Assembly: GCF_019649055.1 (NCBI RefSeq)
Contig: NW_026570226.1
Location: 2,232,001-2,296,000, forward strand
DNA length: 64,000 bases
Direction: 5' to 3'
From: Paramacrobiotus metropolitanus
Taxonomy: Eukaryota; Tardigrada; Eutardigrada; Parachela; Macrobiotidae
Every line of letters starts with the position of its first letter. Position 1 is the stretch's first letter. The position numbers were made by a program, and so were the translations under genes. The notes under the pieces were generated by a model that ran no database searches, had not been told where the DNA came from, and worked only from the letters and a program-made list of their open reading frames with translations. Positions 1 through 64,000 of this stretch are shown piece by piece.

Positions 1-38
1 TCAGGCTTAAGAGTAATCAAGTTACACATGTTTTTCAG

Positions 39-1643
39 GTCTACGGCAAATGTCAAGATATGGAGAAAAAGCGACTTGAGTTCTTCCACGAAAGACTGAT
101 GTCCATACATCAAATACTAGACTTACCCAATGACATACAGTATGCTAATAACCGTCTTACGCGCTTTAATAAATCTGCACACATAACGACATAAACTGTT
201 TACGTATTCGCTTATCGTTAAGTATGTAATTATCGTTAGTTTCGTTGTGTGTTACGTTTTGAAGGATAGACTCAAGATCAAAATACCGGTAAATCCCCGC
301 ATGTTCTTTTTTTTGTTTTACGTTAGGTGTATTAATGGTTTGTTACGATAATTTTGTCGAAAGTTTGAAAATGTTGTCACGCTATATATCTATATAAGGC
401 ATCAGCACGCTCCACGAAACTTTGCTTCGTTGTGTTTTTCCGTACAGGTTCAAGCAGATTTTTGAGGATTTCTTCAAGGAAGTTGAAGCAGCAAGTTCTG
501 AAAACGATTTAATATGGTGGAATATACACAGAGGAATCGATATGCCTATGAGCTGGCCCAAATTTGAAGTGCGTTTAGCCGTGTACCATCTGTACGCGTA
601 CTTAAGTCTGCACCTTATATAGATACTTCTATAGTCTATACTTCTACTCTATACGTATAACGGACTGCTATTGATGCAGCACTTACATACTTCTGGCATA
701 TGTAAAGCTGACAGTTTGCTGGTTTTTTAGGAACGTTGCACCGGTTTGCCGGATGCGCTTCCTGAGGTGCACAACGTGCAGGACGGGCCGGACGCGGTGC
801 TGGAGGTGTCAGCCGTGGTGCAGGACGTGTCGGCCGTGGTGCAGGACGTGCCGACGGCGGCGATGGGCGTGCCGGTCGTGGTGCAGGGCGGGCCGACCGC
901 AGTGCTGGATACGTCAGCCGTGGACGAGGATGTGCCGGCCGTGGCACAGGACGTGTCGGCGGCGGTGCTGGGCGTGCCGGTTGCGGTGCAGGACGTGCAG
1001 GAAGCGTCGTCACGGAGCAGGACGCGTCATCGCGGAACACCGCATGCCCGGCGCGGTGTTGGACGTGTAGCCACGGTGGAAACCTCGTCCGTCGCATTGA
1101 ATAACCAAGTTGTAGGGATGGATGACCCTCCCATCGGGATGGTTAACCAGCCGAACGGGATGGTTAACCAGCCGAACGGGATGGAGAACCAGACCGTAGC
1201 AGACGCGCCTGCCGCCGTTTCTCTCCGAAGATCCCAAAGGCCACGGACCACTGTTGGTAGGTTATTCAAATAAACTGACTGTTTTCAGATAATATGGTAC
1301 TTATTATAGTTAAAATACAGCGTAATATGAAATACATGACAACTGACAGCCTTTGTAATACGGCAATCGGCTGTCAGACAGGTGAACACATCTGCTTTTT
1401 TCAGTTTCGGTTGTCGACCCTACTTCGCTACCCACAGTCGCTCCGCGTTCTACTAGTCGTCGAGGTTCCAAGCGCCCGCGTAAATGCGATCAGTGCCAAC
1501 TCAAAGACGATCAGATTAGCAGAATGACCGCAGAACATACTATAATGAGCAATGAGCTGGCAATCGTGAAGCAACAGAATGCAGACATGGAAAAAGTGCA
1601 GCAACGCCTTAGGACCCTGCGACGCCGAAATCCCTCACAGTAG
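39..1643 (+). CDS. Syndapin/PACSIN-like F-BAR protein, 3' part, with a non-SH3 repetitive tail
   Basis: Partial gene; its 5' exons lie off the window. Exons by splice signals and phase: 39-139, 448-568, 731-1256, 1405-1643 (stop TAG). The first two encode the end of an F-BAR domain: CQDMEKKRLEFF, then FEDFFKEVEAA and MSWPKFE match the last helix of PACSIN/syndapin, which bends membranes in endocytosis. In that family an SH3 domain normally follows after an NPF-containing linker. Here the third exon instead codes about 175 residues dominated by VVQDV/AVVQDVP-type repeats and MVNQPNG repeats. The fourth ends in a basic stretch with a CDQC pair and a short coiled coil (about residues 40-75 of that exon). 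All junction phases agree, so the tail looks genuinely spliced on. No SH3 is visible before the stop. A fusion with a neighbouring gene, or an alternative SH3-bearing 3' end, remains possible. Confidence 0.72.
740..1010 (+). repeat. GC-rich coding minisatellite (VQDV repeats)
   Basis: Imperfect short units built on gtgcaggacgtg / gccgtggtgcag recur inside the third exon of the F-BAR gene. Local GC content is far above the surrounding AT-rich DNA. The same stretch is open on the opposite strand as a Pro/Arg/Ala repeat, which is a consequence of the repeat and not evidence of a second gene. Confidence 0.7.
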
Positions 1644-2795
1644 TTGATGTCATTCGAATTTGTGAACTATAACATCCAGGTATGTACTGTAAAATCAGGT
1701 TGTATCACATGGAAACTGAGGTCCGTTTTCTGCCAGTATCCATTTAGTTCTTGTTTTTGTTACAACGTTTATAAGAGAATGATTCTGTACATGGTACCGA
1801 TTGGCAGTAATCCTTTGCGTATCCCCCCGAGGAGTGTTGTGTATTTTTTTACGTGACTACAGAGCCAAATAAGGATGCATTCATTCGCATGCATTATCAA
1901 AAATTGATTTTCCCAACAAGCATCTGCAACTTTTCCAACGATTCCCATCAGTGACAGTTCAGTGTCATCAGTAATAATACACTATACTCGTAAATATGGA
2001 AAGTTGGTGAAATACGTAATTTTTATACAAAAGGAAACACAGCAGCAGTTATAATTACAATTGCACAGCAGTTACAATTACTGCTGTATAATCTGTAACT
2101 GTAAAATATGCAACTTACAAGTGCCACAATTTTGTGAATAGGCCCGGAAGTTAGGTACTCAAATAAGTACCGTAAGTATACCTAAACAGTACTGTATAAA
2201 TATCACATAAACCAGGATTCTTTGTACGAGAGGTGTCATTGCAGGGTTGTGGATCGGCCTCCGGTGGCTTTTAGTCTGAACTCGCTTGATTTTCGTGTTC
2301 TTTTTCTCCGCTGACCGGCACTTCGCCATTCGGCAATGACAGAAAATTACGATGTTGCATCTGTGCTCTGCACGTTTTCGAATTTTTACTCTTGATTGGT
2401 GCCGGCACTTCCTGAATTGATTTGGTTGTTTCCTGGGAGGTTGAGCTGTTTCCTCGCTGTTGGTGAATGGAGAGTTTGTGTTCGTAGTTGACAACATTTC
2501 TTTATTTTGGTCAATAAATCTGTCTCCCTCCCACCCAATCCTAATGAATTGCCGGTTGCTTTTTACTGTTTTGTTGCATTTGCTTTTCGACATTGCTCAT
2601 GTTGTTAGTGTTTATTAAAGATAGCCTGACGGCGCCCCAAAGTCTTCCAGTGAGTTCCGGTGACATTATGCTCAAGTTTCTTATGGCAGATATACATAAA
2701 CATATAAAAATAAAAAATGTATGCGAATATATATTAAAATATAAATTTATACAAACGAGCTAAACCAGACAAAAAGAATTCAAATAGGAATGACA
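1644..2795. other. Intergenic region between the F-BAR gene and the MFSD10-type gene
   Basis: No gene is supported here. A 144-codon reading frame lies on the minus strand at 2159-2593 but has no recognisable domain. An AATAAA on the minus strand (2616-2611) sits about 180 bp past the transporter stop codon and probably serves as its poly(A) signal, which would leave the reading frame outside that transcript. Confidence 0.5.
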
Positions 2796-5700
2796 CTATT
2801 TTAGGACACAGAACGGCAAAAGTAACATCAAACCGCCAATACAATAGGTAAACGTTGGTCCCAAGATCCAGTAAAGAACAGACGCTGGAAGCACACCAGT
2901 CGCTCGGGCAAAAGCGCCCAAAGAGCGGAAGATCCCTTGAAATTTTAAATGATGGAATCAGAAAACCATGACACGAAATGTGGAAACCGTCACTTATTCC
3001 ATAAACTGCGACCGTACTAGCGACGTACTACCGTACCAATTGTAAGGTAAAACACATAAGACATGCCATGTATTTACGCAAATAAAAATTTCGAAAGAAC
3101 GCAAGGGCCATAGAAAAAAAACAGCTCGTTTTTGTCTTCCATGCTAAAAATTAATAATGCTTTAGTATATGCTGTATTTTACCACCAAACCTTAGTTTAA
3201 ATTAAACATTTTATTTAAATTGTTTGTATCTTATTTCATTACTTAATCACATTACCATAATCATGCCCAATAAATATCCCAACAACAAATTAGTAAAATT
3301 TATAGTACTCCAAAGCATACCCATAATGGTGCCCTTTTGATCATCTCGCCCATATTTAGAAATCATGGTCATCAGGCAAGGCACAACAGTGGAGGAACCA
3401 AATGAATACAAACATAATCCAAAATACATCACACCCTGACTGTTAGCGATTCCGATAATGACAAATGCAGGTACAACTAGAGCCAATCCCTGTAAAGATG
3501 CACATACATCATTACATAGCGCAGAAACTCAATCAGATTTTTGTGCAGGTGCAGTACATAAGTGTTCGTTCAAACTTCCCTTGTACAATATGCTAGCAAA
3601 ATAACAACAGACAAGCATTTTTTTATTTGACAGCTACCAAAATGCAAATTCACAAATGTAATGCAGAATATACACAGAACAAAAGCTGCTAGTAAATACC
3701 ATCAATGCCGTTCTCTTCTCGCTTCCTGGTTTTAAGCGCCGGACGAATCCGCCTTGCACCAGAATCATGATGATTCCCACAAATAAGAATAAACGGCCCT
3801 GTTGCATGCTGCAAAACACTCTCATCAGCATTATGCCCGTAATACGTCAGCCTCACTAAGCTGGATTAAAAATCCATTAAGAACGTGTTAAGCAAAAAAT
3901 ACGTCATTTTATGTTAAATTTTACTAGAAGTGCAAAACACAAATATTTTCCACAAATATTTTCCGTTCAGATTTTTTTCTGTTGACTTGCTATGGCCATG
4001 GACAATACCTTTATGTGCGTCGCAGTTGCATGTGCCTTAGAAATAAATTACAAGGTACTTGTACCAAAACTAATATGGCACAAGGTGGAGGAACGATATA
4101 TCTAACAATGCTCACCTGGTATAGTTAAATCTGGTGTGGGTAAGAAATGTCAAAGTAAACTCCAACCCAGAGAAAAAGAAGAGAAACAGGAAATTTGTCA
4201 GTCCAATCTTCCGTATCCACACTCGATCAGCGTTGCTGAGATCTTTTACAGCGGTAAAGTTGAACAAATGTCGGGGATCGATAAGATACACAGCTTCCTT
4301 AAGATTGTGTATTAACGATTTCGCCTAAAAAAGCAAGAATCACAGCAACGGTGGTCTACAAAGCGTTATGTAACTGATGTAACTGAAAGTTATCATATAC
4401 ACGAAAGTGTACGACATATAATACTGAATTATTAAATAGATTTTCTACATCTGAATGGATATATGCTAATTCTCTAAAGCTGTATTTCAAATTAATACTC
4501 GTATGAGTACGGAAGCCCACCCAACCACATAGACCAATTCACAAAACATACCGATAAAAATTAAGGTAAAAAAACTTACTCGTTTATGTTTCGGCAGCGT
4601 CTCGGGCAATGCGAACCACACAACCAATAAATCGGCAACTTCCAGCACCAACGCAAAAAGGGCTGCGTAGATGTAAAAAAGGGACAAATTGTTTCGTTGT
4701 GCGTAGGATGAAAACAGTGCTCCAATCATCGGACCGACTATAAATCCAACTGAGAAAGCCACTCCAACCAGCGCCTACAAGGCATTCCGCTGTGAAAATC
4801 GTACATGGTGAAATTTTTTCATGAGCTTCTTAATACCATGCCTTTGCCCCGGGTTTGCACGGTGGACACATCCGTCACAACTGCGGTTCCGAGCCCGATA
4901 TTGCCTTTACTCAAACCCATCACTATTCTGGCCACAATGAACATGGTGAAACTCGAAGACAATGCCCAGATCAAGTACGAAACAGCAATTCCACTCTGTA
5001 AATAATATTTGGAAACATTTTCACCCGTATACCCAAAAAGCAAAATAATGGTGTTGGTCAGTATTTACAATCTGACCTCTGCTGGCATAGGAAAAACATG
5101 CAAATAGAGATATGTAACAAAACTGCATCTAATTAATTTCAGTTTTACAGGTTATCTTGCACTAATACAAAAAGCTTCAGCGTTTCAACATTCACAATAA
5201 CAGACTGACTGCATTTGGAGAGATTCGATAATTTTAGAACTTGTGCAACACATGCAACTTACTGTTGTTAGTAACAGCAAGGGCTTCCGGCCGTACACGT
5301 CCGACAGCGCTCCCACTAAAGGAGAAGCCAGAAACTGCAGGAGGGAAAACAGTGATCCCAAAATTCCTCCATACAACACCGAGCTGAATTTTTGCAAATC
5401 AGCAATTCCCAAAAATGTTTGGAGTTTTGCGATACACTGCTGGATCACATTATATGTAACATCCTATAAGTATAATTTACAACATTCAATTTAATTGTTT
5501 CAGTAATCATGTAATGATATTACGGTGGTTGTTGCAATATAATTTTAATCATTTAATACAAACAAAAACTACGTTATGATGGTGAACTCGGCGTAAGTAA
5601 CTGTGAATGATCTTGCCGCTTGCGGAAAAAATTACGTGTTTAAAAATATTACTATCGTCTGAATATTCGTTTATTGACCGAGACGATACCTGGCCATCTT

Positions 5701-6018
5701 TCCCATAAAAATCCAGTAACGCTGGCATAAGCGGTAAAATGGAAGTAAATGCCAAGAGATCAATCAGTAATATAACGAAAATTATTCCGTAAATTTTTCG
5801 ACAGTGCCCGTCCGCTGCATCACCATCCTTGATGTCTTTGGCTTCAGCGCGGGGGTTTGAATGATCATCCGATTTCGACGATCCATCGCGGCGTCCTCGC
5901 TCCCGCTGTTGAAAGCAACAAGATTACAAGAATCAATAAAAATTCACAAACGGCACTGCACGGTTGTCATTGTACAGTTTCTCAGTTTCTGACTCACCAA
6001 GCTGCCACCAGCGTCCAT
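2796..6018 (-). CDS. MFSD10: MFSD10/TETRAN-type major facilitator transporter
   Basis: Nine exons, all in phase: 6018-5998, 5905-5690, 5463-5263, 4995-4837, 4774-4580, 4324-4116, 3808-3700, 3489-3321, 2935-2796; 472 residues (human MFSD10 about 455). MFSD10 is a 12-helix organic-anion efflux carrier of plasma and internal membranes. Family landmarks in order: DLLAFTSILPLMPALL in helix 1; VLYGGILGSLFSLLQFL; the loop signature GALSDVYGRKP; GLSKGNIGLGTAVVTD; FIVGPMIGA; LPETLPKHKR; SGLEFTLTFLTHTRFNY; GQKGT-like DDQKGTIMG; and a last exon RSLGAFARATGVLPAS. The last junction (ATGG|gtatgc, exon 2935) was chosen because it restores the conserved MG-x-x-RSLGA-ARA stretch; reading through would lose the last two helices. 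The N-terminus before helix 1 is hydrophilic and charged. The gene is divergent from the next gene at 9079. Confidence 0.9.
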
Positions 6019-6730
6019 ATTTAAATCAGTTTTCCGAATCTCGTGATGGGCCGATGGCTTCACTCACATCCCTTGCGAAGATCCGATATCGAAGAACTTG
6101 GTTGTCTTTACAGAGCTTTCATTTAGTTGTGCGCTGGATTTACAGTCGTTTCAACGAAGTGTCCTTGGATCGGGTGAATCCATAAAAGCACTCGCATCGT
6201 CTTACCGTGCCACCATTTGTCGTGCGCACCTGAGCGGCAATCTGCACTGTCTGCTAAAAAAGCTAACCAGTACAAGAACCGGTTTGCAATACTTGACCGG
6301 AATGTATTCATAAATAACTGCAACATGTGGCACGCACTTTGATCGGTATGACCATAAACCAAAACAAAACAATGGTATCGGTGCATCAGATAAAACATAA
6401 TCGTATCCTGCGCTCATTATTTTCTATCAAGAACGTATAGTCTGTATTCTGTGCAACTTATAAGCAACTTATTTTTAATAAAACCAATGGAAAACTAAAA
6501 TCCCGAAAACTATACCCTGCTTACAAAACAAAAAAACTGAGTTTACGTTTTAACTTTTACGGTCGCAGAAGCAAGATTCGCAGCCACCTGTTCCAGCACT
6601 GTTATCACATTGCTGAAAATCGGGCAGATTGTACATAGGTCTGTACGATTGTGTTCAGTTGTTGTGACTCTGTGGTGTTCCTCCCCCCTCCGGTTGGCCG
6701 CTTTGCAAGGAAGGAAACACAAAAAGCATG
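6019..6730. other. Upstream region of the MFSD10-type gene
   Basis: No coding gene is supported between the MFSD10-type start codon and the transposon at 6738. The short reading frames here have no family similarity and no splice partners. The promoter of the transporter must lie here or in the transposon. Confidence 0.4.
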
Positions 6731-6737
6731 CCCAAAC
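6731..6737. repeat. Target site duplication, left copy (CCCAAAC)
   Basis: Direct repeat CCCAAAC immediately before the left end of the inverted-repeat element; the partner is at 8908-8914. Confidence 0.85.
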
Positions 6738-8907
6738 AGATGCAGGTAAGGACATGCGACTGCACTGCCAATGCGTTGAGCGCGCTGGTGTTCGTTGCGA
6801 CGTCGGCCAAGTGCAATGCGGGTGACGTCGACAAGGCATACTACCTCCGGATGTCGCAACACCGGCAATAGCTTTAATGTGTTTAACTACAAAGTACAGT
6901 ACTTCTGCATTTTGCAGTCTCATAACTTATTTCTAATTTTTTAATCGAAAATAATCAATTGTTAATATCTTTGTCATTTGATCTAACAATAAGTCGATAA
7001 TTCCAACTAGTGCTAAATTCAATAAATTGCTAATGCTGTTCACTACGTATCGTCAAAGTTTAATTTATAATTCCACAAAATTTCAGTTCACGATTTTAAG
7101 GAATAAGCTCTTATATTTTGGCTGATAGTGCGTTTAAGTAATTTCGCGACGCCTTTGGATTTTTGCGGAATGTACCGGTGAATTATAAAATTTTGTGGCG
7201 AATTTTGTGGAACACACCGGTGATTTACTTATAAAATTTTAGTGATGCACCAGCATAAAAATGCACCTTCTGACTCCCCATTTTTTTAAAAAAGTCCGTC
7301 GAGAAAATTTAAAATATTCGTTTTCTTGCATTCATCGGGTGAAATTTTCGCTACGCTAAAGATTTTGCCGCATTTTTGTTATCATTCTTTTGCAATAACT
7401 TTGCATTGAATGTAATTTGTAGGTCGAAAAAAAGCACTTCGAAGTAGGCAGATGCCGGCTTCCAGAGTACTGTAGCTAAAATTTTTTTAAATAGCAGTAA
7501 TAAAATCGCACAGTCTTACATTTTCCAGTAATGTCAATAGTACCAAAAAATAATACTTCGTAAGTTATACGTACATACTTACCAGGAATATAATTTTTAA
7601 AGAAATAGGCTCGCGACATCAGGTACGTGGCTAAACGTAATTTAGGATATTTTTTATTTGCCAGTTTTCATTGATCAGGTGCTGGCCGAAAGCCGACACC
7701 AGATGTGGTATTACTATATCTGCGTAATATAACGCAAGTGAGATGAAAATTAACATTGCAACAACACCTTTAATTTTGAATAAAAAAAGTTATAAACAGC
7801 CCGCAGGATAAAATTATGATGCCGGTCAATAGGAGTCACAAGCGCACCAGCACTATGCGCTAAATGATTATTTTCAGAAAAGTTATGAATCGTTTTGTGG
7901 TGCACAGTAATCGGCATTTGTAGACACCGTGGTGCACAACAATGCTGGACAACTAAGACTAAATACGAACTAATGACTCCGTTGCCGTCGTGTAATTTTT
8001 ACACGTGTATTTTTCATTTCACATTTTACGTTGGTCTGCCATAAATTCGTGCCGGAAATGGACGGTCTGTCTGCCGTCCCTCCAAATGTTTTGGTGTATA
8101 TACGCGATAAAGAAAGGTTATCGTAGCGCACAAGTGCTTATACAGTAATATTTATTTATCATTATTGTATAATCTGTAAGCGTCTAATTACAGTGCAATC
8201 AGCTGCAGTACCTGTAAAATGCAATTTTTTTAATTCTCAAAATCTGTAACGTAATTATTAAATCACTATTAACTTAACTGCATGCGTGAGTATTATTCTT
8301 AGAGCTTAGAGCTGAGAGGGTCTTTTGCCGCATAACAGCATACGGAACTCAATAAAGGTTGGTTGTTCATAAGCACTCAAAACAACAGCAAAAATTTTGT
8401 TCAAATAATTTAGCATAGTATGATCGAAAGTACAGTACCGGTTCTGAATGTGCACTAATTACTGTACTATTTTTGAGATTTTATAAAATTTGTGAATACA
8501 AAATTTAATCGACAAATTTTCAAAGTGAACTATTGAAACCGACAACAGCGTAGAATTATAACATTAAACTTTGACGTACAAGTGCGTAGTGAACACTGAA
8601 CAGCATTAGCAATTTACTGAACAGCATTACAGTAATTTACTGAATTTAGCACTAGTTGGAATTATCGACTTATGGTTAGATCAAATGACTATGGTATTAA
8701 AATTAACTATTTTCGATTAAAAAATCAGAAATAATTTATGAGACTGCAAACTCCATAGTTAAACACAATAAAGCTATTGCCGGTGTTGCGACATCCGGAG
8801 GTAGTATGCCTTGTCGACGTCACCCGCATTGCACTTGGCCGACGTCGCAACGAACACCAGCGCGCTCAACGCATTGGCAGTGCAGTCGCATGTCCTTACC
8901 CGCATCT
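6738..8907. mobile_element. Non-autonomous inverted-repeat DNA transposon, 2.17 kb
   Basis: Two long inverted arms, about 6738-7080 and 8555-8907, share near-identical outer 130 bp; for instance ggcagtgcagtcgcatgtcc near 8878 is the reverse complement of 6749-6770. Inner parts are more diverged. The element starts AGATGC and ends GCATCT. It is flanked directly by CCCAAAC at 6731-6737 and 8908-8914, a perfect 7-bp target site duplication. The 1.4 kb interior has no transposase frame, so it would need a transposase from elsewhere. It lies about 170 bp upstream of the start codon at 9079, in the shared upstream region of two divergent genes. Confidence 0.85.
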
Positions 8908-8914
8908 CCCAAAC
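8908..8914. repeat. Target site duplication, right copy (CCCAAAC)
   Basis: Direct repeat CCCAAAC immediately after the right end of the element. Without the insertion the site would read as a near-palindrome, AAGCATG and GTATGCTT around CCCAAAC. Confidence 0.85.
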
Positions 8915-9078
8915 GTATGCTTCCCGAAAACTCTTCCGAGTCTTCTCTATGCTTCTGTTAATTTTTGACTTTTGCCTTCTTTTTTAGACCGCGAAGTCGA
9001 AAGCACGAAAGTTTTCAGTTGTTTAATTTTTCACTTCAAAGTTTTTTTTTACAAACGAGAAGTTATTGCTTTTGAATT

Positions 9079-10505
9079 ATGAATGCTGAATCAGTTAAGG
9101 GGCAACCGAAACAACGTCGTGAATATGCGTTTATGAAATTGTCATTCGAGAATAAGACTTATAAGAGTGGCGAAACTGCGGAATCGCCGGATCCACGACT
9201 TTCTGTTTCTGACGCAGAATTATTTCGATCCCCACAAGCCAGTTCCCGGATATCTGCTGGCGAAGAAAGAGTCGGAGTAAGCGAGGATGCTCCGGAAGAA
9301 GGTGCAGATGAACCTGAGGCAGAGACTGGAGCTCCAGAACACGCGAAAACGAAGAAGACAGCCAAAAACAAGCGACGGCATTCTGATGACCACGACGCAG
9401 CTGTGCAAGATTCTGTGGATACTGTTGCCGTGAAAGTTTCGGATGCGGCCATTTCCAAGAAGCCCCACAAGAGCGCTGCGAGGGCAGGCCTCGCCAAGAA
9501 GCAGAAAGAAGCAGTCAAAGAAGAGGTAAGTCCGAAAACTAGTGACAAAGAAGTACACATAATGCATGTGCTGCTGCACTGGCCTGCACATACATAAACG
9601 TGAAAGTTTCCTGCTCGCTGTGCTTACCGTAGGAAAATTCTGAGTACCAGTTGGCGTACATGCTTTCCCTTTTTTTCACGGCAAAATGTAACAATAATAA
9701 ATGTGTTTTCGTTGGTGCTCGTGAATTTCATGGATTGTGCAAAATGGTTTCAATACTTAATACTTTCTCATATTAAGCAGTTAATTGTTAATTTTACATA
9801 AAATTCGTTTAGATGCTATGTGTATTCTGTACGTTTGACCATGATTATAATTGCACATTTTAGGCGCCTGTGGAAGTTAAAGAATTTCGAACTGCTGCCC
9901 GATTATTACAGCTTCTTCGAAACGAAGTTGAGCCTGAGCCGTGTGGTAGTACTAAGTGTGCCCACTGTAATTTCCAGGAAACAAGGAACCTGACCAGTGT
10001 TCGTCAGTCGCATTACTTTCCGAATGCACCTGCGATTAACCAGGAGGAAGACTACTCAAAAGATCGCCCTCCCCTGTCGTTTGTGCCACCGGCTAGTGGT
10101 GGCGATACTCCCGTGTATCCGAATCCGAGAACAAACCCAGTTCCGTATCGCCCAATCTCATCGCCGTCTGCCAAGTACGGCGGTATGCTCGGAGCTTCTC
10201 GCCGCATGTTTTCCGCCGTTCCCATTGCTCCTAAACAGAAACAGCGTTTCAAATACTGGCGCGTAAATTATGCCAATCCCAGCAGTCGCAAACATAAAAT
10301 ATGGGAAGACGATGGAGTGCTGGTTGTGGAAGGGAATGTGATGACGCTGCTCAAATCGGACCATGAGACGTACATCACGAAAAAGGCCGGGTGCTCGCAA
10401 AAAGAAATCGATCAGCTGGACGATGACTGGTTGTTAATAGTTGGGTGTAAAGAAGTGAAGATCTTAGACGGGATGACCGAGGAAGAGTTTCGAAATAATT
10501 CATGA
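9079..10505 (+). CDS. Nuclear-type protein with a RAD54B-like N-terminal domain, no helicase
   Basis: Two exons, 9079-9525 and 9864-10505, join in phase for 362 residues. The first half is charged and disordered with Lys-rich patches (KTKKTAKNKRRHSD) resembling nuclear localisation signals. After a Pro-rich linker (about residues 225-280) comes a C-terminal fold, roughly residues 285-355. It contains FKYWRVNYANPSSRKHKIWE, DDGVLVVEGN and LLIVGCKEVKILD. This resembles the small domain before the SWI2/SNF2 motor in RAD54B, where a K/R-K-H-K-x-W stretch, GDAVLIVKG and CGKEIEV occur in the same order; DUF2439/ZGRF1-type domains are related. No ATPase motifs follow; the stop comes right after the domain. 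A role in recombination or DNA repair is inference only. A CXXC pair (CAHC) lies near residue 180. Confidence 0.6.
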
Positions 10506-10772
10506 TGTACAGCTGTTGCTGAAGTTAGTCGGACGATGGCTTTTCTATGATGTTCCCTGATTAAGTCGTTCGTAATTTTGTTTTATCTTTTTAGTTAGAT
10601 AATTGTATGGAGTCTTGTAGATATTTATGTATTCAGCTATGTCTCTCATATATCTGTACTAGTTTTCTTCTTCCATTTTTTTTCGAAAATTTCGTATAAT
10701 TTTCCAAACTTTCAGTTTATTTGCCGATAAGTGTATTCTTGTTGCGGCTGCATCGTAAGTACATGAAGGAAC

Positions 10773-10778
10773 AATAAA
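10773..10778 (+). terminator. Poly(A) signal AATAAA for the RAD54B-like gene
   Basis: AATAAA lies 268 bp past the stop at 10505. It falls just beyond a minus-strand AATAAA at 10721-10716, so the 3' UTRs of this gene and the convergent gene ending at 10871 probably overlap. Confidence 0.45.
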
Positions 10779-10870
10779 ACAAAAAAGAGTCAGAAATAAT
10801 TCGCTAGTTGAGAGCGCGAACTGTCCACAGTACCAAGCCATGTCAGCGAATCATATCGGTTCGGTCTCGT

Positions 10871-11738
10871 TTAAAAAAATATATTCTCTGCGTCACGATC
10901 GAAGCGTTTTTCTGTCCCATCGTCACCCGCGTCAACGATCAGCACAACTTCTTGAACTTTACGGCGATTCGCGCGGATGCGCTTGGGTCTCGACTCTTTG
11001 ATCAAGATGAACTTCGAAGACTGTGGTTTTGCAGGTTTTCGAGGCACGGCTTCTGTCTCGGTACTCGCAGTGTTGACGCCCAAAGTTGCATTCCACGATG
11101 GTTGCGAAGCGGTCACGTTATCCCAACCGGAAGCTTCTGAAAGTGAAATCGCTTAAATTTTTTGATTAATGGGTGGTATGGTGCGCAACGGTAATCTGGT
11201 GATTTTTATTTGTAATCGAAAATCAGTTCAACCATTATAAATACGTAAATTGTAATAATCTATGTACTTTTTGTTAATTTTGTGTACGAAATTATTGGTG
11301 CTTTAATGGAACGGTGGGCAAAAGTCTGTCTTTTGCACAAAATCAAACATATCGCTTAGCTTTACCTGCAGTGGTTTCCGTGGCATTACTCGTTTCATTA
11401 TCTTCATCGGCCACAATGCAGCGATTGTGACAGATATTCCGACAGGTGGTAATTCCCTGAGAGAAACACCGGCGCTGGCAGACTTGACGGCATTGTCCAA
11501 TGCGGGCCGCTAATTTATCCATTTCGTCTTCTAGCTGCAGTTCCTTCAGAACTTCCTGATCAATATCCTCCAACTGCATTTCATCAGCTTCAGTAGTGGA
11601 AGTAGCATTTATACCCGGCGAAGAAGTAGAGGTGACGCTAGTAGAGATGCTGGAAGACTGTTTCGATTTGTTGGCACTGACGATACCAAAAAATGCCACG
11701 AAGGCAGCGGCACATAAACGCCAAAGGTCACGCTGCAT
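10871..11738 (-). CDS. Small secreted Cys-rich protein
   Basis: Two exons, 11738-11366 and 11136-10871, join phase 1 for 212 residues. The start has a hydrophobic signal-peptide-like segment (LWRLCAAAFVAFFGIVSA, residues 5-22), then a Ser/Thr-rich acidic stretch. A compact Cys block follows at about residues 83-110: CRQVCQRRCF and CRNICHNRC, seven to eight cysteines in CxxxC spacing that could form a helical disulfide hairpin. The C-terminal exon is basic (RPKRIRANRRK) with an acidic end. Two N-glycosylation sequons flank the Cys block (NETS, NATE). I do not recognise the family. It converges on the RAD54B-like gene. Confidence 0.6.
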
Positions 11739-12481
11739 TTTTACAAGTATCGAGGAAGATAGTACGACACAGAACCGAAGCGACGTTGAAACGTTCTGAT
11801 CAACTTCGCAAATGATTATAAGTTGTCACCGAATCTACCCAGACTGAAATAGTACTAGGCAGCTTCTGGGGATCTTCCTTCTCGCAGTATAGTTGCACCG
11901 AGCACTTGGAGTCCTTCTTGGTATTAAGGGTAGTAACTTATCTGCATATCCTGAAACCAATCCTGTTTTCGCTAAAGCTGACAACGATAGATCCTGGACA
12001 AACAGTATGCTCATTGTCAGCTGACTGCGTGACGCAGCTTACAAAGTTATTTTTGCATTGAGTTTTCAGAACAAATTTTCTGCTGTCATTTCAGTCGTTA
12101 CTGGAATTGTGGGCAAGTCTGTGTGATCATGTAGCGATATCGCTTTCGATTTTCCTGCTATTCATGCCGCATATGTATATGGTGAATGCCGATTTCGGCA
12201 TCGGCTGTGTGGCAATCATTTATTGCGCTCAAACTCCATGCGCGCTGCAGTATTGAAAAATGACGTATTTGTATTATATGCATTGTACTCTGCATATCTT
12301 ACCGTAAATATTGCAAAATTAATAACTGTCCGCAATGGAAATCAAGACCGCAGTTGCTCCAATTTAAAATCTCACGAGTTTGTCGGCTGTAGCTAATTCA
12401 TCACAACGAAAAATCTGAGCGCGTTGTCCGCAAATACGATAGATAAACATATGTATCTCGCCCAGGCTGCGAATGCAGAAA
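11739..12481. other. Intergenic, no gene seen
   Basis: AT-rich spacer between two minus-strand genes. It should hold the promoter of the small secreted protein and the 3' end of the DOMON gene. No reading frame with domain similarity or RNA gene was seen. Confidence 0.4.
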
Positions 12482-15400
12482 CTAATACGAGCCACCTGTC
12501 ATCAGGTTAATTTTGAAAAATCCTCTGTTTCGAGGAGAGTGGGCATGACTGTTTAGTTCGCCTTTTCGGTAGAACGTTTTGCTGTCGGCTTCTTTGTACA
12601 TGTCGGCATCGCTTGTTGTCGGGGAATATGGCACTTCTCCTATTGCCCAAATCACATGCATAACGCCATTGACAATAGACTGGTCGGTGGGATGAGATGC
12701 TAGAAACAGAAGTGAAGTAGAGTATTTGCAAGCACACAAGTCAAGAATGCATATGCATAAATTATATACGTTCTCATGCAAAAATTACCTTATAGATTTG
12801 AATTACAATCATTATACTCGGACAATCGACAATTTAGCAAAATAATACGGATAACACAAAAAAATATAAAAACTTGAAATAACAGTTATTAAACAAATTA
12901 CTGCACAAAGTAACCGGAAGTCACGAACTTTCGAATCGTATTAATTACGAGTACATATTCATTTTTCAGCAACGCAGATCACACTGCCTTCATACTTCAT
13001 AGTTATTACGTCATTTGTACCGGTACAGCTATGTTCGCGTCGTACACTATACAGATAGCGCTCGCTATGCATAACAACCTACCTTGCAATTTTTTGCGAA
13101 ATAAAACATGCAAGATTCCTGTATCTGGATCTTCATAACAGTTTCCAGCTGTAAGACTTTGCTCCCCACCAAATACTTCATCTGGTAGCGGTGTGGAGTG
13201 ATCACGAGTATAAAGGTCACGAATGCGACACAGTTGTCCTTGAGCAGCTGCGTATGTAATATCGTTGCAACCCATGGGATGGAGCGGCACTGTAAGTGTG
13301 TTAAACGTAAAGGAGTGTTAATGTTGTGGACCTAGGGTCACTATAGAGTGATCACTCATTTTGCAAAATAACATTCGAAATACATGGATGCTTTAAAACA
13401 TTATGACTTCAAGACATGCCCATTATAAGGTAGTTTAGAAAAGCATTTCCTTCACGAACAGTGGTGGGTGGTTTATGTAAAGTTTGCATACCAGCGAAAA
13501 ATGCCTGATCTTGGAAATCCACAACCGTCTGAATGACTTCTCCATCTAAAAGAAATTAACAACACACCCACAGTTGTAGCAGAAATAAAGCTCACGATAA
13601 GTTCTAGAATTTCGTACTTTTTGAAACAGATGAAACTGTTTCTTTTGGAATGATGGGAAATGTTTTGCAAGTGGTGTTGATCCCTGTAATTGAGCGACAA
13701 TTGATTATCTCTGCTTATTACTTTAGTGAATATGGGTGCCGTACAATCCTGGCAAAAAGTTATAAAATATGAATATAATTAAAAACAGTGGGGCTACTGA
13801 AGAATTTTACCTTCCGGGCGCCAACCGAAACCGACCCAGTTGGTTGTGCCGGCTTCCAGAATCACCTCTATTTCTCCGATATCTGGCAGGATTCTCCAGT
13901 AAAACGTAAAATTACCGGGCGACGAGCGTTTTCTGTATAGATCCGGTTGGAAGTTGAAGTCCTTGACCGATGACTCGCTCGCGCATTTCGGACCAAACCA
14001 ACCGGTGGGACAATAGCACTGATGCTTAGGATAGAACTGGGCGTGGGTGTTGATGCATTTTCCACCGTTGTCGCAGTCAGTGTCGTCCAAGCACTCCTCT
14101 GTGTTCAGCGAAACCGAGCAAGTCAATATTTATGAATTCTGTTGCCAAATGACGTAAAATGTTTAATAAAGCTGCATCAATCAGTCTACCTTCAAACTCG
14201 CAGAAGGTGCCGACAAATGGTTTTTCACACTTGCAGAAACCATCATTCCATGTTCCGTGATCAGAACACGACGATTTTTCAGCTGGAAAAGAAATCGACA
14301 GGGCATTTCATATTTGGATTTTCATCTTGTTCAGCCAAATATCTGTGTATTTCTTATACAGGAACACGAACATTAACAAAGTAGTTGTTTTTGTTTCTGT
14401 AATAACCTAAATATAATCATTGGCCGCTAGCGTTACCATCATTCCATAAAAAAAATTTAGTGTTTATGTTGGCTACTGCTTATGTAAACTTTTCTTACAT
14501 GCATGGCTCCTGGCTGCATAGCTTTTCCTTAATAAAATTTCACTGCTTGCACAAAAAGATTTATTGTTCGCGCGGTACACCACAAATCAAAATACTTGTG
14601 TATTCTATCAGTCGTATTATTAAATTTTACTTGTCGGCTTTTCCACTATGCTGACATCCGCACAGGTCCTGAACCCAGGCGGAACTGCCGAGGCGGGAGT
14701 GTTCGTCCACGCTGGACCCAAGCCTTGCTTGATAACACGAATTATGCAGCGACCGCAAGTCACTTCCGCCGGCAGGGTGACGTATCCAATATTTCCAGCC
14801 GAGTTATTTCCAGAGAATTCATAGGCCTTTCCATTCGGAGGAGCCAATGTTGCTATTGCATTATATTCTTTATCTAGTAACTCAATTCTGTATCCACCCT
14901 ATAAATAGTGTCCACTAGTGTTTAGTAAATTTGTTTTCAAGCTAACCAGTAAGAAGAAATTAAATAAATACTGTAGAAGTCTGATCGGTTCATTGCACAA
15001 AAGGAGCAAACGCACACTTATAATAATTATTAATACTTCATGAGGTACAAGTATAATATAAACACAATGCAGTCGTACATATGTACAGAGGTACGTACTT
15101 CATGCAGCTGGCCGACTGCCCAGGTCACATTAAAAGAGCTTCCCATTAGCAGCTCAGTAACGTCTAAAATCAGCAAGAACGAATTCAGATTATTTTCGGT
15201 TGCGGTGCTAAGCACTAATGACTACAAATAACAAGGAAATCTACAAAAGTCTACCATTTCCTTTGGGCATTCCACATGGTCCAACCGGAGCATTCCTGTT
15301 AGTCAGGGCGTTTATGGGATACTGTCTAGCCCGGGGATAAACTAAACTGGAAAGAGTAGTAAATGGCGTGATTAAACAAACGCACGTCGGTGTTAATGTC

Positions 15401-15745
15401 ATGTTTGGCAGGATCCACTGAACTCCTGAGATAACAATTAATTACGAAGTATTAATTGTATATCCAACTTTGGACTGCGATATACTTCACAATTTTCCGA
15501 ACGTAAACTTACCGCACGAAAACTAGTAAATTTTATGCACATAGCTAGTATTACATGTATATGCAAATATTGTACTTCTGTCTGTGTACTGCGCCGCACG
15601 GGGCCGTCAAATACCTGATGTGAGCTGCGACGTCCGAAAACGTTAACAGTATTCCGAGTAGCAGGCCAGTTATCAGTCTAACGGAAATGTTTTCAGCAGA
15701 GTATGTTTGCTCCATATTTATCAAAATCTTTGCAAACTGTTTCAA
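12482..15745 (-). CDS. Secreted GPCG-domain, two EGF, DOMON protein
   Basis: Nine exons in phase: 15745-15615, 15346-15255, 15163-15099, 14898-14631, 14282-14190, 14098-13811, 13545-13492, 13289-13083, 12699-12482; 471 residues. A signal peptide (LLLGILLTFSDVAA) probably ends before His42. Next are YPRARQYP and GPCG (residues 66-69), then a beta-rich domain with NVTWAVGQLHEGGYRIELLD, a CGRC pair (144-147) and TCADVSIV. Two EGF-like modules follow (CSDHGTWNDGFCKCEKP; CDNGGKCI...CYCPTGWFGPKC). The DOMON domain covers about residues 255-395: WVGFGWRPE, HPMGCNDITYAAAQG, RDLYTRDHSTP, LFRKKLQASHPTD and MHVIWAIGE. DOMON domains bind haem or sugar. Direct joining of 13811 to 13545 keeps frame; a 27-nt candidate exon near 13750 would bring a stop. 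The N-terminal domain recalls histidine-brace copper proteins, which is inference. Confidence 0.78.
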
Positions 15746-16699
15746 GCCAATCTGAAGTCTTTACCGCATACGATACGCAGGAAACCTGCAGTGAGTACAG
15801 CAGTAACAAAGCAAACGCAAATCTGAACATTAGCGCCAGTCCGACAGAAGCCGAGGATATCGGCATTGACTGTGCGAAAATGCGCGAACCATATCGACTT
15901 GGCACCTGTGCCGATATCGGTTTCTTACAAATAATTGCAAGCTAGTATGTTCAGCGCCTTATTTGCACGAGAGAAAAGGGTTTGTTTTCTGCAATGTGCC
16001 CTATGCGCTCCAGTGCTTCATTTAAGCAGTTCTTCATTCGAACGGAAACCGGTTGCTCTAACTATATAGAAAACGTTTTTCTCGACGACTAGGAAGGCGG
16101 AAACGCTTTTCCGGTACATATACTTGTATACCTGTCCAGCAACAAAACCGTAAATACATACTTAAAAGTCAAAACTGCACTTGCAATTACTGTACTGTTA
16201 AAATGGGAATACGAGCTCGACCTCCCTATTGTGGATTAGTGCGGCATATACGTAGCGTTGTTACCTGGGTGGATGCTCCTGCCGCAGCCTTGTTGTCACT
16301 TTACCTTTGAAAGAAACCAAATGAGTCTGCAATTTTTTAAGCAGTTCATTGAGTTTAAACTTTTGAAAAATTTAACTTTAACTTCAGTTTACTTTTTTCT
16401 AACTTGAGCTTTCGTATTAAATCAAACCTGCTTGGCTTTTGGAATAAGAACCGAAGGTTCGTAACTGATAATTCTTTAAAGTGTTGTTTGATCTCTTGCC
16501 TTGAAAGTTGTAGGAGATGTGGTATTAAGTAATTAAAAAATTCTTTTGTTTACCATTTGGCGAACGATATCGTGGCTGTGTGCAGTATGCAGGCTACAAA
16601 CTTTGACGGTGATGGTGCAACCTGAATCGCGAACGGGTTCCGCTCCCTAAGTGGCGTTTGATTCGGTTGGTTGTCACTGGCTTTCTGGAGCATCCTACC
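15746..16699. other. Divergent intergenic region between the DOMON gene and the formin
   Basis: Shared 5' region of two divergent genes. No conserved coding stretch is visible. An upstream formin exon cannot be excluded because the formin model starts without the usual regulatory domains. Confidence 0.4.
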
Positions 16700-19600
16700 A
16701 TGATTGGCCCGAAGCCCGAAGTTTCCTCCATGGGAATACAAACCAGTCCCCTGGTATCATCGTCCAGTGAATCCGAATTCCCCACCGAGCCCCATTCGCT
16801 GGAGAACACTCGCAACAAACATCGACGACGCACTCTGCGATGTCCGCAGTGTGGCTTTGTCGGACGGGCCAATGCGTTCTACGATCGTCAACCTAACTTC
16901 AAACCCTGCAGCCCTGAATTGCAGGTGCAAGAGCTGGTTCGGAGTGCCAGTAAACTTCGAGCAGGTAAATCAAACATCCACTTCATACTGTTGCGTAGAC
17001 AGACGTGCCGCTTGCGAATAGTTATTCTAGCTGTACATAAGAAATTTTTTTGCTTTATTTTATTGACATTTTTATTTACTTCTTGTATACATATATCTTC
17101 TGGGAATTTTATCTGTACAGGATTGTCGAATTTGTCGCTGCCATCGTCCGCGTTCACTGAGTTGCACTCTAAAGATGCGCTGTCCGATGCCGCATTTATT
17201 ACGCGATTATCATGTGTTTTAAAATCTCCCATTGAAATCAAGAGCCCGTTAGCGTCCAGTGTTAATCAGAATCCGCTGGATCAAGTTTTGAATCGTGCGC
17301 CTTTACCTCCTGATCATCAATCGCCAAGTGACAGTGTTTTCTGTTTCGCGGAAAAGACAGTTAATGATCTGTTTGAAGTGGGTGTGGAGGATGTGGAGAC
17401 TTCCGATGCAGCGGTACAAGCCATATCTTCCACACAGGACATCGCCACCGCCGTGTCGCAGACGGAGCTCGGTTCGGTTATCGATGTTGCACACGTGCCC
17501 AGCGTATTTTCCGCCGTATCAGGCTCGGATGTAGGGATTGTCTCTCCCGCTCACGAGAGCATTCGCGTGACGCTGTCGGATGTGGAGCGTTTCACAGCCG
17601 CTCTGGAACATGGAAAAGTACAACCTATTCCTTCTGCAGACGCAGCGCATGTTAAAAGTATAGCTTCGAGTCTCACGGATGCGGAATCTGGTTTGTTGCG
17701 ACCCACATCACTGGATGGCCTGATATCGAAGGATTCGTTATCCGCTACAGTTTTACCGGAAACTCAGCATCCTTTCACTCGTTCAGTTCCCCGCCTCCGC
17801 CGCCACCACCACCAGTTTCTGCGTTGCTGCGGTCAGATAATGGAACACTCAGTCTTTCTCCTGGATCTCTTCTTGGATCTCAAGCGCAGATTCCTCTGCC
17901 GCCGCCTCCACCTCCCGTGTTTGGAATGGCTTCTTCCGTACCTCGTGTGCTGATATCTCCTTCGGTTTCCGGTGCACCTCCACCTCCTCCCCCACCTCCA
18001 CCAGGAATTCAGGCCGGTCCCCCACCGCCTCCTCCGCCACCAGTCAGCGGACACGGATTTGCGCCAGCGCCTCCACCTGGAACCCGAGCAGGCCCACCCC
18101 CACCACCGCCCCCTCCGGGATTGCGTGGAATTCCCCCTCCACCCCCACCAGCTCCCATCAATGGCGTGCGACTACCACTGACTTCGCCCAATACTTCCAA
18201 TCCACCGGCATGGCCTGCACCTCCTCCGGGTGGTTTCGGTGTTCTCAAAAAAGGTGAACGATAAAGTGACGATTGGGTTAAACGGTGTGTAGACTATCGT
18301 CACGGTGTGTGTGTGTGTTAAACGGTTTTTCTATTGCAGTTCCGCGTAAACCATGTATTAAGCCGAAAGCAGAAATGACACCGGTTTTCTGGACGAAAAT
18401 CTCTCTTCCCAGCATTCTTCCTGATACTGTGGTCAGTGATTCCACTTCGGAAGCCGATTTCGTTATGGTTTCAAAGTAAGTACAATAACTATAAAAATTT
18501 GATTACTTTCACTGTGGAAATAGCGTCCGGTTATTGTATTAGAGCCAAATCATTGTGGGAAATTATACCGGAGGTTCCAGTTAACGAAGAGGAACTGGTC
18601 GACAAGTTCTCTAAAAAGAAGTCAGAGGGAATTAAACTGAAGACAAAGCAGTCGGCAGTCAACCAGAATTTAGCTTCTCAGAGCAAGGAAAAGGTGAGAA
18701 TGTCGTAAGAAGAACGCGAACTTACTTTTGTTGTTTTGTCAGCTGTGATTACATAATTCATGATTTTTTATTGGTTAGCTTAGAATGGCACACATTTTCG
18801 ATGCGAAGCGGAGTCAAGCTGTGGGAATTGTGATGAAAAATTTGAAGATAGAAGGAAAGAAATTAACAGCGGGCGATATTAAAACAGCGCTGTATGAAGG
18901 CCAGACGGAAAAATTAACTGCGGAGATTGTTAAACGTCTGGACGAAATGGTATTGCGAGGCTTGTTCATGTGCACTTGTGCAGCGCTATCAAATATTCCG
19001 AAAACGTGTGTTGCACGTTTTTAGAAAGCAACACCGGAAGAATTGAAGCTGATGCGGGATCAGCTAACTCGAGAACCGGATACCCCATTGGATGAACCCG
19101 AAAAGTACGATTCTTTTGTAGATTTTCTGTTATTTCCGTCTCGTGTTCATACCATTTCCGTATTTCCAGGTGGCTGCTGGATTTGTCGCAAATCTTGCAT
19201 TTTGAAACTCGACTGTCGTGCCTGCAAACATTCTTTTCTTTCGAAGAGAAACTGAATACGATAACAAACCCGACTGCCGCTCTGCAGAGTATACTAACCA
19301 CTCTTACCAGTTCGGATTCCGTTAAAAATATTCTGGCTATAATTCTGTCGTACGGGAATTACATGAACGGAGGTACAGTATTACTGTACCCTTATTGCCT
19401 TATGCCGTTAAGATGGCGATGCGAGAAGCGCTCGTTTGGGTTACAATTTGTACAGTAAAATTATTTGTTTAACATTGGTTTTGGTATTTTTACAGTACGT
19501 AATTTCATAGTAACGTATCTGTGACTAATAAGGATAGATCATAGATTCATATTTTTGTTCGCCTGGCGTAAAAAGTAATCACACCTTGCTGACCTCGATT

Positions 19601-21110
19601 TTGCATTGGTTTCGGGTTCTGTTCTGTTAATACTCGTGATTATGTACAGTATGATGTGTAATTAATGTGTGTTGAAATTTCGTTATTTTGATGGCATTAG
19701 AGTTTCAGTTTGAATATTACAGGACATGGGCAGCGTGGGCAGGCGGATGGCTTCCAGTTAGATTTATTAGGAAAGTTGAAAGATATTAAAGGCAAGGATC
19801 CGCAAGTGACCTTTCTCTCCTTTGTGATGGACATCTATATCGAAAGACATGAGAAGGTATCGCGTGCATGGTTGCTTCTTCGGTTATGAACGCAATGGGA
19901 GACGGAAAGTTTTATGTTTTTTATGCGGCTGTAGAAAACTTTTCCTGATTGCCCGTTTCCCTTACCCGAAAGCAGTATGATGCGTGAAGCGGAAACCGCT
20001 GAACCAGAAGTCGCTCTCGAAGAATTGAAACAGATCGAAGCTACTCTCACAAGTTAGTTACAACAGAAACTTGAGTTTGGAAATCTTTTATAGTTTCGTT
20101 TTTACTTAAATTATAGAAACTGAGAAACAAGTGGAAGTTGTGACATCTTCGCCCACAATTAGCGATACACCAGAAGAAGGACAGGGTTTTGTTGTGAAAA
20201 TGTCGACTTTCCTCGATGCCGCCCGGATCCGATTGGATGATGCTCGTACTCTGGTCAAAACCTGCCAAGAAAAGTATGGTGTTGAGACTGTTCACAATTT
20301 AAAAATTGAAGAACAATGCATATTTGGCTCTAGATTTGAACAGGCTGTCCAGTTTTTCCAGTGGCAAGGAAAAGGTAAAAAGGAAAATGAACTGATCAAA
20401 GAGTTCGTGGGAATCTGGAGTGCTTTTGCCAACGACGTCAGCGTTATTTGGAAATCTTCGCAGCTGAAGGCTATAAAAGAAAGGCGAGTATTTAAAGAAA
20501 AATTGTTAGAGCGATATTGTTCAGTTTTATGTTTCAGGAGAAGATTATTCTCGGTTGCTCAGCCCTGGTTATTCGTTCAAAATGTACAGAAAATTTTTAT
20601 AAAAGCAGGCTACTTGGTAATTATGAAGACGGACAATGCATATCGACTTTTGCCGTCTGTTTACTAAATCATAAGCTGTTGTGTAAATTATCTTGTTATT
20701 GAAATGGTCATGGCCAATTGGTCAGCATAGGTTGTGTCATTTCTCACCATTTTTTGTGCAAGATTATAGTGCCGACACTCTTTGATAAGTGGGGTGCACA
20801 ACTCGCAGTCAGACACCTATTTCTGTGATTGCAGGCAAGCGGCAGACCGACGTAAACAACAGATTCAGCATGATCAGCAGAAGCGTGTATCGGTCAAGAC
20901 TGTGGAAAAAGGCGGCTTTGTGAGTAGGCTACACTATTTTTTTTATTTAAGCTGTTGTTGCTGTTGCATGGACTGATAAGGCTGACATATGAGTGACAAC
21001 TGACAAACGTTAAATTGCAGAAAGAGCGAATGTCTTCGCTGATAAGCAAGCGCAAATGTACCGTGGGAGAGTCCGGGACAACCACACCCAAATCAAGCAT
21101 GTCCGTTTGA
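16700..21110 (+). CDS. Formin, FMN/cappuccino group (FH1-FH2 actin nucleator)
   Basis: Exons in phase: 16700-16964, 17121-17736, 17787-18253, 18340-18475, 18543-18693, 18779-18949, 19025-19104, 19170-19372, 19723-19856, 19935-20052, 20117-20483, 20835-20919, 21021-21110; 960 residues. Formins nucleate and elongate unbranched actin filaments. A low-complexity N-terminus with a CPQC pair has no GTPase-binding or DID domain. FH1 (about residues 294-449) has many Pro runs for profilin. FH2 follows: FWTKISLP, FDAKRSQAVGI, LLDLSQILHFETRL, GNYMNGG, RGQADGFQLDLL, KTFPDCPFPLPES and WSAFANDVSVIW. KRSQAVGI and GQADGF are typical of FMN/cappuccino. The basic tail (EKGGFKERMSSLISKRK) resembles the Spire-binding tail of that group. 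The 17737-17786 intron is only 50 bp and was inferred from a frame change. Intron 20484-20834 appears to be GC-AG. Confidence 0.87.
18303..18319 (+). repeat. Short (GT)n run in a formin intron
   Basis: A short run of GT dinucleotides just upstream of the branch and acceptor region of the intron 18254-18339. Confidence 0.6.
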
Positions 21111-22708
21111 AATACAAGAAACCGAGGATTTAACGGGTTTCTTTCCACCCAGTCCTATTCTTGCTGGGATTGGATGCTTTGGTTTTAATGCATGCCGATC
21201 ACAGCCGATGTTATTCCGGTGCTCGCTAGTCGTACCCATGAGGTGATTAATTACTGGACACGGACTTGCTGTTCAGCAGTAAATGTGTGGTTCATCCGTT
21301 ACGGCGTTGAACCGTATTCCATACCATGCTGCGTTAAGCTGGAAACCGGGCACTGCACTTTGCAGATTGCAAGAAATTTCTGGTCAGCATTATGATCCCA
21401 GTGACATAAAAACTGAAATGAATTTCCGTAACGGTATAAGAGTGTTCAAAAATTATCCATAAGCTGTGGATTCTGACACATTTGGATTTCTTTCTGACAT
21501 CCATTACGTTCGGTGATGGGATGATGGCTTTGCTATCGCTTTTTGATTTTTAAAACACTAGCACGGAAAGACTTGATAATATAATATAACGCGATAATGT
21601 GAACTGGTCATTTGCGAGCACGAGGTGAAAAAACCTCAAATAAAGTAAAGCGAAACCATAAACTTAACTCTGTTTGAAGTTTCGAAGGTCTGCAACATCA
21701 TTTAATATTTTTAATTTTTCGATAACTGTTGCATGATAACGGCGCCCAAAAAAACTTGAAACAACCAACAAAATCTCCAACGACTAACAGTAAGATCAAC
21801 AACAAAATTTCCCAAGTTAGCGACGCTGACGCATACTTTATAGTATTTGCTGTCAAGTTAAACTTTATCCTCTGTCAACAGCTGGTTTATCTCAATTCTC
21901 GCACAAGCAAATGTTCAAACCACTCTATTTTTTTAAAACAACAATTCATTGTTGTTTTCTTTTGACTGAAAGTAAAGTAATCATTTCTGATTTGACAAAT
22001 GACGTACATTAATTTTAATTATGTAAAACCAGACGCTGCCGGCGCAACGGGAAAGTGGCAGTGCATCGTGCGGCTCGTTTTATTGTTTATTAATAATTTA
22101 ATAATAAAATATTCAGCTTTGCAGTTCTTCGTTTTTCTCATGGTGTGGAATCTTGAATAAAAGCGCAAAGCTTGAATAAAAGTTACAGTTTAAATACAAG
22201 TACAAAACTGCAGAAAAGCGGTTGATTTTACTTTTAAGTTTTTACCAAATTTTCCACCAATCAGCAACAAGAATCGGGTTCAAATTAATATCGCGCATGA
22301 ACATAGAAAACCCGAGAAGTGTTCGTACAGTACGTCTGATGGTGAGTACGGAACGTACGCAAGGGTCGTACAACTGGCAAACAAGCCGCCTTTCATGCGG
22401 CAGGACGGGTCAACTGAAGGAGCGCCGATTTTGCTCACCGCTACGCGCTGTGAGAAGAGTCTGGCTATCGTGATCGGTCTGGATGGGAAACATCATTTTG
22501 TTTTGTTTTCGTGTTGTTAACCTCGGCCATTTTGTGCATTCCATCCTTCCTGATTCTCGTTATTAATTTAAGTGGTGTTTCAATAATCTAACTAATTCTG
22601 ACTCAGTGGTTTCGCGATAAGAAAATTTCAGTTTTCCTTCTTTCTGAAAGTTTAATTTGGAGGATTGAGTGTTACTAGCTGTATCAACTCCTTCCGTGAT
22701 CATTCAAA
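21111..22708. other. Formin 3' region and upstream region of the RRM-Tudor gene
   Basis: AT-rich. An AATAAAG near 21640 could end the formin transcript. No coding gene is supported. The last few hundred bases should hold the promoter and 5' UTR of the RRM-Tudor gene. Confidence 0.4.
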
Positions 22709-25700
22709 ATGGGGTCTCGTCCGGAATACGATGAAGCGAAAATCCCTGCTGACTTCGGGTGTTTGTTCATTACCAATCTTGTAGATGATGAAGTAAGCAT
22801 CACTAAGGAAGACGCTAAGGAACTCAGTGGAAACAGTTTTTTAGAGCCGAATTACAATGACTTTTTGCAGGATCGCACAAGAGAAGTTTTCCGTGAGAAG
22901 GCCCAGGTGGAGATCGCTGAGATTCGACTACTGAAACAGAAAGAAGACCAAACAACACGGGCTGGGTAAGTTGACCTTCACACATTTATGAACTCTTTCA
23001 GTCTCTTCTTTGATGTTTCAAATATGCGTTCCAATAAGGACATTAAAAATCAGGCTGTAGAGATAAACTTCTTCATTGCCTGAATTTCCCTGTATGATTT
23101 ATGCACCACACAAATCGTTGAACAGAAAAGCGGTTGCCTCCTAGCTAAAAAAAATTCGGAAATCACATTTACGATAAAACTTACAAGATCGGATTACTTA
23201 ATTGTGTTTTTTCCATGCAGACTTTTATCGATGTTTTCTTTAAATGGTAATTATAATTTCTAGTATCATTGACGTGGGATCAAAAGAAAATGCCAAGAAA
23301 GTCATGCGAACAATGGCTGGCAGGGATCTTTTTGAGGAGGGAAAGAAAGTGCGCGTCAATTGGGATGGTCGCAGTATGGTAAGTGACCGTTGTTAGCGGT
23401 ATCGAAATTAATATACTTTACATTTCTTAGTTAAACGTTAACAGTACTGTTGAACATGTTGAACATTTAATATATGCGGGAATAATTGTAGCAAAAACGC
23501 GGTTTCAATGCCGAGAAGGAATCCGGCGGTGACGGCGGTGGCGGTGGCTTCGGTTTCAGCTTCGGCGGCTTTGGCGGTTCGGCGGGAAACGGCGCCGGTA
23601 GCAGTTCATTCCAGAGCGGTGGCCCACGTAACTTCGATAACACGGGGTAAGTATTAATTTACTGGTTATACGGCTGCATGTGTAGTGTGAATACTTACTG
23701 TTAATTTCTGACTTCTTGTTGACAATACAAAATGATCAACAACGTGTCATTTTCAGATCATCGTTTGCTAACGGCGGCGCTAGTGATGGTGAGTTAAATT
23801 CTTCAGTATTAATATGCAAAGTTAAGTTATCCAATTTGATACCGGTTTTTTTTATGCCTGCTTCCTTTTTAACAATTAGTCAACGTTTCATTTTCCCACT
23901 GCGGACGTGTGCTTGTTCCGCTTCGAGACACAAAGAACACGGTTGTTGGATATATTTGGGAAGAAGCGACTGGGAATTCGACGCTTCCCAGGTCTTCAGC
24001 GGCTAATGAACAAAGCGCTGCCGGTAAGTTACTATTTTGTCTTATTTGATTTATGGTTTACGAAAGAAGTTTATAAATCATCCGGTGACTTTCGAAAAGA
24101 ACTTTGTTTGGACAACTGCATCCATTTCAGCCCCTGCAGCCAGTAGCACTGGTTTTGGAAGAGGATTTGGTGCCAAACGTGACGAACCGGTCGCAGAGAA
24201 AGCTGCTCCTGTTGGCGGTGAAGAAGATGGGAAATCGCATGAGCCGGCTCGTGGTTTTGGTCGAGGTTTTGGTGCCAAGCGTGACGAACCGGCTACAGAG
24301 AAGCCGGCTCCTGCCAGTGAGGAAGAAGGAAAACCCTATTTCCGTCGCCGGGATGTCAACAAATCGAAGAGTTCCATCAACGTCATCGAAGACCAAGATA
24401 AAGATATTATGCCTGGTGAGAGTTAGTAGTAATTTCTTATGGACGTGACTTTCATTTCATTGTTCATTTGCTTATGTTAGAAATCCAAGATGTACCGCAG
24501 CGAACATCCCGGCGCAGAATTCTCGATGCGTCAGTGAGCGTGTCGGACGCACAGCGCGGAAAAGGTACAGGTTTGATATTCAAGTCAGGCTTTCTCATGG
24601 CAAACACCAATTATCTTTTACAGACGAGAAGGAAAGCGACGCTCCCCGTCGTCGACATGCACCAATTGAAGCGCCAAAGGAAGGTGAGGAGCCGGTCAAG
24701 CCAGTCATGGCAATGGGTCGTATGCGAGCACGCTCGGCGCGTATCGGCCAGGACAGCACGGATCTGGATGCTTTTCCAGGAACAAGGTTGGTTGTAGTCG
24801 ATAATTCATTGATGATACGGTTTTGTCAGTTGACCGCTGGTTATCTTTTTCTTCAGCTTGACTGTGGGTGAAGAAGTTGTGTTGACGTTGGCATCTGTGC
24901 TCCCCGACTGCCGCGTGGGCTTCTTCCTGCCTCAAAAAGACAAAGCACTTACTGGGGACGATTCCGTCAACAAAATTGGCGGTCTTTTGAAGAATTTCTA
25001 TGATGGAAAAGCGGAATCACGGTAAGTTATAAGAAGAAATTTTATTCGATGTGTTGTAGTTTCGTTTGAGGAGCTTACTTAATCTCTGATAATGAGGAAC
25101 GTTAGCGAAGGCACACAGCAGTAAGCATTTTTCAGTGATTTCTTTCGTCTGTTTCAGTGGTTTCGAAGAGAACAAGCCGGTGGCGGTCAAGGATGATAAA
25201 AGTAACCAGTGGTATCGTGGGAAATGTTTAACTAAAGGGAGCCCCAACTCGTTAATTTTACTCGTGGATGTGGGCGAAGAACTTTCCTTGCCAAACACAA
25301 CTATCCAGCCACTGGACAAGCAATTTGGGGATCCTTGCCTGGCTGTTGTCGCCACGTTGGAGGACGTGCCGAAGAACATGAAATCGACCGATCTGGAAAA
25401 AGCGCTCACCAATTACGAAGATTCTCATCAAAGTGGTTTCAAGGTCGTCGTGCGACAGACTGATCCGCTGGTGGTGGCGATGGCGGAAAAGAATGGCCTG
25501 TTCGGCGGCGAGGCCAGCGGGAAGAAGATTGCCGGCAACGTACAGACCGGTGCCTCTATCGGCAATGTTTTGTTTGTTGACTCTGGAACGGGGCAGTTCT
25601 TCCTGGTAGATGATTCCAATTTGGCGAAACTTGATGTAAGTCTTGTCTTCAAATATTTACTAATAGAAATCTTAATTGTCCAAGTTATTCCGATAACTTG

Positions 25701-27148
25701 ACTTACCGCTTGCCTGCTCGGCCTGATACATTATGCTGACTCTTTGCCGTTTTTTTACAGGAAATCCAGAGCCTTGTGAAAGAAGATGCCGAGAAGAATC
25801 TGCGAGGTGCGCTGCAAGTTAACGAAATGAATGCAGTGCTGTTCGACGATGACAACGTGTTCTATCGCGGAATTTTGACGTCAAAGACTGCGAAAGGCTT
25901 CGAAGTGGATTTCTTCGATTATGGCAACATGGTGGAACAGTCTGCTGATAAGATACGCGGATTAAGCTCATCAGTGGCTAACATGGGCACGCCGACTTTG
26001 GGATGCTTTGTGGCTAATGTGCCAACGAAGGATCAAAAAAATCCGGCCCTGATTGCCCAGCTGAACGCCCTTCTCTCGAAGTCAGTTCCGTACGAAGTCA
26101 AGTATGAGAAGGACGGACTTGAATACGTCTTCTTGTGGGATGCTGAGGGCAAGTTGGTTGGTGAAGAATTCATGGACAAGACTGTGGTGCAGAATGGACT
26201 GCCGAGCTTCCTGGCCAAAGATATGACATACTATGTGGATTTAAAGAAAGGTGACAAAATTCCAGTCGCGGTCAGCCATGTTGCGGATCCGGAGTTCGTG
26301 TTCCTCAATACGACCCAATTCAACATTGGTAAGCAGTGCGTAATTGTTTTAATTAAAAGCTCGAATTACCGAAACGATTATTCGCTTTTAGATACAGTGT
26401 TAAGCAAACTGCAAGTCCGTCTTCAGGAAGAGGGTGACAAGCTGCCGAAGCTTGCAGAGATGCCACCGACGGGATCCGTTGTTGTTGCGAAATTTAGTCT
26501 AGGTACACGGGACTTACCTTGACTAAACTTGCCGATGCATTTCAACATTTGCCTGCTTTTTGATCTTTAGATAATCAGTGGTATCGCGCTGCCATTGAGA
26601 AAGAAGGAACGGCAAAGAAACGACTGGTTACTTATGTTGATTACGGCAACACCGAAGAAGTGGAGTTGGAAGATATGCGCGAGATCACCAAGGAGCTTTT
26701 CGAAGTGCCACGGGCCGCATTTCAAGTTGGCCTGAACGGTAAGAAACTTGGAACTGTATTTTGCCATTTTTATTTTGAATTCATCTATTTGAAACACTTT
26801 TGGTACAGATCTCGGCTTTTAAACGTTATTACAAATCATTTAATAAGACTGCTTCCTAATTTTCAGTTTTGAAGTTAAGTATACTTATATATCTGCGAAA
26901 AGAACGTGTGGGAAGAGGATCATAAACAAGGTTATTGTTGTATTTCAGGGATTGCACCCGTGGGAAAGGAGTACTCGCGCGCGGTTAACGATAAGGCGAT
27001 GGAGCTGCTGGCGAGCAAACTTGGCCAGTTGACTGTTACCGGCGTGGACAAGAAATACGGTGTCTTTGAGGGCGACCTGGTGTTGGATGAAGGCAATCAG
27101 TCAGCGGTAGATTTGTTGGTTGCCAACAAATGCGGTGCCAAGAAATAA
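22709..27148 (+). CDS. RRM plus multi-Tudor protein with FG/RG repeats
   Basis: Fourteen exons, all in phase: 22709-22965, 23264-23378, 23492-23646, 23757-23788, 23880-24023, 24131-24415, 24481-24564, 24624-24786, 24857-25021, 25158-25635, 25761-26328, 26392-26502, 26571-26738, 26949-27148; 974 residues. Residues 1-124 resemble an RRM: LFITNL as RNP2, VEIAEIRLLK, then GGIIDVGSKENAKKVM and GKKVRVNW, with RNP1 aromatics missing and a long loop after helix 1. A Gly/Phe-rich stretch and two GFGRGFGAKRDEP repeats follow. Tudor units follow: WYRGKC...LLVDVGEE (degenerate), FYRGILTSK...VDFFDYGN (about 652-690) and WYRAAIEKEG...VTYVDYGN (about 856-895). Tudor domains bind dimethyl-arginine tails of Piwi and similar proteins. 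A germ-granule/piRNA scaffold role is inferred from the architecture. Confidence 0.83.
24149..24301 (+). repeat. Coding repeat GFGRGFGAKRDEP, two copies
   Basis: Two copies of the same 13-residue block lie in the sixth exon of the RRM-Tudor gene, starting near 24152 and 24254. They are spaced by acidic/Ala-Pro linkers (EKAAP, EKPAP). The FGRGFG core is an FG/RG motif of the kind arginine-methylated in Vasa-like proteins. Confidence 0.75.
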
Positions 27149-27542
27149 GTTGATGGTGCGCATTGTTAACGCGTTTCGCTTTATAACGGCATTGTACAGT
27201 TTTGTAATTCTGTTATGTTTTTGTGGATTTTCTTAATGACAATGGTTGAGTTATTGGTATACGCATTTTATTGTTTGTGTATTCATTGTTGACTTTGTTG
27301 GCGGAATGGGTAGCTGTTTTCTCCTGCAGCATTATTTGATTTTTGGAAATTTTGTACTTTGACGGAACTACTCGAGATTTTTTGTTAATACTGGTTGATA
27401 CAGAAAGCGTAAATCACGAGTACATTTAGTGGCTATTCACCAGTCGAATTAAAGTTGCAGATTGAAATCGCAAGTTTCATGCAGCTGAATGAGATGGTAC
27501 GGACGGAAAATTTCGTCGAAACACAATTAGAACGAAACTAGT
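27149..27542. other. 3' region between two convergent genes
   Basis: About 390 bp between the Tudor stop and the P450 stop on the opposite strand. It must contain both 3' UTRs. Nothing else is seen. Confidence 0.4.
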
Positions 27543-30500
27543 TCATTCGGAAGGCAGCAAAGATTCTTCCGTTTCTGTCCATTTGGAAACAGTCACCCAG
27601 ATTTCTTCCACCGGTCGGGTTACGAATCCAAAAAACGGCTCCACCGTTTGATCAGGAACCATTTCAAATCGGAATGTTCTAATCAGCATCGCCAGCGCCA
27701 AGGCCGTTTCTTCCAGAGCGAACCTAAGAACAATTTGGCAGATGACAGAAATTAATGCGAGACCAAATCAGGAGAACAGACAGTATGTATGAAAAAAAAT
27801 GCAAAAATGTTCGATCGAAATAGATTTTAACGCAATGAGCTAGCTTAAATGTCGCAAAAACAAAAACCACCGTACTTGGTCTCTTACCGATTGCCTACGC
27901 ATTGCCGACCTCCAGCAAAACCAAATGGCTTAAACGCAAATGGATGGCGCTTTTTCACGTTCTCCTTGGAGAAATTTTCCGGGTTGAAACTAAACACGGC
28001 AGTTCAGATGTCACGATTTTTTAAAACCAATAAACATAAATCAACACATACCAATCAGCATCAGGAAAATACTTCTCCGAATGCATGACATACACGACCG
28101 GATGAAAGACAGGGGTCTGCAGTGTAAAACAGCACAACAATCAAATAACTGACTCAGTTTGGAGCTGCCTGAACAATTTACCCCAGCAGGAATTGTATAT
28201 CCACCGAGTAAAAGGGGTTCTTCCGAGTAACGAGCTGCAAATGTTCCAACTCCTCCCAGTCGCAGACTTTCGTTGACGACTTGATTCAGATACCTGCAAA
28301 TGCGAGCGGGATGTACAAATAAGGACGTCAATGAAAGCCGATAACCTGACATTCATTGATAAATGTACTATCGTAAGATTTCCACGCAAAAACAACAATC
28401 TGCACAAGGTTAAGTTAGAAAATAGTGTACATTGTATTTATAAAATCAATTCAGTATTAAATCCACAACCGTTGTTTGTAAAAGTGCATAGAAAATTATA
28501 GTGAATGTATCCTTACGTGAGCGAATCAAGCTCGGATTTAGTGATATCCTTCGATTTCAATTTGGAGTCCAATTCTTCGTGCAAGCGCTCCTGTATTTCA
28601 GGATGATCAGCCAAAAAATACAACGCCCATGTCAGTACTACAAAAACACCAGTCAAAAGCTAAATATTGTAATCAGTACTGCAACAGTGCAACACTGAAC
28701 TGTGTAGAGTGTATGTATTGTGCAACAAAGAATACGTAAAGCGAATCATACAAGCTTGAATTTCATACAGCATTATCGTGCAAGAAGAAAAACACCTCTT
28801 ACGATTAGCGGTTGTATGCAGTCCTCCGATAAACATGGTTAGTGCATCTGCAAATTTGGCTTCCGAAGATAATTCGGGGTCACCAAGAAGTATGTCAATG
28901 AATCGCTTATCCTCGGCAATGTCACCGCTGCTTTGTCGCCGGCTTAATCCAGTTTTAACCAGTCCCTGAATTCTTTTTACCGCTGAAAACACATCAAAGT
29001 TTCGTGAACAGTTGTAATCGAGTCGATTCACCTGTTCAAAATACTCGAAAAAAACCCAGAATCATTACAACAATTTACAGGTAATATCATGATGGGTTGT
29101 AATTGTTCAAGTTGTAAAGCGGTCTTTCCTTGCTACACTACACAGTACACACTACAGCTCCTTACGATCAGTCTTCCCTCCTTTGATAACTTCCACACTT
29201 TCCCCGATTAACTCATTCTCTACACGAGCATCCCACTAAAACGACAACCAGGATAGAAATAAATCTGAAATCAAACGCACTTAAAATAAAAACAAAATCA
29301 ACCCACAACAACTCTACTCGACCATAAATGTGTGCATCAGGGTGAAACATTTTATTAAGTACTAGCACGCAGCCGTATTGCTAATTAAATTTACGCACAA
29401 AGATTCTCTTTTGTATACACCAGAGTTCGCATCAGCAAAAAAAAGCTTAATTATGAATATCACTGACACAAAAGCAAAAATCGGACATTAATCAAGCGAG
29501 CGAGCGAAGCGAGCGAAGCGTTTTTAATTTAAAATGTGTGACGTGACGAACCGGAGGGCCGGGTTCCCGGAGTCCAGGGGCGGAAATTTTGACCAGGTGC
29601 GGATTTTTTAGCGACCCCCGGGTGGAGCGGTTTTGAGGAACCGTGGCGTAAATTATAACCCGGTCATTGTTGACGAACCCGCCGTAGCAATGTACGGGGA
29701 GTCCGGAAATTTGGACCGGGGCCGGATTTTTTAAACGACCCCCGGGTGGAGCTGTTTTGAGGAACCGTGACGTAAATTATAACCCGGTCATTATTGACGA
29801 ACCCGCCGTAGTAATGTACGGGGGGTCCGGAAATTTGGACCCGGGCCGGATTTTTTTAACGACCCCCGGGTGGAGCGGTTTTGAGGAACCGTGACGTAAA
29901 TTATAACCGGGTCATTTTTGACGAACCCGCCGTAGTAATGTACAGAGGGTCCAAAAATTTGGACCCGGTCCGGATTTTTTTAGCGACCCCCGGGTGGAGC
30001 GATTTTGAAGTACCGTGACGTAAATTATAACCGGGTCATTTTTGACGAACCCGCCGTAGTAATGTACGGGGGGTCCGGAAATTTGGACCCGGTCCGGATT
30101 TTTTTAGCGACCCCCGGGTGGAGCGATTTTGAAGAACCGTGACGTGAATAATAACCTGGTCATTTTCAACGAACCCACCGTAGTAATGTACGGTAAGTCC
30201 GGAAATTTGGACCAGGTCCGGATTTTTTTAGCGACCCCCGGGTGGAGCGATTTTGAAAAACCGTGACGTAAATTATAACCGGGTCATTTTTGACGAACCC
30301 GCCGTAGTAATATACGGGGTTCCGGAAATCTGGACCCAGTCCGGCTTTTTTTTTGAGCGTCTCAGTTGGGCCTGTTTGGAGGAACCGTAGCGTAAATTAT
30401 AACTGGGTCATTGTTGACGAGCCCGCCGTAGTAATATACGAGGGTCCGGAAATTTGGACCCGGTTCGGATTATATTAGCGGCCCCGGGTGGTGCAGTTTT

Positions 30501-33500
30501 TTGGGAGCCGTAACGTAAATCATAACCCGGTCATTATTGACGAACCCGCCATAGTAATACACGGTGTGCCTGGAAATTTGGACCCTTTTTAAATTTTTTT
30601 AGGTTAGGAACAGTTTTAGGGAACCGCAACGTTAAATGTAACCGGGTCATTATTGACGAACCCAGTAATATACGGGTGGTCGTGAATTTTGTACCCGGGA
30701 ATGATTTCTTTGCGGTCCCGGTTGGATTGCGTTTTGAGAATTGACGTTTTGGGAGATACTTATTCATTCTTCCGGAGTCCGCCGTGCATTTGTATAGGTG
30801 GCCCAATTTATGAGCCCTGTCCGATCATTTTGCCCGGTGTTGGTGGTAGGGTTTTTATGTTGCGGGTCCCTTAACAGGTTAGTTTTATCGTGGAAGTTCT
30901 TACAACCATTTCTAAATACTATCAATCAAATTACCGTATCCGCAATACATTACTTTAGCAGGGGGTTACTGTCACCACAACGGATTACTTTTTATCCAAC
31001 GGGCGATCGTTACTGAATTTCTATAATAATTAATCCTTAGCGTAACTGGTTACCGTTACCGCAAACCGTTCTTTAACGGAATACTATGGCGGGATACTGT
31101 TACTGCTACCGTTATTGTAACAGATTACCGTGCATATTTTTGTCACCGTTTCGGGTCACCATAACCGTTACTGCTCACTTTTAGCATCGCCAGTTGTCCC
31201 AATCAGTTGCTCTTACTTTAATAATTGACCGTTTCGATAAAAAAGGCTGAGGGCAACGCCTAGCTGCACTGCGAACAACTATTTGATTATTGCTTCAAAA
31301 AGGGGTAGTAAAAATCCTTAAAAAAGCTAACCTGAATTGGATTTAGAATTACTAACACCAATGTTCATCAAAGATTAACTACGGAAATTCGCGCTCACGA
31401 GGGTTGTGAGTTAAACTTTATTTGAAGATGTACGCTTAGAAAGCGCATAGTCGAGAATTTGTAACTTTTTAAACAAAATCCAAAGGATTCTCAGGCTTTT
31501 GAGCAGTTGTTGGAAATATGTTTTAAAACGTTGCCATAGCGAAACATTCCCTTAATAACGTCAGCATTAAGCAAGCGCAACGCAGCATGCGGAGCAGCAA
31601 GTTAAACGAGGAGTTTCTGTTGATCTTTTATTCTGAAGCAATTCTTACAGTTCCGTTTGAACTTTTCGTTACCGTTTTAATACCGTAGCGGAAACTGAGG
31701 GCCAAGCCGAAGGCGACGCCGAGCTGCGACGCGAGCAAGCGCATCGCAGCAAGCGGAGCAGCAAGTAAAACGATAGGATTCTATTGAATTTAATCTGAAG
31801 AAGTTCTTACTGTTTCGTTGGAACTTTTCGCAACCGTGATGATACGGTAGCGGTAACCGAAGGCGGAGCCAAAGGCGACGCCGAGCTGCGGCGCGAGCAA
31901 GCGCAGCGCAGCAAGCGGAGCAGCAAGTAAAATGAGAGGATTTTATTGCTCTTTTATTCTAATAAAATTCTTACAGTTCCGCTTGAACTTTTCGTTACCG
32001 TGTTGATACGGTAGCAGAAACCGAAGGCGGATCCAAAGGCGACGCCGAGCTGCGGCGCGAGCAAGCGCAGCGCAGCGAGCGGAGCAGCAAGTAAAATGAG
32101 AGGACTTTATTGCCTTTTATTCTGAAGAAGTTCTTACTGTTTCGTTGGAACTTTTCGCTACTGTGATGGTACGGTAGCGTGCTATCATTTCTACGAAAAC
32201 CGAGTACGAAGTCGAAGGCGACGCAAATTTGCGCCGAGAGCAAACGCTTCGAAGCGAGCGGAACAGCGAGTAAAACAAGAGCATTCCATTGTCTTTTTAT
32301 TAAAAAGATAATTTTCATGGATGAACTTTCCGTTAACGTTATCATATTCCGTAGCGAAATATCGTTTCGAGGAAAACCGAAGGCAAAGCCAAGCGGTTGC
32401 GCAATTGAAGCATCAAGTAGAACGAAACATTTACTTTTTTTAATTCAAACCTTTTTCAATAAATATAACAAAATCTTAATAAAATCTTCATAAATTTTAG
32501 ATAACAGTTTTGCAAATGAAAAACGAATTATTTGACTGCTAGATCAAAGTTTCTCGCCTTGGGCTGTAACTTTAAAACAGGGTCACTTCTGAAGGTTTAT
32601 ATAAATCTGAAAACAAAGAAACAAAAAAAATAAACCTCAGCGTTTAACGTTCATGTTTCTTTGCGGAGAAAAAGAAGGGTGATCTACCTCAAAGGCCTTT
32701 ACTATTACATACACCACTGTTCACAGAAATTTAATCATGTGGCCTTGCCCCCACGAGCATTGCGTATATTGGGTAAGGTTCAACGTAGTAAGTAAAGTGG
32801 TGAAATTTCCTGATTTTCAAACGACTTTTAACGAAATTCTTAAATTTTTAAAGACTTTCGAGGAAATTATTGTAGACATTTTTTGAAGATAATGCGATCC
32901 ATGAACTTTATTGTAAACCAAAGATTCTGATAAGCTTCGTCAAACTAATACCCAAACACTAAAACGCTGTCGCACCAGGTCGAGTTGAGTTAGTACCTTG
33001 AGACCAAAAACGACCGTAGATTACCTGCCATAGTCCTATGCGGGAAACGGGCACTTGGTGTTCAAAACCATGGCAAGTATGAGTTACTCGATCGATGTTT
33101 TGCTTCAAAATAAATTAACCGAATAAAACTAAAAACCATAGAAAAACATGGTACTCTTTACCCAAGAAAGTCATCCGTTTAGTACCCGCTACTGCGTTAT
33201 TGTTACTTACGTCGCCGCTGCCAACAGACATCAAATAAGGTGTTGAACCGATAAATCGTTTGCGCAATAAATTAAGCCTAACCGGGGACACAGTCGTATC
33301 GCGTTGCGTCGCGTGCGAGAGTACGGAGAGATCTAGACAGACTGGTGGATAGCGGTAAACTCGTGCCAGTCAATCACGCCGACTGTCGACTCACAATCGG
33401 CTCTACAATGGCGAGCGTAACCGCAAAAAAATATTTTGGCCAACACACAAACCTGAAATGCCTTTGGCTTGGTTAGCTCAAGCGTCTCAACGGACTCAAC

Positions 33501-35318
33501 CTCCCCGCCCCCCTCCCCCTCCTGCGTAGTACCAAAAAAATTTAAATTTTATAATTTTTAGAATTTAGTTTTACGTGAAAAGTTAATTAGAAGAAATTTA
33601 CGCATTATAAAATACATCTTTTATCTTTTCACACGCAATTTTCAGCCAACCAGAAACCATTTCAGTTTACGAAATTCGGAATTTAGTTTCTTGGAACGGA
33701 TGCACCAGTACGAAGCTCAAAGAATATTATACTTTTCCAGCGGAATCAAAAATAAAAAAAAAACATTCAAAGAACATATTGTAGCGGCATAATTCTGCAA
33801 GCGGCATAAAAATAATGATATTATATCGGCATCGTAGCAGTGACAAAACTGATATCTGAGCAGCTCTGGTGATAAGCCTTCCACAGCATATGCAACAGCT
33901 ACAAAAAACGAGTAGACTCAACTACTTCTGTTCCAGTGGCGCAGTCTTACCCAACCGAGTCTTTTACAACAAGAAAAATTTACGCCCTCGCTCGCTTGCA
34001 CTAAGGGCGGTTACGACCTTTATACTAGTTATTAATCTTGTAAAATTTTGTACTGTACCAGATCATAGCATTCCACTAGTTCGGCCAGTTCTGCTTTCGT
34101 AAAGACACTGGCGTACGCCGTTTTGGAAATGTTGGCTGATGATAAAATAAACATGCTTTTTCGTAGCGGAATGTATTCGTTTGCCGGAAGAGCGGATATG
34201 GAGTTGATCGTGTCCTGAACACCCTGTTAGAAAGCCTTTAAGTTAATAAATCAAGGCACAACAGGCAAAAATTGTTGAATACTTAGTATCTCGCATGCTA
34301 ACAAATGGTGCGTGCAAAGAAATACAGTACTATCTATACTTCTATAATTAATTATTATTACTTCGGATAATTCCGAGACGAATTTTGCAGTGCCATTAAA
34401 ATAGCGAGCATATAAAGCATGTCGTCGCCGGCCTTCCTCTCCATTTTGGAATTGAATTGTCGACGGTGTAGCTATTTCTTCAAATTTCTGGAACAGTGCC
34501 TCTGGAAAAAAATAGCCAGTTAATATCTTTAATTTTATAAATACGAAGATGCCACAACTGGAGGTACAAGAACAATGATTACATTATTTCCTTTTCACTT
34601 GCGAAAGATGTATATACAGATACGTACGTCATGTCCTTCGTGTTAATTAACGAAAAAAATTCGAAATTAAATGTTTTCGGGTTTTACCGTTCCAGCGAAA
34701 TGTACAGAGTACTAAATAAAGACCTATCCTCAGCGGTTTCACACACACACGGATCATTGACAAAATCAATTTGTGATTTCTATTTGTATTTTTGGTTTCT
34801 ATTTATATTGAACTTTTTACAAAAAAGCAGCACTAAAGCTTACTGGGCCGATCGAATAGCTGCGCGTGTTCTTCAAACAGTTCTGCGGATCCGATGCTGA
34901 CTACGTACAAATCCCGCAAGTAAAATCCCACAATTGGTCCATATTCATCGTGCAGTTCGCTGAGATAATCATGGATGGTTCCGGCTTCACGCAATTCTGG
35001 CACATTTCCCTCCCTGCACAGCGAAAAGATTTTTTAGCGAAAATTGTGAAATAAATTAAATACCAAGATGGTAAGGAAAGCATGCACAGCGACAGGGAAT
35101 TAAACATCAGTCTTCATCTTACGCCTTATCAGCAATTGGCGGACCAGGGATTTTCGATGCTCGCGGTGTCTTATTCTGAAAAATTCACACCAAGCTTAAC
35201 TGCCGCAAACCGCGAACCGAGATAATGACGATATTATTCTTACGTTGAGGAAGACGTAGAATAAGAATCCCAGCAATCCAGAGATAATGGTCACAGCAAG
35301 GACGGCGAAGCTGATCAT
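27543..35318 (-). CDS. CYP20A1: Cytochrome P450, CYP20A1-like
   Basis: Twelve exons: 35318-35244, 35175-35123, 35013-34844, 34501-34362, 34223-34059, 29235-29166, 28982-28803, 28659-28517, 28293-28182, 28116-28052, 27989-27888, 27723-27543; about 485 residues. CYP20A1 is a conserved orphan P450 of internal membranes. The N-terminus [17 protein letters not shown] is a membrane anchor. Family-like stretches include [50 protein letters not shown] (ExxR helix K), [15 protein letters not shown] with the haem Cys, and the end [15 protein letters not shown]-before-haem and the EE-W-VTVSK end are CYP20 traits. The junction 28803/28659 does not keep frame with canonical sites (1 nt extra), so a micro-exon, an assembly error or a real frameshift is hidden there. 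The fifth intron is 4.8 kb and full of tandem repeats. Confidence 0.85.
29540..30780. repeat. Tandem satellite array, 124-bp unit, about 10 copies
   Basis: The phrase gacgaaccc(g)ccgtag recurs with starts at 29545, 29672, 29796, 29920, 30044, 30168, 30292, 30417, 30539 and 30655. Spacing is exactly 124 for five consecutive intervals and looser at both edges. Each unit also holds gcgacccccgggtggagcg and aattataacc(g/c)ggtcatt. Copies in the middle are most alike; those near 30500-30780 are decayed. Confidence 0.92.
30900..31180. repeat. Degenerate GTTACCG-rich stretch
   Basis: Irregular recurrences of ttaccgt, gttaccg and taccgttac fill this stretch directly after the 124-bp array. There is no fixed period. 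It looks like decayed short-unit repeat DNA. Confidence 0.5.
31610..32290. repeat. Second tandem array, unit about 162 bp, about 4 copies
   Basis: The block gaaggcg..gccaaaggcgacgccgagctgcg followed by gcgagcaagcgcagcgcagc and gagcagcaagtaaaa recurs. The anchor gagctgcg occurs at 31721, 31883 and 32047, and a diverged copy lies near 32225. Units also share gttcttac(t/a)g..tcc/cgttggaacttttcg. A short gcgagcgaagc run at 29495-29520, just before the first array, resembles part of this unit. Confidence 0.82.
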
Positions 35319-36803
35319 AATGGCAGTTTAAAGTTGGGAAAAAGTTGAAAAAAACTGGAGGACTGTCTGGTTTGGATCAAAGCTTTAGAAGAGCAAATCC
35401 TTCATGAGTATCAGTTAGTTATCTCAGCTAACAATATCAAAATTCCAGCTTATTTCCGACGGCTTCAGCGATTACGCGCAAGAAAGAATTAAGAAATCCG
35501 AACACTATCTGTACTCTACTCCGCAACTCCGAGTATACTGTACAGTAGTGTTTACAGTAGTCGCAGTTATTAGCAAATCGTAGCGACACGATACTAGAGA
35601 ATCACAAAAATTCAAAAACAATAAAAGCGGACACCATAAGCAACAAGTGGTCGGAAACTACCAGGTCATTTGCTGTTTACTCCAGCGTTTACACACTTTA
35701 CAGTTTATCGACATCACAAAAATCGCAAAAACGAACGATACTCCAGTTTCGAAACAGCTGTTACCGTTCAGTCAGTGACGTAAGCAAAACAGAGCACCGC
35801 CTGCGGGTTCGGCACTAACTGGTTAGTGGATTGCAGTAAATAAAGATCACAATATTTTTAATAATTATTACAGATATTTTTATTGCATCCTTCAGTTGAG
35901 TAAATAAGTATCGAAGTATGACACAATGTAATGCTTACAAAACAGTCAAAACTTCGAAGAATTCAAAATCGGTGCCCAGTCAATGAACAGCCCAGTGTCC
36001 CGGTGCAGGCTGTGGTTCGATAAGTATTTGAAGATTAATATATTATAGAATTATAAGTTTGTATAATTTATTCCTGCCAAGCTTCAAGGCAGCCCGAAGG
36101 CAACTGGATAACCAAACCAAAATTTATACTTTACTCTTAGTACGAAGCTTTCACATCAATGAATGCAAATTTATTGCAGTGCAGTAAACGTATGCATTTA
36201 TTGCAGTGTATTGCGAATGCGAATGCAGTTTGTAGAAACGTCCACAAACTGCGTCACCTGATTCGGTTGAAATCAAGGACTTCATGCAATTCAACCTGGA
36301 ATTGTGATATTACTCAAGTATCTGTAAGCGGATATATAGATTACGATTTTTAATCTTATTAACGTTTATGCATCCAAACTTCACTGGATAATAACATGAG
36401 ATAAACACCAGAACTAATTAATAAACAAAAGTCAAACAAGCGTTGCTGTACAGCATACAAAATAATATGAACGGCGACGCATGATCGCATCCAATGCAAC
36501 AGGTAACCGTCAAAATTCACACGTCTGCATTCCAGAACGCGACAACAAAAACATAAAGTACAAACAATCAATTATCAAAACTATCCGTCCACGAAGTAGT
36601 AATCAAACAAATGAAGAGTATCCTGGAAATGATCAAATAACAAAAGAAAACGAGAATGTGTCGTCCAACATATCACTTCTCACCCAGCCAGCGCGCAAGG
36701 AATGTGCTCAAATAAACTAGAAAACTACGGTAGAAAACTAAACTTCGGCCGTTTTAATGTCGACCACAACCGACTAGTCCGCAAAATTCCGCTTCATCCG
36801 GTG
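35319..36803. other. Intergenic, no gene seen
   Basis: AT-rich spacer between two minus-strand genes: promoter side of the CYP20A1-like gene and 3' side of the nuclear receptor gene. No coding stretch or RNA gene was recognised. Confidence 0.4.
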
Positions 36804-39655
36804 TTACTTCCGCGCCGACAAATCCAGAATGGACCCGTTCGGGCCGCGGAAACACCGCCGGAAATGATCGTTAACATCGGCCTCCTCCTCGTCATCCTCC
36901 CGCTCATCATCGGCATCCGATTCCCGACCGGAAATCGGCGACTGATCGCCGGTACTGTCACCACCCCGCAGACCAAGACCGCAGTTACGCAGCGGCTCCG
37001 TTAAACGCGATCGTTTGGCCGACAAATCTAGCGGCTGCTCCTGGAAATCCTGCATAGCCTCCGCCATACTGATACGGCGTTTCCGGTCAACGGGAGTCGC
37101 CGGTGCGACCTTTCGTTCCGGGAGCGGCGCGGGCTGTGGTTGCAGCAGGGGTAATCCGGCGTTGACGTTCATCAGCGGAAATGCGCCTGGCATGGACATT
37201 CCCTGTGTCTGGCAGGCCATGAATAGTTTGAAAAACTCCAGACGCATCTGCTCTTCGGTGAGACCAGTGGGGGAGAGCATTCCGGGACTAGTGGGCGGGA
37301 ACAGACCGAATGGACTGCCGGGGAAGAACGGGCTGAAGAACGGTGAACGCGGGATATCCGGCTTCTCTTCCTTTTCAAAAGCCGGCGAAACAGAACTGGA
37401 CGGGGAAACCGGTGGATTCCATAGTTTCGACGGGGCACGACGGCCGCCGCTCTTGACCGAGGATGGCGTGGACACGGTGCGGTCGGAGAAGCGTTCGTCA
37501 GCGTCGTGGTCCGCCTCGGAGCTGCCGTTCTGATCGTGCTGGCTCTGAATGAGGCAGTGGATTTTGAACCAATTCGAACGCCGGCCATAGCGAGATCCTG
37601 TAATAAAATCCGAAATTAAACAAAAACATATTCGCAAACTTTGCGATTCAGTATAATTATGGCGTACACCTGTGTACTGTACAATAGATCCACTCTTAGC
37701 GACATGCAGCCAAGGTGTGGGCTACCTAATTTACGAGCGGTCAATCCACATGAAATTAAAGATTTCAATACTGTACGTATACGGAATACCGGACACAATG
37801 TACACAGTACACACCAAAGTACAAAGCGTTCTTACGCAGATCTAGAGAATGTTGTTGTTGATTCTATCACAGTGAGATTTTGTTCCGCGGCTTCCGCCTT
37901 ACTTCCGCCTTTTGAAAGGCATGTATATAGTACCGTGAATTTGTCCTAGAAAAGCGTCTTTCGAGTATACTGTTAAGTCGTAAGTGGATAAACACAAACA
38001 AAATTATTATACCAGAACACATGTATCGGATGTCGTAAAAGTTGACCACTGGAAATTACCGATAAATCGAACAGTGGAAAACCCTCAGGATAACATGTAA
38101 ACGGAATTGTACAGTACCGTGTACTACAGTAAGTAGTAACTACAACACCTAGTCAAGTTACTAACTCTTGTCGTTGGCAAAAGGAATCAGAGCAGTCTGC
38201 CCCATCGCCATCGGTCGTTTTTTATCGTAAACAGCTGAATTTACAACTGGTTATCAATAAAGTGGAGAAGTCATACGGCAAAGGCGACGATAAAAAAAGC
38301 GTGTGATCGTTATCGTTAAGTTTGTGTTGCATATCGCAACACGGATATACACCGCATTTATTGGTACATAAAACTCAAAAATCCGAAACGTCGAAACTAT
38401 AATTCTCACTTTTTTATAAAGCACTTAACGCAGACAGGCGCAAAAAAACCTATTCGATAATTTGAGCGTACAACAATAAAACATGATCCTAATATCCTAA
38501 ATATGTTTAGCTAATAGTATTTAGTTTTTCCAAAATATAAGATTTAAATAAAATCAATAACGATATTATCACGCTCGGAAAGCTGGATGCCACAATAAGC
38601 AGGAACGGTAAAATCCCAAGATTCCCAACAGTCCAGTACATGTTTTTACAATTACTAACAATGTAAGACTAGACTATAGGTGACCTGACTGGGCCTAACC
38701 GAAATATCTGCACCAAACTGATAGTCCACCACATCTCGTGATCCAGAAAGAAAACAGAAGAATTCACTTCACTACTAATAAGTGATTGCAATTTGCAAAC
38801 GCTTACCGTTCTTCGACATGCCCACAGCGAGGCATTTCTCCAGTCGGCAGGCTTTGCAGCACGTGCGGGTCTTGCGATTGATCGTGCAGTTCCCGCCGTT
38901 TTTGCATTCGGCCATAGCCTCCTTGTTCATGTGGGTGCGGCCGAAAAAACTCTGCAATGCCAGCAGGGAAACCCGGTTAGAACGTTGACAAATGCATCAT
39001 CCAGCCAGGATCATGGAAAAATAATACAAGGCACAGCGCAGCGCAGCATTTTGAGCAAAAGGTCAGAGAAGGACACGCGACTGGTACCTACACTCTCTTC
39101 GGTGGCCAGTGTGCCAAAACAAACTTATAGCGAACGTTTCGACAAATGAAGTATAATAACTTAAAAAGGAGCATATGAATGTGAAAAATTAGTAGACAAC
39201 CGTATCAGGAAAAACTCGTGCACCTTGAAAACTGCAGCGCATTGTATCAGTTCTTTGAAAACAAAATTTTCCAGCTTTCAACACGGGGCAAGGGCATGCA
39301 CAGATAATAAAAATTCTAACGTGCAATGAATATTCAAAATCAAGCATTCGTTGAATACTACTGAGATTATTTTTTTTATTTACTTCGATTTCTCAACTTT
39401 GACACAATAAAAAGCAGTAGTTTGATCAATACAAGGTAGTAGGTACACGATTATTGCGTAATGCGATTTCGATCGTTATCAGTAGGAAAAGACGACACTC
39501 TGTCTGCCGACGCTGCGCTGGCCCTACATGCATTATCCGACTGTCAGAGTGTCTGGAGAAAATCCAGAAATCCTTACCTTGCAGCCTTCGCATGTAAAGG
39601 CCCCGAAATGGAATCCTGCGGCAGGCTCACCGCATACTTTGCAGAGCTGATTCAT
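36804..39655 (-). CDS. Knirps-family (NR0A) nuclear receptor without ligand-binding domain
   Basis: Three exons in phase: 39655-39578, 38951-38807, 37597-36804; 338 residues. Knirps-type proteins are DNA-binding transcriptional repressors of embryonic patterning that lack a ligand-binding domain. The start [20 protein letters not shown] is nearly that of insect Knirps. Zinc finger 1 uses C5, C8, C22 and C25; the P-box reads CEGCKSFFGR. The second finger has [20 protein letters not shown] and [14 protein letters not shown]. The C-terminal extension [17 protein letters not shown] is the family signature. The rest is Pro/Ser-rich with no receptor ligand domain. PLDLSAK at residues 263-269 is a CtBP-type corepressor motif, and ILDLSARK at the extreme C-terminus is a second, weaker one. 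An acidic run lies between them. The start codon follows directly on a splice acceptor, so a 5' UTR exon lies upstream. Confidence 0.92.
37598..38806 (-). other. 1.2 kb intron of the knirps-type gene
   Basis: Splits the DNA-binding domain just after the second zinc finger (AAC G|gtaagc; acceptor before GATCTCGC). It is long for this window. No coding exon was seen in it. Confidence 0.6.
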
Positions 39656-42600
39656 CTGTAGCAAAACGCGTGAAATCAGCGTCATTTAAATCCAAAGTCT
39701 CTTATTAGCACAACTGACGAAGAAGTTAAGATATTCTGAAAGTCGTCCGAAATTATTACTTTATGTTCTGACAATTGCGAGCCGGATCACTAAACCGGAT
39801 CAAGAATCAGTCATGAATTGTCGATAATGATCAGACGAAATAATTCCACATCATGGATTCAAGATTCAAGGTTGCAAACTGAACCGAATTATCTTCTACA
39901 GTACTGGCACATTTAACGATCGCTAGTACAGTTCTGATACACTTTAGCTGGAGGTGGCGCTATCGCCGGTATGGTACACTCGCTGACCATCACTGCTCCG
40001 TTTTTCGAAATAGTCCAGAAACCCTCTGATTGGCGCGCACAGATAACAGGTAGGTTAAAGTCAGTAAACCGTCTGCGATCGATATGGAAAACTTTTAATG
40101 CGAAGTAGCACTACAAAACGATTAAGTAAATGTGATTAATAAAATATTAAGTAGTGCGGCATCCGCACAATGCGAAGATTTGTAACGACCGGCATTTGCT
40201 GCCCTTCGATGCAACAGGTGGAAAGAAAATCGCCCTGGTTTCCACCGAAAATACTGGCGATTAATATTGTACCTTATTAGGTAATGGTCAAGCAATGTAC
40301 GTCAATATGTACCGATAATCCGCAAGCACATTCAGATGCAATGAATTGAATAAAGTTCTTCGAGCAACAGAACATTTTTAATGTCCGTAATTACTACCCG
40401 AAGCATCAACGATGCGTGTCGACAGATGCTAAAATTAGTATACGCCACAGTACTATTGCATACAACGGTTATACTTCAATAACTGCGGAAAATGATCCAA
40501 ATTGCCATCGTAATTTTTGGTTCTTTTGCGGTAATAATCTGAGGTGGTGCAGATCAGAAGAAGTCTGACCGTGAAAGGCCATCGACACTGCAGACCGAAA
40601 AACACAGATTTGGTGAGAGCGGTTTTGGTGCTCGTGGTGTTAAAGATTTGTTGCTTCCTGGTCCGTTTTCTAATGTGTTGACACTTGACTAATTTAGCGC
40701 TCGAATTTGTCTTTTTATTGTTTTAACCTCTAATTACTTGTAAACGTTCACTACCTAAGCAGGCATAGGTAATGTGAATTATGAACCGCAGAGAAAATTA
40801 GTTCGTCAGTATGAATAACGTCGAATGCAAATGTTCGTTTTATTAAAAAAACTTAAACAATAATTAAAAACACAGTATAGCCGGAAAGAAGATATGAGCA
40901 CTTCTATGTTAAATGTAAAGGCACTTGAAAATCTCGGTTATCAGTTTAACATTATTTACATTTACGGAAACTTTAAATTAAATCTACCTCTTTGTCATTA
41001 CGTGCACAATAACAGATTATAGATCACCAATTGGAAAATCAGCAGAAAAACTTTGTATTATGTATTTTCATAATTTTTCAGTTGCTATTGCAAGTGTGTA
41101 CATACTAACAAGAATTTTGTTCCAAATGCACTGTGGCCGGTGTAAATCACTTTCAGCATTGCACGGTAGCTCAAGCAGCCAATGATTTATGTATGTACAG
41201 ATACGTATGAGTGTTTACGGATAATTAGAAATATTAATGTAATCCGCGTAATGATGATTAGCGGCAGTTCGGACAGGTTCTTCACCCCACTCAGCCATCT
41301 CATCTCTGGGAAAAATCAATTGTCCAGCGATATATCAGTGGAGCAACAAAAGTAGTGCACTGGACAGTGGACAATGGATGGACTAAACGCTTGACTGTCT
41401 GGCTGCGGCAAGAGATGCTTATATGTTCAATGCGTATATAACAACATGAAAATATCTTCCTCCCATCTATGCAGCCCATTTCTAAAGATTTATTGTAGAA
41501 AATATATTCTTCCCGGCTTTATAAGTAGACTATGTCGCGGTTCCGCCTGCATGCATATTATTGTATTCAACACAACACAGATAAGATATGTAGCGGCGAT
41601 GATGACCATCAGCCGCAATGCACTCTATGTACAGTATGTGTACCGGCTATTCAGCCGATGCCGGTCATAAATTGGTGAATCCGTGAGCTGGATTTAATGG
41701 CATCAATACCCCATGAGCAAATTATCAATAATAATTCACAGGCCGTCTCTTCACTTAAAGAATCCTCCTTTTCAAAACTTTAACACTGGCCTGGGAATCT
41801 TTATGTTGTTCTAGCCGATCTATTCACCAATCTATTCGCGCCACAATTTATTGTCTCAATGATCTCGCATATTCTCTTTTCTTTTTAAAATAGCCGATTT
41901 GAATTCTAGTGCGGAATAAAACAGGGGAAAATCGAATGATCATGAAACCCACTCGACCGCATCCACGCACAAATCAGATGATGCAGTCAGGCATGCAGAA
42001 CCAGTGCGCGCTACCGGTCGACACATAACGACACGATAGATACATATGCGGGCTGATGTTTCCTATATGTTGTAAGTATTTACATTTGAAATCCTATTGA
42101 TTTACATTGGGGCTGCCATATTGTGAGCTGTTGACCGCATAGTTCAATTGGTCGAACAAATTGTCACCTTAAACAGCAAGATTTCTCATTGCAGGTATTA
42201 GTGCGTGGAAAGACTATTTCGTTATTTCGTTTCTCATGGCAGCGGAAGGGTGACTTAATTGATTCTGTCGCATATACCGGCAGCAGTTAAAATTGGCCTG
42301 CTTGTTAATGTGATAGTATCATCAACAATTAGCGCTGCTATATGGAAAGAATCAATGTGCGAACACAGTACGGAAAAACAAAGAGTATCGGGTGTTATAA
42401 ACAGCGGTGCACTAATTGCGTGAAAAGTTACAAGAACGGAAATAGCATCGCCTATGTCGCTCCATTTTTTGGCAATGAGTTGTTGTTGAATGTTGATGGA
42501 CAACAAAGGTCTGTTTTGTGCTTTTTCGCCAGCAGCAAAACTCACAGTTCATCGTCTCCGCCGATCTCACGGCGATATTATATTATCATCTTGACCATGA

Positions 42601-45600
42601 ACCAAGACACGTATAATCAAAAATGCAGAAATTCACGTGCATCACCCATATACAATTGTACTGCGAGTGCGTACGCACACGCGGCACGGTTTTGACAGTG
42701 CATAGTAGCCGAAAAGGAAAAACCTGTTGCTGCATTACGTATGTAATTCTGAATAGGTATGAATCCATATTTAACTCGGCTTGTAATGTATTACTGTCGA
42801 TTTGTGATTATTTGTGATTATGCATTGTAGTTTCTTGATACACAGAAGCAATACAAACCACCTGTATTACGTTCCAGTTACAATATTTCCAAATCAGACC
42901 AGCTTGTCTTTAGTTGCACATACAAATTGTTTAACTCACGGCTCCTTACTTTTTTAACTGACACCTCAAATAGATCTCGGATTTGAGCTTCGCTTATACA
43001 AATGTAAGCAGTAATAAGAATATCAATGGTTTCGCTCTGCTTTTTCACGTTTATGGTAACATACAACTCGTAAACACGATTACTGGTACTAAATATTAGT
43101 TTAAAAGTCTGTACGCAAGGCATCCTAGAAAATCTGTATACGTTGTTTTGTTTTATTCTTTCAGCGAATTACAAGTACATACGAGCTTTTATGATTGATA
43201 TAATTTTTGTATTTCTTATTGCACTATCATTAATAAATTACCTAGAGTACTAGTAGCTGCACAGCAGTGCCGCTGACGTTGCGGGCAATAGTGACCCGCA
43301 TCATTCCTAACCGGCAACGCTGCCGATTGGTGCGCATAATGCTAGTAAAAAGTTGTGACAGTTTGTGCCCGGAAGCTGATCGGCTTGGGTCGGCGCAATT
43401 TGATTGATCAAAGTTCAAATTTCTGTCTTGACCTTAGTTGAATTGGCGCAGTGCCCATCAGCCAAAATCCCCTCCTGTCATCTCTCGCTATGCAACAAAT
43501 CGAAAGTGAAATCAATTGCTTACCAAGAATTTAAAAGTAAAATATATTGGACAATGTCTGCTGCAGGAAATCTGCACCGGTAGAGCACGATGGAAGTCAC
43601 GTTATGTGGAATAATGTTATATGGTTATGGACTTGGAATGTTAATTTGTTTCGCAGATCACAAGAAAGATGCGCTCGCGCCGCAGGCAGCGGAATATAAT
43701 GCTCTACTATGGTAAAAGAGAACCAGTTTTATAATACTGTATAATTCTCTGTAGGTCAGCACGTAAAGGGAAAGCATAAACATCACTGTGTTCTGTTTCC
43801 CTGCACACATATAACAGCCGTCTATTTTCGGTAATTATAGGTGCCATCTATTATCATAAATTTGCCTTGAATATCTCCCGGGAAATGAGGCATGGAGATT
43901 TATGTGGGTAAACCCGCGTCCCGGTGTCTTTAAACTATGCTACTCGTTTATATAGGTGTATGCAGTCGGTAGTAATTGCTCGTTGAAAATGTGTCTGACA
44001 GTGTTTTGACCTTTCTTAAGTGCTGCCACACCGCTTAATTACTGCATGCGATCCACTTGCTCTAGTTTTCCCGTGCAGCCCTACTCGGCTGGGGTCCAGA
44101 TTGTCTAATGAGATTTGTCTATTAGAGCGTTAACGGTGTTGTCTAGGACAACTATAATTAAATTCCAGGAACAGGATATTGTAACGCACTTGTTTGTTAC
44201 ACATTCGCCAGCACCGGTACAATAGCCTATTCCGTTCCCTGCTTATAAGCTGGTCACAATGAATACAAGATAGGTGGTGGTCAAATGTGGCTATTACTGA
44301 AGTAGTTAAATATACCGTTACCGGGTTTTAGATAACTGATGCATTAAACTGCAAATTCGGTAACATTTTCCTATGCAAGCTTTGCAGAAAGACCACTTCT
44401 AAAATTAGCAATTACTAGCCGCTTTGCTCTTTGTTTGTCGCGAAGCAAACTGCTCGTAAAATGAACTTTTTTCGTACTGTATTGTACATCGGCTCGTTAT
44501 TGTTACAGTCATGTTATTGATTGTATTCATTGGAATAAACTAACTTCCAAGACACCAGATATTTACTTAAGTAAAGTTATTGCTCCATTTCTTAATACGA
44601 ATTACTGTAACAAGAATTTTATTAATGCTACCTATAAATGCCGTTCTTTGCATGGGCCTTAATTTTTTTAGTATTGTTTTTTATTTCTTTCTCTTACCTT
44701 AAAAGATGTATACTCGCTGTCCAAGGATATTTTCGTACCAAGAGTAGGGTAAAAGTCTTGCGCGGATGCAATCTAAAAATAATAATGAACCGTTTTAAGA
44801 TCTGCGGAAATAGCATACGTAAAAAAACTGTAATAATGTCACATAGGGTCGTAGAAATATGTATAAATTGTGAACTTGTGCATATGCAATATAACCTCTT
44901 CGTCAATCATTGCGCACTGCATGCGCTAATAGATAGTAGTGGCGGTTTAGGCAAAGCTGTTCGAACTTGGAATAGTTCACTAGGAAAAAGCTTTATTCTT
45001 CGGCAAAACTGCGTAGCGACCTTGAAAAAAAACTAGCGGCTTCTTGGTTGCGACGTTTTAGAATGGCAACACGGATGCACCAGAAGCTGAATGCTACTGC
45101 TGTGCGATATACAGTATAAGTAGAATGAATGGTTAAGTGAGTTCGATGACAACAACAAATGCCAAACGCGCATCACAGCAGCGCATTTGCGAAAAATCGG
45201 AATAACAAAGTAAACTATCGCATAAGAATCAGATGACTCGCGCTTGCGGGCGCCAATGACATTTTTTTCTTTTTCGTTTTTCCACCACCAGCTAACCACT
45301 AACAAGTTTCCAAAAGGCCGTTAATAATCATTCTTTTCCCCCCTTGGTAACACGAGCGATTACTCTCTGCTGAAGATCATCGACCGGCCAATGGGTTAAC
45401 TCTACATTATAAGACATATGTATTTACAAGTCTAAAGAAGAACATAATCATTAAAAACAAATCCAAGTACACAACACAAAGAATAACACCGCGCAATATC
45501 CACAATGTCACATATAGATGCTGTATAACCCGGTAGTGTTACCGGGCAAAAGTTACAAACAGTCAACACCCATTCGCTACGGCGCGGATGCGCTACGTTT

Positions 45601-48600
45601 ATGCATTTTGCCATGAATAACGAAATGAGACCTTTTAACATATCTGACTAGCGTGATTAGGAGAATAGATCAGAATTTATTTGGACCAGGTCACGACGGC
45701 GTATACAGCAAAATAAATCCGGAATTTGCTTATTGTGATTCATCTTCGCTCTATTAATTTTCAAAGATGAGACATTCGCGTATGTCAAGCAAATTTTGCT
45801 TCTAAGTTTGTGCCGATAGTAAACTTTTATTGCGCTTTATTTATCAGCGTCACAAATTGTGGTGTTTTTTTTTTTGCATGCAAACGATTGTATTTCCATG
45901 CAATGCGCATTTCCGTGCAATGCGTTTAACAACCTTTCAGGTTGTACTCGCAATTGCAAAGTTATTTCTTTGCTCGTTTTCCGCGAAAAAGAGGGCAACC
46001 TTATATTCTAAATGTTAGAAACTGCCTGAGTGAAAAATTCATGTAAAATATCAGAGAAAACATGATGTGCGTACGGAATATTTTATTTGATAAAAAATAT
46101 ATAGGACAGCCGCAATAAGATGTCAATAAGTTTCTGCGTATTTATATAAATGTTCGGTTAATAAGATCAAATGCAATTATATCTATGTCTGAATATGTAC
46201 GTGCAGTGTTATATCGCAACGCGCGTTAACATTTTCGCGTCAGCTGCTGCTTTTAGATACAAAGTGCAAATTTTAAAAAGACAGTTAATTTAGCCGATGA
46301 ATGCAAACATGTTGAGATAATTTGAAATTTGCGCTTCATTAAACACCCTTGCCAATAGAAGCTGGGATTTAACGTACCAAAGGGGAGTGTGGAACGGGAA
46401 CAATTAGGTCGGCTTTGGACGTTCACACAAAATCAGTCAGTTGCTCTAAATGACGATTACACAAATGTATCTGCCCGCATTTAAATTCAATGCTAATACT
46501 GCACGGAAGAATAAATGCCCGAGCAGGAGATGATATGGACGATGAATTGAGCGTGAAACCGCTAAATTGTCATAATTTAGAAGTCCAGCTTGTGGCATTG
46601 GTTTGCTTGGCCAAGCAGTAAAAAGAATAAAAAGTTCTACATTCTCCAGTAATATTAGCACGTCAACTCAATGTGAATTTAAGATAGAAACCGAAATAGT
46701 AAGTAGTTAAATTGTTTGTAGTAGTAAGTTGGCGGAATTATAATTTTACACTTGTATAAAAGACTTGTACATGTAAGAGAATATTATGAGTGTAACAAAA
46801 TCTGCGCCACGGAAAAATTTTTTTGTAGTATGGATCGCATCAAAAGTTGTTAATCGACCGCTTAATGACACTTCTGATGACTTCACTTACCAGGAAAGCA
46901 GAATTTGACTTCGGGACTAGACGGGAGCGGAACCAAAAAAGCACTGTTCTAATTAGTTAACTCACTGTTTAAGCAGCAAGCTGAGCAGTGGTCAGACAAT
47001 ACGTACCTTCCAAATTAAACTGCAGAACGTACGGAATCAACTCTCATAGAATCAACCGAAACACCACCCGAATTTTTAACACATTCTTGTTACAATATCA
47101 TACTGCTAGTGCTTAGCATACATACTATAATATATAAGGACAACTAGAGCAAGCGCTGGTTTTAAAATCAGATTGGACAAAATCGGATACAAAAGGCGGA
47201 ACTTGAAATTCTCTGTCACATATGCACTGATCATCAACCTGTTGATTCCCAAGCAATAGTCTATGGTGTGAACGCGCTGTATAACAGAATACCGGTTGTC
47301 ACACCGTCCTCTAAACTGACGCTTTACGATTGCTCTACTGCTTCGATATTCTGTTTATTTGTTCTGGTTCAGGTTCACCCTCTGTTTTTCGGTATGGTAG
47401 ACTTGAAAGTAATATATGTCGCCAGATCTGATTTGACGATACAGCTACCGCTGCAATTATTACAGTAAAAATTTCCACGAAGATCCACCAAAGCTGAAAT
47501 AATGCAGCTAATGGCCAGGATCTGAAAACCAGTTTGAAAATCATAGTCGAACACCACTACAATCACGCACGGTAATAACACCTACTACAGTTACATGTAC
47601 AGGATCGCAGGAATTCTTTGTGCACAGTGCACATCATATCGGCAGATATAACTGCGCTGACCAGAAAACGATTTTAAATAAATTGAGTATACCTCATTTT
47701 ACCGCATCTGTACCTGTAAGTGCGAATCCCATGATTGGTATACTGCATTCAAGGATCAGTGTTGATCACTTTCACACTGTTATATAGTACAATAACTGAA
47801 CCTATAGATAAGTAGCGCAACTTGTAATAAAGTTGCTTCCAAAACAAACAAGTTAATGAAGTTGGTGAATTATTTATCTACGATCAAAACGGAGAAGCGC
47901 GTGCCACCCAGTTTTTCGGCAACGGAAAAGTATACAAAATCGGCGCGGAAATGCGGCTTCAGCTTTGGGAACTATTAAAGAGCTAAAAGAACCATTTTTA
48001 CTTGTTCTAGTATAATGGTTGCTTGGCGCTTGCGTTTTTGGATGATGGAATAATTTTGCTAGAACAAATTGATATGCAAAATAAATTAAAGCAGATCACA
48101 TGCACTGCTATGATCGTTCTGTTGTATGAAAAACACTATTTTTAACTTTAGGTGCTCTCGTTTCCTTATCATGGGATTTCTAAATTTACAGGTTAAGTCG
48201 CACAAGTGAAGTACGACCTAACCATAAGTCATATAAACACGTTTTCATAACATGTGTTAAGGTACTACAATGTTCCACATAATTTTTTTAAGTAAGGTAT
48301 AATACAACCGCAAAAGTTTATGTACTTAAAATATTCGTTTGAAATATATGCGATTAATCCTGACAGGAAAACTTGTACCCCCGGATCAGTAGATACAGCG
48401 CAGTTATGTATACTTCAGTATCCTGTATATTCGTATACTTCCAAAGTGCATACTGCAGGTACATTGTACTATATTTGAATGATCCTATGGCAGACTTCTC
48501 TGTGTACGTGCATTTTTTTTATGAATCTTCTCCATGCTTAATCTAAATTTAGCAGTACTAATGCTTACTTATCAAGCCACCATAAAGAAAATATTACGGA

Positions 48601-50760
48601 TGAAAGGTAAGCGGAAAACTACGGCGGAAGAGAAAAACGGGTATTAAAGTGAACGTGAACTGAGTTTTTATCCGTCCGTCGGCAAGAACTCAAGCCTGAA
48701 CCACCGTACGGCGTACATACCGTAATGATACATATTTTTCAACGCTATCTGAATTCAAATTTTGCTTGCAGTTCGAAATGTTCGGTAGTGACAATCTCCA
48801 CTGAAGCGGAGAGATATGCGCTTCGGTGAGCGCACTAAAAGTAAGCCACTATCAAAGTTGAACAGATGACGCTTTTAAAGCGCAATAAAAGGTTTGTACC
48901 AGTTGAAAAAATGCTCTCAATATGGACATATCTGGATTATCTCATATTCCGATGCCGGTTGCACGGCAGAAATATCAATATGAACAATGTCTCTACTTAT
49001 CATCTTTGAGAGCATAATAAGTAGAAATATTTCTTGTAATATTACTACAATGGTAAAAGAAAGCATCACCATATTATCAGTTCGCATTTTGGTTTTGTAT
49101 AACTACTATGGATTCTAAATGATGTTCATACTATTCTATTTGTCTAGAAAAAAAGTAGGAACAAAATCGTCGCAAAACATGCAGCAGCGTCCTTTGGTGT
49201 AAAAATTTATGGGAACCGTTTACACGGCTTCTACGTATCCCACGCCAGTAATTCTATTTTCCTGATATCACACCAAAGTCTTTCGAAATATCTTCCGAGT
49301 GATGAATCCACTTTGTACGCAAAAGTGGCCAAGCACAACAAATGTGAGACAAGGTAATAAGATGAGGTCTGATTTGATGTCGACAACGCTATGTTCCCAA
49401 TATCGGGTAATCTCCAGCGGCAGAACTTTACGGCTTAAACTCGTGCGTCAGGGCGTTAAGGTCAGGTAAACTGGAGTTTCGCAAGAGAAACTACAGAGAA
49501 TATCCAGAAGATGGAAATTTTATGCTTAACAAGGTAATAATGTACGGACAAGATTCCTTGACAAAATTCGATTGTGCGAAGTAAAACTGGGCAGGGTGTT
49601 TGTAATATGTTATCAATTGGTTCAATATTGTTGTACAGTATAACAAATCATAGCTACCTATTGTTTGTCTATAAAAAGGCCGAAACATAAATTTAAAAGT
49701 GAATTAATGTAATCATTCGATGCGTAAGTTGATGCGTGAGTCTTCCCATCATGCGCCAGTATCGAGCTCTCGTATGCATTCAGTTTATAATATGTTACAT
49801 CTAAACACTAACCCTGCTAACAAAAAAAAACATAGTACTATGATTTGCAAAGGTTTATTTGTATGACATCATATCAATATGCAGCAAAAGATAATACTAT
49901 AATGGTTTTTTGCTATTTTAGAAGAGCTCAAATTAATGTTGTTAATGAACTTAATCATATTTCAACAATAAGCAGAATATTACAATGCTTATTACGCTAT
50001 TATTATACACTGCATAAGCTCTCTTAAAATATTGCACATTAGTGTCTGTTCGTAAACAATTGCACAGGTCATGCATCTAGTACCGCATAATGTAAATTAC
50101 CTGTCTGGCAATACATTTTCTTTTTAATCGTTTGGTACGTCCCAGTTTTTTCTTCTTTGAACTTTCAGCCCAATAAATACAATAATAAAATCGAATTTTC
50201 CCATCCGATAAAAAAATGTGCGAAACTATTCTATTTGTCCACAATATAAAATAATTAAGCGTTGTAAATGCAATGTATGGATTATATAAGCGCTTCCAAA
50301 CTGAAGTCATCAAAGTGCATTTCAACAAATGTTTGATTTGAAATATAAACTAACTGTCCGTGAGAGATAGTCGTGCCGGAATGACTTTTTCCAGCCAAAA
50401 CGTCTGCATAACCCCTTTCCCCTGTAATACATAAAGCTGCTTGACCAACAGGTTAATTAATAAAGCAATTAGGGCCATGCAGTCAAAGTGGGATACGGTA
50501 TATAGATATAGACGCTAATTCGTATCTTTCACACGTTTATTAATTTTTTATTTTTGCCATGCTTATTATTATTGTTGTGCTCTTTATTATCGTTATTTTG
50601 ATCTACCACACGTATAAAGTCGCAGTCGTATAAGGTCGCACTCTAAAGTCTAAACTACATTGCAAATTTGCAATATGGCTTCTAGCTTATCATGTGTACA
50701 GTACAAGTACTCCTCGCGTTACAAAACTCCCTTTGCAAAGTAACAATTTTACCTTTATTT
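39656..50760. other. 11 kb gene-poor region upstream of the knirps-type gene
   Basis: No reading frame has domain similarity or credible splice partners; the longest is 132 codons at 44638-45036 and is AT-biased. At least one noncoding exon of the knirps-type gene should lie here, because its coding start sits right behind an acceptor. Other genes of this window are separated by roughly 0.4-3 kb, so this gap stands out. Cis-regulatory DNA is the simplest guess. Confidence 0.45.
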
Positions 50761-53700
50761 CTAAAGATCCACGGGTGGTAAAATGAATCCTTTTGCTGAC
50801 ACAAGGACATCTTTAACATTTACTGTCGTCTGGATCCTCTGAGCTGAAAAGATTTCGAACTTTTTTAAACTTTCCTCAAAGGTCAAGTAACGCCCCACGC
50901 GACTTACGTTCACTAGTGGAAGCCATACGTGATGCGCAATTGACCGTATCACCAAACCTAAACAAAAAATGTTGTATACTATACTGATTGCATTACTGCA
51001 TTGCGTAGGATAAAGCGACGCCACTACGTTTTATTGTACTAGCATGCTGAACACTTACAAGCAAAAGCGTAACATTTTGTTTCCTATAACACCGGCAACC
51101 AGTGGACCTAATCAAAAGAGAGGGAGATTTTAAAACATTTTTTGTGATCATAAAATACATTTTTTGTGATCATACAATACCTGAAAAGTTTTTTATCCAT
51201 AAATTCTTAATATTTATTTTGATTTACCACACTGAATCCCAATCTGCAGTCGTATTCGGCATCCAGCAAACTGTTGGGTGCGTACTGCTTCCAGAAACGC
51301 GCAGCATAACGATGCCACTTGAAAAACATGGTACTGTCCATTACGCTCCGGAACACCACTGGTCAGCTAAGAGTGCCAAATTAAATGTTTCATCTCAATA
51401 TTATTTACAAATTAGGTTTTTGTCAGGCAGTAAACAATTATTTATATATACTTAGTATTACTTACATGTTCCTTATACTTCCTGCGTATTCAGGCAAAAA
51501 TAATCTAATTATGCTAAAACAATCCTTAAACTGACCATATATGTGTCTTTTATTGTTTCCACTTTGTACACATCATACAAAGGTAGCAGGTTGTCCATAC
51601 AGACGTAAAGGTCATTCAGCAAGGCAACAATTCCCAGCGGTGTCAAGTGCGCCGTTAACGCAGCAAATTCCCATATTCCCGTAAAAGCTACCGTCGCACT
51701 TTCGAAAGATTCCGGAAGAACTGTTTCCCCGCGGAGAAGACAGTTGGCCACGGATCTAATTAATTCCCAAGGGTCATTTTTTATAAGTGCATGTAGTACT
51801 CATGATCATATGCAGATTGTTGATTTTGAAAATACCTGGGCAAAATACCCCTCAGCAAATTTTCCGATCGTTCCTTTTCCGCTTGCAGATTCTGTGTGCG
51901 TTGGTTGACTTCATTTTCCAAGTCAGCCGCTAATGTTTGCAGTCGCCAGATGAGATTGTCCACATAAGAGCGCTCACAACTGCCTTGCAAGCTGGAGGTC
52001 AAGATGGCTACGACTTCGTCGATGGTCGGTCGCTCAATCGGGGTTTGTCGCCAGCACTCCTCTATTAGCGCCTTCAAGTCGATAGACACTTTGCCGATTG
52101 ACATTTCCGGTCGCATGTATGGACTGCTCGAGGATTTGATTCGGCTGATGATCTCTAAATAATTCAAAATTTCAGATACGCATTTCGTATAAAAGCATTC
52201 CAGCATCGGCTTTTTCTACGGTTCTACCACACAAACTATAGATTGTAACTACCACACTGTACATGTAAGAAGCCATACGTTAAAGTGTATTAGACCTGAA
52301 ATAATAATTTTTTAGCTAACGCTTAAAAATGCGTCGCTAATTGCTGCCATAATAATGATTAGCATTGTAAAATTACAGTTCCATCGGCAGTGTACGACAA
52401 AATGTTTTTACCCTTTTCTGACAAACTGGGTGGATGATAAGTATCTCCATCCGGAACGTAATACGGCTTCGTCAAGAACATCACCTCATACATGACAATA
52501 CCGAAAGCATAGACATCACTTGCGGAAGTCGGGTTGCTCCTCGGGTGCCGTAGTAACTCCGGTGCCGTCCAGAACAATTTCTCGTATTGCCCTTGACGTA
52601 GCGCCAACTCTACCCGGCATTTATAAAAAACCGGCAAACCAAAATCTGTCAGCTTGACACTGAAATGCGGTGTCAGCATGCATGTGGCAGTGGACAAAGA
52701 GCCATGAAATGTGGCGCATCGGTGAATATATGCCAGTCCCTAAAAACATTTTGTACACAGAATGCCTGAATTTCAAATAAAAGAAACATCAAAGGTCATC
52801 TCCAAAGTTCCGGTATATTTTGTAACGCATATGCTTAAATAATTAGGATGTATGTATTACTGCATTGTTGATGTAAATATTAATGTACGAGTATAATGTA
52901 TGAGTTCTTTTTTACCTGAGCACAGTCATAAAGCAGCATTAACTGCAAATTGGGGTCTATAGGTTTATCCCTATCCTGTATTAGTTTATCGATTCCTCCT
53001 CGGGGGAAATATTCGGATATAGTGAGAATGCTGGCCTGATCAAAGCACACTCCGATGAAATCAGCCACGTTCTGATGGCGCAGGGACTTTCTCTACGACA
53101 AAGGGTGGCAGTAGTTGTGAGTTATATAGAATAATGTGGGATAAGCGTCATAGTAATTGCATTGCGCACGTTAACTTACGCACCAGGTTAATCTGCTTCC
53201 GGAGGTCATCAATATGCGATGGGTCTTTGTGCTCCTTGTTATCTTGCCGACGCACCCACACAATAGTGCCGCGATACGTCATCATGTGCAAGATTTGCAT
53301 ATTGAACATATCGGTGTGTCGCTGTAATCAGTGGCCGCAAAAGTTGTAAGATTTGAGTACCAGTGCAACAAATGTACGAGTACTTTTATTTCGACAACAG
53401 GCGCCAGTGTACATAAAAACATGCCTGCGCCGATTTACACTAATAAATGTGCAACAAATTAAAGTAAAGCAGCTCGTTGTAAACTTAATCATTACGTTGA
53501 ATTTTTAAGCCAACCACTGGAACAAATGCTAACAGTTACTACACACAAGCATAACTATTTAGCGCTGTATTGAAACTGCCAAAAAATAACGTTTTACTCC
53601 CTTACCGACACCCTCGCGCGGAAATTGGAACTAGCCAGGCTGTCAAAGGTCGTGTAAGTTACCGGTGTAAGTTCGTCCATGGATATCATCCATTCGCCGG

Positions 53701-56700
53701 TTATTGGTTTTCTTGTCTTTCTGCGTGAAAAACGGTTTTAAAATAAGCATTTGAATTTAGGCCACCCGGCTATAAATAATTAGAACAAAACATATGTTGA
53801 TTAAACTTACTTGTATCGAATCACGAATACAGTAGACAAAATACCGGCGATCAAAAGCAGTAAAATTATAGTCAGTGCTTCTACGGCTGTGTTCCAGGCG
53901 GCAGTGAAACCTGAAGCAGAAATACGAATTATGCATTGGAATATGCGAATACGAGTTTGACTACTGTAGAGTGATAATAATAATAATAATAATTAAACCG
54001 TACTATATGCGAGTAAAAATATGAATAATTTATAATTTCTCAATAAAACAAACGTGTGGGGCAAGGCGCACGTGTAACGTTTCCGACGATAGCTACTTGA
54101 TATAAATACAGCACCTGTATTCAAACATTTGGGATCTTTTCCATCGAATCCGCATGGCGGTCGGTTGGATGGCGGGGTGCCATTGTTGGGCCAGTCGAAT
54201 TGCCGATCACCGATGCGACTGAATTCCCGATGCTCTTTATCCCATTTCAGAACAGCCTGATAATCCATGACAAGCATTATCTACCAAATTAGCTTTCGAA
54301 CGTTTCTAAAGAAATTAAACTTCACATTATGTCGGCACCTGAAAGTCATTTCCCCCGGGTACTAAGCCGGATACGGCGTAATTATTATCCAGATCGCCGT
54401 TACTGTTAACGTGAAATGTCCCCAGTGGAGTAGTGAACCATCGATCCCATGCCAGTCGGGCCATATTCACGCTATGCATAGCGGATATTGTGCCATATTC
54501 GTTAAGGGCTTCCGAGATAATCTACATTTTTTACCAACAAAATTCAAGTTGTACAGAATGTCGGTTTATTGTCCTATCATCCAACAAATGACAGTACTTT
54601 ACCCTTGAAATCATTATTACTCCTTGATAAAACTCCCGAACAAACGGTATCACCTAATCGTAAAGGAAAGGAATGCAGACATATACACGTACGTGTACGC
54701 TTGAAATATTTTCATTTTGGCTTAAGTCAATTCCAGAAAAAATATTACCGGTACGAAGTATACGATCTACATATCCGTACATCAACAGTTATGACAGAAT
54801 AAGCTTATTAATACATTTAGTCGAATACGCAACTTGAATTTGTGCGTTTTAGTACTGCGTACAGGTTCATTCAAGTCGTAAATTTGGTCATAATCCTTCA
54901 GTGAACGGTTTATCATTTCGTTCAACAATGAACGGGAAGCATTGGTTTCCGGCTCCAACGTGGAAATCAGCAAGAGAGATTGGTAGGCTTTGCGAGTTTG
55001 CTAACATAATCAGGACAATTATTAAAAAGCAACTGGCAGCCGGCACTAATATAATATTATCCAAATAACCGGCTTACGTTGTCCAATTCGTCGCCATATT
55101 CCCAAGTCATTCGTCCAAAACCTCTTGGAGACTTAAAAGGCTCAAACGCAATAAAAACCTGCAACAGTAACATGCGGATACGGTGGGAACCTCTTAGCAG
55201 CAAAAACAGTTTCAGTACAGCAAATCAGCAATATTGTTAAATTTTTATGATATGTGTAATGAGTGTCAGCTTATCAAATACAAAGTCTGTAGAACTGAAT
55301 TTTTCGTTGGGATATAGATTTCGATTACCACTAGGAGTAAATTATATCAGAACGGTTAACACCCACATGTTCCCCTGCAGTCATTCCCATCTGTTCAGCA
55401 GCAGCCTAGAATGCAATAAATAACACGGAGGTATAGAAGAAAACTCGAACAACGTACGTCATGACTTTTTAATGTTGTGCAATGTGGGTAATCATTACGT
55501 ATGTATATGTTGGTATTGTGTTTAACTTACCAGCATATGCCTTAATCGTGATCCGTGCGTAATGACAATAAACACTGCAAGCAAAGGATTATTACCTTAA
55601 CTGTAAAGTTCATATTTCTGAAAGGTCTGCTCATTTTTCGTACCACGACTGTATCGTGATGCCTCACGCAGATAATAATCGTAAAGAGGATATTTGACAA
55701 AATTGTAATGCAGATAGTGAACGGATGTCAGATTGCCGGCGTTAACATTGTACATGTACTGCGGCAGTTCGCGATTCAGAATGGCGAAAGTGTTTAGCTC
55801 TGTGGCACCATCATCACCAATGATGGTTACATCCGTCCATCCAAAATAAGCTAACAAGGCCGCCGTGACCTCGCCCAGTTCGTTGGATAAATACGGAAGC
55901 AGGCGCAGTAGTGTAGGGAAGCGTTCGCGTGAATCCAGGTGGGAATCTGTTCCACCGCTAAACAAACCGAATTTTAATATTTAATAACCATCTCCAGATA
56001 ATAATGCTGATCTATATTATACGTTATGCATCATTGATTACCGCAATTTTTAAACTCATCATAATGGAAGCATTAACAAAATGAGCGAAGGCAAGGCAGC
56101 TAACAAGAATTGTAGGATATTATAAAAAACTTTTTGTGGCGTAGACATTCCATTAGCGTTCCACTAGCGCCCATAAATTGTAATGCCCTACCCAACACTT
56201 TTTCCCTGCTTAGTCTCTGAATAGCTCTTATTAATTTTTTTATTATTTATAATAATTTATGCAGTTAATAGTTTGCTTGTACGGTAATTACTGTATTTCT
56301 AAGCAAGTAAAACAATTGCTCCACTATAAATACGCTTGCAGTTGCATGCTTACGTAGTAATTATGGGAATATTGTTTTCTGCAAACAATAAACACAAAGT
56401 TAGTCTTATCACATTTGTTTCGACAAGTATCTATGTAGTATATTTTACGCTTACGTCGTTTCAGTACCTCGTGCGAAATCGCCTAATGCTGGCAACGCGT
56501 CGCTGCAGGCTGAAAATTAAAAAAAATGTTACGATTTGCTAGTAAATCAGTAATTCAAAATTGTTGTTGCAGTCTCTTAAAACAGAAAGGTTTACCATTA
56601 TCTTTTAAATGTTTTACACCAAACCCATAAACGAAAGCCGACGTCAAAAAACAAACAGTTGTGTCGCCTGTTTGTAGAGTTTAAATATGTCCGAAGGCAT

Positions 56701-57107
56701 ATCTTTAAAAAGCTATGTACTCGTAACGTTAACTAAAAACAAAGTTGGCAAACTGCAGAGAGCTTACCTGTGGCAAGAATGACGGTGGTTCTATTATTAA
56801 GCAAATCCAAATGATGAGTGTAATAATAATCGGCAACCAGTGGTAACGCTTCGGCTTGCACGGTTGTGCACAACTTCACAGACGGTTTCATAAAGGTCAC
56901 CAAGGAAAAGTTCAGATTAGTGTAGGTATTTCGTGCGTACAGCAGTCCCATATCGATGGCCGGACCAACATATCCCAGACTGTGTATCAAAGTTGAATAG
57001 GAGTGAATGGACAAAAAAACCACGTGATTGTCATCAGCGGCTAGCAGATTCACGACGGAGTTATAAAGCAGCAGTGAAAAATACACGTATGTTCGCACTG
57101 GCCACAT
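50761..57107 (-). CDS. Receptor-type guanylate cyclase, probably catalytically impaired
   Basis: Nineteen exons in phase: 57107-56768, 55946-55602, 55574-55531, 55405-55367, 55158-55078, 55000-54863, 54521-54339, 54280-54115, 53910-53811, 53720-53606, 53321-53184, 53092-52916, 52739-52412, 52154-51836, 51755-51536, 51366-51228, 51107-51059, 50957-50908, 50843-50761; 1017 residues. Order: signal peptide, ANF-receptor-type extracellular domain (SRERFPTLLR), one membrane helix (LTIILLLLIAGILSTVFVI), kinase-homology domain (SLRHQNVADFIGV, FHGSL, LTDFGL, DVYAFGIVMYEV), dimerisation coiled coil, cyclase domain. The cyclase keeps YKVETI, GPLVAGVIGNKM and FGDTVNCASRM. FSDIVGF reads FTGIWEF, so the first metal-binding Asp is Gly864 (codon 51679-51677); GDAYM reads KDTYM. 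It also ends soon after, without the usual KGKG segment. The exon 1/2 acceptor was chosen by phase. Confidence 0.88.
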
Positions 57108-59053
57108 CGTATGAATGATTTTCCATTGTTGTCCAGAACCAGATAATTTTACTTAATGTATCTTCAGAATAGTTTCCACAAAAACAATGGCAAAACAAGT
57201 TGGATTTTCGGTGTGTATGCCGTCTCCTGCTGGTTTTCACAGCAGAAATGGGTTTAATCAACCCTTACCGTGTCCCGAGAGAAATGTATTACAGCGCTAG
57301 TAACGTACTTCAATCTACCAAAAACACCGGAAATACTTCGTAGTAGTTCGTACAGAGGTGCGGAAAGCGCTAGCTAGCACTTTCCGGTTTTACCACAGAC
57401 GGGATGATTCCCTCTGTCTTGCCGGAATAGTTAAATTTTTCAGTCTGTTGAGACCTTAGGTTTCCGTATCGATCTGTATTACTTACATATCGGTACACGT
57501 TTCCAAACATTTCTGAAAAGACACCTTCAAAATTCAACAAGGAAGTTAGTACATACAGGTGAGGAAATCAATAAACTAACATGCGCATATTTTTATGTGA
57601 AAGCATGTATATCCGGACGGATATACTACGGTACCGGTACTTTCTTTAGTACAAAAGTTAACGGCGCAGCGGAAACAACCAGTCAATCGCTATGCCTGTA
57701 TCCCCGAATGAAAAGTCTTGGATAATGACATCACTGCTACGAGGTATTTATAATTATACATTATCTGCGTCCTTTTATGCATTAATACTGTATGTATTGG
57801 AAATAGTGTAAAAAAATAGTTGAAATAGTTCTCATTTGCTACGAGTAGTTCGAAATAAGGTGTCTGCACATATCTTGAACTACTGTACCTATGTACGAAT
57901 ACGTTTCTATTAACTTTGAACTGCTACAATAAAAAAGCATGTGTGATAATCTAATAACTGAATGTTGTGAGTGTGGTTGAAGCAGGTAAACCGAAAGACC
58001 GACTAAACATGGAAAATGTTAAAAGTGCGAACTGAAGTATTACAGTAATTTTACTATAAGATATGATTACAGCATACCATATTAAATTTTTTTCTTCAAA
58101 GTTGGCGCGCACTCACGCAATTTTTTATTACTTGATAACCCATAGAGTTGAACTGACTTGACGCTAGATGAATTAAATTAGCGATCCTTGATCTCGAAAT
58201 CGGTACTTGCATTATGATTTGTTACCGAAAATCACCACTGTTTTCTCAGTTCGATTTGGCTTTTACTGAGTTTTACCGTATTGTTTTTGTACTGTGTGTC
58301 CACAGGTACAGGTCTGCACTCCTATTTGAATATTTTACGAAATCGGGACTGCGAAATTGCGAATTCCCAAACTGTTCCACGGCCAGTCATCAGCTGTGCC
58401 AACGGTCATCGTTTATCGGTACGCTAGGTAAAGCTACTGCAGTTCTGGTAAAATCTGAAGCGTTATTACTTTGTATTAGTATCGAACTTTAGCGATCCCT
58501 TTTTTCGCACCATATTTTTCTGGAATTCTTCGGAGGACTTTTTAATTATTAAAAGAAATGCTGTACTGTACCATTTTTCATAATTACATGAGACTGCCGT
58601 TTGCGTCGAAAACTTTTAATAAATTCGTCTGTAGATGATATGATATCGGGACAGCGAAAGTTTTATCACAATTATACAACTGATAATCACAACAGGACAA
58701 AAATAATTTGCGGCTGAGGCAAACAAACACAATGATAAAACATAAAACCTTCCCACTGGACTAGTTGCGCTAGTTTTAAGCCAATCGTGCATCGCTAGAA
58801 AGAAATCGCAATCCGACCAAACACTGGTCAAATTCAGAAAAAGAACAACATCGGCGAAATCGGCCCAACCAAGAAATGAGAATCAGCAAGTGCGGACATA
58901 ACGCAGTAAATGAGATCCACAAAAAAAGCAGTTACATATAATCGGTAACCCTTTCCACCTTGCCAAACCGGTGTCGTACGCGTGATTCAGATCTGTGTGT
59001 GTGTTTGCAGGTGATTTTTCACTGCACAGCCCAACAAAAACAGACTGATATCG
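57108..59053. other. Intergenic between guanylate cyclase and RNF11
   Basis: AT-rich, about 1.9 kb. It holds the cyclase promoter and the RNF11 3' UTR. Short reading frames (for example 58214-58492 plus strand) show no domain and no splice support. Confidence 0.4.
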
Positions 59054-61294
59054 TCAGCCGGAATCATAGTTCCATGGCGTCTTTCCGACTTCATATGAAT
59101 TTAATAACGCTGAATCGACGGGCTCCATGCAGTTCGGACAGGTTAACGAATGCTTCAGGAGCCAGTCATCAATGCAGTCTTTATGATAGACATGCATACA
59201 GGGCAGAAAGCGCACCGGATCGCCACAATTCAATTCCACCATGCAAATTGGACACCTAGACAGCGCAAATATTTAGTCACCCTAACGTCCTTCTTCCACC
59301 TAAGTTAGGAATACTGAACAAAACAATAACAACACAAAAAAATAAGCTCAAGTTTCCTTTCTATGAATACTCAATAAATTTTAGCGCTAAAGTGATAAAC
59401 GTGCTTTCTATATTTTCAGCGCATCTAAGCAAAAAAATAGGGATTATTCATCGATTTAAAAAGCGCTAGTGTCAATCAATAAAAATGTAAGAAGAAAATG
59501 CGAATAGTTTTGAGGAATACTAATACCAATTGGCAATTAGCAAATGCGAACCAGCAGGTCAAGAGAGAAATTGCATAACGCATCACTTACTCGCGATCTT
59601 TTTTGGCACCGTCGTAGAGCCCTGTTGGTAAATGTTGTATCAAACCGTAGCGCTGGGCAAGTTTCATTTGGCTGTCATCCACTGGCACCCCACGATCCGA
59701 TGAGATCGTATAGTTTGAGTTACCATCCTGAAATAAATAAAGCCAATGTAAATCGCAGTTAATTTTCAAATTCCTAGTTTTAGCATAACTTCCGCGCGGA
59801 AAGTTTTCTGGGGAAGCATGACAGATTTAGCTTTAGACAAGAACATTTATTTTGGGAAAGGACAAAGGAAAATAAAATTTATGCACATAGTAAACCACTA
59901 AAGAACAGGATTTTATAAATAGAACAATGCTGCTCGCATAGACGTATGGCCTCCGGGTTTAGAGTTCCAGTCAACAGGCAGATAAAACGACTGTTCGTTT
60001 ATAAATAGCCTGGAAAATGATGCAGCACAACTTTGAACCAGACTTGGGCCGCCTTTTTGCGGAGCGGGAAAATTCTCCGCCATTCCCGCCCCTCCCCGCT
60101 TTTTTGGAGGGCGGGAGCGGGCGGAAGTTTTGAGTTTGGAGGGACGGGGCGGGGAGGAAAAAAGTGTGAGCGGGCGGAAGCGGGATTATTTCAAAGGCGG
60201 GCGGAGATCAAGCATAAAATAAAAGTTAACATCATTTACTGAAATATCTTCACTATTTTTTATAGAATTTCTAACGGTTTTTGCGGCGAAATTGGTTGCT
60301 GGCTTCGCGCTTCGCGCAAAAATTGGCAACTGGTGTGGTCTTTGAACAGACATTTCTGAAAAAGAACACACGGAAAAAAATTAAAAAAGGAAAAGCACTG
60401 AAAATTTTTTTCTCAATTTTGGCGGGCGGGTGGCGGGAAATTAAAATATGGCGGGCGGAAGTGGGAAATTTTTTGTTACGGCGGGGCGGAGCGGGGCGGA
60501 AAATTTTTAGCAAGAGCGGGGCGGGCGGAAAGCGGAGATGTCGTTGGCGGCCCAAGTCTGCTTTGAACCCACACGTGATGACTGTAACGAACTGTTTGCT
60601 TTTGTTATGCAGCATCCAGGTGCAACAAACCATGTCCATTAACTATTAAGTAACCCATTTCTTAACTCTGCCTAATATGAGCCTACGATGCAAAAACTAG
60701 AATGTGATGAAAGTTTTTAGTTTTTTAACAAAAACAATATTTGTTATACGACGTAAAGGGTCTCGCTATTTTCGAATTCCAGATGTAAATAATTCACACT
60801 TCTCAGCACGGCATTAAAAAATTTTCGAAGAACTAGAAGCAGTTAATCGTCGAAAAAACGTAAAACATCGGATAAAAACAAAAATGCAAAACAATTCAAA
60901 TTTCTAATACCAAGTCTTTTCAGTCTGTCACGATCAAAAACAGAAACCATAGGCGCGACTCTAACTTTTCTCTGCAGACAACAAGATGCTCGCGTTGTAC
61001 AGTACCAGCAAAGCGATGATCTGCGCTTTATTTATAATCAATCAGCTGATATTCCAACAATCAATAGTAAAGGTAACTTACGGACGAAAAATTGGGGAAG
61101 TCTCGTGAATCCCGCGGCGATGCTCCACTGAAAGACGACGCTGAATTGACTGCACCGGATGATGGTCCCACACCCGACACGGAGCCCTGCTGAATGTTCC
61201 CCATATGATGGTGTCCGCCGTGCTCCTGATGCCCATGTAACAACGAATAATCGTGCTGGCTGTCAACGCGCGACAGCTTCAAACAGTTTCCCAT
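59054..61294 (-). CDS. RNF11: RING finger protein 11 (E3 ubiquitin ligase adaptor)
   Basis: Three exons in phase: 61294-61082, 59727-59591, 59255-59054; 183 residues (human RNF11 154). RNF11 is a myristoylated endosomal RING-H2 protein that modulates NEDD4/ITCH and A20 complexes. The start MGNCLK matches the family and fits N-myristoylation. Residues 72-116 carry AQRYGLIQHLPTGLYD, the conserved helix before the RING. The RING-H2 core reads ECPICMVE, DPVRFLPCMHVYHKDCIDDW, then CPNCMEPVDSALLNSYE, all metal ligands present. The N-terminal exon is His/Ser/Gly-rich (HGHQEHGGHHH). The PPPY motif that recruits WW-domain ligases in vertebrate RNF11 is absent from these exons; a phase-0 cassette exon in the 1.35 kb first intron could still carry it. 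The C-terminus extends about ten residues beyond SYE. Confidence 0.93.
60031..60038. repeat. hAT target site duplication, left (CTTTGAAC)
   Basis: Direct repeat immediately left of the MITE; identical copy at 60561-60568. Confidence 0.92.
60039..60560. mobile_element. hAT-type MITE, 522 bp
   Basis: The ends are a perfect 15-bp inverted repeat: CAGACTTGGGCCGCC at the left, GGCGGCCCAAGTCTG at the right. They are flanked by the 8-bp direct repeat CTTTGAAC at 60031-60038 and 60561-60568. An 8-bp duplication and CAG-starting ends fit the hAT superfamily. The interior is GC-rich, with many gcgggcgg and gcggggcgg runs, and has no transposase. It lies in the first intron of RNF11. Confidence 0.92.
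60561..60568. repeat. hAT target site duplication, right (CTTTGAAC)
   Basis: Direct repeat immediately right of the MITE; identical copy at 60031-60038. Confidence 0.92.
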
Positions 61295-63065
61295 ATTCCT
61301 TCATGAAAAAGAGCACCATCAGCTCCTTGCCTCGATAACCATTAACTTGAGAAGAGAAATACTTGAGAAAAATGTTTACCCAGCAAAACTGTAAAACATG
61401 ACAAAGAAAACGCGGAAAAGTCGCTTATTAAAATCGTAAGTTTAACCAACAGAACGACAACAGATCATCATCGTAAAATTTTTAGGCTGGATCACCACTG
61501 AAATTATCGATAAACATAAGACGTGAGTCACATTTTGAAGTGAGCAGGCCAACAGCAACTTGGTCATAGCACGAATGAAGCGCAGTTTATTGCTATATGA
61601 CTCGGCAATACCTGCATTTTGTGCACAGGCTGTTTGCAGTCATGCACTACAAGGTTTGTGACATACCGTAAAGCTTTTCCTTATCACCTGTACGCGCAGG
61701 TTAAAATTTTATAAAGATAAAATTTAGCGCAGGTTTATCTCCTAGTTATTTTGAAAGAATGAAATAAGTAAGCTGAAACCCACATCGCATTTCGGGATCG
61801 CGCGTAGTAGGTCTACCTCGGGCCGGGCTAGTATCTTGTTTACAGTTACAAGGGTACAAACCTGTGCAAGGTTGGCTGCCGGAGTTTCAAAGTCAGTGGT
61901 ACAATCTGTAAGTTCTAATTCTTCTAGGCACCCTCTTATTTTGTATTAGTTAAAACAAAATATTATAATAATAATTCTGTTCAGTTGAACTGCGTATAGC
62001 TGACTAATTCAACTACCGTATACAGTACGGATTACAGAATACGTTGCACGGTAGCGTTTAATGTTACTGTATGTAAGCGGTGTATCAGGATCGATACTTA
62101 TTTCTACTCGGGATGCGGATCATAGCGATTAAGCAAACTGTAGCTCTAAATTATTACTGTACGTTTAATGGAAGATACGAAATCAGAATTTTTATGTTAT
62201 TGATAACTTACAATTAGATTACAATTTTATATTTGTTATTTTAATTTGAAATTGATAACCGTTTAAATTCAAAGAAGCAAAGAATTTACTCACACTTGTA
62301 GGCGATAATACCGGTTGGAGCATCGGCTTGTGGATGTGGAAACAAATTAATTTTATAAATGGACATTAGTAACTGATAACAAGTGAAATTTTATCAACTT
62401 GTTTGATGCGCCTTAGCGGCAACCGAGAAAGGTTGTTGCTCGCAATTTTGTAGCGCTACGACCCGGATCACATGTGTTTAAAGAAAACGAAAATTTCGTT
62501 ACAATAATTATCTCAAAAGAGAAAGTGTAAGACTGCCTAGATAAAACACTGTGTACGGTAATTAGCTAGGTAATATTGTACAAGGCATCGCTTATGCGAT
62601 AAAGTAGTGCTGTGCGGTAAAGTATATAATAAAGTTCGCATCATTAGATCAATTTTATAAAGGTAAGTACTCGTTTTTGATACAGATCTGATTATTTGAA
62701 TACATGTACAACTCACAAGTCAGTACAAAAGTGGTATTGCACAATTGCAAGTGTGACGTATATGTAATGTGTACATGTCCTTCTCTTGATATCGATGCTA
62801 TTATACACCGACTGTATGCGAATATGCAAGAAATCCTCCAGCGCTTTGCTTCAGACACTACAAAATTATTAAAATTTATAGTATCTGTTAAAATTTATAT
62901 AGTATCTGTCTGCACAATCTGGACTGATGCAATATTATGTCGTTGTAACAGCAATTAATATCGAGCAATACAGCAATATCGAGATGCGTTGCAGTGGTTA
63001 AACTATAGCTTTCTTTTAACAGAGCCGGAGACTTCCGGTATTACCATACATACCAGCAACTGAAT
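61295..63065. other. Divergent intergenic region between RNF11 and the P-loop gene
   Basis: AT-rich, no gene supported. It should contain the RNF11 promoter and that of the P-loop kinase-like gene. Short frames near 62700-62950 look random. Confidence 0.4.
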
Positions 63066-63841
63066 ATGCCAAGAATTACAGTTTTCGGTCCTTCTGGATC
63101 TGGCAAATCCACGCTATGCAACAAATTGTCAGAACTGCTAAGCGTACCATTCATTGAACTGGACAGTCTGTTGTGGGAGCCCGGTTGGAATCCCGCTCCG
63201 GATTTTTTACTGCGCGCCCGCAATGCTATGGAAGGCCCATCATGGATAGTTGACGGCGTATGTTATCTTAAATATCTTCTTGAATATGCTTACGATGGTA
63301 TCTCATAGTACAATCTCCAGATCAATACGGAATACAGTCACATTTTGCACGCAAATGCATTATGCGCATTTTTATTATTTTGTGACCTTTTCAAGGCTTC
63401 GAAAAGGAGGAGCGGTGCTCGAATCTCACAGTATTCAAATATATTATTTAAATTTTGTAGTTTACCGTGGATGGAAACTTTAATTACAAAGGAAAGCGCA
63501 TTACACGCCCGTGCACACCCATAATCACACATGCCATTTGGCTAAATTTTCCCTTGTATGTGGTGCTTTATCGACTTCTCATAAGAACCTTTTGGCGATG
63601 GTGGAACAACGAACTCTTGTGGGGAAAATGCCGGGAAACTTTATCCAGTGTGTTTGCTTTGAATGACGACGGTCTTATTTATGCGATGATTAAAAATTTT
63701 TGGTGGAGGAGGAAAGAAAAGGAAGAATGGGTTCGATATCTTGGAAGTGAAGGAATTCATGTCTGGGTGTTTACTTCTCCACAAGAAGTAGAGGAATTTG
63801 TACGTCGCGTGAAGCAAGGCCATATTGACCTCATGCACTGA
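63066..63841 (+). CDS. P-loop NTPase of the microbial adenylate-kinase-like (FlaR/topology-modulation type) family
   Basis: Two exons: 63066 to 63248 or 63257, then 63461-63841; 187 or 190 residues, near the usual 170-220. The start MPRITVFGPSGSGKST has a Walker A at residues 8-16. Then come IELDSLLWEPGW, typical of this family (D-x-[LI]-x-W-x-x-x-W), VDGNF (matching the family DGNY), a hydrophobic segment IIWL-like (HAIWLNFPLYVVLYRLL), RTFWRWWNNELLWG and RETLSSVF, then WVFTSPQEVEEFV at the end. Such proteins are common in bacteria and fungi and are thought to be small nucleotide or nucleoside kinases of unknown substrate. The junction is ambiguous: donor 63249 (gttgac) gives SWI-FTVDGN, while donor 63258 (gtatgt, the better match) gives WIVDG-FTVDGN with VDG twice. 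The intron argues that it is a resident animal gene and not contamination. Confidence 0.78.
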
Positions 63842-64000
63842 CTCCGGCAAATAAAAATGCACAAAATGACGTTATATCTATATTACATGTTCTGCCTAGT
63901 ATTAAGTACTTAAGGGGTTGTAGCCAAGCTCATGATTAAGTGCCTGCAGCTGTTTACCTTGCCGTAACCTTTAAATAAGTTCGTGGCAGGTTACGATGCA
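63842..64000. other. 3' flank of the P-loop gene
   Basis: AATAAA at 63850-63855 (in caaataaaaatg), about 10 bp after the stop codon, may be the poly(A) signal. Nothing else is visible before the window ends. Confidence 0.45.

Follow-up and report, generated by a model that had tools for sequence, protein, structure and literature searches.

LPMOs are copper enzymes that cleave chitin and cellulose. The animal histidine-brace proteins named in a 2023 review are AA15 LPMOs (PMC10952591). For one of these, the insect enzyme TdAA15A (PDB entry 5msz), a passage of its description gives His1 and His91 as the copper ligands and Tyr184 as the axial residue (PMC5823890). A second-sphere motif of LPMO catalysis, N/Q/E-x-F/Y/W, is set out in one part of Voshol 2019 (PMC6950343), and we read it as E182-x-Y184 in TdAA15A from the 5msz alignment. 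The same paper contains a single sentence which places DOMON/EGF and LPMO_10 sequences on an early branch of the LPMO tree (PMC6950343). The domain names are those of the protein described below, but that sentence does not state outright that the domains are arranged in one chain, and it gives no brace analysis or function (PMC6950343). We infer that these sequences and our protein form the same group. Among the papers listed by searches of the open-licence literature for DOMON together with LPMO, histidine-brace or metazoan, we judged none but this one relevant, and we saw no functional study. A DOMON of the plant protein HYP1 has been modelled with a Met-His haem pair, M90-H174, according to an extract of that study (PMC10784544).

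In this paper we describe a gene from the window, by which we mean the whole stretch of 64,000 nucleotides of DNA that was analysed. Its product begins with a likely signal peptide; from His32 on there is an N-terminal domain, which is followed by two EGF-like modules and then by a DOMON. The assignment of the N-terminal domain to the histidine-brace LPMO superfamily is well supported by profile comparison. The position of the domain within that superfamily, and what the whole chain might do, are discussed below.

Gene model, predicted mature N-terminus and paralogues

The gene is real. It lies on the minus strand and encodes a protein of 461 aa, and its nine exons were joined by hand, with GT-AG at every intron and the codon of S34 split by one of them (Table 1). 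A spliced aligner returned identical exons, but its query was our own hand-joined model and its agreement is not independent; the exon joins are backed by four paralogues. The stop codon ends at 12482, and the first in-frame ATG is at 15715. The first-pass annotation had started the protein at 15745, which is a TTG ten codons upstream of this ATG, and its His42 and His95 therefore become His32 and His85. The motifs HIS-LVYPRARQYP, PCG, LHEGG, CGRC and TCAD are all found in the spliced protein. Predicted cleavage before H32, read from the sequence, fits the -3/-1 rule (V29, A31), and in all five proteins of the family, that of the window included, V or I stands at -3 and A or S at -1 before the His.

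Table 1. Features of the gene, with positions in the window and the evidence for each.
Feature	Position	Strand	Evidence
Gene, nine coding exons	12482..15715	-	GT-AG introns, open frame; spliced aligner agrees (stop codon excluded)
Exons 1-5	15715-15615, 15346-15255, 15163-15099, 14898-14631, 14282-14190	-	
Exons 6-9	14098-13811, 13545-13492, 13289-13083, 12699-12482	-	
Likely signal peptide, residues 1-31, predicted cleavage A31/H32	15623..15715	-	hydrophobic stretch, -3/-1 residues
Codon of His32, predicted first mature residue, proposed brace ligand 1	15620..15622	-	5/5 paralogues, 20/20 aligned bacterial relatives
N-terminal histidine-brace domain, about residues 32-170 (exons 1-4), LPMO superfamily, SCE4755-like	14647..15622	-	profile matches
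Codon of His85 (L-H-E-G-G), proposed brace ligand 2	15102..15104	-	aligned to His91 of TdAA15A
Codon of Phe162, place of axial Tyr184 of TdAA15A	14671..14673	-	alignment to 5msz
Two EGF-like modules, about residues 178-246 (exons 5-6)	13980..14277	-	profiles under cut-off; Notch EGF chains in PDB
DOMON, about residues 249-412 (exons 6-9)	12632..13973	-	PF03351 E 2.4e-10
Codon of Met326 (LHPM), candidate haem ligand	13273..13275	-	Met in 5/5 paralogues; putative ligand role
Codon of His404 (MHVIWA), candidate haem ligand	12656..12658	-	His in 4/5 paralogues, Thr in C18; putative ligand role

A protein search of the genome assembly (170 Mb, 533 contigs), which introns, EGF modules and gene build suggest to be that of an animal, found four further genes of identical build, on contigs C123, C15, C18 and C33, and a second search with the C33 domain as query returned the same five genes and no more. 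Identity of their N-terminal domains to that of the window gene is 80% for C123, 58% for C15, 37% for C18 and 40% for C33. The model of C33 is an uncertain one: two of the exons proposed by the aligner are 2 and 3 bases long, and 11 residues of open frame were removed as intron, so that they are missing from the C33 row of alignments A1, A3 and A4. The N-termini of the C15, C18 and C33 rows are incomplete. Weaker candidates from the first search were C113 (E 0.095) and C43 (E 0.375), as well as C12, which has EGF repeats only and was rejected.

Between the window gene and C123, its closest paralogue, more than half of the synonymous sites differ and few of the non-synonymous ones. The dN/dS ratio of this pair is lowest in the DOMON, at about 0.07, with about 0.09 for the EGFs and about 0.11 for the N-terminal domain; with dS near or above 1, these values are rough. 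To judge from these substitutions, the genes look maintained. With C15 as partner the DOMON ratio is 0.30, and synonymous changes in the N-terminal domain are saturated.

Relatives of the N-terminal domain

When the N-terminal domain is cut out of the five animal proteins, LPMO_10 (PF03067) matches every one of them: 21.7 bits for the window domain, 19.2 for C123, 23.0 for C15, 24.3 for C18 and 25.3 for C33. Relative to the curated cut-off of 23 bits, two of these scores lie over, one at and two under, the window's among the last. A Pfam search with the full-length window protein did not find LPMO_10, and neither this protein nor the C33 domain, compared with the PDB as single sequences, found an LPMO. 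The bacterial "SCE4755 polysaccharide monooxygenase-like" family (NF043005) also matches all five animal domains (25.8-41.3 bits, E 1.5e-10 to 8.8e-6), all of them under its cut-off of 75 bits. The BIM1-like family (PF20238) matches C18 alone, and weakly (14.7 bits, E 0.044; cut-off 27).

Profiles built from several members reach further into the PDB. That of the five animal domains finds the insect AA15 LPMO 5msz at E 2.2e-4. The mixed alignment A4, made of the five animal domains and ten of the 25 bacterial loci introduced below, finds 11 sequences at E up to 10, the best being again 5msz at E 4.5e-8. The others include two secreted cellulose-binding proteins (2.8e-4 and 0.0068), which by our own reading are AA10 (the one at 2.8e-4 is named ScLPMO10C in the Foldseek listing), AoAA13 (0.005) and chains of GH61/AA9 type or named endoglucanase (0.024 to 1). 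Two further chains, at 0.037 and 1.6, are unrelated. With the mixed profile reversed, the PDB search gave no LPMO and only two RNA polymerase subunits (0.055 and 0.079), and the search of Pfam and NCBIfam gave unrelated weak matches only. Taken singly at E up to 1, all 15 rows of A4 match LPMO_10 and 11 match the BIM1-like family. In one of the 15, Kre9/KNH, an Ig-like domain of fungi, is also matched weakly (E 0.063). The first-pass annotation had proposed a comparison with AA15, X325 and BIM1 profiles, and the profiles used here relate the domain to LPMO_10/AA15 and, by way of its bacterial relatives, to the BIM1-like proteins.

No match was obtained over the window's own genome with PF03067, even at the five genes described here, or with a 122-residue piece of 5msz. 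Since PF03067 is silent even at these genes, the genome searches are no proof that a canonical AA15 is absent. The viral contigs of IMG/VR contain no detected relative of the N-terminal domain.

A scan of bacterial and archaeal contigs found one relative, the Myxococcales protein L016 (645-1082). It scores 166.8 bits with SCE4755 (cut-off 75), 42.4 with BIM1-like (cut-off 27) and 30.6 with LPMO_10 (cut-off 23). With the two Pfam scores both above their cut-offs, it links the fungal copper proteins to the LPMOs. The protein carries a MYXO-CTERM signal. Across 140 genomes of the phylum of L016, the SCE4755-type family turned up in 26, with 28 matches in all; our search of the open-licence literature for SCE4755 found no paper. 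Of the bacterial loci, 25 were examined and 20 aligned; L033 and L036-L039 were left out because their stretch was not cut out, and both His are visible by eye in their printed frames. The myxobacterial proteins resemble the animal domain in their similar size, the H..L..P start, PCG, a second His before a strand, CxxC, and C-A-D or close variants of it. They differ in that L016 has no EGF or DOMON match and in that the animal domains fall below the family cut-off. A second subgroup of bacterial SCE4755 proteins (L030, L031 and L034-L037) has YHHC before the final A-D-like residues, and R10 is missing from all four of its aligned members (L030, L031, L034 and L035).

A structure was predicted for L016, with L016 and three exon pieces of the window gene as input rows, as a bacterial stand-in for the spliced window protein. 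The model has seven strands and low confidence (pLDDT 54.7, pTM 0.49). Foldseek places 5msz first at E 1.3e-3, with Fet3p (1.4e-3) and auracyanin (1.7e-3) nearly level, and no match is under E 0.001. In VIA-align 5msz is again first (Z 7.6, rmsd 4.2 over 129), followed by Z scores up to 6.8 for unrelated sandwiches, 5.8-6.7 for AA10s and 6.1 for LaX325, all of these values being below 8. Given its low confidence, the model is too weak for a His-His distance. It is in line with what the sequences show and lends this little further support.

The putative copper site

H85 (mature H54) falls on residue 91 of 5msz in both the five-member and the mixed profile alignment, and F162 (mature F131) falls on residue 184 in the five-member one. 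Both His, P7, four Cys and the axial aromatic are present in 5/5 animal and 20/20 aligned bacterial rows. The axial place holds F or Y in the five animal rows and Y in all 20 bacterial ones; R10 is missing from five of the bacterial rows, and the Asp of CAD is replaced by Glu in two. The residues invariant in the five animal domains include, in mature numbering, H1, I2, L4, Y6, P7 and R10, the Cys of PCG, H54 and the GG that comes two residues after it, CxxC and CAD. H1 and H54 (H32 and H85) are the only two histidines in the N-terminal domain of the window protein, and both are brace positions. Their presence in all five paralogues, together with a dN/dS of about 0.11, means that the conserved pair is not due to chance.

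The two-His brace suggested in the first-pass annotation is thereby supported: the domain has profile kinship to LPMO_10/AA15, H85 lies on His91, and both His are conserved in paralogues and bacterial homologues alike. We consider it probable that the site is a copper brace, and copper binding is likely on this sequence evidence.

The surroundings of the site are less like those of an LPMO. None of the five animal proteins has N, Q or E at the second-sphere place, which was counted back without gaps from the Cys of CAD: the residues there are P, P, Y, H and F. The corresponding residues at 15 of the 25 bacterial loci are 12 D, one E, one R and one T, so the Asp of 12 of these 15 rows has no parallel in the animal rows. 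The two brace His are 53 residues apart in the window domain versus 90 in TdAA15A, about 37 fewer. In LPMOs the region between the two His carries much of the substrate face. Although the second His, the axial aromatic, CxxC and CAD all align with AA15, the window domain has about 140 residues, compared with about 192 given for the AA15 catalytic domain in an excerpt of PMC9156745, and four Cys, compared with the ten conserved ones mentioned in the passage on TdAA15A (PMC5823890). The long His-His stretch and the N/Q/E residue of AA15 are both missing from the animal domains. The shorter stretch, the four Cys and the lack of N/Q/E lead us to regard the site as a putative histidine-brace copper site with changed chemistry, and not as a proven LPMO.

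EGF-like modules, DOMON and possible functions

The EGF modules named in the first-pass annotation stand as matches, since EGF-like models match within residues 178-250, but every one of these is under its cut-off: EGF reaches 21.4 bits, the best against a cut-off of 21.5, and EGF_TEN 31.7 bits (E 1.5e-7) against 65. The DOMON proposed there is clear, at 41.1 bits with PF03351 in the window protein (cut-off 32.7), and this model matches all five paralogues (best E 4.3e-15). EGF and DOMON domains occur as matrix modules. An alignment of the DOMON searched against the PDB gave no haem-DOMON structure and one chance-level match, and over the 140 genomes of the phylum of L016 PF03351 matches one genome, with a sequence uninformative on haem ligands. 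Met326 and His404 are 78 residues apart, near the 84 between the modelled ligands of the plant HYP1 DOMON. We infer from this that the DOMON could bind haem; it may instead bind sugar.

Our preferred reading of the whole chain is a secreted copper-redox protein in which the DOMON would supply electrons to the brace copper, and we hold it tentatively, at a little under an even chance. Once the signal peptide is cleaved off, His32 would use its amino group and its ring to hold one copper ion together with His85, on the LPMO-type beta sandwich for which homology is well supported. The two EGF-like modules might serve as a spacer. Should Met326 and His404 bind haem b, the DOMON could pass electrons to the copper, either within one chain or between chains, much as cellobiose dehydrogenase passes electrons to separate LPMOs. 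The shorter His-His region and the lack of the second-sphere residue point away from flat crystalline chitin or cellulose as substrate. Soluble or matrix glycans might take their place, for example; alternatively, the protein might carry out peroxide chemistry in the cuticle or the extracellular matrix.

Alternatively the protein could be a copper carrier or buffer, in which the brace holds copper tightly for delivery, a role proposed for fungal X325/BIM1, the DOMON reduces it or acts as an anchor, and there is no oxygenase chemistry. This would fit the kinship to X325/BIM1-like proteins (PF20238), which share the small size of the animal domain and to which the A4 rows and L016 are linked by the scores given above. 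These proteins also have the N-terminal H..L.YP..R start that is seen in the window domain. A small domain without the usual second-sphere residue is what one would expect of a protein not oxidising polysaccharide, and according to part of one source several X325 members had no detected polysaccharide activity and Bim1 takes part in copper uptake (PMC7924993). Yet C18 is the only one of the five animal domains to match the BIM1-like family, all five match LPMO_10 better, and the aspartate that the review extract names as the fourth copper ligand of X325 (PMC10952591) has no identified counterpart in the animal domains. We therefore regard a carrier as unlikely, while leaving it a real share of the probability.

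It appears improbable to us that the protein is an ordinary chitin-active LPMO acting in the cuticle, with a DOMON that serves to bind sugar. The closest solved relative is an AA15, an axial Phe like that of the window protein is found in most chitin-active AA10 according to the passage on TdAA15A (PMC5823890), and an insect AA15 is needed for cuticle chitin turnover, as stated in part of another study (PMC9156745). These points are countered by the differences from AA15 already described, in the His-His stretch, the number of conserved Cys and the second-sphere residue. A matrix adhesion protein whose LPMO-like domain no longer binds metal would agree with the absent second-sphere residue and with coral DOMON proteins being classed with matrix and adhesion proteins in an excerpt of PMC3204972, but both His and their cleavage context persist in all five paralogues, down to 37% domain identity, and we think it very improbable.

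Returning to the copper-redox reading, the N-terminal domain looks like a second, compact branch of animal histidine-brace proteins, with five genes in one genome, and its brace domain is already joined to a domain type for which a plant member has been modelled with haem. Provided that the protein binds both copper and haem, it would be a ready-made system in which to study electron delivery to a brace copper in animals, and it would offer a testable comparison for its SCE4755 and BIM1-like relatives. With a copper brace and a haem DOMON in one chain, the animal protein might even be an extracellular oxidase or peroxygenase that supplies its own electrons. It would then stand for a compact class outside the LPMO families of CAZy, with uncharacterised myxobacterial proteins as its relatives; this wider proposal is on the unlikely side.

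Some other frames of the window can be mentioned. On the minus strand, 11343-11738 is a frame of 131 aa that probably starts with a signal peptide and is rich in cysteine towards its end (CRQVCQRRCFSQGITTCRNICHNRC), and on the plus strand 17824-18264 contains a proline-rich stretch that resembles a formin FH1 region; neither has a Pfam match at E up to 0.01. Two neighbouring plus-strand frames, 25135-25701 and 25776-26522, have Tudor domains (E 4.4e-7 and 7e-8, respectively).
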